Part shown: positions 1 through 64,000 of the stretch, one piece after another
Position numbering within the stretch: the stretch's first letter is position 1
How the letters are laid out: each line of letters begins with the position of its first letter
DNA from: Hyphomonadaceae bacterium
GTDB taxonomy: Bacteria; Pseudomonadota; Alphaproteobacteria; Caulobacterales; Hyphomonadaceae
DNA: 64,000 nt
Direction of reading: 5' to 3'
NCBI GenBank assembly: GCA_024742355.1
Contig: JANSYM010000001.1
Coordinates: 186,001-250,000, forward strand
Notes under the pieces: model-generated
Told to the model about the DNA's origin: nothing
Seen by the model: the letters and a program-made list of their open reading frames with translations, nothing else
The model's database searches: none
Translations under genes and position numbers: made by a program

Positions 1-276
1 ACGCTGATGTATGTCCGCCCGTCCGCGCTCGGCAATCCGGAGAAACAGGATTTGAGCGCGTTCGCATTCCCGACCCTGCTGAAAGCGGCGATCGAACAGG
101 GGCAGGGCAGCGGGCAAGTCGCCGATGGCGATCCGGCGACGCTGACCCAACTCCTCTGGTCCGGGGTGCACGGCGCGCTGGCGCTGCCGATCAATCTTGA
201 TCGGCTAAAGCTGACGCCTGCGGCGGAGGTGCTTGAGATGACGGTGGCCGGGCTGATGCGGATGGTGCGGGGGTAG
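1..276 (+). CDS. TetR-family regulator, C-terminal part (5' truncated)
   Basis: The reading frame is open from the first base and ends at TAG 274-276, so only about the last 91 residues of the protein are present. The segment is rich in Ala, Leu and Gly, and its motif around LLWSGVHGALALPIN resembles the C-terminal ligand-binding and dimerisation domain of TetR/AcrR repressors, where a W-x-x-x-H-G element is common. The DNA-binding helix-turn-helix would lie before the window. The ligand and target genes cannot be inferred. The family call rests on this C-terminal motif only. Confidence 0.6.
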   Translation, partial: TLMYVRPSALGNPEKQDLSAFAFPTLLKAAIEQGQGSGQVADGDPATLTQLLWSGVHGALALPINLDRLKLTPAAEVLEMTVAGLMRMVRG

Positions 277-318
277 GGCGGCGTGTTTCGTCTGCTTTCG
301 GCGTCAAAGCGGACGTTG

Positions 319-666
319 TCATGGGTAATCGAGCACTCCTGTGCGGTATTGCTCGTATTGCAATTCGCTGATTTCATAGATTTCGTATTCGTTGCCATTT
401 GCGTAAGGCACTTCGAAATAACTTGTCAGTTCCTTCATCGACTCAATTCCGCAATCCGCCTCAATGAATAAATGATACCCGCTCTGGTGAAAGCGGACGG
501 AGTTAGAGGCATCATCCAACCAGAGTTTATCGCCAATCGAATCGAAGTTTTCATCACTGTAGTGGTGAATGTTCTTGAATGCGAAGAAGCACTGTGGGGT
601 GTTAATCGATGAACCGCACGCCCCGAAGCACAGAGTCGCTACTAGTACTCCTAAGCATCTGCCCAT
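319..666 (-). CDS. small hypothetical lipoprotein
   Basis: The frame is open further upstream to 783, but the ATG at 666 starts a typical lipoprotein signal peptide: a short basic start, a hydrophobic stretch and the lipobox CFGAC with the lipidated Cys near residue 17. That gives a 115-residue protein. The mature part is acidic and Tyr-rich (motifs such as YEIYEISELQYEQY) with no domain I recognise. It should be anchored to a membrane facing the periplasm. It has no operon partner; the next leftward gene upstream is across the repeat-rich stretch. AT content is higher than in neighbours, which may point to transfer (inference). Confidence 0.55.
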   Translation of the reverse strand: MGRCLGVLVATLCFGACGSSINTPQCFFAFKNIHHYSDENFDSIGDKLWLDDASNSVRFHQSGYHLFIEADCGIESMKELTSYFEVPYANGNEYEIYEISELQYEQYRTGVLDYP

Positions 667-818
667 GCTATTCTCACTCTCTAAGCGCACCAGCCTAATT
701 TCGTTTTCAGCTAGAAAGCTACTCTGTAAACGCTCGTTCGCCAATGTCCGCTCTCGGCGTCGGAGCGGACAAAGCTCACTCATTGTGAGACGGCTTAAAT
801 GTAGCCCGCAAGGACGAG

Positions 819-945
819 CCCCTCTCCCGATTGCGGGAGAGGGGTTGGGGTGAGGGCAAGATATTTTCCAGGATGCGACTCTGGTGCTTTTGCCGAAACA
901 TGGGTGCCCTCATCCCCGGCCCTTCTCCCGAGCCCCGGGAGAAGG
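819..945. repeat. pair of inverted REP-like palindromes
   Basis: Two related hairpins face each other: 819-844 (CCCTCTCCC / GGGAGAGGG) and 920-945 (CCTTCTCCC / GGGAGAAGG). Each is flanked on its outer or inner side by a CCCTCAYCCC-type stretch, so the second unit is roughly the reverse complement of the first. Palindromic units of this kind are dispersed in many alphaproteobacterial genomes. Confidence 0.7.
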
Positions 946-980
946 GGGCGCCAGTGGCGAGTGTGTTCTCACGCCGACTG

Positions 981-1052
981 TCCCGGACTTGATCCGGGAT
1001 CTCGTGCGATAGAGGCCGGAAGCGTTGCCGGAGGTCCCGGGTCAAGCCCGGG
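981..1052. repeat. pair of inverted CCCGG(A/G)TCAAG-type palindromes
   Basis: Positions 981-997 and 1036-1052 carry the same imperfect palindrome (CCCGG-ACTTGAT-CCGGG and CCCGG-GTCAAGC-CCGGG) in opposite orientation, 38 bases apart. This matches the common alphaproteobacterial REP class with a TCAAG core. Confidence 0.7.
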
Positions 1053-1073
1053 ATGGGCGGTGAACTCTTTGAG

Positions 1074-1165
1074 CCTCATCCTGAGCGAAGTCGAAGGACG
1101 AGGCGGGCTTGTTGCGAGTTTCCAGAAGCACGTCCCTTTATCCTTCGATTTCGCTCAGGATGAGG
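1074..1165. repeat. inverted pair of CCTCATCCTGAGCGAAGTCGAAGG-class repeats
   Basis: Positions 1074-1103 and 1141-1165 carry the same repeat in opposite orientation, with about 24 of 25 positions matching. Each is itself partly palindromic (CCTCAT with ATGAGG). With the two preceding pairs they make a stack of three different inverted REP pairs in about 350 bases. Confidence 0.7.
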
Positions 1166-1189
1166 GCCTGAAGAACTGAAGTCCCTTTT

Positions 1190-1317
1190 AAGCGCTCCCC
1201 ACGGAGTTTTCCGTGGGGTCCAACACGAGATCTTGCCGCGAGGACCGGGAGAGATGTTTTCGCTCCCGATCTTCGCAGCATGCTCGGGTGATGGGCTGCC
1301 CAGACCGGGCTGGGCAG
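1190..1317 (+). repeat. three-hairpin structured element, copy 1
   Basis: Hairpin 1 is CCCCACGG 1197-1204 with CCGTGGGG 1211-1218. Hairpin 2 is CGGGAGAGA 1246-1254 with TCGCTCCCG 1260-1268, with one mismatch. Hairpin 3 is CTGCCCAG 1296-1303 with CTGGGCAG 1310-1317. The spacers are 27 and 27 bases. Bases 1220-1229 can pair with 1283-1294 around hairpin 2. A further 8-bp stem follows at 1319-1326 with 1336-1343. A second copy in the opposite orientation lies at 8184-8310. It sits downstream of the leftward thioesterase gene and codes for nothing convincing. Confidence 0.8.
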
Positions 1318-1381
1318 ACCGTCGACGAGAGGGTGGTCGACGGGAAATCTCCCCTCCTGACCCAAAGCAGACCCCAAGCCT

Positions 1382-1849
1382 CTACCCCATCCCCAATTCA
1401 GCCCGCGTGCGGATCGCCTTCGCCGCGCTCACCCGCACCAGATGCCGCCCTTTTTCGTCGCGCCAATCAGCTTCGACGAAACCAGTGGTGCGGCCTCGAG
1501 ACACCAGGCGGCCTTCAATCGTGATCAAGCCATGCGGCACTGGGCGGAAGATGCGGGTCTGTAATTCGGTTGTGGTGAACCATTCGCCATCCTCGAGGCC
1601 GGAGGCCATGCACATGGAGACGATGTGGTCGGAAAATCCGGCGACCCAGCCGCCAAAGACGCGGCCATCGGAAATGTCGCGATCGCCGGCGTTCGGCCAT
1701 TCATAGCGGACATAGCCGTAGCGGACCTCTTTCAGCCACTCTTCCGGGCGAATGCCAAGATTGCGGATGCCCGCCGGTTTCTCCCACCCGTTCGAACGCA
1801 AGCGATCGAAGAAGCCCTGCTGTTCGGTTGAAAGCTCGGTCCGCGTCAT
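1382..1849 (-). CDS. hotdog-fold thioesterase-like protein (PaaI/4HBT type)
   Basis: The frame is open upstream to 1954, but ATG 1849 overlaps the stop of the preceding gene as TCAT/ATGA, so translation is probably coupled. The 155-residue product has the length and pattern of a single-domain hotdog protein: a central GRVFGGWVAGFSDH stretch, where the hotdog helix with its G and D sits, followed by beta strands TELQTRIFRPVP and ITIEGRLVSRGRT. Such proteins hydrolyse acyl-CoA thioesters; the substrate is unknown. It is the last gene of a leftward SDR-RidA-thioesterase operon, which suggests acyl-CoA or hydroxy-acid metabolism. Confidence 0.7.
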   Translation of the reverse strand: MTRTELSTEQQGFFDRLRSNGWEKPAGIRNLGIRPEEWLKEVRYGYVRYEWPNAGDRDISDGRVFGGWVAGFSDHIVSMCMASGLEDGEWFTTTELQTRIFRPVPHGLITIEGRLVSRGRTTGFVEADWRDEKGRHLVRVSAAKAIRTRAELGMG

Positions 1850-2244
1850 TCGGGAATGTAGGCCCGGGCTTTCAGCTCGACAAAGCCGAGCGGGTTGTAC
1901 AGGGACGAGATGCCGATCAGCGTGTAGCAGGAGAAGAACGGCCCCGGCATCCATTTCGCCTTGGCCTGGAACATCGGTCCCATATGTTTCTCGAAATCCA
2001 CGTGGTAGCCGGTCATGTCGACGACATCGGCGACGCTGCCACCCGCTTCTTTCAGGATCATGTCGATCTCGGCGAAGGCTTCGTCCGTGGCGCGGAAATA
2101 GGCCTCGTCACTCGCCGCTTCGCCTTCCTGGAGCGCAGCGATGACGCCGGAGCAGAAGACCATGTCGCCGGCACGTACGGCTGGGGCGAACTGCAACTGC
2201 TCGGTGCGTTCCTTGAGGCTGTCAGGGACAATCATCTTTGGCAT
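1846..2244 (-). CDS. RidA/YjgF-family protein
   Basis: The product has 132 residues from ATG 2244, the length of the RidA family. It shows the family layout: an early VRAGDMVFCSGVIA strand pair, a middle helix AYFRATDEAFAEIDMILKEAGGSVADVV, and a late ARAYIPE ending in place of the usual (V/I)E(I/M) tail. RidA proteins deaminate reactive enamine/imine intermediates, but many members of this broader family have other or unknown roles. The longer frame to 2268 would run into the SDR gene; ATG 2244 lies one base beyond the SDR stop. Tight packing with the SDR and thioesterase suggests one transcript. Confidence 0.8.
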   Translation of the reverse strand: MPKMIVPDSLKERTEQLQFAPAVRAGDMVFCSGVIAALQEGEAASDEAYFRATDEAFAEIDMILKEAGGSVADVVDMTGYHVDFEKHMGPMFQAKAKWMPGPFFSCYTLIGISSLYNPLGFVELKARAYIPE

Positions 2245-2245
2245 A

Positions 2246-3013
2246 TCAGACCACCGTCTGGCCGCCATCGACGACCATCATCTGGCCGGTCATGAAGCTG
2301 CCTGCGTCAGAGGCCATGTACACGGCGGCGCCGGCAATCTCGACCGGCTCACCAATACGGCGCAGCGGCGTGGTCGAGGTCGCGCGTTCGAGTGTCTTCG
2401 GATTTTCCCACAAGGCGCGGGCAAAGTCGGTCTTGATCAGGCCCGGCGCGATCGCGTTGACGCGAACATTGTCCGGCCCGTATTCGGCCGCGAGGTTGCG
2501 CACCAGCTGGAAGTCAGCCGCCTTGGAGATGTTATAGGCGCCGATCACCGGCGAGGCGCGCAGGCCGCCAATCGAGCTGACAATGATGATGGCGCCGTCC
2601 TTGCGCTCGCGCATTTGCGGCGCACACATCTGCACCAGCCAGTGATTGGAGATGATATTGTTGGACAGGATCTTCTCGAACGCCTCGTCGGAAATGCCTT
2701 CCATCGGGCCATAATAAGGGTTCGAGGCGGCGTTGCAGACCAGGATATCGACCTTGCCGAAGGCCTCATTGGTGGCATCGACCATGGCTTGCAGCTGGTC
2801 TTTTTCGGAGATGTTGGCCGGGATCGCGATGGCGGTGCCGTCGCCATACTGGTCGTTCAGGGCACCAGCGACTTCCTGGCAAGGGCCGGGCTTGCGCGAG
2901 CTGATCGTGACCTTGGCGCCAGCCGCTGCGAATTGCTCGGCAATTGCCTTGCCAATGCCGCGGGATGAGCCGGTGATGATGGCGGATTTTCCGGAAAGAT
3001 CGAACAAGCTCAT
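2246..3013 (-). CDS. SDR-family NAD(P)-dependent oxidoreductase
   Basis: This is a 255-residue classical short-chain dehydrogenase. The cofactor motif TGSSRGIG lies near residues 15-22, NAAS near 95, the catalytic Ser in VSSIGG near 143, and YNISK supplies Tyr and Lys near 157-161. The C-terminal MVVDGG signature is present. TGSSRGIG with Ser-Arg after the first Gly favours NADP-type binding (inference). ATG 3013 has a strong AGGAGGG ribosome site. It heads the SDR-RidA-thioesterase operon. The substrate could be a 3-oxoacyl or other keto compound and cannot be fixed from sequence. Confidence 0.85.
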   Translation of the reverse strand: MSLFDLSGKSAIITGSSRGIGKAIAEQFAAAGAKVTISSRKPGPCQEVAGALNDQYGDGTAIAIPANISEKDQLQAMVDATNEAFGKVDILVCNAASNPYYGPMEGISDEAFEKILSNNIISNHWLVQMCAPQMRERKDGAIIIVSSIGGLRASPVIGAYNISKAADFQLVRNLAAEYGPDNVRVNAIAPGLIKTDFARALWENPKTLERATSTTPLRRIGEPVEIAGAAVYMASDAGSFMTGQMMVVDGGQTVV

Positions 3014-3088
3014 CAGAGCCCTCCTTGAATGATGGGTTATGGCGCGGTGATACGCGCGCCTAGCGGCTAAGAAAAGGGTTTCGCGAGG

Positions 3089-3436
3089 TCAGGCCTTGAG
3101 CGCGGCCCAGGCAATCAGCGCCCAGCCGATGAGCAGGCCGACGCCGCCAATCGGTGTCACCGCGCCGAGCCAGCGCGGCGCGCCGAGCGCCATGGCATAG
3201 AGCGTGCCGGAAAAGATCGCGGCACCGATCAGGATGATGCTGGCCGCGGTGCCGAACCGGGCGCTGTCTGCGGCGGATACCGCCGTCGCCAGAACAGCGT
3301 GCACGATCAGGTAGAGCGTTGCGGTCTCCCACCAGCCGACCTGTTTCTCGTCAAACCCGCTTTGCAGGGCATGCGCGCCGAAGGCACCTAGGGCGACGGC
3401 AACGAAGCCGGCGGCAGCACTGAGCGCGGTAATCAT
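3089..3436 (-). CDS. DUF423-family small membrane protein
   Basis: The 115-residue product has four hydrophobic segments (about residues 2-22, 40-58, 64-84, 91-112) and the family signature ALGAFGAHAL near the start, followed by the ETATLYLIVHA segment. This matches DUF423 (E. coli YgdD type), an inner-membrane family of unknown function. ATG 3436 overlaps the stop of the upstream thioesterase gene as ATGA, so the two are translated together. It is separated from the SDR operon by 75 bases. Confidence 0.85.
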   Translation of the reverse strand: MITALSAAAGFVAVALGAFGAHALQSGFDEKQVGWWETATLYLIVHAVLATAVSAADSARFGTAASIILIGAAIFSGTLYAMALGAPRWLGAVTPIGGVGLLIGWALIAWAALKA

Positions 3437-3858
3437 GACCGGTCCTCCAGAGGCAGCGAATAATTGACCACAGCGTGGCTGGAGAGCTTGTCGCTGCCTT
3501 CCGCGCGAATGTCTACACTGATCACGGCCAGCGTCTTGCCGAGCTTTAGCAGATGCGCTTCAGCGACCACGGCATCGCCAATACAGGGCCGCATGAAATT
3601 GATGTTGAGATTGCTGGTCAGCGCCATCGGCGTGATGCCGATCCGCGTGAATATGGCGACATAGGCGGCGCTGTCGGCAATCGCCATTTGCGTCGGGCCA
3701 TTGATATAGCCGCCTGGGCGTAAGCTGCCTTCGTCGACGGGTTGGCGCACGCGGGCATAGTTTTCCCGCACTTCCAGTACGCGTTCCGCCTCGCCGGCGC
3801 CGCGAAAGACAGAGTCGTAGAATTGATTGACCTCGGCCGTGGTCACCTTGCTGGTCAT
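3433..3858 (-). CDS. PaaI-type hotdog thioesterase
   Basis: ATG 3858 follows a clear GGAGGGAAAAC ribosome site; the upstream extension to 3915 lacks one. The 141-residue product has the hotdog arrangement: GGYINGPTQMAIADSAAYVA forms the core helix region, followed by SNLNINFMRPCIGDAVVAEAHLLKLGKTLAVISVDIRAE. The LGKTLAVISVD strand is typical of PaaI-like thioesterases. It probably hydrolyses an acyl-CoA. It is cotranscribed with DUF423. This is one of three PaaI/4HBT-like genes in the window; the others are at 1382 and 33860. Confidence 0.85.
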   Translation of the reverse strand: MTSKVTTAEVNQFYDSVFRGAGEAERVLEVRENYARVRQPVDEGSLRPGGYINGPTQMAIADSAAYVAIFTRIGITPMALTSNLNINFMRPCIGDAVVAEAHLLKLGKTLAVISVDIRAEGSDKLSSHAVVNYSLPLEDRS

Positions 3859-3956
3859 GTTTTCCCTCCGGCAGGCATTGACGCCCGCTAAGCTTGAAGG
3901 CCAACCTACAGACACGCGCTGATCCGAAAAGAGATCACGCCACGGGAGGCTAAGAC

Positions 3957-5054
3957 ATGCTCACCAAAGGTGATGAATACCCCATCCACCAGACCCCGGA
4001 ACCGGTCGCCTATTCGGGCTCGGACCGAAATTTCTATGACCGGTTTTTCTTCAATGGCTATTCCGCGGATGGCTCGGTTTTCTTCGCCGCAGCGTTCGGG
4101 GTCTATCCGCATCTGAACGTCATGGACGGGTCGGTCTCGATCCTGAAGGACGGGGTGCAGAGATCGGTACATGTGTCGCGCCTGCTCGGCATGGAGCGTA
4201 TGGACACCACGGTCGGGCCGATGAGCGTGGAAGTGGTCGAACCGCTCAAACAGGTGCGTCTGCGTCTGGAGGAAGCCGAAGGCCTGGCGCTGGACGTCCA
4301 GTTTACCGGGCGCCACTTCCCGATTGAGGAGCCGCGCTTCACCTATCGCCAGGGCCCGCGCATGCTGATCGATTGCACGCGGATGACGCAGAACGGACAC
4401 TGGCAAGGCAGACTGTGCGTGGATGGCGAGGAGATTGACGTCTCGAACTTCCTCGGCACCCGCGACCGCAGCTGGGGCGTGCGTCCGATCGGACAGCGCG
4501 ACCCGCAGCCGGTCCTGCCGCAGCAGTTACCGCAATTCTACTGGCTCTGGGCGCCAATCAATTTCCCCAATCTGTCGCTCTATTTTCACGTCAATGAAGA
4601 CGCCGCGGGCGGCGCCTGGAACACGCGTTCGGTGCTCGCCATGGACGGCGCCGATCATGATGGGCTGTTGCACCTCAACCGCCCCAAGATGGAGGTCGAC
4701 TGGCGCGCAGGCACACGCCGCGCAGCGGGCGCGACCCTGCAGGTCGAAGACGGTCAGGGCCGCGAACACGAGGTGACCTATGAGCCGCTCTCGACCTTCA
4801 TGATGAAAGGCATCGGCTATGGCCATCCGGAGATGAGCCATGGCACCTATCGCGGCGATCTCAGCATTACCCGCGAAGACCTGACACCGGATAATCTGCC
4901 CTGGCAGCAGCCGGAAAACCTGCACATCCAGGCGATTGTCAAAGCCACCCATAAAGGCCCGGACGGACAGACGAGCGAAGGCATTGGCATCCTTGAGCAA
5001 CTCGCGCTCGGGCCGCATGCGCCGAGCGGTTGGAAGGATGTGATGGATGCTTGA
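3957..5054 (+). CDS. lipocalin-like protein of a hydroxyacyl-CoA kinase operon (DUF7064/AttH-like)
   Basis: The product has 365 residues starting at ATG 3957 after GGGAGGCTAAGAC. It is beta-rich with many aromatic residues, for example FYDRFFFNGY, FAAAFGVYP, RDRSWGVRPIG and QFYWLWAPINF. The RDRSWG(V/I)R element is the hallmark of a group of AttH/CrtC-like beta-barrel proteins (DUF7064/7065 type), of unknown biochemical role. No signal peptide is seen, so it should be cytoplasmic. It overlaps the next gene, an APH-type kinase, by 8 bases, so the two probably act in the same pathway on a bulky hydrophobic or CoA-linked substrate (inference). Confidence 0.6.
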   Translation: MLTKGDEYPIHQTPEPVAYSGSDRNFYDRFFFNGYSADGSVFFAAAFGVYPHLNVMDGSVSILKDGVQRSVHVSRLLGMERMDTTVGPMSVEVVEPLKQVRLRLEEAEGLALDVQFTGRHFPIEEPRFTYRQGPRMLIDCTRMTQNGHWQGRLCVDGEEIDVSNFLGTRDRSWGVRPIGQRDPQPVLPQQLPQFYWLWAPINFPNLSLYFHVNEDAAGGAWNTRSVLAMDGADHDGLLHLNRPKMEVDWRAGTRRAAGATLQVEDGQGREHEVTYEPLSTFMMKGIGYGHPEMSHGTYRGDLSITREDLTPDNLPWQQPENLHIQAIVKATHKGPDGQTSEGIGILEQLALGPHAPSGWKDVMDA

Positions 5055-6093
5055 GTCTGAGCTCGCGACCAAGTTCGCCGCCTATGCCGAGGCGCGGCTG
5101 CCAGGCGCCCGAAATGCCCGCGTCGCCAGCATCAACCGCATTCATGGCGGGGCCAGCCGTCAGACCTATTCGATTGACCTGGCCTATGAAGACGCCACCG
5201 GCCCGAAGGTGAAAGGCCTGATCCTGCGCCGCGACCCGCCGGACAGCCTGATCGACACCGAACGCCGGATCGAGTTCGCCGCGATCAAGAGCGCTTATGG
5301 CCAACGCGACCTGCCGGTGCCGGAAGCGCTGTTCCTGGAAACCGATCCGGCCGCGCTCGGCGCGCCTTTCTTCGTCATGGGGCGGATTGAGAAAGGCGAG
5401 CCGCTCAACCCGTTCCGGATCGACGCGGTCGAGCCGCACCGCGCCGCGATCGGCGAACAGTTCTTCCGGCATCTCGGGTCAATTGCCGCGCTGCCTGTAG
5501 AAGGCTCACCGCTGGCAGCTGAAACCGACACGCCAGCGCCGGATCAGTGCTGGCGCCGCGAGCTCGATTATTGGGCGAACGAAATCCGCTCGAATGCGAA
5601 AGACCCGCAACCCGTCGCCGAAGCTGCGATCCGCCATCTGGAGCGCAATCCACCGCCACCAGCGCAGCGCCTGTCGGTCGTGCATGGCGACTATCGCACC
5701 GGCAATTACCTGCATGATGGTGAGGGCACGATCACGGCCATTCTCGACTGGGAAATGGCGCATATTGGCGATCCTTATGAAGACCTCGCCTGGGCCACCG
5801 ATCTGTTATGGTGCGGCAATGACCAGGAGCGCGCAGCCGGGCTGGTCCCGTGGCCGGAAGCGATCGCGATGTGGCAACAAGCATCCGGCTGCACCTTCGA
5901 TCCAGCCGCATTCGAATGGTGGTCACTGTTCGCGCACGTCAAAGCCCTCGGTATCTGGGTGACGTCCGAAAAGGCGTTCGCCAATGGCGAGAATGACGAT
6001 CCGATCCTGGCCTGGTCAGGCTGGTTCACGCATGCCGCGCATGAGTTGATGCTGGCCATGCGGCTGGGCCCGAAATATGGAGCAGGCGCATGA
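5047..6093 (+). CDS. APH-fold phosphotransferase (ACAD10/11 N-domain / LvaA-like)
   Basis: The 348-residue product shows the aminoglycoside-phosphotransferase kinase fold. An N-lobe ATP site is followed by ALFLETDPAALGAPFFVMGRI, then the catalytic loop VVHGDYRTGNY near residues 212-222 and the metal-binding ILDWEMAHIGDPYEDLAWA near 232-250. Bacterial members of this subfamily include kinases that phosphorylate the hydroxyl of 4- or other hydroxyacyl-CoAs before elimination, as in levulinate use and in the kinase domains of ACAD10/11. Its start lies inside the previous gene and its stop overlaps the next as ATGA, giving three coupled genes. Confidence 0.8.
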   Translation: MLESELATKFAAYAEARLPGARNARVASINRIHGGASRQTYSIDLAYEDATGPKVKGLILRRDPPDSLIDTERRIEFAAIKSAYGQRDLPVPEALFLETDPAALGAPFFVMGRIEKGEPLNPFRIDAVEPHRAAIGEQFFRHLGSIAALPVEGSPLAAETDTPAPDQCWRRELDYWANEIRSNAKDPQPVAEAAIRHLERNPPPPAQRLSVVHGDYRTGNYLHDGEGTITAILDWEMAHIGDPYEDLAWATDLLWCGNDQERAAGLVPWPEAIAMWQQASGCTFDPAAFEWWSLFAHVKALGIWVTSEKAFANGENDDPILAWSGWFTHAAHELMLAMRLGPKYGAGA

Positions 6094-6512
6094 GCGATAT
6101 TGGCATGATCCTCGACCGCATCGGGCGCAAGCTGGTGACCGAAGTGGCCCCAAAGCTCGAGGGCGATTATTCTGGTGGCCATGCTGGCATGAGCGGCCTG
6201 ATGGCGGTGATGGCCGGCGAAGCCTGGGATGGCGCGGCCGACCGGTTGGCGAATGAGATTGCCGGCCTGCGCGGATTGCTCGCCCTCGCCGGGGAGACCG
6301 TGAGCGTCGCCAAGAGCCCGAGCCTGAAAGTCTCCGACCTGAAGACGGAACGCGACGCGCTCGCTCGCGACCTGATAGAGGTGCAAATAGTGCTGGAGGG
6401 GCGCGATGATGACGCGGCGCGCGACCTCAATGCCAAGATCTGGATGCACCTCATGGCAACCAGCATGGCGCGCATGCCGAGCGCGCCCGAATTCCCGGAC
6501 GCAGAGGAATAA
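6090..6512 (+). CDS. DUF6285-like partner of the phosphotransferase
   Basis: This is a 140-residue, mostly helical soluble protein whose start overlaps the kinase stop as ATGA. The pattern VAPKLEGDYSGGHAGMSGLMAVMAGEAWD followed by long Ala/Leu-rich helices resembles DUF6285 proteins, which regularly sit next to APH-type acyl-CoA kinases. By analogy with the small subunit of the levulinate kinase pair LvaAB, it may form a complex with the kinase (inference from context). A 9-bp hairpin follows the stop codon. Confidence 0.6.
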   Translation: MSDIGMILDRIGRKLVTEVAPKLEGDYSGGHAGMSGLMAVMAGEAWDGAADRLANEIAGLRGLLALAGETVSVAKSPSLKVSDLKTERDALARDLIEVQIVLEGRDDDAARDLNAKIWMHLMATSMARMPSAPEFPDAEE

Positions 6513-6517
6513 GGCAC

Positions 6518-6541
6518 CGGCGGCAGACAGCGCTGCCGCCG
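6518..6541. terminator. hairpin between convergent genes
   Basis: CGGCGGCAG 6518-6526 pairs perfectly with CTGCCGCCG 6533-6541 over a 6-base loop. It lies six bases after the DUF6285-like gene and ten bases from the end of the leftward XRE gene, so it could serve both. There is no strong T-run. Confidence 0.6.
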
Positions 6542-6551
6542 ATGACCAGAC

Positions 6552-7049
6552 TTAAAGATCGCCCAATTTCTGCAAGCGTTTCTGGAACTGGTCCTGTTCC
6601 CATTCGCCGCCGAAGAACTTGAACATGCCGAAGATAACCAGGGCATGCAGGCCAATGGCGGCGCCCCAGCACAAGGCGACGATGAAGAACCAGTCAAATT
6701 CAGGACTGAGCCTTTGGTTCAACACATAAAGCACCGGCAGGATCACGAGCGCGGTGATCCAGTTCATGTGGAACGCCTTGACGTTCTGGACATAGGCGAT
6801 GGCTTGTTTTTCGGCTTCGGCCTGTAAGGCACTGTTTTGCGGTTGAGGGGATGGGGTGGGGGTCATGGTCTGCTCCTGTACCAATTCACTGACTGTGGTT
6901 TCAAACACAGCGGCGAGGCATTTGAGCGTTTCCAGACTGGCCCGCTTTCCAGTTTCAATACGCTGAATTGTGCGGGCACTTACCCCGGCATGCATGGCCA
7001 GTTCTTCCTGTGACCATCCGCGGTTCGTACGTCTTTGTTGAAGGCTCAT
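6552..7049 (-). CDS. XRE-family regulator with C-terminal 2TM membrane domain
   Basis: The N-terminal 58 residues are a Cro/C1-type helix-turn-helix: RTNRGWSQEELAMHAGVSARTIQRIETGKRASLETLKCLAAVF, with the recognition helix around SARTIQRIE. A Pro/Thr/Gln linker follows, then two hydrophobic helices (about residues 97-114 and 121-143) bounded by AFHMNWI and FKFFGGEWEQDQFQKRL, matching the 2TM domain. The protein is therefore a DNA-binding regulator tethered to the inner membrane. Such proteins commonly repress their own promoter. Four phased CGACAY repeats lie 54-93 bases upstream of its start. Its signal is unknown; the divergent membrane protein at 7290 is the natural candidate target. Confidence 0.85.
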   Translation of the reverse strand: MSLQQRRTNRGWSQEELAMHAGVSARTIQRIETGKRASLETLKCLAAVFETTVSELVQEQTMTPTPSPQPQNSALQAEAEKQAIAYVQNVKAFHMNWITALVILPVLYVLNQRLSPEFDWFFIVALCWGAAIGLHALVIFGMFKFFGGEWEQDQFQKRLQKLGDL

Positions 7050-7102
7050 TTTGTCCTCGCATTCGCTGCTGGGGCAGAAGTGTCACGATCAGCAAAAACT
7101 AC

Positions 7103-7142
7103 CACGACACGGGCCCGACACAACACGACACCAACCCGACAT
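7103..7142. promoter_or_regulatory. four helically phased CMCGACAY direct repeats
   Basis: Copies of CACGACAC, CCCGACAC, CACGACAC and CCCGACAT begin at 7103, 7114, 7124 and 7135, a spacing of 11, 10 and 11 bases, close to one helical turn. They lie in the divergent region just upstream of the XRE/2TM gene. This is the expected form of an operator bound cooperatively on one DNA face, with the XRE protein as the likely ligand (inference). Confidence 0.55.
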
Positions 7143-7170
7143 GCACAGCCCGATTGCACCTGAACCCTCG

Positions 7171-7194
7171 TATTTTCGGTCGAATCCGGAAATA
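7171..7194. promoter_or_regulatory. 24-bp inverted repeat in the divergent promoter region
   Basis: TATTTTCGG 7171-7179, a 6-base spacer, then CCGGAAATA 7186-7194 form a dyad with 8 of 9 half-site positions matching. It lies 96 bases before the start of the 7290 gene and is separate from the CGACAY repeats. It is a candidate second operator. Confidence 0.45.
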
Positions 7195-7289
7195 TGATTC
7201 GCGTGTTCATCCAGCTGCGGGGGTCGGGGCTGGCGGGCAAATGCCCTTCCGCACGGCCCAGAAAAGCTGCCAACAAGGGGAATTGAACC

Positions 7290-8147
7290 ATGTCAGACGA
7301 ACCTACAGAAACGCCAGAAGAGGCGACGCCACAGGAAGATGTCACCAAGGCCTGGCAGGCCACTCAGGACCAGAAATCCAAGGCGGGGCGCCTGCGCCTG
7401 TTTGCAGCCATTGCCTGGGTCATCGCCATTGGCGGCGAAATCGCGGGCATTGTCATGCTGCTTCAGGGGCGGTTCGACACAGGCGGCCTGCCCATCCTGA
7501 TCGGATTGCTGGTCGGTATCGCGGTGTTCGCGATTGCCGGTAGCCTGCTGTGGAAGAATGCCAATAAGCATGACCCGGCCAGCAAGGAAGACGGGTTCAA
7601 ATTCTTCTTCCAGAACCAGCTCGGCGCGATCATCACTTTGATCGCCTTCCTGCCTCTGCTCGCCTTGATCCTGATGGACAAGGACATGGACCCGAAAAAC
7701 AAGCAGATTGCCGGCGGCGTCGGCGCTGTCCTGGCCGTGATCGCAGTCCTGTTCGGGGTCAGCTACAACCCGCCATCGGTTGAGCAATATACTGAGGACA
7801 TGAATGAGTGCGCGCGCCAGATCAATGCTGGCGAAGCGACCACAGCGTGCTCGCCGGAGGTTGCCGAACAGGCGCAGGAAATCGCCCGCGATGCTGAAGC
7901 CGTAGCCGAAGCCACCCGCGACGCCGACAATCCAAATGGCCGCGATGTGGTTTACTGGATCGCGCCGCCGGACGGTGAAAAGCACGACTCACCGCGCGTC
8001 TTCCATCTCTGCGAAGATGTCAGCCCGCTGCGCGACAAGGATGTTGTCAGCGGTTCCGTGGCAGAAGCTTACAAGCAGAACGCGAAGCGCATCACCAAAC
8101 AGCTCAGCATGGAGCAAAACCAGTGCGGCTTTCAGGTCGCTGAGTAG
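7290..8147 (+). CDS. hypothetical four-helix membrane protein
   Basis: This 285-residue protein begins with an acidic cytosolic tail. It has hydrophobic segments near residues 35-58, 66-86, 108-126 and 139-158, then a soluble C-terminal half of about 125 residues containing four Cys (NECARQI, TTACSPEV, HLCEDV, QNQCGF). The Cys set would suit disulphides if that half is periplasmic (inference). ATG 7290 follows GGGGAATTGAACC. I do not recognise the family. It is divergent from the XRE/2TM regulator and ends just before copy 2 of the three-hairpin element. Confidence 0.7.
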   Translation: MSDEPTETPEEATPQEDVTKAWQATQDQKSKAGRLRLFAAIAWVIAIGGEIAGIVMLLQGRFDTGGLPILIGLLVGIAVFAIAGSLLWKNANKHDPASKEDGFKFFFQNQLGAIITLIAFLPLLALILMDKDMDPKNKQIAGGVGAVLAVIAVLFGVSYNPPSVEQYTEDMNECARQINAGEATTACSPEVAEQAQEIARDAEAVAEATRDADNPNGRDVVYWIAPPDGEKHDSPRVFHLCEDVSPLRDKDVVSGSVAEAYKQNAKRITKQLSMEQNQCGFQVAE

Positions 8148-8183
8148 GGACGCATCTGACTGGAGCTTATAATTCGAAACGCT

Positions 8184-8310
8184 CTGCCCAGGTCATCTGG
8201 GCAGTCCAGCACCCGATGGTGCCACAGGAACGGGAGAGATAATGTCTCTCCCGTTCACGTTTTGAAGTACGGGTGATGGGCCCCACGGACCATGCCGTGG
8301 GGAGCGCTTG
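8184..8310 (-). repeat. three-hairpin structured element, copy 2
   Basis: Read on the minus strand this has the same order as copy 1 at 1190. Hairpin 1 is 8281-8288 with 8295-8302 (CCCCACGG/CCGTGGGG). Hairpin 2 is 8231-8239 with 8245-8253, a perfect 9-bp stem. Hairpin 3 is 8184-8191 with 8197-8204 (CTGCCCAG/CTGGGCAG). The spacers are 27 and 26 bases. Bases 8206-8215 can pair with 8270-8279 around hairpin 2. The flanking motif AGCGCTT is shared with copy 1. It fills most of the 210-base gap between two convergent genes and may end transcription of both. Confidence 0.8.
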
Positions 8311-8357
8311 AATTGCGCGTCGGTCGTCGCTGCGAGTTGAGTTCGTCTTGGTATGCC

Positions 8358-9692
8358 TTAAGCCGCCCACGGCCCTGTAATCGCGAGCGTGCGTGTCGGC
8401 GCATAGGCGTTGACGAACATCCATTTTCCGTCTGGTGAGAAACAGGCGCCAGCCGGCTCAGTCTGAACTCTCAACCGGCCGAGATCATAGGCCTCTCCGG
8501 ACGGGGTGATGCCGCGCAGATGGTTGTCGACCACGTCGGTATACTGATCCTCGCAGACGATCAGGTGTCCGTTCGGGGCGACGCAGAGATTGTCGCCATA
8601 ATTGAACTGCTCCTCGCTCTCGCTTTCGAAGAACAATTCGACCGTGTCCGGGCCTTGGCCGCGCCCGGGGACGAGGCGGAAGATCTGCCCCAGTTTCCTG
8701 GCGCCGCCACTGGTGCAGCAGAAATACAGGTCATCGTCGCCCATATGCATGCCCTCGCCGCGCGCAAACACGGCCGCACCTTGCGCCGCGGCGCGCAATC
8801 GCAGGTCATCCTGCGGGGCCTCAACATCGGTGAGGTCGATCCAGCTCACGGTGTAGGACTGGCCGACCGCGACCGTCGCGGCGTCCCAGTTGCGGGTGTC
8901 GGTCACGCCTTCAATGACCATGGCCTGCAGGCGCCCGCCGTCTGCCAGCTTACCCGGCGTGTTGGGCAGGAAGCGATAGATCACGCCCTCATTGCGATCC
9001 TCGGTCTGGTAGACATAACCGGTTTCCGGATCGACACAGGCGGCTTCGTGATTGAACCGGCCCATGGCGCGCAATGGCTTGGCTTCGACCAGGCCTTCGG
9101 CATTGCCAGGTACTTCGAACACCCAGCCATGATTGACCGCGAGGCCATCGCCATAGCGCTGTCCGGGACCGGTCGGGGCTTCCTCGCAGGTCAACCAGCT
9201 GCCCCATGGCGTGACGCCGCCTGAACAGTTGCGAATGGTCCCGCCGAGCGAGCGGAACTGGCGTTTGACCTCGAGTGTTGTGGCATCGAGCACAATACTG
9301 GTCGTGCCACCCGGAACGATCACGCCATTATGCGTGCCGAAGCCGTGCGGGATGTCACCGCCAGACCCGTCCGTCTGGACCAGCTCATGATTGCGGACCA
9401 GAACGATCTCATTATTGCCGAGGTCGAGACAGCCCATGCCGTCAGCCTTGTCCGGAACCGTGCCGCCATCCGACATCGCGTCGCCAAGGCTGGAAATCAG
9501 GCGGTAAGAAAAACCTTCCGGCAGGTCGAGCAATCCGTTCGGATCTGGCAGCAGGGGGCCATAGTCCGAGAACGGCGTGCTTGCGGTCGCCGCGTTCGGG
9601 CCTCGCGCCACGCAGCCGCTGGCGATGAGCGCCGAAAACGCTGTGGCGGTGACAGATAAAAACTCGCGGCGGCTTTGGGTTGGTGCGGTCAT
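8358..9692 (-). CDS. PhoX/DUF839-family Tat-exported lipoprotein
   Basis: From ATG 9692 (ribosome site GAAGGAA) the 444-residue product begins with the twin-arginine motif SRREFL and a hydrophobic segment ending in the lipobox ASGC at Cys 27, so it should be a folded lipoprotein exported by Tat. The rest is a beta-propeller-like DUF839 protein of the PhoX type, with motifs such as VRNHE near residue 98, GGTIRNCSGG, TCEEAPTG, FNHEAACVDPETGYVYQTED and ICEDQYTD near the end. PhoX enzymes are Ca/Fe-dependent phosphatases. Many DUF839 relatives are uncharacterised, so phosphatase activity is possible but unproven. Confidence 0.8.
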   Translation of the reverse strand: MTAPTQSRREFLSVTATAFSALIASGCVARGPNAATASTPFSDYGPLLPDPNGLLDLPEGFSYRLISSLGDAMSDGGTVPDKADGMGCLDLGNNEIVLVRNHELVQTDGSGGDIPHGFGTHNGVIVPGGTTSIVLDATTLEVKRQFRSLGGTIRNCSGGVTPWGSWLTCEEAPTGPGQRYGDGLAVNHGWVFEVPGNAEGLVEAKPLRAMGRFNHEAACVDPETGYVYQTEDRNEGVIYRFLPNTPGKLADGGRLQAMVIEGVTDTRNWDAATVAVGQSYTVSWIDLTDVEAPQDDLRLRAAAQGAAVFARGEGMHMGDDDLYFCCTSGGARKLGQIFRLVPGRGQGPDTVELFFESESEEQFNYGDNLCVAPNGHLIVCEDQYTDVVDNHLRGITPSGEAYDLGRLRVQTEPAGACFSPDGKWMFVNAYAPTRTLAITGPWAA

Positions 9693-9775
9693 CGCTTGTT
9701 CCTTCTCTGGATCGTCTGGTCGGTAGAATAAGCAGGGCTTGAGGCCCGGCATCCAGGTTCAAGTGTGTAACAGAT

Positions 9776-10534
9776 TTAAGGGTTTAGATAGGGCTCAATA
9801 CTGCTCATCTTCAACGCATAGGCGGCATCGCCAAGATCGTTCTCGACCTTTTCGGAGTTGAGCGTGCCTTCAATCCAGTATGGCGCCCAGATATCCTTCA
9901 CTCGCACCGGCGGATCGGCGCGAATGAAGATGATCTGATTTGGCGGTGGCGGCGGTGTATGAATACAGGCGCCCATATACGGCACGAACAGGAATTCGCG
10001 TTGGCGAAACTTCGAGTTGAAATCGAACGGCACGACATAGCCTGGTATGCGCACATATTCGCCATCGAGCTCTGTCACCGTATCAAACGTGCCGAGCTGC
10101 GGCATGAAATCGAGGTCTGAACCCTCGGCGATCGCGCCATAGGGGTCGGCATCAGCGAGCGTGGTTGTGTTCGCCGCGTAACGCTGTTCGAGCATGGTGT
10201 AGAATTGCTCATATTCCTGCATGAGCTGCTCTTCGCTGCCCTCCGGCATCAGGTCTTCCCACATAATGGTCAGCGCTTCGCCTTCCTTGACGCCCCAATA
10301 GGCGGTCTCTTTCGGCGAGTTTGTTTGCAATTCAGCCGCATTATCTGCTGCCTCGCCAGCAACCGGGTCCGGTCTCTGGAACTCAACCGTCTCCATACCG
10401 TCCGGGATGGCTGGAGGGGGCGTCGTTTCCGGCGCGGCGCCGACCTTGCCGCAGGCTGCGAGGCCCGCCACGCAGCCGATCGCAAGCCATTCGCGCAATT
10501 TCGGAACCCAAATGCCCTTCATTGTCTTCCTCAT
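9776..10534 (-). CDS. DUF3299-family lipoprotein
   Basis: The 252-residue product starts with a signal peptide ending in GLAAC (Cys 28), so it is a lipoprotein. The mature protein has a Pro-rich linker, then a core carrying the family hallmark GACIHTPPPPPNQII near residue 190, preceded by the strand region VRIPGYVVPFDF. This motif is characteristic of DUF3299, exported proteins of unknown function often found near permease/ABC systems. Alternative starts at 10534 and 10522 differ by only four residues. It lies upstream of the PhoX-like gene on the same strand with an 83-base gap. Confidence 0.8.
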   Translation of the reverse strand: MRKTMKGIWVPKLREWLAIGCVAGLAACGKVGAAPETTPPPAIPDGMETVEFQRPDPVAGEAADNAAELQTNSPKETAYWGVKEGEALTIMWEDLMPEGSEEQLMQEYEQFYTMLEQRYAANTTTLADADPYGAIAEGSDLDFMPQLGTFDTVTELDGEYVRIPGYVVPFDFNSKFRQREFLFVPYMGACIHTPPPPPNQIIFIRADPPVRVKDIWAPYWIEGTLNSEKVENDLGDAAYALKMSSIEPYLNP

Positions 10535-10671
10535 CTCGCTCGTCTCATATCTGCGTGTCTTGTCTCAATCCACGTGAAAAGTCGATCTTAAAGTTATGTT
10601 ATATCGTATCAGAACGAAAAGCGGCGGTTTCAGGCTTATTGAGACGATCAAGTAGAGTACTGGATTGGGCG

Positions 10672-11649
10672 CTAGCCCCAAAGCTCGCGGCTTGGCGGCG
10701 AGACGACGCCATCATGATAGCGCAATTTATGCGGGACATCCTGCGCCATCCAGAGGGGGCCGTCGAGGTCGATCAGGTCCGCTGTCTGGCCGAGCAGGAC
10801 AGCCGGGGCCATGCTGATCGAGCCTGCGACCATGCAGCCAACCATGGTGCCGAGGCCGCACCTCTTGGCCTCTTTCATCATCCGCATCGCTTCGGTCAGG
10901 CCGCCCGCCTTGTCGAGCTTGATATTGACCGCATCATATTTCTTGGCCAGCGCCTGCAGGTCGCCGCGTGTATGCACGCTTTCATCCGCGCAGATGGCGA
11001 CATGGCCGGGGCGGCGGGTCAGGGCCTGGTCCTGGTCGACGGGAAAGGGCTGCTCAATCAGCACAACCCCGAGATCGGCAGCGCGGGCGGCGAGTTCGGG
11101 AAACTGGTCGGGTTCGAGGCCTTCATTGCCATCGAGCACCAGTTTCGCGTCGGGGCGCGCCCGGCGCACAGCCTCGACGCGGACAAGGTCATCCGGTCCG
11201 CCAAGTTTGAGTTTCAGGATCTTGGCATGCGTCGCCTTGGCGGCATTGGCCATGGTTTCCGGTTCATCCAGGCTGATCGTCATCGTCGTCGGCAAGGGCT
11301 TTGGCTCGGGCAGGCCGGCCATTTCCCAGACGGGCGTGCCGGAAAGCTTGGAGTCGAGGTCCCAAAGCGCGCAATCCACAGCGCATTTGGCGGCCCCTGG
11401 GGGCAGGCGTTTCTGCAAATCTATGCGGCCAAGCCCCTCCTGGATTTCGCGCTCAAGCCCGGACAATTGCGCCACGACGCTGACCCGGCTTTCCTGGTAA
11501 CGGGCATAGGGAACACACTCGCCGCGGCCGGTGTGGCCGTCCTGCGTAATCTCCACCAACACCGTCTCGGCGGTCGATTTCGACCCGCGTGAGATTGCAA
11601 ACGCTGCTTTTAGCGGCGAAGACTTAGGCGTGATGGTCATTTGGCGCAT
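10672..11649 (-). CDS. dipeptide epimerase (enolase superfamily, L-Ala-D/L-Glu type)
   Basis: The 325-residue product has the muconate-lactonising-enzyme subgroup signature. This includes the Lys pair in ILKLKLGG near residues 144-151, DGNEG, IEQPF, ADES as the three metal ligands in order, and the second catalytic Lys in NIKLDKAGG. The GCMV segment near the C-terminus fits the L-Ala-D/L-Glu epimerase group, which helps recycle murein peptides by epimerising L-Ala-D-Glu. The start could be at 11649 or 11640; neither has a strong ribosome site. Other dipeptide specificities are possible. Confidence 0.85.
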   Translation of the reverse strand: MRQMTITPKSSPLKAAFAISRGSKSTAETVLVEITQDGHTGRGECVPYARYQESRVSVVAQLSGLEREIQEGLGRIDLQKRLPPGAAKCAVDCALWDLDSKLSGTPVWEMAGLPEPKPLPTTMTISLDEPETMANAAKATHAKILKLKLGGPDDLVRVEAVRRARPDAKLVLDGNEGLEPDQFPELAARAADLGVVLIEQPFPVDQDQALTRRPGHVAICADESVHTRGDLQALAKKYDAVNIKLDKAGGLTEAMRMMKEAKRCGLGTMVGCMVAGSISMAPAVLLGQTADLIDLDGPLWMAQDVPHKLRYHDGVVSPPSRELWG

Positions 11650-11729
11650 GTCTGAAGTCTTTGCTGGATTGGTAAAATTTCAATGACGCATTGGAGGCCG
11701 TCTTAAAGGCTGCGGGGTTAAGGTAAATA

Positions 11730-12878
11730 GTGTTGAAACAAGGTGACCTCCTGACGGAGCCGACATTTGAGCTTGTCGGTGACGCGCCCCAGCGGCTGGT
11801 GCTGCGCGGGGATTGGGTGGTCACGGCCCTGGCTGACGTCGATCGCGAGCTGCGCGACGGGCCGTTTTCTACAGACCTGATGGTTACCGAACTCGACCTG
11901 TCAGAGCTGGGCGGCCTCGACACGGCCGGCGCTTTCCTGATCGATCGAACCTTGCGAACGCTTGGCGGGGATCCGGCGCTGCTCGGCGCCAGCGAAGAAG
12001 CGCAATCGCTGCTGCACCAGGCGCGGACGCTGGCGACCCAGGAAGAACATGCCCCGCCCGTGGTCGAGGAGGGGCACGGCTTTGTCGACCTGCTCGAACG
12101 CACCGGACGCAATGCCGAACACATGTGGCACGAAGCGCTGGAATCGCTGTCCTTTCTCGGCGCGACCCTGGTCGCCCTGTCGACGATTGTCTGGCGCCCG
12201 GCCAAGATGCGCTGGACCGCCCTGGTCGCGGTGATGGAGGAAGCCGGCTTAGACGCGGTGCCAATCATCGCCTTTCTCAGCTTCTTTGTCGGCATGGTGG
12301 TTGCCTTCATTGGCGCGACCACGCTGGCGCAATTCGGGGCGACCATCTTTGTCGTCGAACTGGTCGGCTTCGGCGTGCTGCGCGAACTGGGCGGGGTGCT
12401 GGTGGCGATCATTATTGCCGGTCGCACCAATTCTGCTTTCACGGCGCAGATCGGCGCGATGAAGATGCGCCAGGAAATCGATGCGATGCAGACGCTGGGG
12501 CTCAATCCCATGCACGTCATCGTCGCGCCGCGTGTGCTGGCGATGATGATCATGGTGCCGGTGCTGACCTTTATCGGCATGCTGACCGCAATTGCCGGCG
12601 GCATGACGGTCGGTTGGCTGATCCTCGACATCAACCCAACCGTCTTCTTCAACCGCTTGCAGGACAATGTGCCGATCGATCAGTTCTGGATCGGGATGTC
12701 CAAGGCGCCGGTCTTTGGTCTTGCCATCGCGTTGATCGGATGCCGTCAGGGCCTGGAAGTCGGCGGCAGCGTCCAATCGCTGGGGCAGCACACGACCAAG
12801 TCCGTGGTCCAGGCCCTGTTCGCCATCATCGTCATCGATGCCTTCTTCGCCCTGTTCTATCAGGAGCTCGGCATATGA
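11730..12878 (+). CDS. mlaE: MlaE/YrbE-type lipid ABC permease with N-terminal STAS domain
   Basis: The first 100 or so residues form a STAS-like domain (ELDLSELGGLDTAGAFLID). The permease part of about 250 residues follows, with five or six hydrophobic helices and family motifs such as GFGVLRELGGVLVAIIIAGRTNSAFTAQIGAMKMRQEIDAM and RQGLEVGG. It is the membrane subunit of an MCE transporter that moves phospholipid between inner and outer membranes. Fusion of STAS to MlaE is a known variant, replacing the separate MlaB. Its stop overlaps the next ATG, starting a four-gene operon. Confidence 0.9.
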   Translation: MLKQGDLLTEPTFELVGDAPQRLVLRGDWVVTALADVDRELRDGPFSTDLMVTELDLSELGGLDTAGAFLIDRTLRTLGGDPALLGASEEAQSLLHQARTLATQEEHAPPVVEEGHGFVDLLERTGRNAEHMWHEALESLSFLGATLVALSTIVWRPAKMRWTALVAVMEEAGLDAVPIIAFLSFFVGMVVAFIGATTLAQFGATIFVVELVGFGVLRELGGVLVAIIIAGRTNSAFTAQIGAMKMRQEIDAMQTLGLNPMHVIVAPRVLAMMIMVPVLTFIGMLTAIAGGMTVGWLILDINPTVFFNRLQDNVPIDQFWIGMSKAPVFGLAIALIGCRQGLEVGGSVQSLGQHTTKSVVQALFAIIVIDAFFALFYQELGI

Positions 12879-13645
12879 GCCCGGACATCGCCATCCAGGT
12901 CCGCGGCCTGAAGACCGCTTACGGGACGCATGTCGTGCACGAGCATCTCGATCTCGATGTGAAGCGCGGCGAGGTGATGGGCATTATCGGGCCGTCCGGC
13001 TGCGGGAAATCGGTCCTGCTGCGGGCGATTACCGGGCTCAAGGAACCGAGTGCCGGCGAGGTCCATGTGTTCGGCCAGGACGTCATCCACCTGCAATCCG
13101 AGGACATTTCAGCCCTGCAGCGCCTGTGGGGCATTATGTTTCAGGATGGGGCACTCTTCTCCAACCTGACCGTCCGCGAAAACGTCATGGTGCCGATGAA
13201 GGAACACACCGATCTGGCGCTGCCTTTGATGAAACAGCTGGCGGATCAGAAGATTCGCATGTCGGGACTGGAGACCTGGGCCGGGCGAAAGTACCCGTCT
13301 GACCTCTCTGGCGGCATGCGTAAACGGGCGGCTCTGGCCCGTGCCATGGCGCTGGATCCCCCATTATTGTTCCTGGATGAGCCGACCGCCGGACTTGACC
13401 CGATCACGGCGGCAGGATTTGATCAATTGATCCGTGATCTCCAGAGTTCGCTGGGATTGACGGTTTTTCTGGTGACGCATGACGTCGATACGCTGGCCGT
13501 CACCTGCGATCGGATCGCTGTTCTGGGAGAGAAAAAGGTCCTCGCAGTTGGCACGATGGATGAATTGAGAAAAGAGCCTCATCCCTGGATTCAGGACTAT
13601 TTCGGGGGACCGAGAGGCCGCGGCGCAATCATGGGAGCCGGATGA
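12875..13645 (+). CDS. mlaF: MlaF-type ABC ATPase
   Basis: ATG 12875 overlaps the stop of the permease gene (ATGA). The 256-residue product has Walker A GPSGCGKS near residues 39-46, the Q-loop in MFQDGALF, signature LSGGMRKR, Walker B LLFLDEPTAGLDP and the switch His in VTHD. The LSGGMRKR signature and FQDGALF Q-loop are typical of MlaF rather than of other importers. It powers lipid movement by the permease. The much longer open frame upstream is an artefact in the permease gene. Confidence 0.93.
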   Translation: MSPDIAIQVRGLKTAYGTHVVHEHLDLDVKRGEVMGIIGPSGCGKSVLLRAITGLKEPSAGEVHVFGQDVIHLQSEDISALQRLWGIMFQDGALFSNLTVRENVMVPMKEHTDLALPLMKQLADQKIRMSGLETWAGRKYPSDLSGGMRKRAALARAMALDPPLLFLDEPTAGLDPITAAGFDQLIRDLQSSLGLTVFLVTHDVDTLAVTCDRIAVLGEKKVLAVGTMDELRKEPHPWIQDYFGGPRGRGAIMGAG

Positions 13646-14607
13646 TGGAAACACGTGCGAATTACGCTCTGATCGGCGCCTTTGTGCTGATGGCCGTGGC
13701 CGCCATTGTCGGATTCACGCTGTGGCTCGGCTCATCCCAGTTCAATCGCGACTATGCCCAGTATGACGTCGTCTTTCCGGGCCCGGTGACGCTCGAAGAG
13801 GGCGCCTCGGTGCGCTATATCGGCATCAAGGTGGGCGAGGTCGAAAGCGTCCGCGTCGACCGCCGTGACGCTTCCCTGGTACGCGCCCGCCTGCGGATTG
13901 ATCGCTCGACACCGGTCAAGACTGACAGCACCGCAATTATCGATTTTGCCGGGATCACCGGCGTCACCTTCGTCCAGATCAATGCCGGGACCGATGCAGC
14001 CGGACCGCTATTGCCACGGCCCTATGAAGAAATTCCGGTCATCCAGGCCGGCGAGACACCGCTTGCGGCGCTGTTTGACGGCGGCGCCCAGGTGATGGCC
14101 CAGGCCGGTGTGACCATGGAACAGCTCAGCGAGGTCATGACCGAGGACAATATTCAGGCTTTCTCGGAAATCCTGCACAATGTCCGCGACATCACCGCGG
14201 CCCTGTCAGAGGATGACAAAGCCCTGTTGGCGCAGAGCCTGGCCACGCTCGCCTCGCTTGAGCGCGCTGGCGACAATCTCAGCAAGGCCTCGACCGACAT
14301 CACCTCTGTTGCCAATTCCGTCGACAGTGAACTGGTCAGCCTCAATGCTGAACTGAAAGCCCTGGTCGCGGAACTCAACTCGGCCACCGGCGATGCCAGT
14401 GTGACGCTGGAAGCAAGCCGCAAGGCCATCAATGCGGCGACCGCGCTGGTCGAAGGCGGCGCCTCGGACACCGTCCAGCAGACCAGTCTTGCCGCGCAGG
14501 AGCTGCGTGTCCTGATTGCCCGGCTAGATCGCCTAACCCGCGAGATCGAACAGAACCCGCAGGGCTTTGTCGTTGGCAATCCCCTGCCATATGAGGAGCG
14601 CCGCTAA
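13642..14607 (+). CDS. mlaD: MlaD/MCE-domain lipid-binding protein
   Basis: The 321-residue product has one N-terminal membrane helix (about residues 8-31, ALIGAFVLMAVAAIVGFTLWL), then an MCE domain (about 38-120) with the GPVTLEEGASVRYIGIKVGEVESV core, and a long Ala/Leu/Ser-rich helical tail to about residue 300. MCE proteins form hexameric rings that carry lipids across the periplasm. Its ATG lies over the MlaF stop. The long helical tail is more like a PqiB or Mycobacterium-type MCE protein than the short E. coli MlaD, so the symbol denotes family only. Confidence 0.9.
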   Translation: MMETRANYALIGAFVLMAVAAIVGFTLWLGSSQFNRDYAQYDVVFPGPVTLEEGASVRYIGIKVGEVESVRVDRRDASLVRARLRIDRSTPVKTDSTAIIDFAGITGVTFVQINAGTDAAGPLLPRPYEEIPVIQAGETPLAALFDGGAQVMAQAGVTMEQLSEVMTEDNIQAFSEILHNVRDITAALSEDDKALLAQSLATLASLERAGDNLSKASTDITSVANSVDSELVSLNAELKALVAELNSATGDASVTLEASRKAINAATALVEGGASDTVQQTSLAAQELRVLIARLDRLTREIEQNPQGFVVGNPLPYEERR

Positions 14608-15191
14608 TGAAACCGACGCTGATTTCCGTCCTGATGGGCGTTCCGCTGCTCGCTGGATGCCTGTCCGTCCTGCCGGAACCGGCCACGCCGGATGCGCTCT
14701 ATCGTGTCGAAGCGGCCCAGAAATTTGATGGCCTGACGCAGCATCTGATCGTGCGCGAACCCGAGGCGCCGCGCCTGATTGCTGGCCAGGGCATGGTCAG
14801 CGAAGCCTCTGATGGTGGCCTGCGCCTGGTGCCCAGCGTCGAATGGTCGGGCAGCGCCACGCGGCAGATTCAGCTTGCCATGATTGACAGTTTCAAGGTC
14901 GGCGAGACCGGCAATGCGCTGTTGCCTGAAATGGGCGTCAGCGCTGGATATGAGCTTGGTAGCCAGTTAAAGACGTTGAGCCTGCGCGAAAACACCGCGC
15001 GCTGCGTGATGACGCTCAGCCTGGTCACCACTGGCGACCGGCAATTGCTGGCGCTGACGGAAGTCTCCGCGACGCATACAGCGGCTGGCGGGTCCAATCG
15101 CGATCGCGCCATTGCCCTTCGCGAAGCCGCATCTGACTGCGCCGCCCAGGCTGCGCAATTTGCCGTCGCCTCAATGCCGACGAGCGATTAA
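14607..15191 (+). CDS. ABC-type transport auxiliary lipoprotein (PqiC-like)
   Basis: The start codon shares one base with the MlaD stop (TAATG). The signal peptide ends in LLAGC (Cys 18). The 194-residue product matches the ABC auxiliary lipoprotein family: an N-terminal YRVEAAQ strand, the segment PEAPRLIAGQGMVSEASDG, then WSGSATRQIQLAMIDSF. Such proteins sit on the inner face of the outer membrane and complete MCE lipid transporters, as PqiC does. It is the last gene of the operon. Its stop overlaps the convergent kinase stop as TTAA. Confidence 0.85.
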   Translation: MKPTLISVLMGVPLLAGCLSVLPEPATPDALYRVEAAQKFDGLTQHLIVREPEAPRLIAGQGMVSEASDGGLRLVPSVEWSGSATRQIQLAMIDSFKVGETGNALLPEMGVSAGYELGSQLKTLSLRENTARCVMTLSLVTTGDRQLLALTEVSATHTAAGGSNRDRAIALREAASDCAAQAAQFAVASMPTSD

Positions 15192-17503
15192 GCGACCGAG
15201 CTTTCCGGTTTCATTTGATGGTTCGGGATGGGCAGGAAGAAGCTGACCTGCGTGCCGCGGCCTTCTTCACTGGCAATCGTCAGACGTCCGCCATGCATTT
15301 CCGCGAATGACTTGGTCAGCGCCAGGCCGAGACCGGTGCCGTCAAAATTGCGATCGCGGGTGTCACTGACCTGCTCGAACGGTTCGCCCAGACGCGGCAG
15401 GGCATCGGCCGGAATACCAATGCCATTATCCCGCACAGCAATGCGCAGTTCGCTGCCTTTCTGATCGACCGTGACACGGATCTCGCCGCCTTTGTCGGTG
15501 AACTTGATGGCATTGGAGACCAGATTCAGGATCATCTGCCGGATCGCCCGATGATCGGCTTCGACCAGCGGCAAGCCGGAATTCGCAACCATTTTGAGGT
15601 CGATGTCTTTTTCTTCGGCGCGGCGGCGGATCATGCGGATGGCGGCGTCGACCGGATCGACAATATCGATCGGGTGCAGGTCGACGGTCATCTTGCCGGC
15701 TTCAATCTTCGCCATGTCGAGAATGTCGGTGATCATGTCCAGCAAATGCTTGCCCGAGGCGAGGATATCCTGCGCATAGCCTTTATACCGCTCATCGCCG
15801 AGCGGGCCGTACATCTCGTCGACCAGGATCTCAGAGAAGCCATTGATCGCATTTAGCGGCGTGCGCAATTCATGGCTCATATTGGCGAGGAAGGCGCTCT
15901 TGGAATTGGCCGAGCGTTCGGCTTTCTGCTTCTCGGATTTCAGGCTCTTGGCGAGATCGGCGGCTGTCGACTCAGACCGTTCAAGTTCCGCCACCAGTTT
16001 GCGCAAACGGCCTTGCTGCTTGGTCAGCTCGACCTCATTGCGGACATCACTGGAAACATCCAGGCCCATCGTGATCATGCCGCCGGACTTGGTCGCGCGC
16101 TCAACGATCTTGAACCATTGGCCATTCTTGATCTTGACGATTTCGGCGCGATCGTCGGCGGCATTCGGCCTCCGGTCGAGAATGTTCGCGGCTTGGGCCA
16201 GCATCACCGTGTCATAGCCCATACCGGTGCGCACGGTCGGTTCCAGGCCGAAGACTTTCAGGAAGGCCCGGTTCCAGTAGATCAGACGCTTGCGCGCGTC
16301 CCACAGAGCGAACGGTCCGGAAAAGCTCTCCAGCGCGCCGCGCAGGCGGTTCTCAGCCTGTTTGGTGCGCGCAATGGCGAGCTTCATCTCAGTGACATCG
16401 CGCAGCACGCCATTCAACTGTCCGCTCTGTTCATCCGGCTTGGCGCGCATGTCGAACCAGATCGTCTTGTCGACATTGGCAAAGACCTGGGAAATGAAGC
16501 CGCGCTCATGCAGCGTCGTGAGGGACTGTTCCATCGCATCGCGATGATCTTCATGCACGAAGCGCAGGATTTCCCTGGCCGAGAGCTCGATGTCGCCAGG
16601 CTCGCCCAGCAATTGGCCGGCTTCTTCGCTGAAGGTGAAACGATGGGTCTTGAAATTCCATGACCAGAACCCGGCTTTGGCCTGGTGCAGAACAGTTTTC
16701 AGAATCCGTCCAGCGCGGGTTGCTTCGCCTTCATAGGCCTCGGATTCCGTGCGTCTCTGTTCGAGCAGGCGAAACAGGCCGAGTATGGCGAGCGCCGGTC
16801 CGAGCAACAGAAAGGCATAGATGGCCAGTCCGACCAACGTCGAACGGGTCATGAAGGGGAACGCCGATTCCACACAGACCGACATGCTTGTGCGGGTCAC
16901 CGGCGAACAGGCGGCGACGAATTGCGACGAGCCATACTTGGCGCCGTCCAGTGTCTCCGGCTGCAATGAGATCGTCCGGGTGCCTTGCGCGACCGGAAGC
17001 CAGGAGTCGGCTGGGATAATTCCCAGGCGCGGCCCGCCGGAATCCGGATCAAAAACGACAACAATGTCTTGCGTGCGTGTCATCCCCGCCATTTGCGAGC
17101 GTGCCAACAAAGCGGACCCGGCCTCGCCAGCGTCGCGCAACCGGGACCCAGGATTGGCGGTCAGCGCATCGGTCAGGGTCACGACTGTGTCGAGATCGGG
17201 CTGCACACGGGCGGTCTGGGTTGGTGACCAACCAGCTTGGTAGCCAAGACGCATGGCCTGTTCGACGGCGATCACCTTGCCGCCGACATTTTCCGACACA
17301 GCGAGCGCCTCGCGATGGGCCTGGACCTGTTGGGCGGTCAGGTCGCGGGACCGGTCATCATAGGCTTTCAGACCGAGCGCGACGCCTTCGATGAGGATGA
17401 TCAGGCCGAGGGCTCTGGTCAGGCTGAGCGTTGGCCGTGACGATAACCGCCCGGCCTTCTGGGTTTTGCCAGATCGCGCCTGATGACGTGCCACAGCCCG
17501 CAC
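15188..17503 (-). CDS. membrane PAS histidine kinase, PleC-like
   Basis: The start is GTG 17503. The 771-residue protein has membrane helices near residues 28-46 and 222-246 enclosing a periplasmic sensor, two PAS domains (about 275-375 and 385-490), and the HisKA dimerisation helix with NMSHELRTPLNAINGFSEIL (His 544). The ATPase domain follows, with NLVSNAIKF, DNGIGI and GTGLGLAL. The HisKA motif and PAS layout resemble PleC and related cell-cycle kinases of Caulobacter relatives. PleC identity is inferred; no receiver domain is attached. It follows pepN on the same strand after 107 bases. Confidence 0.85.
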   Translation of the reverse strand: MRAVARHQARSGKTQKAGRLSSRPTLSLTRALGLIILIEGVALGLKAYDDRSRDLTAQQVQAHREALAVSENVGGKVIAVEQAMRLGYQAGWSPTQTARVQPDLDTVVTLTDALTANPGSRLRDAGEAGSALLARSQMAGMTRTQDIVVVFDPDSGGPRLGIIPADSWLPVAQGTRTISLQPETLDGAKYGSSQFVAACSPVTRTSMSVCVESAFPFMTRSTLVGLAIYAFLLLGPALAILGLFRLLEQRRTESEAYEGEATRAGRILKTVLHQAKAGFWSWNFKTHRFTFSEEAGQLLGEPGDIELSAREILRFVHEDHRDAMEQSLTTLHERGFISQVFANVDKTIWFDMRAKPDEQSGQLNGVLRDVTEMKLAIARTKQAENRLRGALESFSGPFALWDARKRLIYWNRAFLKVFGLEPTVRTGMGYDTVMLAQAANILDRRPNAADDRAEIVKIKNGQWFKIVERATKSGGMITMGLDVSSDVRNEVELTKQQGRLRKLVAELERSESTAADLAKSLKSEKQKAERSANSKSAFLANMSHELRTPLNAINGFSEILVDEMYGPLGDERYKGYAQDILASGKHLLDMITDILDMAKIEAGKMTVDLHPIDIVDPVDAAIRMIRRRAEEKDIDLKMVANSGLPLVEADHRAIRQMILNLVSNAIKFTDKGGEIRVTVDQKGSELRIAVRDNGIGIPADALPRLGEPFEQVSDTRDRNFDGTGLGLALTKSFAEMHGGRLTIASEEGRGTQVSFFLPIPNHQMKPESSVA

Positions 17504-17610
17504 CTTTCTGGGTGCGTCCCTGACGGACGCACTTCCACATCCGTCAGCTTTCGCGCCCGAAAGTTCAGGAACAGTTAACCACAGCGATGATTCTGTTAAG
17601 ATTTGCGGCG

Positions 17611-20175
17611 TTAGCCAAGGGTGCGCGTGATGATATCAGACGCGTTTTCTGAAAGATCCTTTTCCCTCAGCGCCTTAAGCGCGATCTCCGCTTCTGCGCG
17701 AGCTCGCGGTTCAAGCGATTTCCACTGCTCAAAGGCCGTCAGCAGGCGCGCCGCCAAAGCCGGGTTCTTCTCGTCGGCTTTTTCGATGACTTCTGTGACG
17801 AGGCGATAACCAGATCCATCCGGGACGTGGAAGGCCGCCAGATTCTGCATCGCGAAGACCGCAATGACGGATCGAACCCGGTTCGGGTTGCTGAGGTCAA
17901 AATCTGCATGCTGGATCAGAAGCTCAATGTCTGCGACGTCACCCGTCGCGGCCTGCACCGCGAACCATTTGTCCATGACCAGCGGATTACTCGACCATTT
18001 GTCCGCAAACGCGCTGAGGCAGCTGGCCTTGCTCGGACCATCGGCGGTGGCAAGGGCGCGCAGGGCGGACAGGCTTTCGGTCATGTTTTCCGCGCTTTCG
18101 AACACGTCGAGAAGCGAAGGATCCGAGCTTTCGCCTAGAGCACCGAGCAGCGTCAGCATGGCGCTGCGCAGAGCGCGCGTGCCGGACTGGACCGCGTCTG
18201 GCTTGAACGGCGCCGGCGAGGCTTCGGCCAGGATCGTCGCTGCGTCGCCTGAAAGCTCAGTGGCAAGGGCGCGCTGGACCTGTTTGCGGGCATCGCTAAG
18301 CGCGGTTGGGTCAGCGGGGACATGTTCGAGGAACAATTCGCCAATGTCCGGCAGGCGTGTCAGCAAAGCCGCGAAGGCCGGGTCGCCGGCATTGGCCCGG
18401 ACCGCGGCCGCAATGGCTGAGACCACGTCCGCATCGGGTCCGGATTTCTGATCATAAGCGATTGCGAGAATGTCTTTTTTTACCAGCGATTGCAGGCTGT
18501 TCCATTGATTGAACGGATCGTCATCAAGCTGCGCCAGCGCGAGGACCTGCGCATCATCAATCTGGTGGTCGAGGCGTATCGGGGCGGAGAAGCCGCGATT
18601 GAGCGAGACCAGCGGACGCGCCGTCTGACCACTGACGCGCCAGACCAGCTCATCACTGTCGAGGATCAATGTCAGCTCTTCAACCTTGTCGCCATTCGGT
18701 GCGAAGGCGGCGGCGCGGATTGGCATGGGCAGCGCGGTCGGCGCGTCATTGCCGGGCGTCTTGGGATTGGACTGACTGAGCATCACGGTCAGCGTGCCAC
18801 TATCTTCGTCCCAGATTTCGGTGGCGCTGACCGTCGGCGTCCCCGGCTGGCTGTACCAGCGCCGGAAATTGGCCAGGTCCTCGCCGCTGGCCTCCTCGAA
18901 ACAGGCATAGAAATGTTCGATCGTCGTCGCCTCGCCATCATGGCGATCGAAATAGATCTGCATGCCGTTCGCGAATGTCTCGTCGCCGATCAGCGTCTTG
19001 AGCATGCGGATCAGCTCCGCCCCTTTCTCGTAGACGGTTGCGGTGTAGAGATTGTCGATGCTGGCATAGCTGTCCGGGCGTACCTGGTGCGCGAGCGGGC
19101 CGGCATCTTCGGCGAACTGGCGGGCGCGCAGGCGGATGACATCCTTGATCCGCTGCACCGGACGCGAGCGCATGTCAGCGCTGAATTCCTGGTCGCGGAA
19201 GACGGTCAGGCCTTCTTTCAGGCAGAGCTGGAACCAGTCCCGGCAGGTGATGCGATTGCCGGTCCAGTTGTGGAAATATTCGTGCCCGACAATGCTCTCA
19301 ATCGCCTCGAAATCTGCGTCCGTTGCGGTCGCCTCGTCGGCCAGCACATAGGCGGAGTTGAAGATGTTGAGGCCCTTGTTCTCCATCGCGCCGAAATTGA
19401 AATCGCGCACCGCCACAATGTTGAAGACGCCGAGATCATATTCGCGGGCGAACACCTCTTCGTCCCACTTCATCGAAGCTTTCAGGCTCTCCATCGCCCA
19501 GGCCGCGCGGTCGCCATCGCCTTTATCGACGTGTACGGCAAGATCGACCTCAGCGCCGCCCATGGTCGTGAACGTGTCGCGGTAAATGTCATAATCCCCG
19601 GCGCATAGCGCAAACAGGTAAGACGGTTTCAGGTGCGGATCGTCCCACTCGGCAAAATGGCGGCCATTATCGAGCGCGCCGCTGTCGCCGGGGGTGCCGT
19701 TCGAGAGCAGGACCGGGTACTTGTCCTGGTCTGCCTCCAGACGGACCTTGAACCGGCTCATCACATCCGGACGGTCCGGCCAGAATGTGATGCGGCGAAA
19801 GCCGACACTCTCGCACTGCGTGCAAAACCGGTCGCCGGAAATGTAGAGGCCGGATAGCGCGGTGTTCGCCGAAGGGTCGATGGTGACAATTGTCTCGAGC
19901 GTGAACGTGTCCGGGACATCGCTCAGGGTCAGGGTCTCTTCGCCCAGTTCATAGGAATCGTCGCGCAGTTTCGCACCATTGAGTCTGATTTCGTCCAGTT
20001 TCAGCTGCACTCCGTCCAGCTGCAGCGGCCCCTCTGACAGCCTCCGCACCGCCATTTTGGTGTGAACCTTGGTCGCTGCGAGCGCGAGGTCGAACACCAT
20101 TTCCACCTGATCGATCGCAAATGGATAAGGCGCATAATCGGAAAGCTTGATCTGAACCGGCGTTTCTGTGCGCAT
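17611..20175 (-). CDS. pepN: aminopeptidase N (M1 metallopeptidase)
   Basis: From ATG 20175 the product has 854 residues, slightly shorter than E. coli PepN. It shows the zinc site HEYFHNWTGNR followed 18 residues later by the third ligand Glu in KEGLTVF, the exopeptidase GAMEN motif as FGAMENKGLN, and FSADMRSRPVQRI typical of the PepN branch of M1 enzymes. It removes N-terminal amino acids from peptides in the cytoplasm. No signal peptide is seen. The open frame extends to 20232 but lacks a good ribosome site there. Confidence 0.93.
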   Translation of the reverse strand: MRTETPVQIKLSDYAPYPFAIDQVEMVFDLALAATKVHTKMAVRRLSEGPLQLDGVQLKLDEIRLNGAKLRDDSYELGEETLTLSDVPDTFTLETIVTIDPSANTALSGLYISGDRFCTQCESVGFRRITFWPDRPDVMSRFKVRLEADQDKYPVLLSNGTPGDSGALDNGRHFAEWDDPHLKPSYLFALCAGDYDIYRDTFTTMGGAEVDLAVHVDKGDGDRAAWAMESLKASMKWDEEVFAREYDLGVFNIVAVRDFNFGAMENKGLNIFNSAYVLADEATATDADFEAIESIVGHEYFHNWTGNRITCRDWFQLCLKEGLTVFRDQEFSADMRSRPVQRIKDVIRLRARQFAEDAGPLAHQVRPDSYASIDNLYTATVYEKGAELIRMLKTLIGDETFANGMQIYFDRHDGEATTIEHFYACFEEASGEDLANFRRWYSQPGTPTVSATEIWDEDSGTLTVMLSQSNPKTPGNDAPTALPMPIRAAAFAPNGDKVEELTLILDSDELVWRVSGQTARPLVSLNRGFSAPIRLDHQIDDAQVLALAQLDDDPFNQWNSLQSLVKKDILAIAYDQKSGPDADVVSAIAAAVRANAGDPAFAALLTRLPDIGELFLEHVPADPTALSDARKQVQRALATELSGDAATILAEASPAPFKPDAVQSGTRALRSAMLTLLGALGESSDPSLLDVFESAENMTESLSALRALATADGPSKASCLSAFADKWSSNPLVMDKWFAVQAATGDVADIELLIQHADFDLSNPNRVRSVIAVFAMQNLAAFHVPDGSGYRLVTEVIEKADEKNPALAARLLTAFEQWKSLEPRARAEAEIALKALREKDLSENASDIITRTLG

Positions 20176-20354
20176 AGCAGGACCTTTCTGACGTCGTTCT
20201 ATCCCATGTAGACATCCGACAAATGCTTGCAATCACGCGTACGCACTCAGCCGCGTTTTTCCCGACGAAACCCTACCGTGGCGTCACGGGTTTCCGTGCA
20301 CGTCAACCGCGCTATTGTCTCGGTCATAGAAAGTGACAGGGAGGCCGGTGGGCC

Positions 20355-21470
20355 ATGAACTTTGATTTCTCCGATGATCAGAAATTCCTCGGGAATGAAG
20401 CGCGTAAATTCCTCGACGGGGAATGCACGACGCAACATGTCCGCGAGGTCTTGAACGATGAAGATAAGAGCCACCACGAAGGTGTCTGGCAAAAAGTAAA
20501 AGAGATGGGATGGCTGGGCACAGCGATCCCCGAAGAATATGGCGGCCTCGGCCTCGGCGCTCTGGAACAGTGCGTCCTCGCCGAAGAGATGGGCCGCGCC
20601 CTGGCCCCCGTCCCGTATGCGAGCTCCGTCTATTTCTTCGCGGAAGGCGTTCTGATGGCTGGCAGTGAAGCGCAAAAAAGCGCTATTCTTCCGGGGGTTG
20701 CGAGCGGTGACATCATCGGCTGCTATGCCGCCAGCGAAGGTCCCGGCAACCCGGATGCGGCGAACCTGTCTGTTTCGTTTGATGGCAGCAAGGTCAGTGG
20801 CACCAAGGTTCCCGTGACCGATGGAGACATCGCCACGCACGCCATCGTGCTCGCCAAAGAGGGCAGCGGCGCCAGCCTGGTGCTCGTCGACCTGAGCGGC
20901 GACGGCGTGTCGCGCAAATCGGTCAAGACGCTGGAGCCGACCCGCAGCCATGCTGAAATCACCTTTGACGGTGCCGCCGGCGAGCGTCTTGGTGACGCCG
21001 GTGCTGGCGCTGACCTGAACGATGCGATCCTGAACCGCGCCGCCATCCTGCTGGCATTCGAACAGCTCGGCGGCGCCACACGCTGCCTGGAAATGGCGAC
21101 CGACTATGCCAAGGAACGCTACGCTTTCGGCCGTCCAATCGGCGGCAATCAGGCGATCAAGCACAAGCTCGCTGACATGTATGTCAAAAACGAAGTGGCA
21201 CGTTCCAACTGCTATTACGGCGCCTGGGCACTATCGACCGATGCGGCGGAATTGCCGGAAGCGGCTGCCGCGTCGCGCCTGGCCGCCAGTGAAGCCTTTT
21301 GGTTCGCGTCGAAAGAAAACATCCAGACCCATGGCGGCATGGGCTTTACCTGGGAAGTGGACTGCCACCTGTTCTACCGGCGCGCCAAACTGCTCGCCGT
21401 GCAGGCAGGTGCCCCGAAGGTCTGGAAAGAAAAACTCGTCCGCGCACTTGAACTCAAGAACGCGGCATAA
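20355..21470 (+). CDS. acyl-CoA dehydrogenase, probable non-catalytic partner subunit
   Basis: The 371-residue acyl-CoA dehydrogenase-fold protein has AIPEEYGGLGLG near residues 58-69, an FAD-binding YAASEGPGN region, the helix YAKERYAFGRPIGGNQAIKHKLADM, and a C-terminal HGGMGFTWE. At the isovaleryl-CoA-dehydrogenase-type base position it has Asn (LNRAAILL) instead of Glu, and I see no YEGT-type base, so it may lack its own catalytic Glu (my alignment by eye). It lies 17 bases before a second dehydrogenase gene. This layout recalls mixed-subunit steroid or side-chain dehydrogenases (inference). Confidence 0.8.
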   Translation: MNFDFSDDQKFLGNEARKFLDGECTTQHVREVLNDEDKSHHEGVWQKVKEMGWLGTAIPEEYGGLGLGALEQCVLAEEMGRALAPVPYASSVYFFAEGVLMAGSEAQKSAILPGVASGDIIGCYAASEGPGNPDAANLSVSFDGSKVSGTKVPVTDGDIATHAIVLAKEGSGASLVLVDLSGDGVSRKSVKTLEPTRSHAEITFDGAAGERLGDAGAGADLNDAILNRAAILLAFEQLGGATRCLEMATDYAKERYAFGRPIGGNQAIKHKLADMYVKNEVARSNCYYGAWALSTDAAELPEAAAASRLAASEAFWFASKENIQTHGGMGFTWEVDCHLFYRRAKLLAVQAGAPKVWKEKLVRALELKNAA

Positions 21471-21487
21471 GGGACGGAGAGACGAAA

Positions 21488-22690
21488 ATGGATTTCAACG
21501 ATACCCCCGAAGAAGCAGAATTCCGCGCTGAAGCGCGCACTTTCCTGGAAAAACACCTGGAGCCAAAAGGGGCCAAACCCCTGCGCCAGCGTGTCTCCGG
21601 CGAAGAGTTCATGAAGCGCGCCAAGCAATGGCAGGCTGAAAAAGCCAAGGCCGGCTATGCCAAGATTACCTGGCCGAAAGAGATGGGCGGGCGCGGCGGC
21701 ACGCCAATGCAACAGGTTATCTGGGGCCAGGAAGAGGGCAAGTTCGACTCGCCCGGCGGCCCGTTCACCATCGGACTCGGCATGTGCATCCCGACCGTGA
21801 TCGCGTTCGGCTCTGACGAACACAAGAAGCGCTATGTCCAGAAAGCTCTGATGGGCGAGGAAATCTGGTGCCAGCTATTCTCGGAACCATCTGCGGGCTC
21901 AGACGTGGCGGGCCTGAAGACCCGCGCTGTGAAAGACGGCGACGAGTGGGTCATCAATGGCCAGAAGGTCTGGACCTCCGGCGCGCATTATTCCGATTAT
22001 GGCATCCTGCTGGTCCGCACCGACCCGAAAGCGGCCAAGCATAAAGGCCTGACCATGTTCATCGTGAACATGAAGCAGGACGGCGTCGAAGCGCGCCCGA
22101 TCCACCAGGCCTCAGGCGGCCGGGAGTTCAATGAAGTGTATTTCACCGATGTCCGCATTCCGGACAGCGACCGCCTCGGCGAGGTTGGTCAGGGCTGGAA
22201 GGTTGCGATCGTGACGCTGATGAATGAACGTCTCGCGGTCGGCGGATCGCCTGGTCCGGATTGGGCCGAGATCATGAACTACGCCAAGGATGTCGGGACG
22301 ATCAGCGATGCTGCGTTCCGCGACAAGCTCGCTGACTGGTATGTCGCTGCACAAGGCTACAAGCTGACCAAGCTGCGCACGCAGACGGCGCTGTCCAAGG
22401 GCCAGACGCCGGGACCTGAAAACTCCATTGGCAAGATCATCACCGCCAATCAGCTGCAGGATATCTGTAACTCGGCCATCGAAATGCAGGACCATTATGG
22501 CCTGATGACCGGCGATGAGATGCCAGCCGATGGTCTGTTTCAGCAGAGCTTCATGTGGGCCCCAGGCCTGCGGATTGCGGGCGGTACGGATGAAATTCTC
22601 AAGAACATCATTGCCGAGCGCGTTCTTGGCCTGCCGCAGGACGTCCGGGTCGACAAGGACATCCCGTTCGATGAGATGAAGTCGGGCTAG
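21488..22690 (+). CDS. acyl-CoA dehydrogenase, probable catalytic subunit
   Basis: The 400-residue protein has TWPKEMGGRGGTPMQQ near residue 60, QLFSEPSAGSDVAGLKTRA near 133-150, WTSGAHYSDYGILL for FAD and substrate, and the C-terminal GGTDEILKNIIAERVLG. The usual YEGT Glu is replaced by Gly (AGGT), but Glu 247 in LMNERLAVGG stands at the alternative base position used by isovaleryl-CoA dehydrogenase-type enzymes. It therefore probably supplies the base for a complex with the upstream subunit (inference). A ribosome site GGGACGGAGAGACGAAA precedes ATG 21488. Confidence 0.85.
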   Translation: MDFNDTPEEAEFRAEARTFLEKHLEPKGAKPLRQRVSGEEFMKRAKQWQAEKAKAGYAKITWPKEMGGRGGTPMQQVIWGQEEGKFDSPGGPFTIGLGMCIPTVIAFGSDEHKKRYVQKALMGEEIWCQLFSEPSAGSDVAGLKTRAVKDGDEWVINGQKVWTSGAHYSDYGILLVRTDPKAAKHKGLTMFIVNMKQDGVEARPIHQASGGREFNEVYFTDVRIPDSDRLGEVGQGWKVAIVTLMNERLAVGGSPGPDWAEIMNYAKDVGTISDAAFRDKLADWYVAAQGYKLTKLRTQTALSKGQTPGPENSIGKIITANQLQDICNSAIEMQDHYGLMTGDEMPADGLFQQSFMWAPGLRIAGGTDEILKNIIAERVLGLPQDVRVDKDIPFDEMKSG

Positions 22691-22795
22691 CCGAAACTGT
22701 AACAGGGGCTGCGATTGACGCGGCGCCTGTCACATCCGGTAATTCAACCTTAACGAGAAATATCGTAACTTTGCTCGATTAGAGAGAAGTTTCCG

Positions 22796-23149
22796 ATGTT
22801 TTCGTCCAAGTCGAAAGCGAAAATAGATCTTGATCGCGCGCAAGGGTCCACCGCCCGGGCGCCGATCCCTGTGCTGCGCCCGCAGTCGGAAAAGCGACGC
22901 GGCGAACGCAAAGGGGTGTGGTGTGTCTGCACGCTCTATTCTCAGGACGGCGCGACCTGGGAGGGCATCATTCTGGATGTCTCCAAATCAGGTGCGCGCA
23001 TCCGTCGCCGAACGCGCGGCACGCTCCCGCCCATCGTCAAGATCAAAGCCTCGCGCATCGGGTTGGCCCGATTCGCCCGGGTGGTCTGGCAGACCACATT
23101 TGATGCTGGCCTGGAATTTGTGGCGCCGGCGAAAAAGAAGCCTCGTTGA
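22796..23149 (+). CDS. PilZ-domain protein, probable c-di-GMP sensor
   Basis: The product has 117 residues and one domain. It shows both PilZ signatures: the RxxxR motif as RRGER at residues 34-38 and D-x-S-x-x-G as DVSKSGARI at 61-69. These bind cyclic di-GMP in characterised members. A short basic, Lys-rich N-terminus precedes the domain. As a stand-alone PilZ protein it may control motility, pili or polysaccharide; the window also contains a full Flp pilus locus but not adjacent. It has its own promoter region of about 100 bases. Confidence 0.85.
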   Translation: MFSSKSKAKIDLDRAQGSTARAPIPVLRPQSEKRRGERKGVWCVCTLYSQDGATWEGIILDVSKSGARIRRRTRGTLPPIVKIKASRIGLARFARVVWQTTFDAGLEFVAPAKKKPR

Positions 23150-23178
23150 TCCGCTACACGCCATGGTAGGGTGAACGG

Positions 23179-23517
23179 ATGACACGTGATCAGCTCATCG
23201 ACCTGTTTGAACAAGCGATTGCCGCAGCTGCTGGAATTGACCGCAAAGGCAAGGCCAATCCTTACACATCCGCGAACGGGCACATGTTCAGTCAGATCAA
23301 CAAGGATGATCAGCTGGGCATCCGCTTGCCAAAACCGCGTCAGAAAGAGCTCCTGGACGAATACGGAGCAGGCCCGTTCAAGTCCTATGGCGCGACCATG
23401 CGCGATTATGTCTGTCTGACCGATGAAATGTTGAATACGCCAGGCTTCGTTACAGCGTTGCTTCTGGAAGGCCTCGCCTTCGTTTCAACCATGCCGCCAG
23501 GCGGTAAAAAGAAATAG
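23179..23517 (+). CDS. TfoX/Sxy N-domain-like small protein
   Basis: The 112-residue product has the pattern KANPYTSANGHMFSQINKDDQLGIRLP, then KSYGATMRDYVCLTDEML, and ends in a Lys-rich tail. This fits the TfoX N-terminal domain family of small proteins, many of which are stand-alone and uncharacterised. No DNA-uptake genes are nearby, so a role in competence is not supported. It lies 29 bases after the PilZ gene and could share its transcript. Confidence 0.7.
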   Translation: MTRDQLIDLFEQAIAAAAGIDRKGKANPYTSANGHMFSQINKDDQLGIRLPKPRQKELLDEYGAGPFKSYGATMRDYVCLTDEMLNTPGFVTALLLEGLAFVSTMPPGGKKK

Positions 23518-23522
23518 CTCTG

Positions 23523-24008
23523 TCAGTACACGCCCATAGCCAGGCCTGCGGCCAAAGCGCTGGCGAGCGCGCGGCATTTGTCCAACTCGCTTTCGGGAAT
23601 GGACTTTTGCGCCAGGATCTCCGCCTCTGTCTGTGCGTGTGTGCAGATGATCAGCGGTTCCTGCACGGTCTTCAGGCGCCAGCCTGTGGCAATTCTCGCG
23701 AGCTGACGGACAGCATTCTCGCCGTCTGATCCGGCACAGATCATCTGAGCGTACGGCCGACCTTCAAGCTGCCCCAACACCGGATAATAGCAGCGATCAA
23801 AAAACTCCTTCATCGCACCCGAGAGCGCGGCGAGGTTTTCGGGGGCGGCGAACAGATAGCCATCCGCAGCCAGCAGATCCTCCGGACTCGTTTTTTCAGC
23901 GCGCAAAAGGCGGGTCTCTGTTTCCGCCTCGGCCGCCGTCTTGGCCGCGTGCGCCATTTGCCGGGCGCCGCCCGTTCGGGAGTGGTAGACGATGAGCAGA
24001 GTAGCCAT
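23523..24008 (-). CDS. flavodoxin-like NAD(P)H-dependent FMN reductase family protein
   Basis: The 161-residue product begins with LLIVYHSRTGGARQMA, the FMN phosphate-binding loop of flavodoxin-type proteins, and has FAAPENLAALSGAMKEFFDR near residues 53-71, matching the second FMN loop. It is cytoplasmic, with no signal. Such proteins bind FMN and act in electron transfer or quinone reduction. Its stop is six bases from the end of the convergent TfoX-like gene. Confidence 0.8.
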   Translation of the reverse strand: MATLLIVYHSRTGGARQMAHAAKTAAEAETETRLLRAEKTSPEDLLAADGYLFAAPENLAALSGAMKEFFDRCYYPVLGQLEGRPYAQMICAGSDGENAVRQLARIATGWRLKTVQEPLIICTHAQTEAEILAQKSIPESELDKCRALASALAAGLAMGVY

Positions 24009-24103
24009 GCGCTCTTCTATCTCATCCGGGCGTCAGGCCAAGGGGGCGTGGCTTCGGCTAGTTTCTTGTCCGAGCATCTCACGAATCACGGCACGAAGGC
24101 GGC

Positions 24104-24571
24104 ATGAAATGGATTATGCTCCCTGTCTTTCTCGTCGTGGTTGCTTGTGCTGATCCGCAGGCGGCGACGATCACCACCGAGCCTGCCTCGTCGATCTACT
24201 GGTCTGATGGCGATAGTGGACGCATTGATGGCATGAAGTTCCGCCTTGCCAATGTCGACGCACCTGAAACCGGCGGCGTCGGTGCCCGCGGCGGCGCCAA
24301 ATGCGAAGCCGAGCGTGAGATCGGATTCGATGCCAAGGCCTTCATGGTTGAGCTCACCCGTGACGCTGAGCTCGTCATTACCAGCAATTCCGGGCCGGAT
24401 CGCTATGAACGCGAGGTCATCACACTGGCCGCCAATGGCGTCGATGTAGGCGAGGCCGGGATCGAGGCCGGGCACCTCGGCCCATGGCCGCACAAGGGGC
24501 GGCGGGCGCTGGCCAAGAAGCCGGATTGGTGCAGTATGCTTGGGGTTACCGAGCGCCCTACCCAGGAGTGA
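24104..24571 (+). CDS. secreted SNase-like (thermonuclease-fold) protein
   Basis: The signal peptide ends in VVVAC, so the product is possibly a lipoprotein (Cys 15). The core has the staphylococcal-nuclease pattern DGDSGRIDGMKFRLANVDAPE near residues 35-55, then GAKCEAER and SGPDRYEREV. The usual first catalytic Arg of thermonuclease lies near the RLANVDAPE strand, and other catalytic residues appear partly kept, so activity is plausible but uncertain. At 155 residues it is of normal length. It is the first of three consecutive rightward genes for exported proteins. Confidence 0.7.
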   Translation: MKWIMLPVFLVVVACADPQAATITTEPASSIYWSDGDSGRIDGMKFRLANVDAPETGGVGARGGAKCEAEREIGFDAKAFMVELTRDAELVITSNSGPDRYEREVITLAANGVDVGEAGIEAGHLGPWPHKGRRALAKKPDWCSMLGVTERPTQE

Positions 24572-24615
24572 TGTTCCAGCCTAGAATGCTGTTCAGACAG
24601 GAAGGGACCCCCGAC

Positions 24616-25146
24616 ATGATTTCCAAGACCGTATTGGCTGCACTCTCCGCGACACTGATCGCTTCTGCCTGTGCAACCGCGCAGGACGCGCCTGCGGCGC
24701 CGCAAATCACCATGGGCAATGGCGAAGCCAATATGATCCAGATCGAAGGGATGACCCGCGCGGAGGGCGTGACGCATTTCTCGGAAGTGCGCGTCGATGA
24801 CGGCGAAGTATCGGCCTTCCGCGGTGATTCAGTGGCGCTCACGTTCCCGCAAGTGGTGATCGAGAAGCCAGGCTTCCTGGTCCTGCATCCGGTCATGGAC
24901 GGACGTCCGAATGGCGATGTCGTCTCAGGCTTTGCTTATCTCGATGCCGGCACGAATGAGGATGTCACGATCCGCCTCGACACACCGGCAGATGCCGGGC
25001 GCATGTTTCTGGTGATGTTGCACAGCGATGTCGACAATGACCGCGTGCTTGATTTTGTGTTTGTCGAAGATGGCATCAATGTCGAAGACACAGCCGTGTT
25101 CGAGGGCACGCATATGATCGCACATATCTTCGCGGTGCCTGAATAG
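24616..25146 (+). CDS. DUF7282-like lipoprotein
   Basis: ATG 24616 begins a signal peptide ending in ASAC (Cys 19); the 176-residue product is therefore a lipoprotein. The mature part is a beta-rich domain with FLVLHPVMDGRPNGDVVSG, YLDAGTNEDVTIRLD and FLVMLHSDVDNDRVLDF, resembling DUF7282 proteins known mainly from exported bacterial and archaeal proteins of unknown role. The frame is open upstream to 24484, inside the nuclease gene, but lacks a signal peptide there. Confidence 0.65.
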   Translation: MISKTVLAALSATLIASACATAQDAPAAPQITMGNGEANMIQIEGMTRAEGVTHFSEVRVDDGEVSAFRGDSVALTFPQVVIEKPGFLVLHPVMDGRPNGDVVSGFAYLDAGTNEDVTIRLDTPADAGRMFLVMLHSDVDNDRVLDFVFVEDGINVEDTAVFEGTHMIAHIFAVPE

Positions 25147-25208
25147 ACACGGCGATTTGACCCGATCCGAGTCCCGTGAAATCCTCCTGATCCGAGGGAG
25201 GACAATTC

Positions 25209-25826
25209 ATGAAACAATCGAGAATCGCCATGTCAGCTGCCGCCGGCGCAGCACTGCTGACCGCATGCGCCTATTCAGGTGCGGCGCAGGAGTCTGACGC
25301 GCCGTCGCTGAGGCCTGCCATGATCATGGACAGCGGTGAGGGCGATGCAATTGCATTTCCGCTACATCCAACGACGCGCCTCGCAACCGCGGAGCAGACC
25401 GACAGTGGATTGAGCCTGTTCGAGATTGTCATTCCGTCTCAAAGCGCTGGCGCGCCGCCGCACAGGCACACACATGAGGATGAGTTTTTCTATGTGCGCG
25501 AGGGCAGCATTACATTCATGGCGGACGATTTGGAAAGGACCATTTCCCCGGGTGGTTTTGTGCTGCTGCCACGCGGCGGTTGGCACGCGATGTGGAACAA
25601 TGGGGACGCTGACGCGATCTTGCTGGTCGGAACTTCGGATGGACAGTTCGATGATTTCTTCGACGCGGTCGCTTTGGAGGCGGCGCAGGCAGGGCAGCTT
25701 AGTCCGCCGGAAATCGGCGCAATTGTCGGCCGCGTCGGTGCCGAACGTGGCATCATCGTCGACATGACGAAGGTGCCCGAAGCCGCGCGACCGCTCTATG
25801 GGTTGCCGCCGCTCAACCAGAATTAG
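25209..25826 (+). CDS. cupin-domain lipoprotein
   Basis: ATG 25209 follows GAGGGAGGACAATTC. The signal peptide ends in LLTAC (Cys 20). The central cupin has the metal-binding motif PHRHTHEDEFFYVREG near residues 86-101 and the second motif GGFVLLPRGGWHAMWN near 116-131, giving three His and one Glu for a metal. The family includes dioxygenases, isomerases and binding proteins; the substrate here is unknown. It acts on the cell-envelope side. A bidirectional terminator follows. Confidence 0.8.
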   Translation: MKQSRIAMSAAAGAALLTACAYSGAAQESDAPSLRPAMIMDSGEGDAIAFPLHPTTRLATAEQTDSGLSLFEIVIPSQSAGAPPHRHTHEDEFFYVREGSITFMADDLERTISPGGFVLLPRGGWHAMWNNGDADAILLVGTSDGQFDDFFDAVALEAAQAGQLSPPEIGAIVGRVGAERGIIVDMTKVPEAARPLYGLPPLNQN

Positions 25827-25833
25827 ACGCACA

Positions 25834-25866
25834 GAAAAACCTCTCGCAAGGGCGAGAGGCTTTTAG
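25834..25866. terminator. bidirectional intrinsic terminator
   Basis: CCTCTCGC 25840-25847 pairs with GCGAGAGG 25852-25859 over the loop AAGG. It is preceded by AAAAA and followed by CTTTT, so it can act on both strands between the convergent cupin and pckA genes. Confidence 0.85.
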
Positions 25867-25886
25867 ATTTGCTGTTGAGACAACGC

Positions 25887-27509
25887 TTAAGCCGGAACGC
25901 GCACGCGCGGACCCGCCGCGTTCACATCTGCGTCGACATGCGCCTCATAGACTTTGAAATTCTCGACAAACATCTTGGCGAGTTTTTCGGCCTGCGCGTC
26001 GTAAGCCGCCTTGTCTTCCCAGGTGTCTCGCGGGTTCAGGATCTCGCCGTCCACGCCGTCCAGCGCAGTTGGAACCATGAAGCCGAAGGTTTCGTCTTCG
26101 CGGAAATCGGCCTGGTTGAGCGAGCCATCGAGCGCCGCATTGAGCAGGGCGCGCGTGGCCTTGATCGGCATGCGGTGGCCAACGCCGTGGGCGCCGCCGG
26201 TCCAGCCGGTCGAAACCAGCCAGCAATTGACATTGTACTTGTCGATCAGTTCGCCAAGCAGCTTGCCATATTCGCTCGGATGCCGCGGCATGAACGGGCC
26301 GCCAAAGCAGGTTGAGAATGTGGCGGTCGGCTCGGTGACGCCTTTCTCGGTACCGGCAACCTTCGCGGTATAGCCGGACAGGAAGTGATACATGGCCTGC
26401 GCCGGTGTCAGCTTGGCGATCGGCGGCATCACGCCAAACGCATCGCAGGTCAGCATGATCAGGTTTTTCGGCTGGCCACAGCGGCCGCTGAGCGAGGCAT
26501 TCTCGATCGCGGAGATCGGATACGCGCCACGCGAATTCTCGGCCAGTGTATTGTCATAGAAATCAAGCTCGCGGGTGTCCGGATCCATCACGACATTTTC
26601 GAGGACGGTGCCCCACATGCTTGTCGTGGCGTAGATTTCCGGCTCGGCTTCCGGCGACAGATTGATCATCTTGGCATAGCAGCCGCCTTCGAAATTGAAG
26701 AGGCCGTTTTCTGACCAGCCATGCTCGTCATCGCCAATCAGGGTTCGGCTCGCGTCTGCAGAAAGCGTGGTCTTGCCGGTGCCTGACAGGCCGAAGAAGA
26801 TAGCCGCATCGTCATTGCCGCCATCATTGACCGAACAGTGCATCGGCATCACGCTCTTGGTCGGCAGGATGTAATTCAGGATCGTGAACACGGACTTCTT
26901 GGTTTCGCCCGCATAGGAAGTGCCGCCAATCAGCACGATCTTCTTGGCGAAGTTCACCGCAATGACCGTCTCTGACACAGTGCCATGCTTGGCTGGATCG
27001 GCGCGGAAGCTCGGGCTGTTGATAATCGTAAATTCGTGCTCGAACCCGTCATACTCGTCGGCGGTTGGAATGCGCAGAAGGTGACGGATGAACAGCGAGT
27101 GCCAGGCAAACTCATTGACGACGCGAACCGGGGCGCGGTGATCGAGATCAGCGCCGCCAAACAGTTGCTGCGTGTAGAGCGTTTTGCCCTGGAGATGGGC
27201 CTGGAAGTCTTCCCACAGCGCATCGAAATGGGCGGGCGTCATGGAGGCATTATTGTCCCACCAGACTGTATTTTCAGTGGTTTCGTCGCGAACGGTGAAT
27301 TTGTCCTTGGCTGATCGCCCGGTGTGTTTTCCGGTTTTGACGAGCAAGGCCCCGCCTTTGGCGATTTCGGCTTCACCGCTTCGAACGGCTTGTTCGTATA
27401 GGCGTTCTTCGTTCCAGTTCTTGCGAACGTCCCCAGCCTCAATTCCGAGGTCTGCCAACTCTACATTCTGATGAGACACGTCAATTTTCCCCTGACTAAA
27501 GTCGCACAT
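25887..27509 (-). CDS. pckA: phosphoenolpyruvate carboxykinase (ATP)
   Basis: From ATG 27509 the product has 540 residues, the normal size of the ATP-dependent enzyme. It shows the P-loop [14 protein letters not shown] near residues 239-252, the metal/ATP site DDEHGW, GTSYAGE and the C-terminal [11 protein letters not shown] region. It converts oxaloacetate to PEP, the first step of gluconeogenesis from organic acids. The frame extends upstream to 27665 but the N-terminus there is unlike the family. The 212-base leader holds direct repeats that may be regulatory. Confidence 0.95.
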
Positions 27510-27607
27510 TTGATTCACGCTGCCCCACGTGAAAATGCGAGGCAGTCCTGAAGTTGGCGATAGAACTGCAAGCCTCCGGCCAACACCACCCCTGCGCACA
27601 GGGTAAA

Positions 27608-27692
27608 CGCTGTCAAAACTGATAGTCAGCGCTGTCAAAACCTGTGATGCGCGCTGCAGTGGCAAAAACGATCCGTTTTCGGACGTTTTCGG
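27608..27692. promoter_or_regulatory. direct repeats in the pckA leader
   Basis: CGCTGTCAAAAC occurs at 27608-27619 and 27630-27641, exactly 22 bases (two helical turns) apart. On the pckA strand each reads GTTTTGACAGCG and contains a TTGACA hexamer. Farther upstream GTTTTCGG is repeated at 27675-27682 and 27685-27692, ten bases apart. They are candidate operator or promoter elements of pckA; the regulator is unknown. Confidence 0.45.
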
Positions 27693-27721
27693 CTGAAAAT
27701 CACGCCAAAAAGCGGTTGGCG

Positions 27722-29548
27722 CTACAACAATTTCCGTTTGAGTTTCCGCAAAATTTGCCGATTCGGGACAATCGCCTGCAGTGCTTCAAGACGCGCAGGC
27801 GTCGGGTCGTCGAAGATCTCGGCCGTCAATATGTCGGCCGCCCAAGGTGCCCAGGTGAAGCCCCGGGAGCCGTAGCCGCCGGCCAGATAAATCCCGTCGA
27901 TCGCATAGGCTGACGGGGCCACGGCCCAGGCCTGGCGTTCCAGGGTTTGCCGGTCTGCGATCAGTGCTGCAGGGTCAGGCAGCGCGCCGATCAGGGGCAG
28001 GCGGTCTGCCGTTGTGGCCCGCACGCCGGCGCGAGACTGCAATGATGCTTTTAGGGCTTCGTTGCGCCAGTAAGGCGACAGCGCGTCCAGGGCCCGCGTG
28101 TTCTCGGCGCGCGCGGCCTCACTCGAAACCGGCGAAGAGCCGTCATGGTCTGCGAAGGTTGCGCCCCACAAGCGGTGTGGCCCGGATGCCAGCGCGTAGT
28201 GACCGGCGGCCAGGGCGCTGGGCGGCGCGTCCACTTCGCTCTGATAGTGTTCGACTTGTCCGAGCCGACCGGTCAGGTCGAGATGCTCAGCCATGTCCGA
28301 CATTTGCCAACCCGCGGCGAGGATCACGGCGTCGAACACCTCGCCATTCACGCGGCGCTCTGCCGCGTCGATCTGCGCCGCAGTCCGCCATCGCACGTCC
28401 ACGCCGTCCAGCAGTGCAGGCAGGAGGATCGCAGGTTGCAGGATCATCGACGCTTTGTGCAAAACACCGCCACCGCGAATGGCTTCCAGCTGTTCGAGGC
28501 CAAGTGGCGGGTCGGCGAGCAGTTTCTGAAAGCGCTCGGCTTCCGCGGTGTCGCGCGGCATATGCCGCGTCTCGGTAGTCTGAACACCGGGGCGCCCGCG
28601 ATAGAATCCTTGTGCGCTCAGATACGCATCAATCAACACGCGCGCCTGAACTGTGTCGGCGGCGTCGAGGCGGGGCATGACCAGGGCCAGGGGATTGCCG
28701 CTGGTTCCCGTGGCCGGGGCGTCGGCCTGGTCGAAGACCGTAACGTTGGCGCCGCGCTCGCTGAGCCGCCGCGCCAGGCAGGCGCCTGCAATACCCGCTC
28801 CGACAATCGCGATGCGCGGCGAAACCGGAGGTGCGGGCGGCGCTTCTTCCGCTGAAAAACGCGCCTCCAGTCGTTCTCGTTTGCGGCCATGGCCTGGCTT
28901 CTTTTCGACGTGGAAACCAGCCTCACTCAGGCCACGTCTCACAGCGCCGGCGACGGTGAACGTCGCGACCCGTGCGCCAGGCTGCGTCCGCGCGGCGAGC
29001 GCCGGCCACAGCGTATCCGCCCACATGGCCTCGTTCTTGGCCGGGCTGAAACCATCGAGAAACCAGGCATCGGTCTTGAATTGCGACTGTGGCAGCGTGT
29101 CTTCGATAAGGCCGATATGCAGCGTCAGGGAGAGTCGTTCCTCAGGCCAGGTGATCGTCTGCACGCCTTTGGCCCGGACTGGCCATCTCGCGCGAAGTTG
29201 CTCGACCAGGTCTGAGAGTTCAGGCCACGGCGTGAGGGCGCGCGCGACGTCCTCTCGGTCGAGCGGATAGCCTTCAAAGCTGACAAAATTGAGCCATCCA
29301 GCGGCTGGACGGTGAGACCGCCACATTTGCCAGGTGGCGAGGAAGTTGAGCCCGGTCCCGAAGCCAAGCTCGGCAATCGTGAACGCAGCACGGTCCTGCC
29401 AGGCCGCTGGCAAACCGCAGCCCTCAAGGAACACAGCGCGGCTTTCCGCCAGCCCATCCTCGATCGAATAATAGACGTCGCCAACCCGGTCATCGACAGG
29501 GGTGCCATCCTCTTTCCAGGACAGGTCGGGGCGCGGCGGCAGTCTCAT
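27722..29548 (-). CDS. mnmC: bifunctional tRNA mnm5s2U biosynthesis protein MnmC
   Basis: The 608-residue product has an N-terminal methyltransferase domain (about residues 1-230) with [12 protein letters not shown] near 59-70 and [17 protein letters not shown]. It is joined to an FAD-dependent oxidase domain with [17 protein letters not shown] near 249-265, [10 protein letters not shown] and the final [15 protein letters not shown]. MnmC removes the carboxymethyl group of cmnm5U34 and methylates the product in tRNA wobble positions. Both domains look intact. Confidence 0.93.
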
Positions 29549-29601
29549 GCCGTCGCCTTAGCCGTTTCCGGCGCGGCTCGCCAGAGCCAGCCGCTGCGGC
29601 G

Positions 29602-30669
29602 TCAGGCCGACACGGTTCGAGCTTTGAGTCTCTTGTCACGAAGCGCCTGCAATTGCTTTCCAAGCGTCGCCTCAAAATAGCGATCGCAGCCCAGGCAGAG
29701 ATTGGCCATCTCGCGTCCGGTGCCATCCGTCGCCACCGAGAGTTTCTTGAAGTCGGCGCGCGACACGCCGTCATGTTCGCCCATCCGCTCCGGGTCGCCA
29801 TCATTCAGAGCCTGGATGGCCGGCAAAGTGGCGACTGAGCGGAGAATATCCTCAAGCCGCTCTTCGGCCAGAGACCCGAGCGCGGTCTTGGTTTTCAGGC
29901 AGCATGGATAGATCGAACCATCCGGTTCGATCGCGATTTCGGAGCCCGCTTCGCCGATTTTGAGGAAGTTCCGGGCCCCTGACCAGCGGCTGCAAAAGTT
30001 GACGTCATATCCGGCATTCGAAAGCCCGTTTTCCCAGGCCCGGCCGCGAGGCCAGAGCTCGCCAATCCACAGGTCTTCCTGCGCGCCAAAGAACAGGAAC
30101 GTTGGCTCGCCGGGTTTCGGTTGCCGCGACAGGTCTGGCGCTTTCAGGCGCGCCTGTTTCTCACCGCCGAGCGACACTTCGCGCACGCCGCGCGAGCCCA
30201 TCAGCGCGCGTATCTCGTCCATGAACTTGAATTTCTTCTCGCCCTGCATGCCGACATGATAATCGTCGATCGACGCGATCGCGATGGATTCGACGCCGCG
30301 CGCCAGACACTCGTCGAGGATGGTCTCGGTCAGGACATCGCCCGTGGTCTGGATTGAAATCTTCGGTGCCTTCTCGCCCCAGCGTGCGCGAATGGCGTCG
30401 AGCGCCGGATAGAACAGTTCTTCGCGAACGCCGTCGATTAGCAGCTCACCGCCGGCCATAACCAGCAGGGTGCGTTCGCGTCGGCCGGTCTTTTCGTTTC
30501 GCCAGCTCATCTCATCCGGAAGATTGTCGATGACACGCTGATACGCGGCCCGGCCCTCCGAGACCACGTCGGTCAGCGCATCGCGGACATAAGGCCGGAA
30601 ACGGTCATCATAGCAGTGCTTGCATTTGCGGTGGCAGGCCCAGGTCAGGACCCAGTAAATTGATTGCAT
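29602..30669 (-). CDS. radical SAM protein with SPASM-like C-terminus, function unknown
   Basis: From ATG 30669 the protein has 355 residues. The radical SAM cluster motif is WACHRKCKHCYD (Cys 12, 16, 19), right at the N-terminus. GGELLIDG is the glycine-rich SAM motif. Later Cys residues at FCSRW, YPCCLK and CLGCDRYF suggest auxiliary Fe-S binding in a SPASM-like region. No precursor peptide gene is seen beside it. It is flanked by mnmC downstream and a glycosyltransferase upstream on the same strand (65-base gap), so it may modify a peptide, protein or sugar-linked molecule; nothing more can be said. Confidence 0.75.
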   Translation of the reverse strand: MQSIYWVLTWACHRKCKHCYDDRFRPYVRDALTDVVSEGRAAYQRVIDNLPDEMSWRNEKTGRRERTLLVMAGGELLIDGVREELFYPALDAIRARWGEKAPKISIQTTGDVLTETILDECLARGVESIAIASIDDYHVGMQGEKKFKFMDEIRALMGSRGVREVSLGGEKQARLKAPDLSRQPKPGEPTFLFFGAQEDLWIGELWPRGRAWENGLSNAGYDVNFCSRWSGARNFLKIGEAGSEIAIEPDGSIYPCCLKTKTALGSLAEERLEDILRSVATLPAIQALNDGDPERMGEHDGVSRADFKKLSVATDGTGREMANLCLGCDRYFEATLGKQLQALRDKRLKARTVSA

Positions 30670-30734
30670 GTGCGCTCTCCAGATCCCTGTGGGTACGCAG
30701 CTCACAGGTGAAGTCGAGAGGCCTCACGGACTTG

Positions 30735-31871
30735 TTAGATCTGCCCGGCTATCCGCAGCAAATGCTCTTCGAGTTTGCGGCTCTGAATCTGCAGGTTGAA
30801 CTGGTCGAGCGCCAGGGCGCGGCCAGCCTCTCCCATGGCGGCTGTCTTCGCTGGGTCGCGCAGCAGTTTACGCAGGTTCTCGGCCAATGCTTCTGCGTCA
30901 CCTTCGTCGCAGAGATAGCCGGTCTTGCCGTCACGAACGCATTCGACAATGCCGGAATGGCGGGTCGCGGCGAGGGCGCAGCCGGACAGCATGGCTTCGA
31001 TACAGACCAGCGGCAGGCCTTCGGCATCTCCGGACGGCGCGCGCTTTGACGGCACGCAGGCAATCTTCGCAGCGGCCCAGTGTTTCGGCATCTCGTCGGC
31101 AGGCACCCAGCCTGCCAGCTCGACCTTCACGCCGGATGCCGCGAGCTTGTCATGCAGGCTCTGCTCGAACCCGTCGCGCTCGCCTTCAGGCTTGTTGCCG
31201 CACAGGCGCACGGTCCAGCCATCGAGCTCAGAGCCCAGCTGTGTCAGGGCTTCTATCAATGTGTCGATGCCCTTTTTAGGCGACCAGCGGCCGGCGAAGA
31301 CGAGGAGGTTTTGCTTCTCGCCGGGTTGGAACTTAGCCGGGTCGGCAGTGTTGTGATGGACGATCATCTTGTCGTTCGGCGCACCTTTTGCGAGCAGTTC
31401 ACGACGGATGAAATCAGAGCAGGGCAGAATCAGGTCTGCGGTGTCCCAGAGTTGTTGCCGACGGCGATTATAGACCCGGAAAAGCGAGTCCTTGGTGTTC
31501 GACGTCTTGGTCGCATCACCGCCATAGTAAGTGACCGCCAATGGTAGGCCGAGCTTGCGGGCGAGGGGCAGGGCATAAGTGCCCGATTTGCCGAAACTTG
31601 CATGGATGGCGACGGGCTGGAGCTCCCGGAGGGTCTGCTCAAGTGCGGCTGAAACTTGCCCGAACTGTTTGAAACCGGTGACTCCGCTGCGCCCATGGAG
31701 GTCAGAAATGTCAATCGCCTCCGCGCCGTCCGGAATCGGTCCGTTGATCGTGTGCCCAATATAGATCGGCCGGAGCCGACTGAATGCCGAGTATCCGCGC
31801 GGGATAAAACTCTCCGACGGCGTGAACATCTTGTCGCAATAGGCGAGCACGTTTTGAGGCTGGGACATCAT
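30735..31871 (-). CDS. GT4-type glycosyltransferase
   Basis: This is a 378-residue GT-B glycosyltransferase. The C-terminal Rossmann domain starts with LLVFAGRWSPKKGIDTLIEAL near residues 188-208. The donor-binding E-x7-E element is seen as EGLPLVCIEAMLSGCALAATRHSGIVE near 284-310. The N-terminal half holds YYGGDATKTSN. The acceptor and sugar are unknown. There is no signal peptide; it should act on the cytoplasmic side. It lies upstream of the radical SAM gene and downstream of an SDR and galE, so it may belong to a surface-sugar gene set (inference). Confidence 0.85.
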   Translation of the reverse strand: MMSQPQNVLAYCDKMFTPSESFIPRGYSAFSRLRPIYIGHTINGPIPDGAEAIDISDLHGRSGVTGFKQFGQVSAALEQTLRELQPVAIHASFGKSGTYALPLARKLGLPLAVTYYGGDATKTSNTKDSLFRVYNRRRQQLWDTADLILPCSDFIRRELLAKGAPNDKMIVHHNTADPAKFQPGEKQNLLVFAGRWSPKKGIDTLIEALTQLGSELDGWTVRLCGNKPEGERDGFEQSLHDKLAASGVKVELAGWVPADEMPKHWAAAKIACVPSKRAPSGDAEGLPLVCIEAMLSGCALAATRHSGIVECVRDGKTGYLCDEGDAEALAENLRKLLRDPAKTAAMGEAGRALALDQFNLQIQSRKLEEHLLRIAGQI

Positions 31872-31926
31872 CGCGGCATAGCCAGATGACGTCCCCAGAG
31901 CAAGCCGTGCTTTGTAGTCCTGGCGT

Positions 31927-32709
31927 CTATCGCGGCGCCATCCGGATCGCGCCGTCGAGACGGATGTTCTGGCCGTTAAAATAGCCGTTGCTGGCCAGTT
32001 CCAGCGCCAGCGAGCCGAACTCTTCCGGCTTGCCGAGCCGCTTCGGAAACGGCACCGAGGCGGCGAGGCTGTCGAGCACGGGCTGCGGCGCGCCGAGCAT
32101 GAGCGGGGTCGCGAAGATGCCCGGCATGATCGAGTTGACGCGGATACCGATATTCATCAGGTCGCGCGCCATGGGCAGGACCAGTCCGTTCACGCCGGCT
32201 TTGGCGGAGCCATACACGATCTGCCCGATCTGGGCGTCCTGAGCGGCGACGGAGGCCGTGAGCGTTATGGCGCCGCGCTCGCCATCTTCCAGCGGCTCGA
32301 GGCCGGCCATGCCGAGCGCCGCGTGCGAGGCGATGCGATAGGAGGCGACGAGCACGCCTTTGACGCCCCATTCATAGTCCTCCGTAGAGAGGCGCTTATA
32401 GCCGCCGGTCTGCTTGTCAAAGGCCAGGGTCTTGCCGCCTTTCGAGGCCATGGCGCAATGCACGCAAACGCGTTCCTGACCATGGGCTGCGCGCGCCGCC
32501 GCAAACCCAGCCACGACCGACTCTTCTTCGAGAATGTTGACGTGCGCGAAGATGCCGCCAATCGCGTCGGCCACGGCCTGACCAGCCTCGTCATTGATGT
32601 CGAAGATGGTGACCGGCGCGCCTGCGGCGGCGAACGCTTCGGCCGTCGCTCGACCAAGCCCGGATGCGCCGCCTGTGACCACGACCGGTGTGTCTTTTGA
32701 AACCTGCAT
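31927..32709 (-). CDS. SDR oxidoreductase, 3-hydroxyacyl-CoA dehydrogenase type 2-like
   Basis: ATG 32709 has a GGAGGAAAT ribosome site; the longer frame to 32778 does not. The 260-residue classical SDR has TGGASGLG near residues 12-19, FDIND (NAD preference, inferred), the catalytic Ser in TLTASVA, YGSAKAG for Tyr and Lys, and a final LDGAIRM. The DGAIRM ending and short loop pattern are typical of HSD17B10-like short-chain 3-hydroxyacyl-CoA dehydrogenases. The usual NNAG is replaced by HCAMAS, a deviation in the core motif that may affect cofactor loop geometry. Confidence 0.8.
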   Translation of the reverse strand: MQVSKDTPVVVTGGASGLGRATAEAFAAAGAPVTIFDINDEAGQAVADAIGGIFAHVNILEEESVVAGFAAARAAHGQERVCVHCAMASKGGKTLAFDKQTGGYKRLSTEDYEWGVKGVLVASYRIASHAALGMAGLEPLEDGERGAITLTASVAAQDAQIGQIVYGSAKAGVNGLVLPMARDLMNIGIRVNSIMPGIFATPLMLGAPQPVLDSLAASVPFPKRLGKPEEFGSLALELASNGYFNGQNIRLDGAIRMAPR

Positions 32710-32797
32710 ATTTCCTCCCTGCGCGTCCGCGCTGTTCTGCGTTGCCAGAATGAAGCGACAGCGCAGGTGACGCGTCAAGTCGGACGCGAGGGACGGC

Positions 32798-33778
32798 CTA
32801 CCGTTCCGCTTCGCGCTGGAACCAGGCCCAGGCAGTGGTGAGGATGGTGTTCAGGTCCGAGATTTTCGGCTCCCATCCGAGGACGGCCTTCGCTTTGTCG
32901 GCGCTCGCCACGAGGATTGGCGGATCGCCAGGTCGGCGGTCGGCGATCACGCGTGGCACCTCTTTTCCGGCAACGCGCGACACGGCGTCGGCCAGCTCCA
33001 GCACGCTGGCACCCCGTCCGGTGCCGAGATTGAAGACTTCGCTGTTGCCGCCTTTGGCGAGGTAATCGAGCGCCCGGCCATGCGCGTCGGCAAGATCGCT
33101 GACATGAATATAATCGCGCACGCAGGTGCCGTCCGGCGTGTCATAGTCGCCGCCGAGAATGTTGAAGGTGAACGTGCCGTCCATGGCGCCGCGAATGGCG
33201 AGCGGGATGACGTGCGGCTCCGGGTCGTGACGTTCGCCGGTTTCGCCGTCCGGATCGCAGCCAGCCGCATTGAAGTAGCGCAGGATGACCGAGCGGATGT
33301 CATGCGCCGCGCCATAATCCCGGATCATCTGTTCGCAGACCTTCTTGGTCTCGCCATATGGATTTATCGGGTTTTGCGGCGTGTCCTCGGTAATCAACTC
33401 ATTGCTGACGCCATAGGTCGCGCAGGACGAGGAGAATACCATTTGCCCGACCCCTGCCACGACCATGGCATCGAGCAGGTTCATCGTGCCGGTGACATTG
33501 TTGCGATAATACATGGCTGGTTCAGCCATCGACTCGGCGACATAGGCGAAGGCGGCAAAATGCGCGACGGCGTCAGGTTGGACGCGCTTGAGCGTCTCGG
33601 TCAGGAAGGCCCGGTCGAGAATATCGCCTTCAATCAGCTCGCCCCATTTCACCAGATCGCGGTGACCGCGGGAGAGATTGTCATAGGTGACCACCGTCCA
33701 GCCCGCCTTGGCAAAGGCCTTGGCGCAATGGCTGCCGACATAGCCGGCGCCGCCGGTGACGAGTACGGTTTTGGACAT
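32798..33778 (-). CDS. galE: UDP-glucose 4-epimerase
   Basis: The 326-residue extended SDR has TGGAGYVGSH at residues 8-17, FAAFAYVAESM, SSSCATYG and the catalytic pair in NPYGETKKVCEQMI. GTCVRDYIHVSDLA is the GalE signature. It interconverts UDP-glucose and UDP-galactose, feeding surface polysaccharides. It is of normal length. A nearby glycosyltransferase (30735) may use its products (inference). Confidence 0.93.
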   Translation of the reverse strand: MSKTVLVTGGAGYVGSHCAKAFAKAGWTVVTYDNLSRGHRDLVKWGELIEGDILDRAFLTETLKRVQPDAVAHFAAFAYVAESMAEPAMYYRNNVTGTMNLLDAMVVAGVGQMVFSSSCATYGVSNELITEDTPQNPINPYGETKKVCEQMIRDYGAAHDIRSVILRYFNAAGCDPDGETGERHDPEPHVIPLAIRGAMDGTFTFNILGGDYDTPDGTCVRDYIHVSDLADAHGRALDYLAKGGNSEVFNLGTGRGASVLELADAVSRVAGKEVPRVIADRRPGDPPILVASADKAKAVLGWEPKISDLNTILTTAWAWFQREAER

Positions 33779-33859
33779 CGACCATCGCTCCCTGCGCCCG
33801 AATGGGTGTTTGGGTAGCGACCTCGCTTTTGCGGGTCAATTTTTAGGCGCAGCCGAAGA

Positions 33860-34255
33860 CTAGAGGACGAGCTGGGTTTGCGTCACCAAGCAGACTTTCT
33901 TGCCGTTCGGATCGGTCACTTCGGTTTGCCACACTGACAGGCGGCGGCCAATTCGGACCGGCGTCGATACACCCGTCACCAAAGTCCCGGCCGGTGGGCC
34001 GCTCAGGAAAGCCGTATTGCTCTCAATCGTCGTCGTTCCCTTAGCCCCTTCTGGAATGGCGAGCCAGGCCCCAGTCGCCCCGAGCACGTCGCAAAAACCC
34101 ATCATGCATCCCCCGTGCATGGTGCCGCCAGAGGTGCAGAGCTCGTCGCGTACCAGCAATTCACCCACGACTTTGTCTTTCGTGGCTTCCAGCAATTTAA
34201 TCCCGAGCAGTTTGGAATAGGGCTGGGCTTCGGCAATCTGGGCAAGCGGGTCCAT
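33860..34255 (-). CDS. PaaI-family hotdog thioesterase
   Basis: The 131-residue protein has GTMHGGCMMGFCDVLGATGAWLA near residues 44-66, the hotdog helix with a HGG motif typical of PaaI/YbgC-like thioesterases, and the strand SDRE-like SVWQTEVTDPNGKKVCLVTQTQLVL at the end. It probably hydrolyses an acyl-CoA or phenylacetyl-type CoA; the substrate is unknown. It is divergent from the exported methyltransferase-like gene. Confidence 0.85.
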   Translation of the reverse strand: MDPLAQIAEAQPYSKLLGIKLLEATKDKVVGELLVRDELCTSGGTMHGGCMMGFCDVLGATGAWLAIPEGAKGTTTIESNTAFLSGPPAGTLVTGVSTPVRIGRRLSVWQTEVTDPNGKKVCLVTQTQLVL

Positions 34256-34445
34256 GATGTGTCTCCTTTGGAGCCAACGCTAATCGTCAATGTCCACGGT
34301 GAAAAGCCGGACGTTGGGTCATGCTGACAGGAACGGTCACGAAACTGTGAGACAAGATATTTGTATTGTTTGTCGATAAACACGCGACAGGCGAATTTTT
34401 CTGCGTTAAGACATTTCACGTAACGCAAGAAGGGAGGCGTTGGTG

Positions 34446-35453
34446 ATGAAATCTATCATGAAATCTAAATACTCTTTGGCCGGGGCAAGTGCGGCACTGG
34501 CTCTGGTTTTGAGCGGCTGTACGGCGCTCGAATCTTTGACGAACACTGAAGAAGCGGCGGCTCCGGAAGACGTCGAAGTTGTCGTCGTGGAAGAAAAGAC
34601 CGACGTGGTCGTCGAAAAAGTCGAAGAAGCTGCGCAGGCGGTTGTTGAGGAAGTCGCGGAAGTGACATCAGAGGCAAAACTCGCAGCCATCCTCGCAGCC
34701 CAGCCCGACGAAGTGCAAGCCCGCTATGGCGCGCGAAATCCGGCTGAGACGCTTGCATTCTTCGGCATCGAGCCGGGTATGAAAGTTGCCGAGGCGCTGC
34801 CAGGTGGCGGTTGGTATTCGAAAATCCTGATGCCTTACCTTGGCGAAGAAGGCGTGCTCGTCGGTGCGCACTATCCTGATGAGCTTTGGCCACTGTTTGG
34901 CTTTGGCGATGAATGGGCCGCGACCCGCATCGAAGGCACCGCGAACTGGCCAGAGCAGGCTGCCGAGTGGGGCATCGAAAACAGCTCCAAAATCAAGTCT
35001 GTGCAGCTGACCAAAATGCCAGAAGAAGCGTCAGGCAAGCTGGACGCTGTCCTGTTCATTCGCGCCCTGCACAATCTCAATCGCTTCAGCGGCGGCGACA
35101 CCGATTATATGGGTGACACGCTGGCTGAGACGTATCGTGTGCTCAAGCCGGGCGGTATTGTTGGTGTTGTTCAGCACCGCGCGCCGGATGAGAACAGCGA
35201 TGAGTGGGCAGACGGCTCTAACGGCTATCTGAAAGAAGCCGCTGTGATTGCAGCGTTCGAGGCGGCCGGCTTCGAGCTCGCGGATTCCAGCGACATGAAC
35301 GCCAATGCGAACGACGTTCCGAGCGAAGAAGAATTTGTCTGGCGTCTGCCGCCGGTTCTGGTCGGTACCGAAGAAGGCACGCCTGAGCGCGCTGCGTATG
35401 AAGCGGTTGGCGAGTCCAATCGTATGACGCTGAAATTCCGTAAGCCCGCTTAA
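34446..35453 (+). CDS. exported methyltransferase-fold lipoprotein
   Basis: ATG 34446 has a GGGAGG ribosome site eight bases upstream. The signal peptide ends in LVLSGC (Cys 25), so the protein is a lipoprotein. An acidic, Val-rich linker follows (about residues 36-80), then a methyltransferase-like fold: VAEALPGGGWYSKILMPYL near residue 118, IRALHNLN, and VLKPGGIVGVVQHRAP. The fold resembles a family of predicted methyltransferases that carry signal peptides. The glycine loop is degenerate (ALPGGGW), and SAM is not expected outside the cytoplasm, so the role is unclear. Length 335. Confidence 0.75.
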   Translation: MKSIMKSKYSLAGASAALALVLSGCTALESLTNTEEAAAPEDVEVVVVEEKTDVVVEKVEEAAQAVVEEVAEVTSEAKLAAILAAQPDEVQARYGARNPAETLAFFGIEPGMKVAEALPGGGWYSKILMPYLGEEGVLVGAHYPDELWPLFGFGDEWAATRIEGTANWPEQAAEWGIENSSKIKSVQLTKMPEEASGKLDAVLFIRALHNLNRFSGGDTDYMGDTLAETYRVLKPGGIVGVVQHRAPDENSDEWADGSNGYLKEAAVIAAFEAAGFELADSSDMNANANDVPSEEEFVWRLPPVLVGTEEGTPERAAYEAVGESNRMTLKFRKPA

Positions 35454-35470
35454 GGCAGGCCTGCGAAATG

Positions 35471-35500
35471 GGTGGCGCGGTTTCCCCTTGCCGCGTCACC
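35471..35500 (+). terminator. hairpin after the exported methyltransferase gene
   Basis: GGTGGCGCGG 35471-35480 pairs with CCGCGTCACC 35491-35500 (one G-T pair) over a 10-base loop, 17 bases after the stop. There is no T-run, so it may be a terminator or an mRNA end stabiliser. Confidence 0.5.
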
Positions 35501-35568
35501 GCTTAATCGGTCTTGGCAGTGCTGCGCGCATGTCTTAGATGACGCGCTTGAATCGAAAGAAACTTGCT

Positions 35569-36561
35569 ATGACCGCTTACCGCTTATTCGGGGCCGAAAC
35601 CTCTCCTTACTCCGTGAAGGTGCGTTCCTTCCTGCGCTATAAAGGCGTGGACTTTGAGTGGGTTGGGCGCAGCAAAGCGAATGAAGACGAATTCGCGGCG
35701 ATGGCGAAAGTGCCGACTGTGCCACTGCTCGTCTCTCCGAATCGCCCGGCCAATCAGGATTCGACCAGCATTCTTGCCACGGTCGAGGCCGACCATGCCG
35801 AGCCATCTGCCGTACCAGACGATGCGGCCTGCGCCGTGCTGGCGCTGCTGCTGGAAGATTATGCTGACGAATGGCTCAACAAGCTGATGTTCTTCAATCG
35901 CTGGGGTCAGAAACCGGACCGCGAACTGGCGGGTGACCGCACTATGGAACAGCTGCTCGATGGCGACCTGCCGCGGGCCAAGAAAAAGACGCGCGACCAG
36001 ATTGTAAAACGGATGCGCGACCGCCTGCCGCTGGTCGGCGTTGAAAAGAAAAATGAGAAGACGCTGAAGCCGAGCTTCGAGCGCTTTTTCACGCTTCTGA
36101 ATGCGCACCTCGAAAAATCGCTCTTCCTGTTCGGCGGACGTCCGTCGGCAGCGGATTTCGCGCTGGCTGGTCAGGTTGCGCAATTGCTGATGGACCCGAC
36201 CCCGGGTGACTGGCTGCGCGCCAACGCGCCGTTCGTGACCGCCTGGAGCGAGTTCATGGAAGCGCCAAAAGCCGGCGGCCCGTTCGTGGCGCTGGCAGAG
36301 CTGGAAGAGACGCTGTTGCCGCTGTTTCGAGACGAAGTGGCCGTGACCTATCTGCCATGGGCGAAAGCCAATATGGCGGCGGCTGAAGCCAAGGAAGAGC
36401 GGGTCTCGCTGAAAGTCGATGGCAAGGCCTATGAGCAGGTGACGCAGCATTACGCCGCGCGCGCGTTCAAATCCGTTACCGCTGCCGTGAAAGGCGCTGA
36501 TTCTGCCGAAGGCCTGCAAGGCTTCCTCGAGAAAGCTGGCGCTGCAGAGATTTTCGCCTAG
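35569..36561 (+). CDS. glutathione S-transferase family protein
   Basis: ATG 35569 follows GAAAGAAACTTGCT. The 330-residue product has an N-terminal thioredoxin-like domain (FGAETSPYSVKVRSFLRYKGVDFEWV; the active residue is likely Ser 12 or Tyr 14, and ANQDSTSI is the usual ESxxI site). A long helical domain carries LFLFGGRPSAADFALAGQV. It is about 100 residues longer than a standard GST because of a C-terminal extension (after about residue 230), as in some GST/Tom37-like or metaxin-like bacterial proteins. The substrate is unknown. The stop overlaps the convergent rimM stop by four bases. Confidence 0.8.
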   Translation: MTAYRLFGAETSPYSVKVRSFLRYKGVDFEWVGRSKANEDEFAAMAKVPTVPLLVSPNRPANQDSTSILATVEADHAEPSAVPDDAACAVLALLLEDYADEWLNKLMFFNRWGQKPDRELAGDRTMEQLLDGDLPRAKKKTRDQIVKRMRDRLPLVGVEKKNEKTLKPSFERFFTLLNAHLEKSLFLFGGRPSAADFALAGQVAQLLMDPTPGDWLRANAPFVTAWSEFMEAPKAGGPFVALAELEETLLPLFRDEVAVTYLPWAKANMAAAEAKEERVSLKVDGKAYEQVTQHYAARAFKSVTAAVKGADSAEGLQGFLEKAGAAEIFA

Positions 36562-37100
36562 GCGTCTTTTTCGGGTTTCGACTCGTCGGCCCAGATTTCG
36601 AAATTTGCGACAATGATGCGGCCTTTGTCGAGGTCGACCATTGGCACGTCTTCAAGCGTGAACGGCACCAGGACCGGCTTGCCTGAACGTGTCGGCTGGA
36701 CCTCAATCAAATCACCGGCGCCATGATTGAGGACCGCTTTTACGCGTCCAATCTGGGCATCGCCGCCGGCGAAGACGGCCAATCCGACCAGGTCATCAAT
36801 GTAGAACTCATCCTCATCCGTCTCGGGCAATGCGTCGCGTGGCACATAGAGTTTGGTGCTTTTCAGCTGATCCCATTCTTCCTTTTGAAGGGGTTTTTCC
36901 GGCGACACGATGAAATGATCTTTCGCCGGTCTTGCTCGCACAGGCTCGATGAGAACATCGCCTGTTTCCGACAGGAATGGCGCATAATCGAACAGCGCGT
37001 CTGGCTCGGCGGTGAAACTTTTAACGCGGACATCCCCGCGCACACCATGGGCGCCCATGATGACGCCGACGACGACCAGATCTGTAGCTGCCTTGCTCAT
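36558..37100 (-). CDS. rimM: 16S rRNA-processing protein RimM
   Basis: The 180-residue product has the N-terminal beta-barrel start VVVGVIMGAHGVRGDVRVKSF, the linker, and the PRC-barrel domain with DEFYIDDLVGLAVFAGGDAQIGRVKAVLNHGAGDLIEV and VPFTLEDVPMVDLDKGRIIV. RimM binds ribosomal protein S19 and helps mature the 30S head. In most bacteria rimM lies in rpsP-rimM-trmD-rplS; here its neighbours are a GST and ilvA, so it is detached from that operon. Confidence 0.93.
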   Translation of the reverse strand: MSKAATDLVVVGVIMGAHGVRGDVRVKSFTAEPDALFDYAPFLSETGDVLIEPVRARPAKDHFIVSPEKPLQKEEWDQLKSTKLYVPRDALPETDEDEFYIDDLVGLAVFAGGDAQIGRVKAVLNHGAGDLIEVQPTRSGKPVLVPFTLEDVPMVDLDKGRIIVANFEIWADESKPEKDA

Positions 37101-37197
37101 GCAGGCCCTGCTAAACCTAGTCTTTCTAGATTGAAAGCTTCCATTTTTTGGCGCGCCGCACTAGGAGTGCGCGCTGAGCCTCAGATGAAGAAGCACG

Positions 37198-38412
37198 ATG
37201 AGTACGAAACTACCGATCTCGATTGAAGATGTCCGCGACGCTGCCAAGATCCTGGACGGCCAGATTGAGCGCACGCCCATGCGCCTGTCCAAGACTCTGT
37301 CTGAGATTACCGGTGCCGAAGTCTGGGTGAAGTTCGAGAATCTGCAATTCACCGGTGCGTTCAAGGAGCGCGGTGCGCTGAACAAGCTGGCCCGGCTGTC
37401 TGACGAGCAGAAAAAGGCCGGTGTGATCGCAGCATCAGCGGGCAATCATGCGCAGGGCGTCGCCTATCACGGGCGGCGGCTCGGCGTTCCAGTGACCATC
37501 GTGATGCCGGTGACGACGCCGTTCAACAAGGTCGAACACACGCGCGCCTTTGGCGCCCGCGTCTTGCTGGAAGGCCACACATTTGACGAAGCCAAAGCGC
37601 ATGCCCAGGCGGTGCGCCAGCGCGAGGGGCTGACCTGGATTCATCCATTTGACGACCCAGAAATCATGGCGGGGCAGGGCACCGCAGCGCTCGAAATGCT
37701 CGAAGCGCAACCTGACCTGGACACGCTGATTGTGCCGATTGGCGGTGGTGGTCTGATTTCCGGCATGGCGACGGCAGCAAAAGCGCATAATCGCTTCCTG
37801 CGCGTGGTCGGCGTCGAAGCGTCCATGTATGCGGGTATGCGTGCCCGCCTCGAAGGCCGTGAACCGAAGACAGGCGGCGCAAGTATCGCTGAAGGCATCG
37901 CTGTGAAAGATGTTGGCGACCTGACAGAACGTGTCGTTCGCGAACTGGTCGACGATGTCGTGCTGGTCGAGGAAGAACATATCGAGCGGGCCATAACGCT
38001 CTATGCCGACATCGAGAAAACCGTGTCGGAAGGCGCCGGCGCGGCGGGCCTGGCGGCGATGCTGGCGCACCCATCCAAGTTTGCCGGTCGCAAGGTCGGC
38101 CTCATCCTGTGCGGCGGGAACATCGATACGCGTCTATTGGCGTCGGTCCTGACGCGCTCCCTGGTGCGTGACAATCGCCTGGTAAATATTCGCATTGTCG
38201 GAGATGACCGGCCGGGTCTGCTGGCCCTGGTGTCCAAGGTCATCGGAGATGCTGGTGCGAATATTATGGAAGTGGCGCACAATCGCATCGCCCTCGACGT
38301 GCCGGCCAAAGGTGCAGAGTTCGATATCCTGATGGAAACCCGCGACGCACAGCACACGCAGGAAGTCATCGATGCGCTCGGACAGGCAGGCTATCCGCCG
38401 CGGACCAATTGA
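37198..38412 (+). CDS. ilvA: threonine ammonia-lyase with C-terminal ACT domain
   Basis: The 404-residue PLP enzyme has the cofactor Lys in FTGAFKERGAL near residue 58, SAGNHAQGVAYH near 80, PIGGGGLISG near 180, and the serine-rich-loop substitute LCGGNID near 307. A single ACT domain (about residues 325-400, VRIVGDDRPGLLALVSKVIGDAGANI) ends the protein, as in the short catabolic/biosynthetic type. It deaminates threonine to 2-oxobutyrate, the entry to isoleucine. It is divergent from rimM with a 97-base gap. Confidence 0.9.
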   Translation: MSTKLPISIEDVRDAAKILDGQIERTPMRLSKTLSEITGAEVWVKFENLQFTGAFKERGALNKLARLSDEQKKAGVIAASAGNHAQGVAYHGRRLGVPVTIVMPVTTPFNKVEHTRAFGARVLLEGHTFDEAKAHAQAVRQREGLTWIHPFDDPEIMAGQGTAALEMLEAQPDLDTLIVPIGGGGLISGMATAAKAHNRFLRVVGVEASMYAGMRARLEGREPKTGGASIAEGIAVKDVGDLTERVVRELVDDVVLVEEEHIERAITLYADIEKTVSEGAGAAGLAAMLAHPSKFAGRKVGLILCGGNIDTRLLASVLTRSLVRDNRLVNIRIVGDDRPGLLALVSKVIGDAGANIMEVAHNRIALDVPAKGAEFDILMETRDAQHTQEVIDALGQAGYPPRTN

Positions 38413-38467
38413 TCGGTTTCGAGCGAAGTAAATATTTTTGCCGTTTCGGTTAATAAGTTAAACCTTG

Positions 38468-38489
38468 GTTAGAGAATCCGAGGTCTAAC
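38468..38489. promoter_or_regulatory. inverted repeat GTTAGA-N10-TCTAAC
   Basis: The two six-base arms are perfect complements with a 10-base spacer, centred 48 bases before the M1 peptidase start. The form suits a dimeric regulator or a weak RNA hairpin in the leader. Confidence 0.35.
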
Positions 38490-38525
38490 TGTCAGCACTG
38501 TAGTACTTAAATATCAGGGCTGAAA

Positions 38526-40988
38526 ATGAGAATTCTTCTGGCGGCATTAGGGGCTGTCATCGCTGTTTCTGGCGCAACGGCACAAGGCGTTCAACAAACC
38601 AAGGGCGATTTCGTCGACAAGTTTCGACAGCTGGATGAGGTCTTGCCGACCCCAAACACGTATCGCAATGCGGCCGGTGAACCAGGGCACCAGTATTGGC
38701 AGCAGGAAGCAGACTATGTCATCCGTGTCAGTCTTGATGAGGATGCGCGCCGGATCACCGCCTCGCAGACAGTAACCTACAAGAACAACTCGCCAGATAC
38801 GCTTCGCTACCTCTGGCTGCAGCTCGATCAGAACCGTTTCCGCGAAGACTCGATCGCAGAGATGACGCGAACCTTCACGGCCAAGGAGCCGGGTTCGGTC
38901 AATCAGCGCATGGCCCTCAAGCCGCAAATCCAGCTCAGTTCGTTGCGCCGTATGCAGTCGCAAACCGATCACCAGTACGGTTATGACATTACCCGCGTCG
39001 CCGATGCCCGCGGCCGCGCTTTGTCAAACACGATTGTCGGCACCCTGATGCGCATCGACCTGCCGCAACCGCTCAGCCCTGGTCAGTCAACCGCGTTCCA
39101 GATCGACTGGGCCTATAATCTGGTCGAGCAGGACGCCATGGGCGGCCGCGCCGGATACGAACATTTCCCGGATGACCCGCGCGAAGGCGGCAATGACATT
39201 TTCCTCGTCGCCCAATGGTTCCCGCGCATGGTCGCCTATTCAGACTATGAAGGCTGGCATAATAAGGAATTTCTCGGCAGCGGCGAATTCACGCTCGAGT
39301 TTGGAGACTATGACGTCGAAATCACGGTTCCGAATGATCACATCGTCTCGTCGACAGGCGTGCTGCAAAACCCGCGGCAGGTCCTGACCGGAACGCAGCG
39401 TCAGCGCCTGAATGAGGCGCGCAATGCCGATCGCCCGGTCTTTGTGGTCACTCCGGAAGAAGCCGAAGCGAATGAAAGCTCCAACCCGACCGGGTCCAGG
39501 ACCTGGCGCTTTGAAGCCGACAATGTCCGCGATTTTGCCTGGGCCAGTTCGCGCAAGTTTGCCTGGGATGCGCAAGGGTTCAGTCAGCCCGGCGCCGAGT
39601 TCGAGAATGTCATGGCCATGTCCTTCTATCCGAAGGAAGGCGGCGACCTGTGGCAGAAATATTCGACCGCCGCAGTGATCCACACAATGGACGTCTATAA
39701 CCGTTTCGCGTTCGATTATCCGTATCCGACTTCGCAATCGGTCAACGGACCGGTCGGCGGGATGGAATACCCGATGATCACGTTTAACGGGCCGCGCACG
39801 ACGCTGCAGGATGATGGCAGCCGGACCTATACAATGGCCGAAAAGCGCTTCCTGATCGGCGTAGTGATCCACGAGGTCGGGCACATCTACTTCCCGATGG
39901 TGGTCAATTCCGACGAGCGTCAATGGACCTGGATGGATGAAGGCCTGAACAGTTTCCTCGACAGCGTCGCGGGCTATGAGTGGGACCCGAATATTCCCTG
40001 GACGCGTTCGCTGCCGCGTGACCTTGTTTATTACATGGTCTCGGATGAGCAGGTGCCGATCATGACGCAATCTGACAGCGTCCTGCAACTCGGCCCCAAC
40101 GCTTATGGCAAGCCGTCTGCGGCGCTGCATATCCTGCGTGAGACCATTCTCGGGCGCGACAAGTTCGATTTTGCCTTCCGCGAATATTCGCGCCGGTGGA
40201 AATTCAAGCGCCCGACCCCGAGCGATTTCTTCCGGACCATGGAAGAAGCCTCAGGCGTTGATCTCGACTGGTTCTGGCATGGCTGGTTCTACACCACCGA
40301 CCATGTCGACATCTCTCTGGATCGCGTCTTCCACATGGAAATGGATTCAGAAAACCCCGACATCGACCTCGCCCGGCATCGCGGCGATGTTCAGAACGAA
40401 CCTGACAAGGTCGGCGTACTCGCCAATCAGGCGGACGGTCTCGAGACCTGGGTCGACCGGCATCCTGACATTCGCGACTTCTATGATGACAATGACATTT
40501 ACACGGTCACCAATAAGGAACGGAATGACTATATGGAGCTGCTTGATGGGTTCGATCCGATCGAGCGGGCCGTGTTCCACCGTGCCGTGGCTGAGGACGC
40601 TGAATATTACGCGCTCGAATTCTCGAATGTTGGCGGCCTGGTGATGCCCATCATCCTTGGCCTCGAATTTGTCGATGGGTCGACCGAGCGGATGTACATC
40701 CCGGCCGAGATCTGGCGCCGCAATCCGCACAAGGTGTCCAAGCTCCTCGTGTTCGAGAAAGGCCGTGAGCTCAAGCAGATCATTGTCGACCCGAATTGGG
40801 AAACCGCAGATGCGGACCTGGAAAACAACTATTATCCGCGCCGGTTGACACCGTCCCGCGTCGAGGCGTTTAAGTTCAAGAACCCGTTCACCTTCGATCG
40901 CCGAGACATCATGCAGGACATCAAGACCGAATTGCTCACTGATGAAGTGACCGAGGATTCCGAAAACAAAGCTGCGGTTCAGGAATAG
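38526..40988 (+). CDS. exported M1-family metallopeptidase
   Basis: The 820-residue protein has an N-terminal signal peptide (about residues 1-20, ending in SGATAQG). The M1 zinc site is HEVGH followed by 18 residues and Glu (WMDEGLNSF), near residue 450. GGMEYPMITF replaces the usual GAMEN exopeptidase motif, so substrate choice may differ from aminopeptidase N. DUF-like beta domains precede it. It acts in the periplasm or on the outer surface. It is cotranscribed with the DUF6702 gene, which follows with no gap. Confidence 0.85.
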   Translation: MRILLAALGAVIAVSGATAQGVQQTKGDFVDKFRQLDEVLPTPNTYRNAAGEPGHQYWQQEADYVIRVSLDEDARRITASQTVTYKNNSPDTLRYLWLQLDQNRFREDSIAEMTRTFTAKEPGSVNQRMALKPQIQLSSLRRMQSQTDHQYGYDITRVADARGRALSNTIVGTLMRIDLPQPLSPGQSTAFQIDWAYNLVEQDAMGGRAGYEHFPDDPREGGNDIFLVAQWFPRMVAYSDYEGWHNKEFLGSGEFTLEFGDYDVEITVPNDHIVSSTGVLQNPRQVLTGTQRQRLNEARNADRPVFVVTPEEAEANESSNPTGSRTWRFEADNVRDFAWASSRKFAWDAQGFSQPGAEFENVMAMSFYPKEGGDLWQKYSTAAVIHTMDVYNRFAFDYPYPTSQSVNGPVGGMEYPMITFNGPRTTLQDDGSRTYTMAEKRFLIGVVIHEVGHIYFPMVVNSDERQWTWMDEGLNSFLDSVAGYEWDPNIPWTRSLPRDLVYYMVSDEQVPIMTQSDSVLQLGPNAYGKPSAALHILRETILGRDKFDFAFREYSRRWKFKRPTPSDFFRTMEEASGVDLDWFWHGWFYTTDHVDISLDRVFHMEMDSENPDIDLARHRGDVQNEPDKVGVLANQADGLETWVDRHPDIRDFYDDNDIYTVTNKERNDYMELLDGFDPIERAVFHRAVAEDAEYYALEFSNVGGLVMPIILGLEFVDGSTERMYIPAEIWRRNPHKVSKLLVFEKGRELKQIIVDPNWETADADLENNYYPRRLTPSRVEAFKFKNPFTFDRRDIMQDIKTELLTDEVTEDSENKAAVQE

Positions 40989-41525
40989 ATGTTGAAACAG
41001 ACCCTTCGGTCGTTGATTGCCGGTATTGCCGCTCTCGTTGTGCCGCAACTGGTGGCGCAGGCGCATGAACAGGCCGTCGGGCTGACCGAGATTATCGTCA
41101 AACCAAACGCCGGCGGCTCCTGCCTGGATGGCCCGTGCCGCGTGGAAGTGGCGCACCGTCTCAGCATTCACGACGCCGAGAGCACGTTGATGTCCGTGCT
41201 TGGCGCCCGCGCCGATCTGGTTGGCGATCCTGCCGCTCAGGGAAAGTTCGCGACCTATGTTGCGGGCCGCTTTGAAATGAGCAACGCTGCCACGGGCGAA
41301 CCGCTCTCACTGACCCTGCTCGGCGGCGAAGTCGAGCGCGGATATTACTGGGTCTATCAGGACGGTCTGATCCCGGCCGGAACTTCGACCCTGGCAATCC
41401 AGCAAACTGTTCTCATGGACGCCATCCCGCGCCAGACCAATCGCGTCAACGTCAAATCGCGCGGTGAAATCGAGACGCTGGTTTTCGACAACAGTTCCGG
41501 ACCGCAAAGTTACAGCCTTCCATAG
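40989..41525 (+). CDS. DUF6702-family exported protein
   Basis: ATG 40989 comes directly after the peptidase stop, with AGGAATAG as ribosome site. The 178-residue product has a signal peptide ending in AQAHE, then a small beta domain starting VGLTEIIVKPN and VEVAHRLSIHDAESTLMSVLG, which matches DUF6702. In many bacteria DUF6702 genes follow M1 peptidase genes, and the two probably work together; the reaction is unknown. Confidence 0.75.
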   Translation: MLKQTLRSLIAGIAALVVPQLVAQAHEQAVGLTEIIVKPNAGGSCLDGPCRVEVAHRLSIHDAESTLMSVLGARADLVGDPAAQGKFATYVAGRFEMSNAATGEPLSLTLLGGEVERGYYWVYQDGLIPAGTSTLAIQQTVLMDAIPRQTNRVNVKSRGEIETLVFDNSSGPQSYSLP

Positions 41526-41584
41526 GTGACACCGCGCCGGTTCCAACCTACATACGCCCGGAAATTGTTTCAGGAGGTGCAGTC

Positions 41585-42877
41585 TTGCGCAAACTGTTCG
41601 CGGCCCTTGGCGGCCTGATTCTCGCAGCATGTGGTGGAGAAACCATGGACCCCAACGACCCTCTCGCGACCTACATTCCCTGGAACCCTGACGCTGAAGG
41701 CGTGCAGACCACGGAAAGCGGCCTGCAATATGTCATCGTTCGCGAAGGCGATGCTGATGGCATCTCCCCTGGCCCTGAAGACGAGGTCAGAGTGATGTAT
41801 GATGGCCGCCTCGTCGATGGCACTGTATTCGACAGCTCTTACGCACGCGGCGAGCCGATTTCCTTTGGAGTGCACCAGGTGATTCCAGGATGGACCGAAG
41901 GCTTGCAGCTGATGTCTGTGGGTGATGAGTATGTGTTCTACATCCCGACCGAGCTTGGCTACGGCGCCAATCCGCGCCCGGGCGGCGTCATCAAGCCGGG
42001 CGATGACCTGATCTTCCGGGTCGAGCTGCAGGACATCGTCAAAGCGCCTGAGCCGATCCCGTCCAATCTGGAGGCGTGGGAGAAGTACACGCCCTGGACG
42101 CCAGATGCCGAAGAGGTTCAGACCACAGAAAGCGGCCTGCAATATGTGGTCCTGCGCGAAGGCGAAGAGGGCGGTGTGTCGCCTGGCCCGCGCGATGAAG
42201 TCAGCGTCTTTTATGAAGGGCGTCTCGTGGACGGGACGGTTTTTGACAGCGCCTATGAGCGCGGCGAGCCGATCTCGTTCGGCGTGAACCAGGTCATCCC
42301 GGGATGGACAGAAGGCTTGCAGCTGATGTCGGTCGGCGATCAGTACATGTTCTACATCCCGTCAAACATCGCCTATGGCGATCGCCCACGTCCCGGCGGC
42401 TTGATCAAGCCCGGCGACGATCTGGTGTTTCAGGTCGAGTTGAAGGAAGTGGTCAAAGCACCAGAACCGCGCCCGACAGATGACGAAGCCTGGCAGACCT
42501 ACACGCCATGGAATTCGGATCTGCCGGAAGTGCAGAAAACCGGCACCGGCCTCGAATATGTTGTCCTGGCGAGTGGTGACGAGAGTGGTGTCAGCCCCGA
42601 AGGCGGGGAATATGTTGCCGTCTTCTACGAAGGGCGCCTGAACGAGGGCGGAGAGGTGTTCGACAGCGCCTTCCAACGCGGCGAGGCTGCCATGTTCCCG
42701 GCCAATCGCGTGATCCCGGGCTGGGTCGAGGCGCTGAAACTGATGAAGCCCGGCGATCGTTGGCTTGTGCACGTGCCCGGCAATCTCGCCTATGGCCCAC
42801 GCGGCAATGGTCCGATCCCGCCAGATGCGGCGCTGAATTTTGAAGTTGAACTGATGGACGTGATGCCGGTGCGCTAG
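41585..42877 (+). CDS. triple-FKBP peptidyl-prolyl isomerase lipoprotein
   Basis: It starts with TTG 41585 after a very strong AGGAGGT site. The signal peptide ends in ILAAC (Cys 16). Three FKBP domains repeat with an exact period of 414 bases (138 codons), beginning at 41671, 42085 and 42499. Each has the FKBP pocket residues Tyr, Phe-Asp, Val-Ile-Pro-Gly-Trp and Tyr-Gly (for example VMYDGRLVDGTVFDSSY and VIPGWTEGLQLM). Domains 1 and 2 are nearly identical; domain 3 has diverged. It likely folds proline-containing proteins in the periplasm. Confidence 0.9.
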   Translation: MRKLFAALGGLILAACGGETMDPNDPLATYIPWNPDAEGVQTTESGLQYVIVREGDADGISPGPEDEVRVMYDGRLVDGTVFDSSYARGEPISFGVHQVIPGWTEGLQLMSVGDEYVFYIPTELGYGANPRPGGVIKPGDDLIFRVELQDIVKAPEPIPSNLEAWEKYTPWTPDAEEVQTTESGLQYVVLREGEEGGVSPGPRDEVSVFYEGRLVDGTVFDSAYERGEPISFGVNQVIPGWTEGLQLMSVGDQYMFYIPSNIAYGDRPRPGGLIKPGDDLVFQVELKEVVKAPEPRPTDDEAWQTYTPWNSDLPEVQKTGTGLEYVVLASGDESGVSPEGGEYVAVFYEGRLNEGGEVFDSAFQRGEAAMFPANRVIPGWVEALKLMKPGDRWLVHVPGNLAYGPRGNGPIPPDAALNFEVELMDVMPVR

Positions 42878-42880
42878 CGC

Positions 42881-43504
42881 CTAAAACCCGGCCCCTGGTT
42901 TGGACAAATAATCTGTTTCTTCAGGCGTATTCTCGCGCTGCAACACCTCGTTGCGGTGCGGGAAGCGGCCATATTTGCGGATAATGTCGCGATGCCGGTG
43001 GGCATAGTCGAGTGAGCTCGTGCAGATCGGCCTGAACACGTCGCGGGCATCGCGCGCCAGCGTTTCAAACAGGCGAATGCTCTCGTCCTGGTCTGCCAGG
43101 TCTTCTGAATGTTCGAATGGCAAATAGAAGAATGAACGCTCGATCTCGGTTAGGGTCTGATCTTCGCCCGCTTCGACGCCCTGCGCAGCCAGGCGCCGCG
43201 CCAGCGGATCGCTGGAAAACGCACGGGCGTCGCCGCGAAACATGTTTCGGCTGAATTGATCGAGGACGATAATCGCAGCCAGTCGCGCGCGGGCCCCCGC
43301 GGCGGCCCACTCATCCGCCAGGCCCTCGGTCAGCGCCGCGAAGAGATCTGAAAAGTGCCGCACAATGAATGCGTCGGTCGCTGCCGATTTAGTGAACCAA
43401 AGCTTGTGCTGCTGGTTGGCAAACAGGTGATCGTCTGTTGCAGCGCCGATCCAGTAGTCGAGCACGCCGCCCGGCGTTGGAAGCTCGCGCTTAAGATCAG
43501 GCAT
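42881..43504 (-). CDS. DUF924-family protein
   Basis: The 207-residue helical protein has the family pattern [61 protein letters not shown] and [25 protein letters not shown]924 proteins have tetratricopeptide-like folds and no assigned function. It starts inside the 3' end of ubiG (eight-base overlap), so the two are cotranscribed. Confidence 0.85.
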
Positions 43505-44273
43505 CTGGCCGCGTCGCCACCATCAGATAATTCACCTTGGTGTCGTTTGAGAGGCGCCACTGATCCGTGAGGGGGTTGAAACTGACCCCTTGCGCCGCCT
43601 GCACCGACAGGCCTGCATCGCGTAATGGCGCTTCAATCTCGTCCGGGCGCAGGAATTTTTCGAATTCATGCGTACCGCGCGGCAACCAGCCGAGCACATA
43701 TTCAGCGCCCACAACGGCCAGCGCGAACGCTTTCGCGGTCCGATTGAGGGTCGCCACAATCATCAGGCCGCCCGGTTTCACCAGGCTGGCACAGTCCTTC
43801 AGAAACGCATCCGGATCGGCGACATGCTCAACCACTTCAAGATTGAGAACCACGTCGAACGGCGCTTCGCCATTTTCGATCAGCGCTTCAACGGTGCCGG
43901 CGCGAAAATCGATGTCGAGCCCGCCTTGTTCCGCATGCGTCATCGCCGTCTTGATATTGGCCTCGCTGGCATCGACAGCGGTGACCGTTGCGCCGAGGCG
44001 CGTCATTGGTTCGCTGACCAGGCCGCCGCCGCAGCCAATATCGAGCACGCGAAGGCCGGCGAAGGGCTTCTTCTCGCCCGCGCCGAGCCGGAAGTGTTCC
44101 TCCAGCGTGTCGCGAATGAAGCCGAGCCGCACTGGATTGAATTTGTGCAAGGGCCGGAACTTGCCCTTCGGATCCCACCATTCCGCTGCCATGGCCGTGA
44201 ACTTGGCGACTTCATCGGGATCGATACTGGGCCGAGACGTTGCAATTGAAACGGTTTCAGCGGTCTCTGTCAT
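43497..44273 (-). CDS. ubiG: ubiquinone biosynthesis O-methyltransferase UbiG
   Basis: From ATG 44273 the product has 258 residues, the usual alphaproteobacterial length. The N-terminal [26 protein letters not shown] is the UbiG signature. The SAM site is [28 protein letters not shown] near residues 80-107, and [11 protein letters not shown] follows. It carries out the two O-methylations in ubiquinone synthesis. Upstream starts to 44450 lie in the lysC promoter region and are unlikely. Confidence 0.93.
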
Positions 44274-44366
44274 GAGTTTAGCAATCCTGATTGCGGTTTT
44301 GCGATCATCCCTATAAGGAAGCGCCTGTCCAATTGAGCTTAAATGGTAGATTTTGACGAGGCGGCA

Positions 44367-45617
44367 ATGGCGCGCACTGTATTGAAATTTGGCGGCACTT
44401 CGGTTGCGGATCTGGAACGGATCTCGCACGTCGCTGATATTGTTGCGCATCGGGCCTCAAAGGGCGAAAAGCTGGCCGTCATAGTCTCCGCCATGGCTGG
44501 CGAAACCAACAAACTGGTAGGCCTGGCCAAGGGCGCTGCCGGCGAGGGTGTGAACGGCGACGAATTTCATGATGAGTATGATGTCGTTGTCGCGTCTGGC
44601 GAGCAGGTCACAAGCGGCCTTCTGGCGCTATCGCTGCGCAAGCGCGGGCTTGATGCGCGCAGCTGGCTTGGCTGGCAGATGCGGATGAAAACGCGCGAGG
44701 GACATGGGTCGGCGCGGATTGACGGATTTGACGAGGATAGCGGCCTCGGCGCGGCCATTGATGGCGGCCAGGTCGCCGTCATTGCCGGCTTCCAGGGCGT
44801 GACCGAAGAAGGGCGCGTCTCGACGCTCGGTCGCGGGGGCTCGGATACGACTGCCGTCGCGGTTGCGGCCGCGCTCGGCTCTGTGCCGTGCGACATCTAC
44901 ACTGACGTTGACGGCGTCTACACGACCGACCCACGAATCGTGCCGCAGGCGCGGCGTCTGGAGCGGGTGTCGTATGAAGAGATGCTGGAAATGGCGTCTC
45001 TCGGCGCGAAAGTGCTGCAAACCCGCTCAGTTGAGCTGGCAATGAACCATCAGGTGCCTTTGCGGGTGCTGTCTAGTTTCTCCGGGCCCGAGGATGACAA
45101 TCCCGGGACCTGGATCTGTAATGAGGATGAGATCGTGGAAAAACAGGTCGTAAACGGGGTCACTTACTCTCGAGACGAAGCCAAAGTCACGCTGTACGGT
45201 ATGGAAGACAAGCCGGGTACATCGGCCAATCTGTTTGCGCTGCTGGCCCGTGAAGGCGTCAATGTCGACATGATCGTTCAGGCCAATGCGCGCGGCGAAG
45301 ACCGCGCCAACATGGTGTTCACCTGCACCAGCGGGGACAGCGAAAAGGCAAAGCGCGTCATGGAAGCAAATGGCGACGCGATATCCTTCGATAAAATGGA
45401 CGTGATGCGCGATGTCGCAAAAGTCTCGGTCGTTGGCGTCGGCATGAAATCTCATACCGGGGTCGCGGAGACCATGTTTGAGGCGCTGGCGGCGAAGAAT
45501 ATCAATATTGACGTCATTTCGACCTCGGAAATCAAGATCTCGGTCCTGATTGATGCAGATTATACCGAACTCGCGGTTCGTGCCCTTCACACCGCGTTTG
45601 ACCTTGACGCCACCTAA
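44367..45617 (+). CDS. lysC: aspartate kinase, alpha type with two ACT domains
   Basis: From ATG 44367 (GAGGCGGCA) the product has 416 residues and begins with the typical [15 protein letters not shown]. The frame opens earlier at 44343 but the family start and spacing favour 44367. [26 protein letters not shown] and [18 protein letters not shown] mark the kinase domain. ACT domains occupy about residues 265-400, so feedback by lysine and/or threonine is likely. It is divergent from ubiG. Confidence 0.93.
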
Positions 45618-45642
45618 GTGAAGGCCCCATCTGGGCTCTTGC

Positions 45643-47913
45643 ATGCCTGATAGCTTTTCCATCCCCCGGTTATTGATGAACCGCTTGCGGTCCGTCATGG
45701 CCGCAGAGTCCGATACCGAAGCGCGGCTGATGAAGGTCGTGCGGCTGATCGCCGGTACGATGGTGGCGGATGTGTGCTCTGTTTATCGGCGCACGGAAGA
45801 CAATCGGATGGAGCTGATTGCTACTGAAGGCCTGCGCGAAGACGCGATTCACAGGACGTTTCTGGCGATTGATGAAGGCCTGGTCGGGCAAATCGCGCAA
45901 ACCGCGCAACCATTGTCTATTCAAGACGCGCCGCGGCACCCGAATTTCTCATACCGCCCGGAAACCGGCGAAGACCCGTATCACGCCTTCCTCGGCGTGC
46001 CGATTCTCAAAGGCGGCCGCGTCATCGGCGTTCTGACGGTGCAGAACCGGACCGAGCGTATCTATCAGGATGACGAGATCGACAGTTTGCAGACCATTGC
46101 CATGGTGCTCGCCGAGATCGTTCCGAGTGATGAAACCGGGCCTGAACAAACCGATGCGGCACGGGAAGGGCGCCCGGTGAACCTGCAGGGGCGCAGCCTG
46201 TGCGGCGGTCTCGGCATGGGGCGCGTGCGCCTGCACGATCCGGTCATTCCTGCGGCGCGCTTTTTCGCTGAAGACCCGCACATTGAAGAAGATCGTCTTG
46301 AGTCGGCGCTTGAAGAGCTTCACCTGTCGATTGACCGGCTCCTGGCGGCCGAAATTGGCGGGCTTTGGGGCGAACCGCGCGAGGTCATCGAAGCCTATAA
46401 ACTGCTTGCCTCCGACCCGACCTGGGCCGAGAAATTGCGCGAGGGTGTGCGCGGGGGTCTTTCGGCGGAAGCCTCCATCGACCGCTTGCGCCGTGAACAC
46501 CGTGCGCGCTTCGAAAAGGTCAAGGACCCGTATTTGCGCGAACGCCTGCATGACCTGGAAGACCTCGACAATCGCTTGCTGCGCATGCTGGCCGGCGGCG
46601 ATGAAGTCAAAACCAATGGCAAACCGCGAAAAGACGAGCCCGAAGTTCTGATCGCGCGCCGCCTCGGGCCGGCTGAACTGCTTGATTACGGCAAGTCCGG
46701 ATATGCCGCGATCATCCTCGAAGAAGTGGCAACCTCCAGTCACGCTGCAATTGTTGCGCGCGGGCTCGGCATTCCGACCGTGGGCGGCATTGATGGCTTG
46801 CTCACGCACGTTTCCCGCGGCGACCAGATCATTGTCGACGGCGAAGATGGCCGCGTGCATCTGCGTCCCGATGACCAGCTGATCGAAGCATTTGGAAACC
46901 GCCAGGCCATTCTCAGCCAGCGCCAGGCCGTGTTTGAAGCCTTGCGCGAGCAACCCTCGGAAACCAGGGATGGCGTTCCGGTTCGCTTGATGCTGAATGC
47001 CGGCCTGGGCCTCGATACGGAGCATCTGAACAATACCGGCGCAGACGGCATCGGCCTGTTCCGCACCGAATTTCAGTTCCTGATGTCCGAAAAACTGCCC
47101 AGCGTGAACGATCAGATCGAGCTGTATCAACAGATCCTCGAGGCTGCGAACGGCCGCCCGGTGCATTTCCGAACGCTCGACCTGGGCGGCGACAAGTTGC
47201 TGCCGAACCTGAATGATGCGCGCGAAGAGAATCCGGCACTCGGTTGGCGCTCGATCCGTTTTGCGCTGGATCGACCGGGCCTGTTCCGGCGGCAATTGCG
47301 GGCCTTGTTGCGCGCTGCCGATTCCCGTCCGCTTTCGGTCATGTTTCCAATGGTGACGAGCGCGCATGAATTCCGCGAGGCGAAAGAGCTGCTTCTGGAA
47401 GAGGTGGAATGGGGAAAACGCCGCGATTTCGCAGGTCCGACTGAGATCAAGATCGGGGCGATGCTGGAAACGCCGGCCTTTGCTTACGCGCTCGAAGATA
47501 TTGCCAGCGAAGTCGACTTCGTCTCCATTGGCACCAATGACATGCTGCAATTCTTCCACGCGGCGGATCGAATGACGCCTCTGGTCTCTGATCGCTACCC
47601 GTTTGTGAGCCGGCCTGTAATGCGCTTCCTCAAACAGGTGAGAGAGACCTGCGCGCGGTTTGATATTCCGGTTTCGATATGCGGGGAGGGCGCGGGGCGG
47701 CCGCTTGAAGCGCTCTGCCTGATTGGTCTTGGATACCACTCTTTGTCGATGCCCGGCGGCGGCATCGGCCCGGTCAAGCGGATGCTGCGCTCGCTGGATC
47801 TGTCCAAATTCGGCCCGGCATTTGCAGGGTTGTTGCAGGAGAGGGACCCAGCATTGCGTAACGGAGTGTTAGAGCTTGCTGAATTACAAGGTATCATACT
47901 GAACGATGTCTGA
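45643..47913 (+). CDS. ptsP: PtsP, nitrogen-type phosphoenolpyruvate-protein phosphotransferase
   Basis: The 756-residue protein has an N-terminal GAF domain (about residues 15-160) followed by Enzyme I: the swivelling domain with the phosphorylated His 367 in ATSSHAAIVARGLGIPT, and the PEP-binding barrel with GIGLFRTEFQFLM, MFPMVTSAHEF and GTNDMLQFFHAADR. It is the first enzyme of the PTS-Ntr chain, which passes phosphate to NPr and EIIA-Ntr and links nitrogen and carbon state to regulation. It follows lysC by 25 bases and its stop lies inside the next gene. Confidence 0.93.
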   Translation: MPDSFSIPRLLMNRLRSVMAAESDTEARLMKVVRLIAGTMVADVCSVYRRTEDNRMELIATEGLREDAIHRTFLAIDEGLVGQIAQTAQPLSIQDAPRHPNFSYRPETGEDPYHAFLGVPILKGGRVIGVLTVQNRTERIYQDDEIDSLQTIAMVLAEIVPSDETGPEQTDAAREGRPVNLQGRSLCGGLGMGRVRLHDPVIPAARFFAEDPHIEEDRLESALEELHLSIDRLLAAEIGGLWGEPREVIEAYKLLASDPTWAEKLREGVRGGLSAEASIDRLRREHRARFEKVKDPYLRERLHDLEDLDNRLLRMLAGGDEVKTNGKPRKDEPEVLIARRLGPAELLDYGKSGYAAIILEEVATSSHAAIVARGLGIPTVGGIDGLLTHVSRGDQIIVDGEDGRVHLRPDDQLIEAFGNRQAILSQRQAVFEALREQPSETRDGVPVRLMLNAGLGLDTEHLNNTGADGIGLFRTEFQFLMSEKLPSVNDQIELYQQILEAANGRPVHFRTLDLGGDKLLPNLNDAREENPALGWRSIRFALDRPGLFRRQLRALLRAADSRPLSVMFPMVTSAHEFREAKELLLEEVEWGKRRDFAGPTEIKIGAMLETPAFAYALEDIASEVDFVSIGTNDMLQFFHAADRMTPLVSDRYPFVSRPVMRFLKQVRETCARFDIPVSICGEGAGRPLEALCLIGLGYHSLSMPGGGIGPVKRMLRSLDLSKFGPAFAGLLQERDPALRNGVLELAELQGIILNDV

Positions 47914-48748
47914 GAGTCAGAGCGATAAATTGAACACCGCACCGCACGTTGATCCAGCCGATGCGAATGAGGCTGAACTCGTGAAAACGATGGGCGAACG
48001 GCTGCGCGAAGCGCGTGAGGCCAAATCGCTGGCGCTGCGCGATGTCGCCAGTCAGACACGGCAGTCTCAAGACACGCTCGCTGCGCTGGAAGAGATGGAA
48101 ACGGATCACATTCCGGATAGTATTCTGCGCTTGCAAGCCCGCAATTATGCGCGCTTTCTGGGTCTACCTGAGGAAGAGGTCGCGAGTGCCTATGCGGTCA
48201 ATCGCGGCGCGACCAATGCGTCCGCGATGCCGGTCGAGGTCAGCGACAAGAAAGTTCCCACACGAATGATCCTCGTCGCGGCTGCTGCTGTGTTCGCTGT
48301 TGGTGTGGTTGGTACTGGTATCAGCTTGCTGCTGCAACCCGCTGAACAGCAATCAACCGACCAGCTCGCGATTTCGGCACGCCTGGCGCCGAACACGGTT
48401 CAGGAAATCGATTTCGCTGCATTCCGCGCCGAAGCCAGCCAGGAATTTTCCTTGCAGGCGACCAAGAGTGCCTGGATTGAAGTCCGCGGCTCTGACGGCA
48501 CGGTGTTCCGATCGCGCAATATGAGTGCGGGCGAAACCTATTTCCCACGCATGGGCGCAGGCTGGACGATTACGGTTCGCGATGCCGGTGCTTTCGAATG
48601 GCGCCTCGGAGACGACGTCTACGCGACCGTCGGTGACGATCAGCAGGCTTTGTACTCGCTCAGCGTGGACAATGTCCTGGAAGCTGCGGTGGCGGCGCAA
48701 TCTGCCGCTCTTGCCGAGGCGGCTGCCGGGTCCGATCAGCGGCGATAA
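47906..48748 (+). CDS. RodZ-like helix-turn-helix membrane protein
   Basis: The start overlaps the ptsP stop. The 280-residue protein has an N-terminal helix-turn-helix (about residues 25-95; GERLREAREAKSLALRDVASQTRQS), one membrane helix near 117-140, and a C-terminal DUF4115 beta domain (WIEVRGSDGTVFRSRNMSAGETY). This is the RodZ architecture, where the cytoplasmic domain contacts MreB and the periplasmic part affects the cell wall. Some members with this layout are not shape factors, so the name is family-level. A terminator follows. Confidence 0.85.
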   Translation: MSESQSDKLNTAPHVDPADANEAELVKTMGERLREAREAKSLALRDVASQTRQSQDTLAALEEMETDHIPDSILRLQARNYARFLGLPEEEVASAYAVNRGATNASAMPVEVSDKKVPTRMILVAAAAVFAVGVVGTGISLLLQPAEQQSTDQLAISARLAPNTVQEIDFAAFRAEASQEFSLQATKSAWIEVRGSDGTVFRSRNMSAGETYFPRMGAGWTITVRDAGAFEWRLGDDVYATVGDDQQALYSLSVDNVLEAAVAAQSAALAEAAAGSDQRR

Positions 48749-48752
48749 AAAA

Positions 48753-48773
48753 AGCCGACCTGTAAGGCCGGCT
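48753..48773. terminator. bidirectional intrinsic terminator
   Basis: AGCCGACCT 48753-48761 and AGGCCGGCT 48765-48773 form a 9-bp stem with one mismatch over a 3-base loop. Six As precede and TTC follows. It separates the convergent RodZ-like and pilus N-domain genes. Confidence 0.75.
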
Positions 48774-48797
48774 TCTTCATGATATTCTGCTCGAGAC

Positions 48798-49244
48798 CTA
48801 TTCGTCGGCGCTGTTCAGTTCTTTCTGCAGCAGCAACTGTTCGCCAACATTTGAATAGTGGTTGTCCTCGTCTCCGGCTGCGAGGGTCGGACGGCACGAT
48901 GGCGCGCAGTCATAAGTATAGTTGGCCCCAGCACGCTTCACGCTGACCCAGGTCGCGGTATTGGCTGTGACGACGACATCAGAGGAATGCAGCGTGTTGC
49001 CGTCCTTGTCGAAGATCATCAGATTTGTGGTGCCGAATGATTTCCCGGTGACGAACAATAATTTGTCGTCATGTACAGCGACGTCAGCGACGTTCGGATT
49101 GCCGATAATCACACTGTCAGCATTTGCCTTGAGCTTCACAGCTTTTGCCTTGCCGGCCTCGACAGTGATTTGTCCCGCATGCGCGGCAAATGCGACGAGC
49201 GCCGCGGCGCAGCCCGAAACAGCAATCTTGGAAATGGAAATCAT
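48798..49244 (-). CDS. stand-alone pilus assembly N-terminal domain protein
   Basis: The product has 148 residues with a signal peptide (about 1-23). The domain VEAGKAKAVKLKANADSVIIGNPNVADVAVHDDKLLFVTGKSFGTTNLMIF matches the N-terminal domain of CpaC/RcpA secretins, here without a secretin pore. A Cys pair lies in the tail (YDCAPSCRP). It is divergent from flp1 and probably helps assemble or regulate the pilus outer-membrane channel (inference). A GGAGAATTCTC site precedes ATG 49244. Confidence 0.8.
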   Translation of the reverse strand: MISISKIAVSGCAAALVAFAAHAGQITVEAGKAKAVKLKANADSVIIGNPNVADVAVHDDKLLFVTGKSFGTTNLMIFDKDGNTLHSSDVVVTANTATWVSVKRAGANYTYDCAPSCRPTLAAGDEDNHYSNVGEQLLLQKELNSADE

Positions 49245-49390
49245 GAGAATTCTCCAGCAGTTGCGACCATCTTTGCCGCAAAGAGGTTATTCGAATCCTA
49301 AGACTGGCGGCGCGTGCGATGTCCATCACTCTATAATAGGGGCGTGTCGCCTATGCAGAACCAGCTTGGAGAAAAGCGTCAGACTGCCGC

Positions 49391-49504
49391 GAACTTTCAG
49401 ATTTGATTCACCAGATCTTTAGAGGCGAAGCGTATGAGTGGCGGCGTTCGAGGGAACTTGAGCAAAATATGGGGACGACAACCTTTGCATGGTGGGAGTC
49501 TCTA
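49391..49504 (+). repeat. flp1 leader, duplicated before flp2
   Basis: This 114-base leader shares two conserved blocks with 49936-50053: a 5' block beginning GAAC(T)TTTC and containing TTTGATTCAC, about 102 bases before the ATG, and a 3' block with TTGCATGGTGGGAGT just before the start. The middle is diverged. The 5' block may be promoter; the 3' block is the ribosome site. Confidence 0.6.
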
Positions 49505-49657
49505 ATGCAAAATTTCTTTTCCAATGAATCTGGTGCCACCGCGATCGAGTATGGTCTAATCGCGGCCTTGATTGCTGTGGCGATTATCGGCGCAGTTACG
49601 GCGCTCGGAACCAACGCGTCGACGACGTTCAACAAAGTCGCCCAGCAAATGGGCTAA
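49505..49657 (+). CDS. Flp-type pilin 1
   Basis: The 50-residue prepilin has a short basic/polar leader MQNFFSNESG and the Flp signature G/ATAIEYGLI, cut after Gly 10 with Glu at +5 of the mature pilin. The hydrophobic helix is about residues 18-36. The tail differs from flp2 only at a few positions. Translation starts at ATG 49505 after GGTGGGAGTCTCTA. It is processed by CpaA and polymerised by the Cpa machinery. The upstream open frame to 49403 is not needed. Confidence 0.9.
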   Translation: MQNFFSNESGATAIEYGLIAALIAVAIIGAVTALGTNASTTFNKVAQQMG

Positions 49658-49684
49658 GGAAACGGCGCGCGAGCGCCACTTCCT

Positions 49685-49729
49685 CCTGGCGGGCCATCTC
49701 GGCGCGCTAGACTGTGAGGGCCCGCCAGG
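49685..49729 (+). terminator. strong hairpin downstream of flp1
   Basis: CCTGGCGGGCC 49685-49695 pairs perfectly with GGCCCGCCAGG 49719-49729 over 23 bases, 28 bases after the flp1 stop. No T-run follows, so it may stop transcription weakly or protect the short pilin mRNA. The remainder of the 396-base flp1-flp2 gap holds a candidate CtrA box and the flp2 leader. Confidence 0.55.
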
Positions 49730-49786
49730 AATGGCTTGGCGGGTCCATCACTGCCCCAGTCTGTCCGCGGTGGCAGTATCTGGGGT

Positions 49787-49801
49787 TTAATTGCGTCTCA
49801 A
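49787..49801. promoter_or_regulatory. candidate CtrA box before flp2
   Basis: TTAA-N7-TCAA (49787-49790 and 49798-49801) matches seven of eight bases of the CtrA consensus TTAA-N7-TTAA. It lies about 253 bases before the flp2 start. CtrA controls pilin in Caulobacter. The match is short and could be chance. Confidence 0.3.
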
Positions 49802-49935
49802 ACGACTGCCGGTGGATACAGGTCGTCATTCCATCATCACGGGGTGCACGCGTGCAAACATGCTCAGCATTTCGGTACTCGAACGACCACCGCGCAGGGT
49901 CCGCTGCGGGTTAACAAGCGCTTGCGTAATCTTCA

Positions 49936-50053
49936 GAAACTTTCTGTTTTGATTCACTGGATTTTCAGCGTGTTGGCGTACAACCACACTCGTTCCGGGG
50001 ACAAACCCAAGAAATAACCGGGACTTCTATAACCTGCATAGTGGGAGTTTCCA
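49936..50053 (+). repeat. flp2 leader, duplicate of the flp1 leader
   Basis: This is the counterpart of 49391-49504: GAAACTTTC then TTTTGATTCAC (105 bases before the ATG), and a 3' block CCTGCATAGTGGGAGTTTCCA before the start. The same two ends are conserved while the middle differs. Confidence 0.6.
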
Positions 50054-50206
50054 ATGCGTACGTTTTTGAAGAATGAGTCTGGTGCAACCGCCATTGAGTA
50101 TGGTCTTATTGCTGCTCTGATCGCTGTTGCGATCATCGGTGCTGTGACCGCTCTTGGTTCTAACACCTCTACTACCTTCAACAAAGTCGCCCAACAAATG
50201 GCGTAA
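50054..50206 (+). CDS. Flp-type pilin 2
   Basis: The 50-residue prepilin has leader MRTFLKNESG and the same G/ATAIEYGLI processing site; residues 8-35 are identical to flp1. Overall it differs at about nine residues, mostly in the leader and at SNTS. Unlike flp1 and most genes here it strongly prefers T-ending codons (GCT, GTT, GGT, TCT), often a mark of very high expression. It has its own terminator, so it can be transcribed apart from the cpa operon. Confidence 0.92.
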   Translation: MRTFLKNESGATAIEYGLIAALIAVAIIGAVTALGSNTSTTFNKVAQQMA

Positions 50207-50240
50207 GACTTTGCCGTAAGGTAGGCCAAGTAATTGGCTT

Positions 50241-50272
50241 GAAGCCGTCGGGTTCGCCCGGCGGCTTCTTTC
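50241..50272 (+). terminator. intrinsic terminator of flp2
   Basis: GAAGCCGTCGGG 50241-50252 pairs with CCCGGCGGCTTC 50257-50268 (one G-T pair) closed by a TTCG tetraloop and followed by TTTC. It lies 34 bases after the flp2 stop and separates the pilin from cpaA. Confidence 0.85.
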
Positions 50273-50347
50273 ATTTGGGGCGTCAAGTGATCCTTAAATT
50301 CTTTGCTATAGGCAGTGTGCAATTGCCGTTTTCCAAGGACCGTAAGA

Positions 50348-50863
50348 ATGATCCTCGCTTTGTTTGCCGCCAGTTTTTTCGCGCTCTGCCTGTTTGCCGC
50401 TCTGATCGATATTGAGACGCTGACAATTCCCAATTGGCTGAATGGGTGGCTGGCCTTCCTGTTCGTGCCGACAGCGATCATCGCTGCCCCGGGCTGGGAT
50501 GCAGCCGGCTTGCACGTTTTGGTCGGGCTGATCGCGTTCATCGTTTCGGTCGGTTTGTTCTTCCTGGGCTTCTATGGCGGCGGCGATGCGAAGTTCATCC
50601 CGGCGGTCATGTTGTGGCTTGGGCCCGCTGGCGCGGTTCCATTTCTAGTTGCAACTGCAATGGCTGGAGGCGTTCTGACCATCCTGATCGTGATCCTCAG
50701 GGCGCTCGTGCCGCGTGGGGTGACCCCTGGATTTGGGGTTGCGACCTTCGAAGATCGCAAGGGAATTCCCTACGGTGTGGCGATCGCTGCGGGCGCGTTT
50801 TATGCGGCGCCGGCCTCTCCACTTCTTACTGATTTCTTAAGCCAAATCGCCCGATTCAGTTAA
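50348..50863 (+). CDS. cpaA: CpaA/TadV prepilin peptidase
   Basis: From ATG 50348 (AAGGACCGTAAGA) the product has 171 residues and five or six membrane helices. The two catalytic aspartates of type IV prepilin peptidases are seen: Asp in AALIDIETLTIPNWL near residue 20 and GGGDAKF near residue 77. It lacks the N-methylation domain, as usual for CpaA. It removes the leaders of the Flp pilins. It follows the flp2 terminator and precedes cpaB. Confidence 0.9.
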   Translation: MILALFAASFFALCLFAALIDIETLTIPNWLNGWLAFLFVPTAIIAAPGWDAAGLHVLVGLIAFIVSVGLFFLGFYGGGDAKFIPAVMLWLGPAGAVPFLVATAMAGGVLTILIVILRALVPRGVTPGFGVATFEDRKGIPYGVAIAAGAFYAAPASPLLTDFLSQIARFS

Positions 50864-50874
50864 CCATGCTTTAG
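50860..50874. promoter_or_regulatory. candidate CtrA box before cpaB
   Basis: TTAA 50860-50863, seven bases, TTAG 50871-50874: seven of eight consensus bases. It overlaps the cpaA stop and lies 73 bases before the cpaB start, a plausible activator position. Confidence 0.35.
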
Positions 50875-50946
50875 CTTCGGCGTGGAATATTGCGGAGGAA
50901 TGGCCTCCGCTTTTCGAGGGGCCTTGTAGGGAAAAAGGGCTCTTTC

Positions 50947-51789
50947 ATGTCTCCGATGCGACTCATTATTCTCGCAGTTGCGCTGGTTGCCGCTGGCCTC
51001 GCTGCGTTCCTGGTCCGCAACATTGCGAGCCAACAACCCACGGTTGTCGAAGGTCCGGCCGAGACGGTCGAACGAATCGTCGAGGTTGAAGTGTCTCAAC
51101 AAAAAGTTCTTGTCGCTCGCGGCGACCTGCGCGTTGGAACCTTGCTGACGCCGGACGACTTCAAATGGGCGAACTGGCCTGAGGCGACAATCAACCCGGC
51201 CTATTTCACGCAGGATTTTGCCCCTGATGCGATGGAGACCCTGACCGGCAGCGTGGTGCGCACCGCAATGTTCGTGGATGAGCCCATCATGCCGCAGAAG
51301 ATCGTGCAGAAAGGCGAGACCGGCTTCATGGCCGCGCTGCTCGCACCTGGTAAGCGCGCCGTGACGGTTGAGATCTCTCCGGAATCTGCCTCGGCTGGCT
51401 TTATCCTGCCGGATGACCGCGTCGATATCATTCTGACAGAGCAGGTTGAGCAAGTCGGCGTCGACGAAGATGCGCCGCCAATCATGGTCACCACCACAAT
51501 CCTCGAGAATGGACGCGTGCTGGCGATTGATCAGACATTTGGTGACGTTGATGGCATTCCGACCCTGACCGGCTCGACCGCCACGATGGAACTGACACAG
51601 GCACAAGCTGAACTGCTCGCCCGCGCCGCGCGCGTCGGAGAATTGTCTCTGACCCTGCGCAGCGTCGCGGATGCCGGATTTAACGAAGGAGAGGCCTTGG
51701 CCGATGTGGACTCGCTGGATCGTGTCCGCTCCGGGTCAAGCAAAGTGATGATCTATCGCAGCAATAAAGTTGAGGCGGGGGGCAGCTGA
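50947..51789 (+). CDS. cpaB: CpaB/RcpC pilus assembly protein with SAF domain
   Basis: ATG 50947 lies near AGGGAAAAAGGG. The 280-residue product has one N-terminal membrane helix (about residues 4-22) and a SAF domain near 48-125 (VLVARGDLRVGTLLTPDDFKW and VDEPIMPQKIV). The C-terminal half follows, with GKRAVTVEISPESASAGFILPDDRVDIILT, typical of CpaB. It sits in the inner membrane and helps the secretin complex. Its stop overlaps the cpaC start by one base. Confidence 0.9.
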   Translation: MSPMRLIILAVALVAAGLAAFLVRNIASQQPTVVEGPAETVERIVEVEVSQQKVLVARGDLRVGTLLTPDDFKWANWPEATINPAYFTQDFAPDAMETLTGSVVRTAMFVDEPIMPQKIVQKGETGFMAALLAPGKRAVTVEISPESASAGFILPDDRVDIILTEQVEQVGVDEDAPPIMVTTTILENGRVLAIDQTFGDVDGIPTLTGSTATMELTQAQAELLARAARVGELSLTLRSVADAGFNEGEALADVDSLDRVRSGSSKVMIYRSNKVEAGGS

Positions 51790-53402
51790 TGAAGCGGATA
51801 TCGCCATTTGTAACAGGGGCAACACTGACCCTGGCTATGGGTTTGGTCCCGATGAGCGCGCTCGCTCAGGTTCAGATCACGGAAAACCCGATGGGCGTCA
51901 GCTCGCTCGACCCCGGTGAAACCGGGGTTACGCGCGTTGTGAAACTGGGCACGAACAAGTCGATCGTCATCGATCTCGATCGGCCTGCGTCTGACGTCAT
52001 TATTACCAATCCGCTGATTGCGGACGCGACGGTTCAGACCGCGCGCCGCATCATCTTTCGCGGCGTGCAGGTCGGACAGACCAATGCCTTCGTGTTTGGT
52101 CCTGACGGGCGGCCCTTGATCAATCTTGAGATCACCGTCGATCAGGATACCGCAGTCATTGATCAGATGATCCAGCGCTACGTTCCGGATGCGCGCGTGA
52201 GCGTGGAAAGTGCCAATGGAAACCTGATCGTGTCCGGTACGGTCGACAGCCTGGTTCAATCGGATCAGGTGATGCGCCTGGTGACGACCTATTCGCCGAC
52301 CGGTGATGCGACTGGCGTCGTCAACATGATGTCGGTCCGCGCGAAAGACCAGGTCATGCTGGAGGTACGCATTGTCGAGATGCAGCGCACCGTGGTCAAA
52401 CAGCTCGGCATCAATCTGACCGGCACCACCACGTTCGGCGATCTGGCGAGCCAGGCATTGTCGCAACTGTTTGATACAGCAGGTCGACCGCTATTCTTTG
52501 ATCCCGTGCTTGGATTGAACAATAACGGACAAGGCGAAGCGATTCAGGCGCTTCAGCCGGCCACGCCATTCTCCAACCGTTTCCAGATTTCGAGTTCTAA
52601 CACGTTCAACATTGCTGGCGGATCGCTTGGCGGTTTGTCGACAGAGGTCGGCTACACCAACTTTGTTGGCGGCACCGCGCAGTCATCGCTCGGGGCCAAG
52701 TTCGATGCGCTTGAGCGGGTCGGAATTGTCCGCACGCTCGCCGAGCCGAACATCATGGCTGTCTCGGGCGAAAGCGCGAAATTCCTGGCTGGTGGTGAAT
52801 TCCCGGTACCGGTTTCGCAAGACGAAGAAGGCCGCATCGGGATTGAGTTCAAGCCGTTCGGTGTTGGCCTCGCATTCACGCCGGTCGTGCTGTCGGAAGG
52901 CCGAATTTCGCTGAAAGTCTCAACCGAGATTTCCGAACTGTCCAATCAGGGCGCCTTCCAGGGCCAATCGGTCGCGGGTGTCACTGCGGATGGCCAGGTG
53001 GTGACCGCGCAGACGCTGACCATTCCATCGCTGACGGTGCGCCGCGCCGAGAGTGTCGTTGAGCTGCCATCCGGCGGATCGACCATGCTTGCTGGCTTGA
53101 TCCAGTCGCGCTCGCGTCAGACCATCGACCAGCTGCCGGGTATCAAGAAACTGCCTGTGATCGGGTCACTGTTCCAGTCGCGCGACTTCATCAATGAAGA
53201 AACCGAAATGGTCGTGATCATTACGCCTTACCTGGTTGATCCGGCACGCAAAGACGAACTGAAGACTCCGGCCGACGGCTTCGTAAATGCCTCTGACCCG
53301 CAGACGATCTTCTTTGGCAAACTAAACGCTCAGTATGCGGAAGCAGGCGAAGGTTTGTCCAAGGACAACTACTCTGCGCCTGTTGGCTTCATTGAGGAAT
53401 AA
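51789..53402 (+). CDS. cpaC: CpaC/RcpA outer-membrane secretin
   Basis: The 537-residue product has a signal peptide ending near ALAQ, the pilus N-domain (about residues 45-120, KLGTNKSIVIDLDRPASDVIITNPLIADA) and a BON-like domain near 120-190. The secretin core runs to about residue 490, with motifs RTLAEPNIMAVSGESAKFLAGGEFPVPV and VPSGGSTMLAGLIQ-like VELPSGGSTMLAGLI. It forms the pore through which the Flp pilus leaves the cell. It overlaps cpaB and precedes cpaD. Confidence 0.93.
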   Translation: MKRISPFVTGATLTLAMGLVPMSALAQVQITENPMGVSSLDPGETGVTRVVKLGTNKSIVIDLDRPASDVIITNPLIADATVQTARRIIFRGVQVGQTNAFVFGPDGRPLINLEITVDQDTAVIDQMIQRYVPDARVSVESANGNLIVSGTVDSLVQSDQVMRLVTTYSPTGDATGVVNMMSVRAKDQVMLEVRIVEMQRTVVKQLGINLTGTTTFGDLASQALSQLFDTAGRPLFFDPVLGLNNNGQGEAIQALQPATPFSNRFQISSSNTFNIAGGSLGGLSTEVGYTNFVGGTAQSSLGAKFDALERVGIVRTLAEPNIMAVSGESAKFLAGGEFPVPVSQDEEGRIGIEFKPFGVGLAFTPVVLSEGRISLKVSTEISELSNQGAFQGQSVAGVTADGQVVTAQTLTIPSLTVRRAESVVELPSGGSTMLAGLIQSRSRQTIDQLPGIKKLPVIGSLFQSRDFINEETEMVVIITPYLVDPARKDELKTPADGFVNASDPQTIFFGKLNAQYAEAGEGLSKDNYSAPVGFIEE

Positions 53403-53410
53403 GTGAGATC

Positions 53411-54118
53411 ATGATGATGAAAAAACACCTTCTGATCGGCGCCGCATTCAGCGCGACCCTCGTGATTACAGGCTGTCAGTCGAATGGCTCAGCCGGGCAC
53501 GTGCCGGCTGAATATTTCTCGGGAACAACACTGGATCGCAATCCGATCGGTGTTTCTCAGCACACTGAGTATCTTGAAGTTCAGATGGACGACCGCGACA
53601 ACCAGCTTCGCGTTGCCGAACTGATGAAAGTTCGCGCCTTCCTGGATGATTATACCGATGTCGGTCATGGCCCTCTGGTTGTGTCCATGCCGCACAAAGC
53701 CAGCAATCCGCAGCTTGCTGTCGGCGCTGTCGCTGAAGTGCGTCAGCTCGCCTGGGAAGCGGGTGTCGGATACGAAAAACTGCTCGGCGCCTCCTATAAT
53801 GCCGACGGCCGTGCCTCGACGCCAATCATCATGGCGTTCAAGACCTATAAGGCGATCGCGCCGAAATGTACGTCGCTGGCACAGATCGATGTCACCAATG
53901 CGGTTTCCAACAGCGACCTGCCATCGCTTGGATGTGCGGTGCGAACCAATATGGCGGCGATGATTGCCGAGCCATCCGATTTGCTGGGTGGCCGCGAACT
54001 CGACGAAGGCGATCTTGATCGCCGCAGCCGTCAGCTCGAATTGTGGCGCAATGGCGAAACCAGTGCAGCCGTGCGGAGCGATGCCGAGTCGGCGGTCGTT
54101 TCGAACGCAGTAAACTAG
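53411..54118 (+). CDS. cpaD: CpaD pilus assembly lipoprotein
   Basis: The 235-residue product has a signal peptide ending in VITGC (Cys 22). The mature part carries the CpaD pattern: HTEYLEVQMDDRDNQLRVAELMKVRAFL, GHGPLVVSMPHKASN and SLGCAVRTNMAAMIAEPSDLLGGRELD near residues 174-200. CpaD is needed for secretin stability or localisation. It lies nine bases after cpaC. Confidence 0.9.
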   Translation: MMMKKHLLIGAAFSATLVITGCQSNGSAGHVPAEYFSGTTLDRNPIGVSQHTEYLEVQMDDRDNQLRVAELMKVRAFLDDYTDVGHGPLVVSMPHKASNPQLAVGAVAEVRQLAWEAGVGYEKLLGASYNADGRASTPIIMAFKTYKAIAPKCTSLAQIDVTNAVSNSDLPSLGCAVRTNMAAMIAEPSDLLGGRELDEGDLDRRSRQLELWRNGETSAAVRSDAESAVVSNAVN

Positions 54119-54147
54119 GCGTGTGAGTAACACGGGGAGTGAAGTAG

Positions 54148-55545
54148 ATGTCGAATGATAACGCGCTTTTCGAAGACGATTTCGAAATGGAATTCGAAGA
54201 CGATTTCGATTCCGCCCTGGCGACAGTGCTCGACGAAAGCGCTGAGGTTGAGGACGTTGATCTCGACGCGCCCATGAAGGACCTGGACGAGTTCGAACCT
54301 GAAGACACGCTGCAGGAAGCCGCACCGATCGTCTATTCCGACCATGAAGAGGGCGGCTATCGGGCCATTCCAGCCATCTCTGCCATCGCCTTCTGCGAGA
54401 CCAGTCGGACGACGCAGCTCATGGAAGCGGTCGCCAATGACCGGCGCATGACGCAGGCCAATGTCTCGACCATGGAAGGTGGCCTGGAAGCGGCGATCGC
54501 CTATCTGTCAGAGAACACCACGCCAAACTTGCTGGTGCTGGAATCGTCGGCGCCGAATGCCACCATGATCGCTCAGATTGATGAGCTCGCATCGCATTGC
54601 GATGAGGGCGTGCAGGTCATGGTGATTGGCAGCACCAATGATATCGGTCTGTACCGCCAGCTCATGGCGCGCGGTGTCAGTGAATACCTGGTGCCACCCG
54701 TTGCGCCGGTTCAGATTGTCCGTTCGATCAGCCAGCTGTTCGCTGACCCGGATGCACCTTTTGTCGGCAAGTCGATCTCTGTGATCGGCGCCAAGGGCGG
54801 TGTCGGCGCGTCGACGATTTCGCACAACCTGGCCTGGGCCCTGTCTGAGAGCACGCATGTAAACACGGCGCTCATCGACTTGGATCTGTCATTCGGAACA
54901 ACGGCGCTCGATTTCAATCATGAGAATCAGCAAACCGTGGCCGATGCCTTGCTGGCACCGGAACGTGTCGATGATGCTGTGGTGTCGAAACTGCTGTCAA
55001 AAGTGACGGACCGCCTGTCTCTGTTCACGGCGCCAGCGACTGTTTCGCAAATCATGGACATCCCCGCCCATTCCTACTCGACCATTGTCGACACCGTGCG
55101 CCGCGTGATGCCGTTCGTGGTGCTTGACCTGCCGCATGCCTGGAATGAGTGGACCTATCAGACCCTGCTCGGCTCTGACGAGGTTATTCTCGTCTGTCAG
55201 CCGGACCTCGCCTCGCTGCGCAACGGCAAGAACATGATCGATGAGCTCAAGGCCCAGCGCCCGAATGATGCGCCGCCCAAGCTTGTGCTGAACATGATGG
55301 GGGTTCCCAAGCGTCCGGAGATTCCAACCAAGGATTTTGCCGCGGCAATTGATGTGGAACCTTCGATTGTCTTGCCGTTCGATCCGCAATTGTTCGGCAC
55401 GGCATCGAATAATGGACAGATGATTTCTGAAACCAATGCCCAGGCAGATGCCTCGGTGGCGATCGATCAGCTGGCCGGCGACCTGACGGGTCGCGAGGTC
55501 GTGATGCAGCAGAAATCTCTCCTGAGCAAACTGCTCGGGAAATAG
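54148..55545 (+). CDS. cpaE: CpaE/TadZ pilus-localising ATPase-like protein
   Basis: The 465-residue product starts with a very acidic tail (about residues 1-60). An atypical receiver domain (about 75-195) follows, then a MinD/ParA-like ATPase with the deviant Walker A GAKGGVGASTI at Lys 216 and DLDLSFGTTALDF. TadZ proteins place the pilus machine at the cell pole. The long acidic tail is notable. ATG 54148 follows cpaD by 29 bases. Confidence 0.9.
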   Translation: MSNDNALFEDDFEMEFEDDFDSALATVLDESAEVEDVDLDAPMKDLDEFEPEDTLQEAAPIVYSDHEEGGYRAIPAISAIAFCETSRTTQLMEAVANDRRMTQANVSTMEGGLEAAIAYLSENTTPNLLVLESSAPNATMIAQIDELASHCDEGVQVMVIGSTNDIGLYRQLMARGVSEYLVPPVAPVQIVRSISQLFADPDAPFVGKSISVIGAKGGVGASTISHNLAWALSESTHVNTALIDLDLSFGTTALDFNHENQQTVADALLAPERVDDAVVSKLLSKVTDRLSLFTAPATVSQIMDIPAHSYSTIVDTVRRVMPFVVLDLPHAWNEWTYQTLLGSDEVILVCQPDLASLRNGKNMIDELKAQRPNDAPPKLVLNMMGVPKRPEIPTKDFAAAIDVEPSIVLPFDPQLFGTASNNGQMISETNAQADASVAIDQLAGDLTGREVVMQQKSLLSKLLGK

Positions 55546-55568
55546 TGATTTAGAAGAGGGATTTCCCG

Positions 55569-57077
55569 ATGGCATTTGGCAAACGCACAGGCGCAGCAAA
55601 TCCGGCAAGTCCTGCCGCGCGCCCCACTATGCCTGCCGCTCCCAAACCGGAGGCGCCCGCGCCTGCGCCGGAACCTGCCGTGGCCAAAAAGGTTGCGCCG
55701 CCGCCGCCCAAGCCTGCTGAATCCAAGGAAAAACCGAAACCCGCTGCGCTCAAACCGCCAGCGGCTGCCGAGCATCAGGAGACCATAACCAAGGTCAATG
55801 ATCGCTCAGAGGAATATTATGCCACCAAGACGACGATCTTCAACGCGCTGATCGACACGATCGACCTTGGTCAGCTGGCGCAGCTTGACCAGGAAAGCGC
55901 CCGCGAAGAGATCCGCGACATTGTCGTTGAGATCATCGCGATCAAGAATGTTGTGATGTCGATTTCAGAGCAGGAACATCTGCTCGATGATATCTGTAAC
56001 GACGTACTTGGCTATGGCCCGCTCGAGCCGCTCCTGGCCCGTGATGACATTGCTGATATCATGGTGAACGGCGCCGACACTTGCTATATCGAAGTCGACG
56101 GCAAGATCGAGCGCACGAATATCCGCTTCCGCGACAATGCGCAGCTGATGAATATCTGTCAGCGCATTGTGAGCCAGGTCGGTCGCCGCGTCGATGATGC
56201 CAGCCCGATTTGTGACGCGCGCCTGCTGGATGGCTCTCGTGTCAACGTGATCGCCCCGCCGCTCTCGATTGACGGTCCGGCGCTCACCATTCGTAAGTTT
56301 AAGAAGGACAAGCTGAAGCTTCAGGACCTGGTAAATTTCAAGTCGATTTCGGAAGCTGGCGCTGAAATCCTCCGCATTATCGGCCATTCACGCTGTAACA
56401 TCCTGATCTCCGGCGGAACCGGTTCTGGTAAGACAACGCTGCTCAACTGTCTGACAGGTTTCATCGAGCCCGGCGAACGCGTCATCACGTGTGAAGACTC
56501 GGCCGAATTGCAGCTGCAACAGCCGCATGTTGTGCGTCTTGAAACACGACCGCCAAATATTGAGGGATCAGGCGCCGTCACCATGCGTGACCTGGTCAAG
56601 AACTGTCTGCGGATGCGTCCTGAACGGATCATCGTGGGCGAGGTGCGTGGACCAGAGGCATTTGACCTGTTGCAGGCGATGAACACAGGCCACGACGGCT
56701 CGATGGGCACGCTGCACGCAAACAGCCCGCGCGAAGCCCTGTCACGGGTTGAATCCATGATCACCATGGGCGGCTTCAGCCTGCCGGCGAAGACCATTCG
56801 CGAAATGATTGTCGGTTCGGTCGATGTCGTGGTGCAGGCCTCGCGTCTGCGCGACGGCTCGCGACGCATCATGTGCGTGACCGAAGTCATGGGTCTGGAA
56901 GGCGATACGATCGTTCTTCAGGACATTCTCAAATACGAAATTGAAGGCGAGGATGGCGATGGCAAGATTGTCGGCCGCCACCGCGGCACCGGCATTGGCC
57001 GCCCGAAATTCTGGGAACGCGCGCAATACTACAATCTCGAGCGAGATCTCGCGACGGCTCTGGACGATTTGGAGTAG
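55569..57077 (+). CDS. cpaF: CpaF/TadA pilus assembly ATPase
   Basis: The 502-residue product has a Pro/Ala-rich N-terminal tail (about residues 8-70), then the secretion ATPase domain with Walker [12 protein letters not shown] near 280-290, the Asp-box region in [22 protein letters not shown], Walker [34 protein letters not shown] and the His box. It powers Flp pilus extension and probably retraction. Confidence 0.95.
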
Positions 57078-57080
57078 GGC

Positions 57081-58118
57081 ATGGATCTCAGTGGTGACAC
57101 CCTCATCTATGTAATCGGTGCGCTGGCTTTCTTCTGTATTGCCGGACTGGGCATCGCATTTACCGGCAATGCCGACACCGAAAAGGCGTCGAAGCGTGCA
57201 CGTCAGCTGGCTTCGGGTGAGTCGACCAGTGGCCGCCGGGACCGCAATGACCCGAATGCGGCCCGCAAGAAACAGACGCAGCAAATGCTCAAAAAGCTGC
57301 GCGAACAGGACGAGAAACGGCGCAAGTCGCTGATGGCGAACGATATCCAGTCCAAGATTGATCAGGCCGGTCTGGAAATGCCAGCCCAGGTGTTCTGGAT
57401 CATCTCGATTGTGCTCGGCGTAATGGCCGCGTTTGGGGCCTGGTATTCCGGTGCAGATGGCCCGCCCATGATCCTGGGTTATGAGTTCAAGTCGCGTCCG
57501 CTGACGATTGCGGCTGCGGGCTTCGTTGGCGGCGTCGGCCTGCCACGCTTCGTCCTCAACTTCCTGACCAAGGGTCGGAACAAGAAGCTGATGAACCAGT
57601 TCGCCGATGGTATCGATATTATCGTTCGCGGTGTGAAATCCGGCCTGCCGCTGAACGAATGTCTTCGCATCATTGCGCGGGAAAGCCCGGCCCCGCTTGG
57701 TCCAGAATTCCAGTTGCTGTGTGACAATCTGCAAATGGGGACGACGACTGAGCGCGCCTTGCAGCAATTCTACAAGCGCGTGCCTTTGTCGGAAGTGAAT
57801 TTCTTCGTGATCGTGCTTTCGATCCAGGCCAAGGCCGGTGGTAACCTGTCCGAAGCGCTCGGCAACCTGTCCGGGGTCATCCGCTCACGCAAGATGATGC
57901 GTGAGAAGATCAAGGCGCTGTCCGCCGAAGCCAAGGCCTCTGCCGGTATCATTGGCTGTCTGCCATTTGCGGTGGGCTTCATGGTCTATCTGACCACGCC
58001 AACCTACATCATGGAGCTGTTCACCAGTTCCGGTGGTCACACTGTCTTGTTCGTGGGCTTCTGCCTGTACGCGATCGGCATCTCCGTGATGCGCAAGATG
58101 ATCAATTTCGATTTCTAG
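57081..58118 (+). CDS. tadB: TadB/CpaG inner-membrane platform protein
   Basis: The 345-residue product has a membrane helix near residues 5-25, a basic cytosolic stretch (ARKKQTQQMLKKLREQDEKRRK), two helices near 110-150, and the type II secretion F domain (about 175-305; FADGIDIIVRGVKSGLPLNECLRIIARE). Two C-terminal helices follow. With TadC it forms the platform that CpaF turns. It begins three bases after the cpaF stop. Confidence 0.92.
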   Translation: MDLSGDTLIYVIGALAFFCIAGLGIAFTGNADTEKASKRARQLASGESTSGRRDRNDPNAARKKQTQQMLKKLREQDEKRRKSLMANDIQSKIDQAGLEMPAQVFWIISIVLGVMAAFGAWYSGADGPPMILGYEFKSRPLTIAAAGFVGGVGLPRFVLNFLTKGRNKKLMNQFADGIDIIVRGVKSGLPLNECLRIIARESPAPLGPEFQLLCDNLQMGTTTERALQQFYKRVPLSEVNFFVIVLSIQAKAGGNLSEALGNLSGVIRSRKMMREKIKALSAEAKASAGIIGCLPFAVGFMVYLTTPTYIMELFTSSGGHTVLFVGFCLYAIGISVMRKMINFDF

Positions 58119-58127
58119 GGGGCCGCG

Positions 58128-59102
58128 TTGGGAAACTTTGCAACATCCTTGAGTGATCCAGCCACCTTGCTGTCCATGGTGGTCGCAGTGGCCATGTTCA
58201 TGACCATTGTAGGCGTGATGTTGCCGGCCCTGAAAGGCGACAAGCTCGAAACACGCCTCAAGCAGGTCTCTTCGCAACGCGAAAAACTGCGCCGCGCCAA
58301 CCGCGCGCAGCTGGAGCAAAAGGGGATCAAGCGCGAAGCCAAGGGCACGATCAGCGAGATTACCAAGAAGCTCGATCTCCAGACCATGCTGGAAGATCCG
58401 AACATTGCCAACAAGCTGGAACAAGCTGGCCTTAGGGGCCCACGGCCGCTGACCATCTTCTATTTCTGCCGCTTCCTGTTGCCATTCATTGGTGCGGTCG
58501 GCGCGTTTGTCTACATCTTCTTCGTCAACGATCACAATCTGTCGCCAGCGATGAAATATGGCTCGATCATCTTCGGGGCCGCGATGGGTTTCTATGCGCC
58601 GAACCTGTATGTCGGCAATATCGCGCAAAAGCGTCAGCAATCAATCATGCAGGCCTTCCCGGATGCGCTCGACATGATGTTGATCTGTGTTGAATCCGGC
58701 ATGTCGATCGAAATGGCCTTTGCCAAGGTTGGCGCGGAGGTCGGCACGGCATCGTCAGAGCTTGCCGAGGAGTTGCAGCTGACAACCGCTGAATTGTCTT
58801 ACTTGCAGGAACGCCGCATGGCGTATGAAAACCTTGCCCGCCGGACCGGTCATGAAGGCGTGAAAGCTGTGACCATGGCGCTGGTGCAGGCCGAACGCTA
58901 CGGTACGCCGCTCGGGGACGCCTTGCGCGTGATGTCCAAGGAAAACCGCGAGATGCGGATGCAGGCAGCGGAAAAGAAGGCTGCGGCGCTTCCGGCTCAG
59001 CTGACCGTCCCGATGATCCTGTTCTTCCTGCCGGTTCTGTTCCTTGTGGTGCTCGGACCAGCGGTCATCAAAGTGATGCGGATGCAGGCCGAAAACGGCT
59101 AA
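58128..59102 (+). CDS. tadC: TadC/CpaH inner-membrane platform protein
   Basis: It starts with TTG 58128 after TAGGGGGCCGCG. The 324-residue product has helices near residues 15-35, 105-145 and 290-318, with the F domain near 170-290 (FPDALDMMLICVESGMSIEMAFAKVGAEVG). It partners TadB. It is the last gene of the rightward cpa operon. No tadE, tadF or tadG pseudopilin genes follow within this window. Confidence 0.92.
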   Translation: MGNFATSLSDPATLLSMVVAVAMFMTIVGVMLPALKGDKLETRLKQVSSQREKLRRANRAQLEQKGIKREAKGTISEITKKLDLQTMLEDPNIANKLEQAGLRGPRPLTIFYFCRFLLPFIGAVGAFVYIFFVNDHNLSPAMKYGSIIFGAAMGFYAPNLYVGNIAQKRQQSIMQAFPDALDMMLICVESGMSIEMAFAKVGAEVGTASSELAEELQLTTAELSYLQERRMAYENLARRTGHEGVKAVTMALVQAERYGTPLGDALRVMSKENREMRMQAAEKKAAALPAQLTVPMILFFLPVLFLVVLGPAVIKVMRMQAENG

Positions 59103-59151
59103 GCGTGCCGCGCCGCGCATTATTCAACTGAGTAAAATGAGGGTTGAGGCG

Positions 59152-60147
59152 CTAGTCGCCTTGCGTGCCGCGCAGCTTTGGTCGCAGGGACACGACCGGC
59201 GCACCGTCGGCGGCGCCGGCAATTTCAGCGCCGTCAGGTTCAGCCATCGCTTCAGACTGGACGTTCGCTTCATTCAGGTCTGGCATCGCTTCTGACGCGC
59301 CAGGCGTTCGCTCGAGATCAGAGATGACTTCATCGAGGTTCTGCAGGCTGTCATAATTTCGTGTCGGCATCACCATCTGGCGCAGCACGGTCTGATTGGC
59401 CTCAACACTGCGGGTGGGCGCCGAAGGATCAACCGCTGCCATTTCGTCAAACCGCCCTTGCAGACCGAGGATGAGCGCCAGGTTCTGGCGTACGCGAACA
59501 TCCGCGCCCGGTTGTTCCGCCGCCTTGCGCAGCGCCGCTTCGGCTTGATTCAGCTGTCCGGTCAATGCCAGGGACAGACCGTAATTGGAAAGTGTGGAAA
59601 CGCGGTCAGGCTCACGCTGCAGGGCGATTTCATACGCATCCTGCGCTTGTGCATGGTTTTCCAGGCGATCGAATGCGAGGCCAAGTCCTGCCAGCGGGGC
59701 CGCCTCTGTTTCCGGCGCAAAATCGGCGCTGCGAACGAAAGCCTGCGCGGCCTCGGTCGGTTTGTTAGCTGACAAAAAGGACCGCCCGAGCTCGAGATAG
59801 AGCTCGTAACTTTGGGGATGGATCGGCAATGCCGTGGTCGCGACTTCGACAACCCGGTCGTGACTGCCGATTCGTCGAAGCGCGCGCATGAAGGCGATCG
59901 TGGTCTCCAGATCTGCGGCATTCTTCTGATATTCATTGGCCCAGAAATTGGCCCGCGTAATCGGGTCGGAGCGTTCTGCCTGCGCGATTTCCTCTGGCGT
60001 TGCCGGGACCAGGGCCTGCGAGATTGCGTCCTGATAGGCCTGTTCTTCAGCCGATAGTGGTTCGGCCGCGCCCGTCGTTGCACACCCCGCCATGGCGATC
60101 AAAGCGAGACCCGGAAGGGCGCGGATAACAGTGTTGGCTCTGGACAT
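59152..60147 (-). CDS. tadD: TadD-like TPR lipoprotein
   Basis: The signal peptide ends in AMAGC (Cys 22). The 331-residue product has tetratricopeptide repeats (about residues 95-240; YELYLELGRSFLSANKPTEAAQAFVRSADFAPE, and GLGLAFDRLENHAQAQDAYEIALQREPDRV). A Pro/Glu-rich tail follows. TadD is an outer-membrane pilotin-like lipoprotein in Flp pilus systems. It is convergent with tadC, 49 bases away, so it is transcribed apart from the operon. Confidence 0.85.
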   Translation of the reverse strand: MSRANTVIRALPGLALIAMAGCATTGAAEPLSAEEQAYQDAISQALVPATPEEIAQAERSDPITRANFWANEYQKNAADLETTIAFMRALRRIGSHDRVVEVATTALPIHPQSYELYLELGRSFLSANKPTEAAQAFVRSADFAPETEAAPLAGLGLAFDRLENHAQAQDAYEIALQREPDRVSTLSNYGLSLALTGQLNQAEAALRKAAEQPGADVRVRQNLALILGLQGRFDEMAAVDPSAPTRSVEANQTVLRQMVMPTRNYDSLQNLDEVISDLERTPGASEAMPDLNEANVQSEAMAEPDGAEIAGAADGAPVVSLRPKLRGTQGD

Positions 60148-60248
60148 TTTGCAGGCTCCGAGGCTGTAAGTGGAGCGAACATGCCAGTGACCTGGTCAAG
60201 ATCAGGTTAACAAAACTGGCTCTGCTATTAACTTGTACGGAAATTGAG

Positions 60249-61625
60249 ATGCCTCATCACCCCGCTTTGATCGCAACTGCTGATGCGCCCGCGAAACTCC
60301 ATCTGTTCTCCGCTGACGATTGGGACGATGACAAGCAGACGTCCGACTTGCCTGATGCGCTGAAAGCCCTGGCCAAAGCGAACGGGTTCAAGGCCAGTTC
60401 TGGCCAGTTCGTGGTGCGAGCGAATGCAGATGGCGCGATCGTCGATGTGCTCGGTGGGCTTGGCGCCGGAACGGATGGCCTGGCGGTCGCCGCGCTCTCG
60501 TCGAAACTCCCCGAAGCAGACTATGAAATCGCGCGCGATGGCGGCTACTCGATGGCGCACATAGCGGCCGGGTGGAATGACGGGGCCTACCGTTTTGATC
60601 GCTATCTCAGCGATAAAGCGACGCCGCCGCGCCTCGTTGTCGGTGAAGGCAATGAGGGCGAAGCGATGATGCGCGAAGCGACGGCAATTGATCGTCTGCG
60701 CGATCTGGTCAACACGCCCGCTGAAGATATGGGGCCGCCAGAAATTCAGGGTACAATCAGCGACTTGGCCGAACGTCATGGGGCAACGCTTGAAACTTTG
60801 ATCGGTGACGCCTTGTTGGAACAGAACTATCCCATGGTGCATGCTGTCGGCCGCGCCGGACCGGAGGCGCCGCGTTTGATGGAGCTGAGCTGGGGCGACG
60901 AGAAACACAAGCAGCTCGCCATTGTTGGCAAAGGCGTGGCTTTTGATACTGGCGGGCTCAATCTCAAGCCTGGCGGTTCCATGCGCCTGATGAAGAAGGA
61001 TATGGGCGGCGCTGCGCACGCGATTGCGCTGGCGGAACTGGTCATGAGCGCAAATCTTCCCGTGCATTTGAAGCTCTATATTCCGGCTGTGGAAAATGCG
61101 ATTGCGGGCGACGCGTTCAGGCCAGGCGATGTGCTGTCTAGCCGCAAGGGCCTGAGTGTCGAGATTGACAATACCGACGCCGAGGGGCGGCTCATCCTCG
61201 GTGATGCACTGACCCGGGCGAGTGAGGAAGATCCTGATCTGCTGATTGATTTCGCCACCCTGACGGGCGCGGCGCGCGTCGCGCTGGGGCCGGATCTGGC
61301 GCCGTTCTATACCGATGACGAGTCGCTGGCGGCGGAGATTGCATCAGGCGCGGCAACAAGCGGCGACCCCGCCTGGCGCATGCCGCTCTGGGCGCCGTAC
61401 AAGTCGATGCTGAAAAGCCCGATTGCTGATTTGGTCAACAGCGCCTCTGGCGGCATGGCCGGGTCGATCACGGCGGCCATCTTCCTCAAACAGTTTGTCG
61501 ACGCCAAATCCTGGGTACATCTGGATGTCTGGGCGTGGCGCGAAGGCAAATATGGCCGTCCCGCCGGCGGTGCAGCCTGCGGCCTGCGCGCGGTTTGGGA
61601 GATGGTGCGTTCGCGATACAGCTAA
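60249..61625 (+). CDS. leucyl aminopeptidase family (M17) enzyme
   Basis: The 458-residue product has the M17 metal and active-site motifs: VGKGVAFDTGGLNLKPGGSMRLMKKDMGGAA near residues 222-253, and the signature NTDAEGRLILGDAL near 308-321. The N-terminal domain (about 1-150) is typical in size. It trims N-terminal amino acids from peptides in the cytoplasm. The stop overlaps the soxR stop by four bases (CTAA). It may be PepA or the related PepB-like branch; the branch is not decided here. Confidence 0.9.
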   Translation: MPHHPALIATADAPAKLHLFSADDWDDDKQTSDLPDALKALAKANGFKASSGQFVVRANADGAIVDVLGGLGAGTDGLAVAALSSKLPEADYEIARDGGYSMAHIAAGWNDGAYRFDRYLSDKATPPRLVVGEGNEGEAMMREATAIDRLRDLVNTPAEDMGPPEIQGTISDLAERHGATLETLIGDALLEQNYPMVHAVGRAGPEAPRLMELSWGDEKHKQLAIVGKGVAFDTGGLNLKPGGSMRLMKKDMGGAAHAIALAELVMSANLPVHLKLYIPAVENAIAGDAFRPGDVLSSRKGLSVEIDNTDAEGRLILGDALTRASEEDPDLLIDFATLTGAARVALGPDLAPFYTDDESLAAEIASGAATSGDPAWRMPLWAPYKSMLKSPIADLVNSASGGMAGSITAAIFLKQFVDAKSWVHLDVWAWREGKYGRPAGGAACGLRAVWEMVRSRYS

Positions 61626-62071
61626 CGTGCGTCGCCGATGACGAAGCGTGGGCCGACACCAAGTCGCCGGGCCTTGTCGTCCGGATTGTAGAGACTGCAG
61701 GCTTTCAGCGACAGGCAGCCACAACCAATACAACCGTCCAGACGTTCGCGCATGCGTTCCATCATCGCGATGCGCTCGTCCAGGGTCTTGCGGAACCGGC
61801 GCGAAATCTTGGACCAGTCAGCCTTGGTGGGCGTGCGCCCTTCCGGAAGCTGTGCCATCACGTCTTTGATCTGCTCGATCGAAAGGCCAATTTGCTGAGC
61901 AATCAGAATGAAGGACAGGCGCCGAATGTCGGAGCCTTCATAGCGGCGCTGATTACCATCATTGCGATCCGGCGTGATCAGGCCCTTCTTTTCATAGAAG
62001 CGGATGGCGGACACGGAGAGCCCCGTCCGACTTGCCAGGTCCCCGATTGAAAGCCCGCGTTTCATTGCCAT
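61622..62071 (-). CDS. soxR: redox-sensing MerR-family regulator SoxR
   Basis: The 149-residue product has an N-terminal MerR helix-turn-helix (LSIGDLASRTGLSVSAIRFYEKKGLI) and a dimerisation helix. The [2Fe-2S] motif CIGCGCLSLKAC at Cys 114, 117, 119 and 125 is the SoxR hallmark. SoxR becomes active when redox-cycling compounds oxidise its cluster. It is divergent from the VOC gene; the SoxR box between them points to that gene as its main target here. Confidence 0.93.
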   Translation of the reverse strand: MAMKRGLSIGDLASRTGLSVSAIRFYEKKGLITPDRNDGNQRRYEGSDIRRLSFILIAQQIGLSIEQIKDVMAQLPEGRTPTKADWSKISRRFRKTLDERIAMMERMRERLDGCIGCGCLSLKACSLYNPDDKARRLGVGPRFVIGDAR

Positions 62072-62092
62072 GAAATTTCTCCAAGAAATAGC

Positions 62093-62123
62093 TTGACCTA
62101 AACTTAGGTTCAGGAATTACACG
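62093..62123 (+). promoter_or_regulatory. SoxR box and promoter of the VOC gene
   Basis: An 18-bp dyad at 62097-62114 (CCTAAACTT/AGGTTCAGG) has seven of nine base pairs matching and resembles the SoxR box. It lies inside a 19-base spacer between TTGACC (62093-62098) and TACACG (62118-62123). The overlong 19-base spacer is the mark of MerR/SoxR-activated promoters. It drives the VOC gene, 35 bases downstream. Confidence 0.75.
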
Positions 62124-62157
62124 ATCAACTCCAAACAATCAAATGACGGAGTTTTCT

Positions 62158-62544
62158 ATGTCAAAAGCTATACTGGAACATATCAATATGACGGTCAGCG
62201 ACCCGGACAAAACGGCCGGCATGCTGAGCGATCTGTTCGGCTGGAAAGTCCGCTGGAGCGGCGACTCCATTCATGGCGGGCGTTCGGTTCATGTCGGCAA
62301 TGATGAAGATTATGTCGCCCTCTATAGTGTCGGCTCGCCGCGCCCGCTGAAAGAGAATGAGACCTATCGTCTGGCCGGCGCGGTCAATCATCTTGGCATC
62401 CTGGTTGACGATCTTGCTGCAGCTGAGAAACGCATTCTCGAATATGGAATCAAGACTCACAGCCATCAGACTTATGAGCCGGGCAGCCGGTTCTATTTCC
62501 ACGATCATGACGGCATCGAATATGAGGTGGTGAGCTATGCTTGA
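62158..62544 (+). CDS. VOC-family (glyoxalase-like) protein, probable SoxR target
   Basis: ATG 62158 has an ACGGAG ribosome site seven bases before it; the upstream ATG 62143 has none. The 128-residue product has the two-module VOC fold: ILEHINMTVSDPDKTAGMLSDLFGWKV and VNHLGILVDDLAAAEKRILEYG, with possible metal ligands His and Glu (HDGIEYEVVSY at the end). VOC proteins include glyoxalases, dioxygenases and resistance proteins. The SoxR promoter suggests a role against redox-active compounds or aldehydes (inference). Confidence 0.8.
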   Translation: MSKAILEHINMTVSDPDKTAGMLSDLFGWKVRWSGDSIHGGRSVHVGNDEDYVALYSVGSPRPLKENETYRLAGAVNHLGILVDDLAAAEKRILEYGIKTHSHQTYEPGSRFYFHDHDGIEYEVVSYA

Positions 62545-62681
62545 GGGCTTGATGCATGCCTATCTGGACGCATTCGGGCGGGGCTGGGCCCCGCGTGACG
62601 AATTGGCATATCCTGTGCACGAAACCCGACAGAAAGGTTCACGGTTAACAATTACCGGGGATGCAGGCATAGGATCGGGAC

Positions 62682-62816
62682 ATGCAACGCGACGAACTCG
62701 AACAAGGCGCAACCGCGAAGGGCGTGGCGGCCTCCAGCCTCAGACGCTGTAGCGGCTGTGCGGCGGTAACGCCAAAAATCGCGCCGTCAAATACCCGGGT
62801 GAACGTCCATGGCTGA
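62682..62816 (+). CDS. possible 44-residue small protein overlapping the sulfotransferase start
   Basis: ATG 62682 has AGGA seven bases upstream. The frame runs to TGA 62814-62816, overlapping the next ATG (62809) by eight bases, as expected for a translationally coupled leader. The product is basic with a CSGC pair near residues 23-26. I do not recognise it and it may not be real. It lies in a 264-base gap that otherwise shows nothing clear. Confidence 0.3.
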   Translation: MQRDELEQGATAKGVAASSLRRCSGCAAVTPKIAPSNTRVNVHG

Positions 62817-63753
62817 CAGATATCCGGACTTCATCATTGGCGGCGCGCCTAAATGCGGGACCACCTCGCTGCACTTCATCCTCGATCAGCATCCCGAGAT
62901 TGGATTGCCCGAGGATGAAATCCACTATTTCGATGCGGACGATCCGATCACCCACCCGGACTTCTTTTTCGAGAAGAAGGGCGAGCTGGTTCACTATGAT
63001 AACAGCCCGGACAATACCGACTTCCTGAAAGCCTATGCGGCGCGGTTTGAGCCGTTCCACGAGCAGTCCTTGATCGGCGAGGACTCGACCACCTACCTGT
63101 TTTCGCAAGTCGCCCCGCATCGCATCAAGGCGCTGCTGCCGGACGCGCGCCTGGTCTTCATGCTGCGCGATCCGGTGAAGCGCGCCTATTCGCAATATTG
63201 GCACCTGGTCAAAAGCGGCCGCGTGACCTGCCGGTTCGAACGCGCCGTGCATGAGCAGCGCTCCCTGGTGCTCGGGTCAACCTATGCGCCGCACCTCAAG
63301 ACCTATATCGACCTGTTCGGGGCTGACCGCGTCAAGGTCGTCCTGTTCGAGGATTTCATCGCCGACAACCAGGCCACGATCGACAGCGTGACGGACTTTC
63401 TTGGTACCGAACGGATGCAGGTTGATGCAAACGCTTCCTGGTTCAATCGAACCAAATACCCGACCAATCTGTCCGGCCAGTTGGCACTCAACCAAATTGG
63501 ACGTCACATCGTGAAATGGCGCTATGGCGATCATCTGGAAACGCGTGAGGGGCTGGCCACAAAGCTGCGCCAGAAAATCCACTATCAATGGTTCCATCGG
63601 ATCAACCCGATCTTCCTGAAAGCTGACCGTCCGCAGCCCATGAAAGAATCGACGCGAGTCTATCTTGCCGATCACCTCTCGCGTCGCAATCAGGGTCTGT
63701 CGGACCTGCTCAATCGCGATCTGTCCGAGCTCTGGAAAGACTTTACCGGATAG
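62809..63753 (+). CDS. sulfotransferase-domain protein
   Basis: The 314-residue product has the PAPS 5'-phosphosulfate loop GGAPKCGTTSLHF at residues 11-23 and the 3'-phosphate element LRDPVKRAYSQYWH near 119-132. EDSTTYLF lies between. It most resembles heparan/NDST-type or bacterial sulfotransferases that transfer sulfate to sugars or other hydroxyls. The acceptor is unknown. There is no signal peptide. It could modify a cell-surface molecule or a metabolite. Confidence 0.88.
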   Translation: MADRYPDFIIGGAPKCGTTSLHFILDQHPEIGLPEDEIHYFDADDPITHPDFFFEKKGELVHYDNSPDNTDFLKAYAARFEPFHEQSLIGEDSTTYLFSQVAPHRIKALLPDARLVFMLRDPVKRAYSQYWHLVKSGRVTCRFERAVHEQRSLVLGSTYAPHLKTYIDLFGADRVKVVLFEDFIADNQATIDSVTDFLGTERMQVDANASWFNRTKYPTNLSGQLALNQIGRHIVKWRYGDHLETREGLATKLRQKIHYQWFHRINPIFLKADRPQPMKESTRVYLADHLSRRNQGLSDLLNRDLSELWKDFTG

Positions 63754-63830
63754 CGCCCACGGCTTCGTGACTCGCCAAGCGCGAGAAGCACGTTAAGTTC
63801 GCCCTCAAACAGTTGAGGGTGAGACGAGAC

Positions 63831-64000
63831 ATGCTGAAACATTCCATTCTGGCCAGTACCTTGGCACTGGGCCTTTCCGCCTGTGTGAGCATCACGACAC
63901 AATCAGTCGAAGCGCCATCGGTCAAACCGGATATGCGGGCGCTGGCGACCGCGCCGGTGATTGAACCTGAGCCCATTCTCGGCCCAGGCGATCGCCAACC
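63831..64000 (+). CDS. lipoprotein, 3' truncated by the window end
   Basis: ATG 63831 opens a frame to the window end (56 full codons). The signal peptide ends in LGLSAC (Cys 18). The visible mature part is Pro- and Ala-rich with no known motif. Its full length and function are outside the window. Confidence 0.6.
   Translation, partial: MLKHSILASTLALGLSACVSITTQSVEAPSVKPDMRALATAPVIEPEPILGPGDRQ

Follow-up and report, generated by a model that had tools for sequence, protein, structure and literature searches.

The three-hairpin sequences described here probably constitute a REP-type miniature repeat, an inverted heterodimer that is REPIN-like, independent of a RAYT, and built around a structured spacer of fixed length. 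They are a new variant among known repeats, not a new kind of RNA, and what sets them apart is a rigid geometry together with a missing enzyme. Two copies lie in the window (the whole stretch of 64,000 nucleotides analyzed) and many more occur in the same genome and in its congeners, with near-constant spacing, with arms more conserved than spacers, and with a lineage-specific presence that leaves the same sites empty in relatives. Throughout, G000 denotes the window's own genome, G009, G020 and other G numbers its congeners, and L numbers the collected loci.

Anatomy and folding of the two copies

An earlier note on this DNA had drawn attention to both copies, and they are present as it described them, stems, spacings and pairings included (Table 1). 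The two spacers can pair around the central palindrome in each: 1220-1229 with 1283-1294 in copy 1 (with an A:A mismatch and a 2-base bulge) and 8206-8215 with 8270-8279 in copy 2 (with a G:A mismatch). Gene context agrees with the placement of copy 2 between convergent genes. The context of copy 1 is uncertain, since one of its neighbors, the minus-strand frame at 319-783 (no Pfam match), is only a possible gene; the other is a minus-strand thioesterase gene (1382-1849).

Folding is strong for each strand of each copy, as RNA (z -6.7 to -8.0 against dinucleotide shuffles) and as DNA (z -6.0 to -8.0), with none of 200 shuffles doing as well in any case; two further copies, taken from G020, gave RNA folds with z of -4.8 and -5.9. 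The best fold of copy 2 is a closed cloverleaf with three arms. On the plus strand of copy 1, where the right tag reads ACCG, the cloverleaf is not closed as it is in copy 2, and of the G020 copies folded, L057 folds best into the cloverleaf and L055 into a form other than the three-hairpin one.

Other palindromic sequences adjoin copy 1. Directly upstream, at 1073-1165, lies a different inverted repeat pair (CCTCATCCTGAGCGAAGTCGAAGGACGAGG ... TCCTTCGANTTCGCTCAGGATGAGG) that also precedes many of the G000 and G009 copies, and 1032-1059 holds a hairpin (GGTCCCGGGTCAAGCCCGGGATGG) of a type common in the mosaic DNA there.

Table 1 Features of the two copies in the window and of the genes flanking copy 2 (counts and paired shares refer to the 53 aligned copies)
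Feature	Position	Strand	Evidence or remark
Copy 1, left outside tag CGCT	1193..1196	+	CGCT in 47, CGTT in 6 of 53
Copy 1, left REP-type hairpin CCCCACGG/CCGTGGGG	1197..1218	+	Helix cells 99.1% paired; folds
Copy 1, left tail TCCAACAC, inner side of hairpin	1219..1226	+	CCA here in 51/53
Copy 1, central palindrome	1243..1271	+	Alignment; helix cells 83.5% paired, one position mostly mismatched
Copy 1, right tail GTGATGGG, mirror of left tail	1288..1295	+	Other-strand CCA in 52/53
Copy 1, right REP-type hairpin CTGCCCAG/CTGGGCAG	1296..1317	+	Helix cells 99.3% paired
Copy 1, right outside tag ACCG	1318..1321	+	AGCG in 49/53
Copy 2, left outside tag CGCT (element on minus strand)	8303..8306	-	
Copy 2, left REP-type hairpin CCCCACGG/CCGTGGGG	8281..8302	-	Alignment, folds
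Copy 2, left tail CCCATCAC	8273..8280	-	Alignment
Copy 2, central palindrome	8228..8256	-	Alignment, folds
Copy 2, right tail GTGCTGGA	8205..8212	-	Alignment
Copy 2, right REP-type hairpin CTGCCCAG/CTGGGCAG	8184..8204	-	Alignment, folds
Copy 2, right outside tag	8180..8183	-	
Gene convergent onto copy 2, no Pfam match; flank for finding the orthologous site	7290..8147	+	
Other gene converging on copy 2, of the PhoX-type phosphatase family	8358..9752	-	PF05787, E 3.7e-77

A dispersed family with near-constant geometry

A search of the genome and its relatives for further copies, as the earlier note had advised, does find more. The family consists of repeats of ~125-130 bp dispersed between genes, and 71 places were collected (27 in G000, 20 in G009, 21 in G020 and 3 in others), with at least three more copies in G020 beyond this set (C2:234198, C7:199291 and C2:305394). 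BLAST (E <= 0.001) located 26 places in the window's own genome, the weakest being copy 2 itself, and gave matches in 7 of 29 genomes of the genus: 26 in G000, 23 in G009, 24 in G020 (these three counts take in pieces and both strands), 2 in G013, and 1 each in G018, G021 and G025. Twenty-two of the 29 congeners had no BLAST match to the three-hairpin repeat. Patterns for both ends are matched by 62 of the 71 places, indicating that whole doublets dominate; of the nine others, two are cut by contig ends and the rest are truncated or too divergent. Two G000 places, at the start of contig C4 (L024) and, reversed, at the end of C12 (L023), share 141 identical bases inside the copy and may be one locus or an assembly break, and L025, L027 and L032, which have near-identical flanks and stand at contig ends (C15, C7 and C9), may adjoin an operon present in several copies.

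We aligned 53 copies, none of them identical, leaving out nine of the 62 both-end places with a unit length of 152 that stems from a second right-hand hairpin. This extra hairpin, followed by AGCA/AGCG-type letters, was seen in L022, L034, L035, L039, L042, L043, L044, L045 and L047, as if the arm had been duplicated. The consensus reads CGCT - CCCCACGG (loop) CCGTGGGG - YCCANCAC - spacer - GATCGGGAGNG (loop) CNCTCCCGATC - spacer - GTGNTGGR - CTGCCCAG (loop) CTGGGCAG - AGCG, in which two tag-hairpin-tail units, inverted relative to each other, enclose a central palindrome and the right-hand unit mirrors the left but has a different stem. Distances between the parts hardly vary among the aligned copies: 27 in 47, 23 in 51, and 27 or 26 in 50.

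Mean pairwise identity is 0.90-0.94 in the arms and 0.42-0.57 in the spacers of the 53 copies, a contrast that is partly built in because these copies were picked by BLAST and loose arm patterns. Conservation of structure over sequence, which the earlier note had read from the two copies, fails for the family, in which the stems hold the most conserved letters and the spacers are the variable part.

Covariation

The "covarying outer stem" proposed from the two copies is not borne out by the alignment. Pairing is absent at columns 34/108 in 38 of 53 copies and at columns 66/78 in 40 of 52, and columns 62 and 82 are independent; Watson-Crick pairing at 34/108, 38/104 and 66/78 is rarer than in nearly all shuffles of the 53 copies, and pair 30/114 has a weak association (p 0.02) where 62/82 has none. 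Since the variable positions are either independent or favor mismatch, we regard the outer stem as an inverted repeat of the conserved tail motif, not as a covarying helix. At 66/78, 34/108 and 38/104, mismatches are commoner than in shuffles, and their types are mirrored between G000/G009 and G020. These mirrored mismatches led us to consider an inverted centre in G020, and the spacers, judged by eye, fit neither sense cleanly.

Over the whole structure of the 53 copies, 92.0% of cells pair, a share equaled by 467 of 500 shuffles; as high a covariation score came from 87 of the 500, and as many pair types from 169. Two-sided changes do exceed expectation, at 10 pairs (3/500 shuffles) and in 33 cells (13/500), and occur in every helix except the outermost. 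Related genomes yielded a wider set of 37 stem types of 8-bp arms, in which 89 cells carry two-sided changes versus 26 in shuffles and compensatory change occurs at all eight end-hairpin pairs. Arms in this set were required to have the head, the loop pattern and 7 of 8 pairs, and one arm was kept per stem type (37 types from 89); their 97% paired share is therefore partly built in by selection on 7/8 pairs, which does not apply to the variety of stems. Covariation, the test by which the earlier note would have judged its proposal, is thus lacking in the close family, where neither score nor paired share rises above shuffles, and present in the end hairpins of related genomes, in this selected set. 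A compensatory exchange of A-T for G-C also distinguishes the extra hairpins of L035 and L044, two loci with both flanking genes in common.

Distribution and site turnover

Within the family Hyphomonadaceae, a covariance model built from the 53 copies matched at least 24 of 105 genomes (E <= 0.001), among them at least 19 of 29 in the genus, and at least 4 of 10 genera; in a sample of the order it matched at least 35 of 299 genomes (E <= 0.0001) and at least 11 of 54 genera. All of these figures are lower bounds, as at most 32 (family) or 11 (order) candidates per genome were scored, both strands counted. In the 22 loci read in relatives, short doublets (~90-115 bp) predominate that lack a central palindrome and have tails of the GGAGATGG type; in two loci, ~170 bp long, no centre could be made out. 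Among the loci read, centre-bearing forms occur only within the genus, some of them with other stems (G015, G025). A pattern scan of 84,980 named species returned eight stretches, all from one MAG (Hyphomonadaceae bacterium isolate bin.7), a result that does not prove rarity because the pattern fits only 33 of the 53 aligned copies and the window's own genome was perhaps not included.

Individual sites differ between relatives. At the copy 2 site, the orthologous gene pair of G009 also flanks a copy (intergenic distances 210 and 195 bp), and the same genes in G015, G016 and G019 stand 69, 75 and 150 bp apart without one; a canonical intrinsic terminator takes its place in G015 and another palindrome pair in G019. 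At the L033 site, the copy and another repeat pair lie together in an insertion that G000 has and that is missing from all nine relatives read (out of 28 matching the flanking gene). Target duplication was not evident at the two sites compared, their borders being blurred by neighboring repeats, and many copies are embedded in mosaics of other palindrome pairs.

Judged by flanking proteins, G000 and G009 share two places on both flanks and three more on one flank, in matching orientation. One orthologous pair is identical at 53 of 56 arm positions, 18 of 22 in the centre and 15 of 33 in the spacers; aligned differently, this pair shows a weaker contrast, with 31/34 and 24/29 in the hairpin units against 7/16 and 10/16 in the spacers. 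In the second both-flank pair (L035/L044), the units agree at 28/34 and 27/29 and the spacers at 11/16 and 7/16. In L020/L047, a one-flank pair, the right unit (21/30) is no better preserved than spacer 2 (12/16).

Gene context and alternative explanations

Of 62 classified places, 31 lie between convergent genes, 24 between tandem genes (12 with and 12 against) and 7 between divergent genes. The same loci have 32 other gaps >130 bp, which divide into 4 convergent, 15 tandem and 13 divergent; by Fisher's test the difference has p 0.0003 for the convergent class and 0.003 for the divergent. Context was taken from a gene caller trained on these loci, with one place overlapping a called gene and eight without a neighbor, and stricter score limits gave 30 convergent, 27 tandem and 4 divergent (n=61) or 27, 28 and 2 (n=57). 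The convergent setting (31/62 places against 4/32 background gaps) would suit a functional RNA element, located at gene ends and transcribed from either direction, whose fold halts transcription or shields the converging mRNAs at their 3' ends and whose copies are retained for this role, and so would the strong folding of both strands and the intrinsic terminator that replaces copy 2 in G015. We nevertheless consider such an element unlikely. T-rich stretches follow the end hairpins on 0 of 62 right sides and 2 of 62 left sides, and nothing terminator-like was found at copy 2, so that an intrinsic terminator was rejected. Presence within the genus is patchy, and REPs in general favor such places, according to the available text of PMC3733652. 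No Rfam family matched the window at gathering score; twelve matches to copy 1 (E 0.19-7.5) were all far under the cut-offs and were taken as chance. With strong folding on both strands and equally well as DNA, an even split of tandem places (12/12) that gives no strand preference, and no Rfam match, nothing favors RNA over DNA, and the "selected RNA" of the earlier note is left without support.

A DNA-binding array, in which a nucleoid protein or a topoisomerase would bind arms and centre at fixed helical spacing, as has been suggested for gyrase and the REPs of enterobacteria, would fit the 27/23/27(26) spacing, which hardly varies although the spacer letters are free, and the variation of centre and tail positions regardless of pairing. 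Compensatory changes in the end hairpins of relatives point instead to hairpins in folded or extruded form, for which a protein that reads duplex DNA has no need, and congener matches range from 26 to none; we find this explanation rather improbable. Derivation from an ordinary insertion sequence, as a MITE that depends on the transposase of that element for movement, is very improbable: the repeat is indeed a short, dispersed inverted-repeat element with lineage-specific copies, but its two end stems differ and the two sites compared lack an evident target duplication. A longer terminal inverted repeat was rejected, as complementarity does not go beyond CGCT/AGCG: the 10 positions that follow hold 274 pairs, and 267 +/- 8 when shuffled.

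Relation to known repeats

The available text of Di Nocera et al. 2013 (PMC3733652) distinguishes two superfamilies of REPs, GTAG and CGTC, and describes the second as predominant in alpha-proteobacteria, with stems of 8-9 bp, loops mostly of 4-5 bases and CCA tails; its members are mostly head-to-head dimers, often heterodimers, several with structured spacers whose ends are complementary or which contain stem-loops, they have no dedicated transposase, and published REPs favor convergent or unidirectional gene gaps, as here. Our repeat resembles these dimers in its mostly alpha-proteobacterial occurrence, unpaired outer tag, head-to-head heterodimeric build with tags outward, structured spacer and gene-gap setting. 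Its stems are 8 bp in both arms (9 in some), CCA stands in the tails of 51/53 left and 52/53 right arms, and no transposase gene flanked by its units was seen at the 15 Y1 loci scanned, a comparison that covers the Y1 family. Loop length is 5 bases in most G020 copies; in G000 and G009 it is often 6, or 4 where the stem has 9 bp.

Against the published description of the class, as far as it is available, three features differ. The tags are CGCT (47/53) or CGTT (6/53) on the left and CGCT (49/53) on the right instead of CGTC (or TGTC, CCTC); the stems begin with CC and CT in the two arms instead of A-T pairs at positions 1 and 2; and a single central palindrome stands at near-fixed distance from both arms. 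Tags are mixed among 38 arms from the 22 relatives' loci (L084 gave none, and one arm is probably a chance match), with exact CGTC once and shifted forms such as CGTCA twice, and the first stem bases of these arms are CC 16, TC 8, CA 5, TG 4, TT 3, CG 1 and CT 1. Because tag and A-T stem start differ and stem length, CCA tail and head-to-head build match, we describe the repeat as CGTC-like rather than as a member of the class.

REPINs, as presented in the available text of Bertels and Rainey 2011 (PMC3116915), share with our repeat an inverted REP doublet as the unit, conserved ends, hairpins and a less conserved spacer of set length, and the doublet is also the dispersed unit here (62/71 places). 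Unlike REPINs and their RAYTs, it has no GTAG/GTGG foot and no cognate RAYT in the copy-rich genomes. Enterobacterial BIMEs, to judge from what is available of PMC2817692 and PMC6006769, have alternating REP orientation within intergenic mosaics in common with it and a different foot. The proposal in the earlier note of a palindromic mobile unit outside the ordinary REP classes holds in that the repeat is conserved, dispersed and outside the common GTAG class, and goes too far in that it resembles CGTC-tagged REP dimers. Rhizobial RIME (intergenic mosaic elements), which are palindromic, can be likened to it, by description only, as alpha-proteobacterial intergenic repeats. A CGCT-tagged dimer with three hairpins was not described anywhere in the literature searched, which does not prove its absence from print; the available portions of PMC2267715, PMC2817692, PMC12306157 and PMC8049555 hold nothing on a CGCT-tagged repeat.

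Search for a mover

No intact Y1 (RAYT-type) transposase was found in the three copy-rich genomes. Y1_Tnp (PF01797) had no match at E <= 0.1 in G009 (a single contig) or G020, and G000 holds one weak, stop-containing Y1-like frame (14.4 bits, L009 1501-1788); 15 of 25 chosen genomes with model matches had no Y1 match either. Around 15 loci that do have Y1 matches, hairpins with a GTRG foot occur near seven by scan (L009 being doubtful) and near L185 by eye, and hairpins with a TGG foot near four, of which L074, L075 and L180 have 6-7 bp stems far from a pair and L185 has one full unit, the L185 Y1 gene itself adjoining GTAG-type repeats. The foot of the three-hairpin repeat is TGGR; among 214 hairpins (stems >= 8 in the collected loci), GTAG stands directly before the hairpin in none and GTGG in one. 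RAYT-like genes of relatives (L074, L075, L076, L182 and L186) have GGCGGG hairpins with a GTAG foot close by, a separate REP class. With Y1 absent or broken in copy-rich genomes, and the RAYT-like genes of relatives beside GTAG repeats wherever the class can be told, a RAYT was rejected as mover of the CGCT-tagged repeat, which the Y1 searches (the window's own genome, the genus and 25 chosen genomes, with 15 loci scanned) thus leave without an identified transposase of that family.

Proposed mode of dispersal

The unit comprises two short palindromes (CGCT - 8-bp hairpin - YCCA) whose tags face outward and whose distance is fixed by a spacer with a palindrome of its own, and one strand of it can fold into a cloverleaf, as DNA or RNA. 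Like a REPIN or a CGTC-type REP dimer, the whole doublet is probably copied into intergenic DNA, mostly downstream of genes, and tolerated there. Copying may proceed through single-stranded hairpins whose tag, stem and tail are recognized by a trans-acting enzyme, perhaps one that has since been lost, and recognition by this mover, rather than a host function, may be what keeps the arms conserved. Gene conversion or re-insertion could mimic such constraint on the arms, and no transposition event or intermediate was seen.

The simple REPIN model gives no explanation for the centre and the rigid spacing. A speculative extension, which we think unlikely to be correct, is that in this RAYT-less mobility the tagged hairpins and the centre form a single cloverleaf (a four-way junction) in single-stranded or extruded DNA, and that its whole shape is recognized by an enzyme family new to REPs. 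If true, whole-cloverleaf recognition would account for a 27/23/27 geometry that hardly changes while the spacer letters vary freely, and the enzyme could be the missing transposase of the CGTC-type REPs, which figure as an orphan class with no dedicated transposase in the available text of PMC3733652. A dimer family with near-fixed geometry, lineage-specific copies and sites empty in relatives is well suited to a search for that enzyme, since match-free congeners are available for comparison with the genomes from which 20-27 copies were collected.
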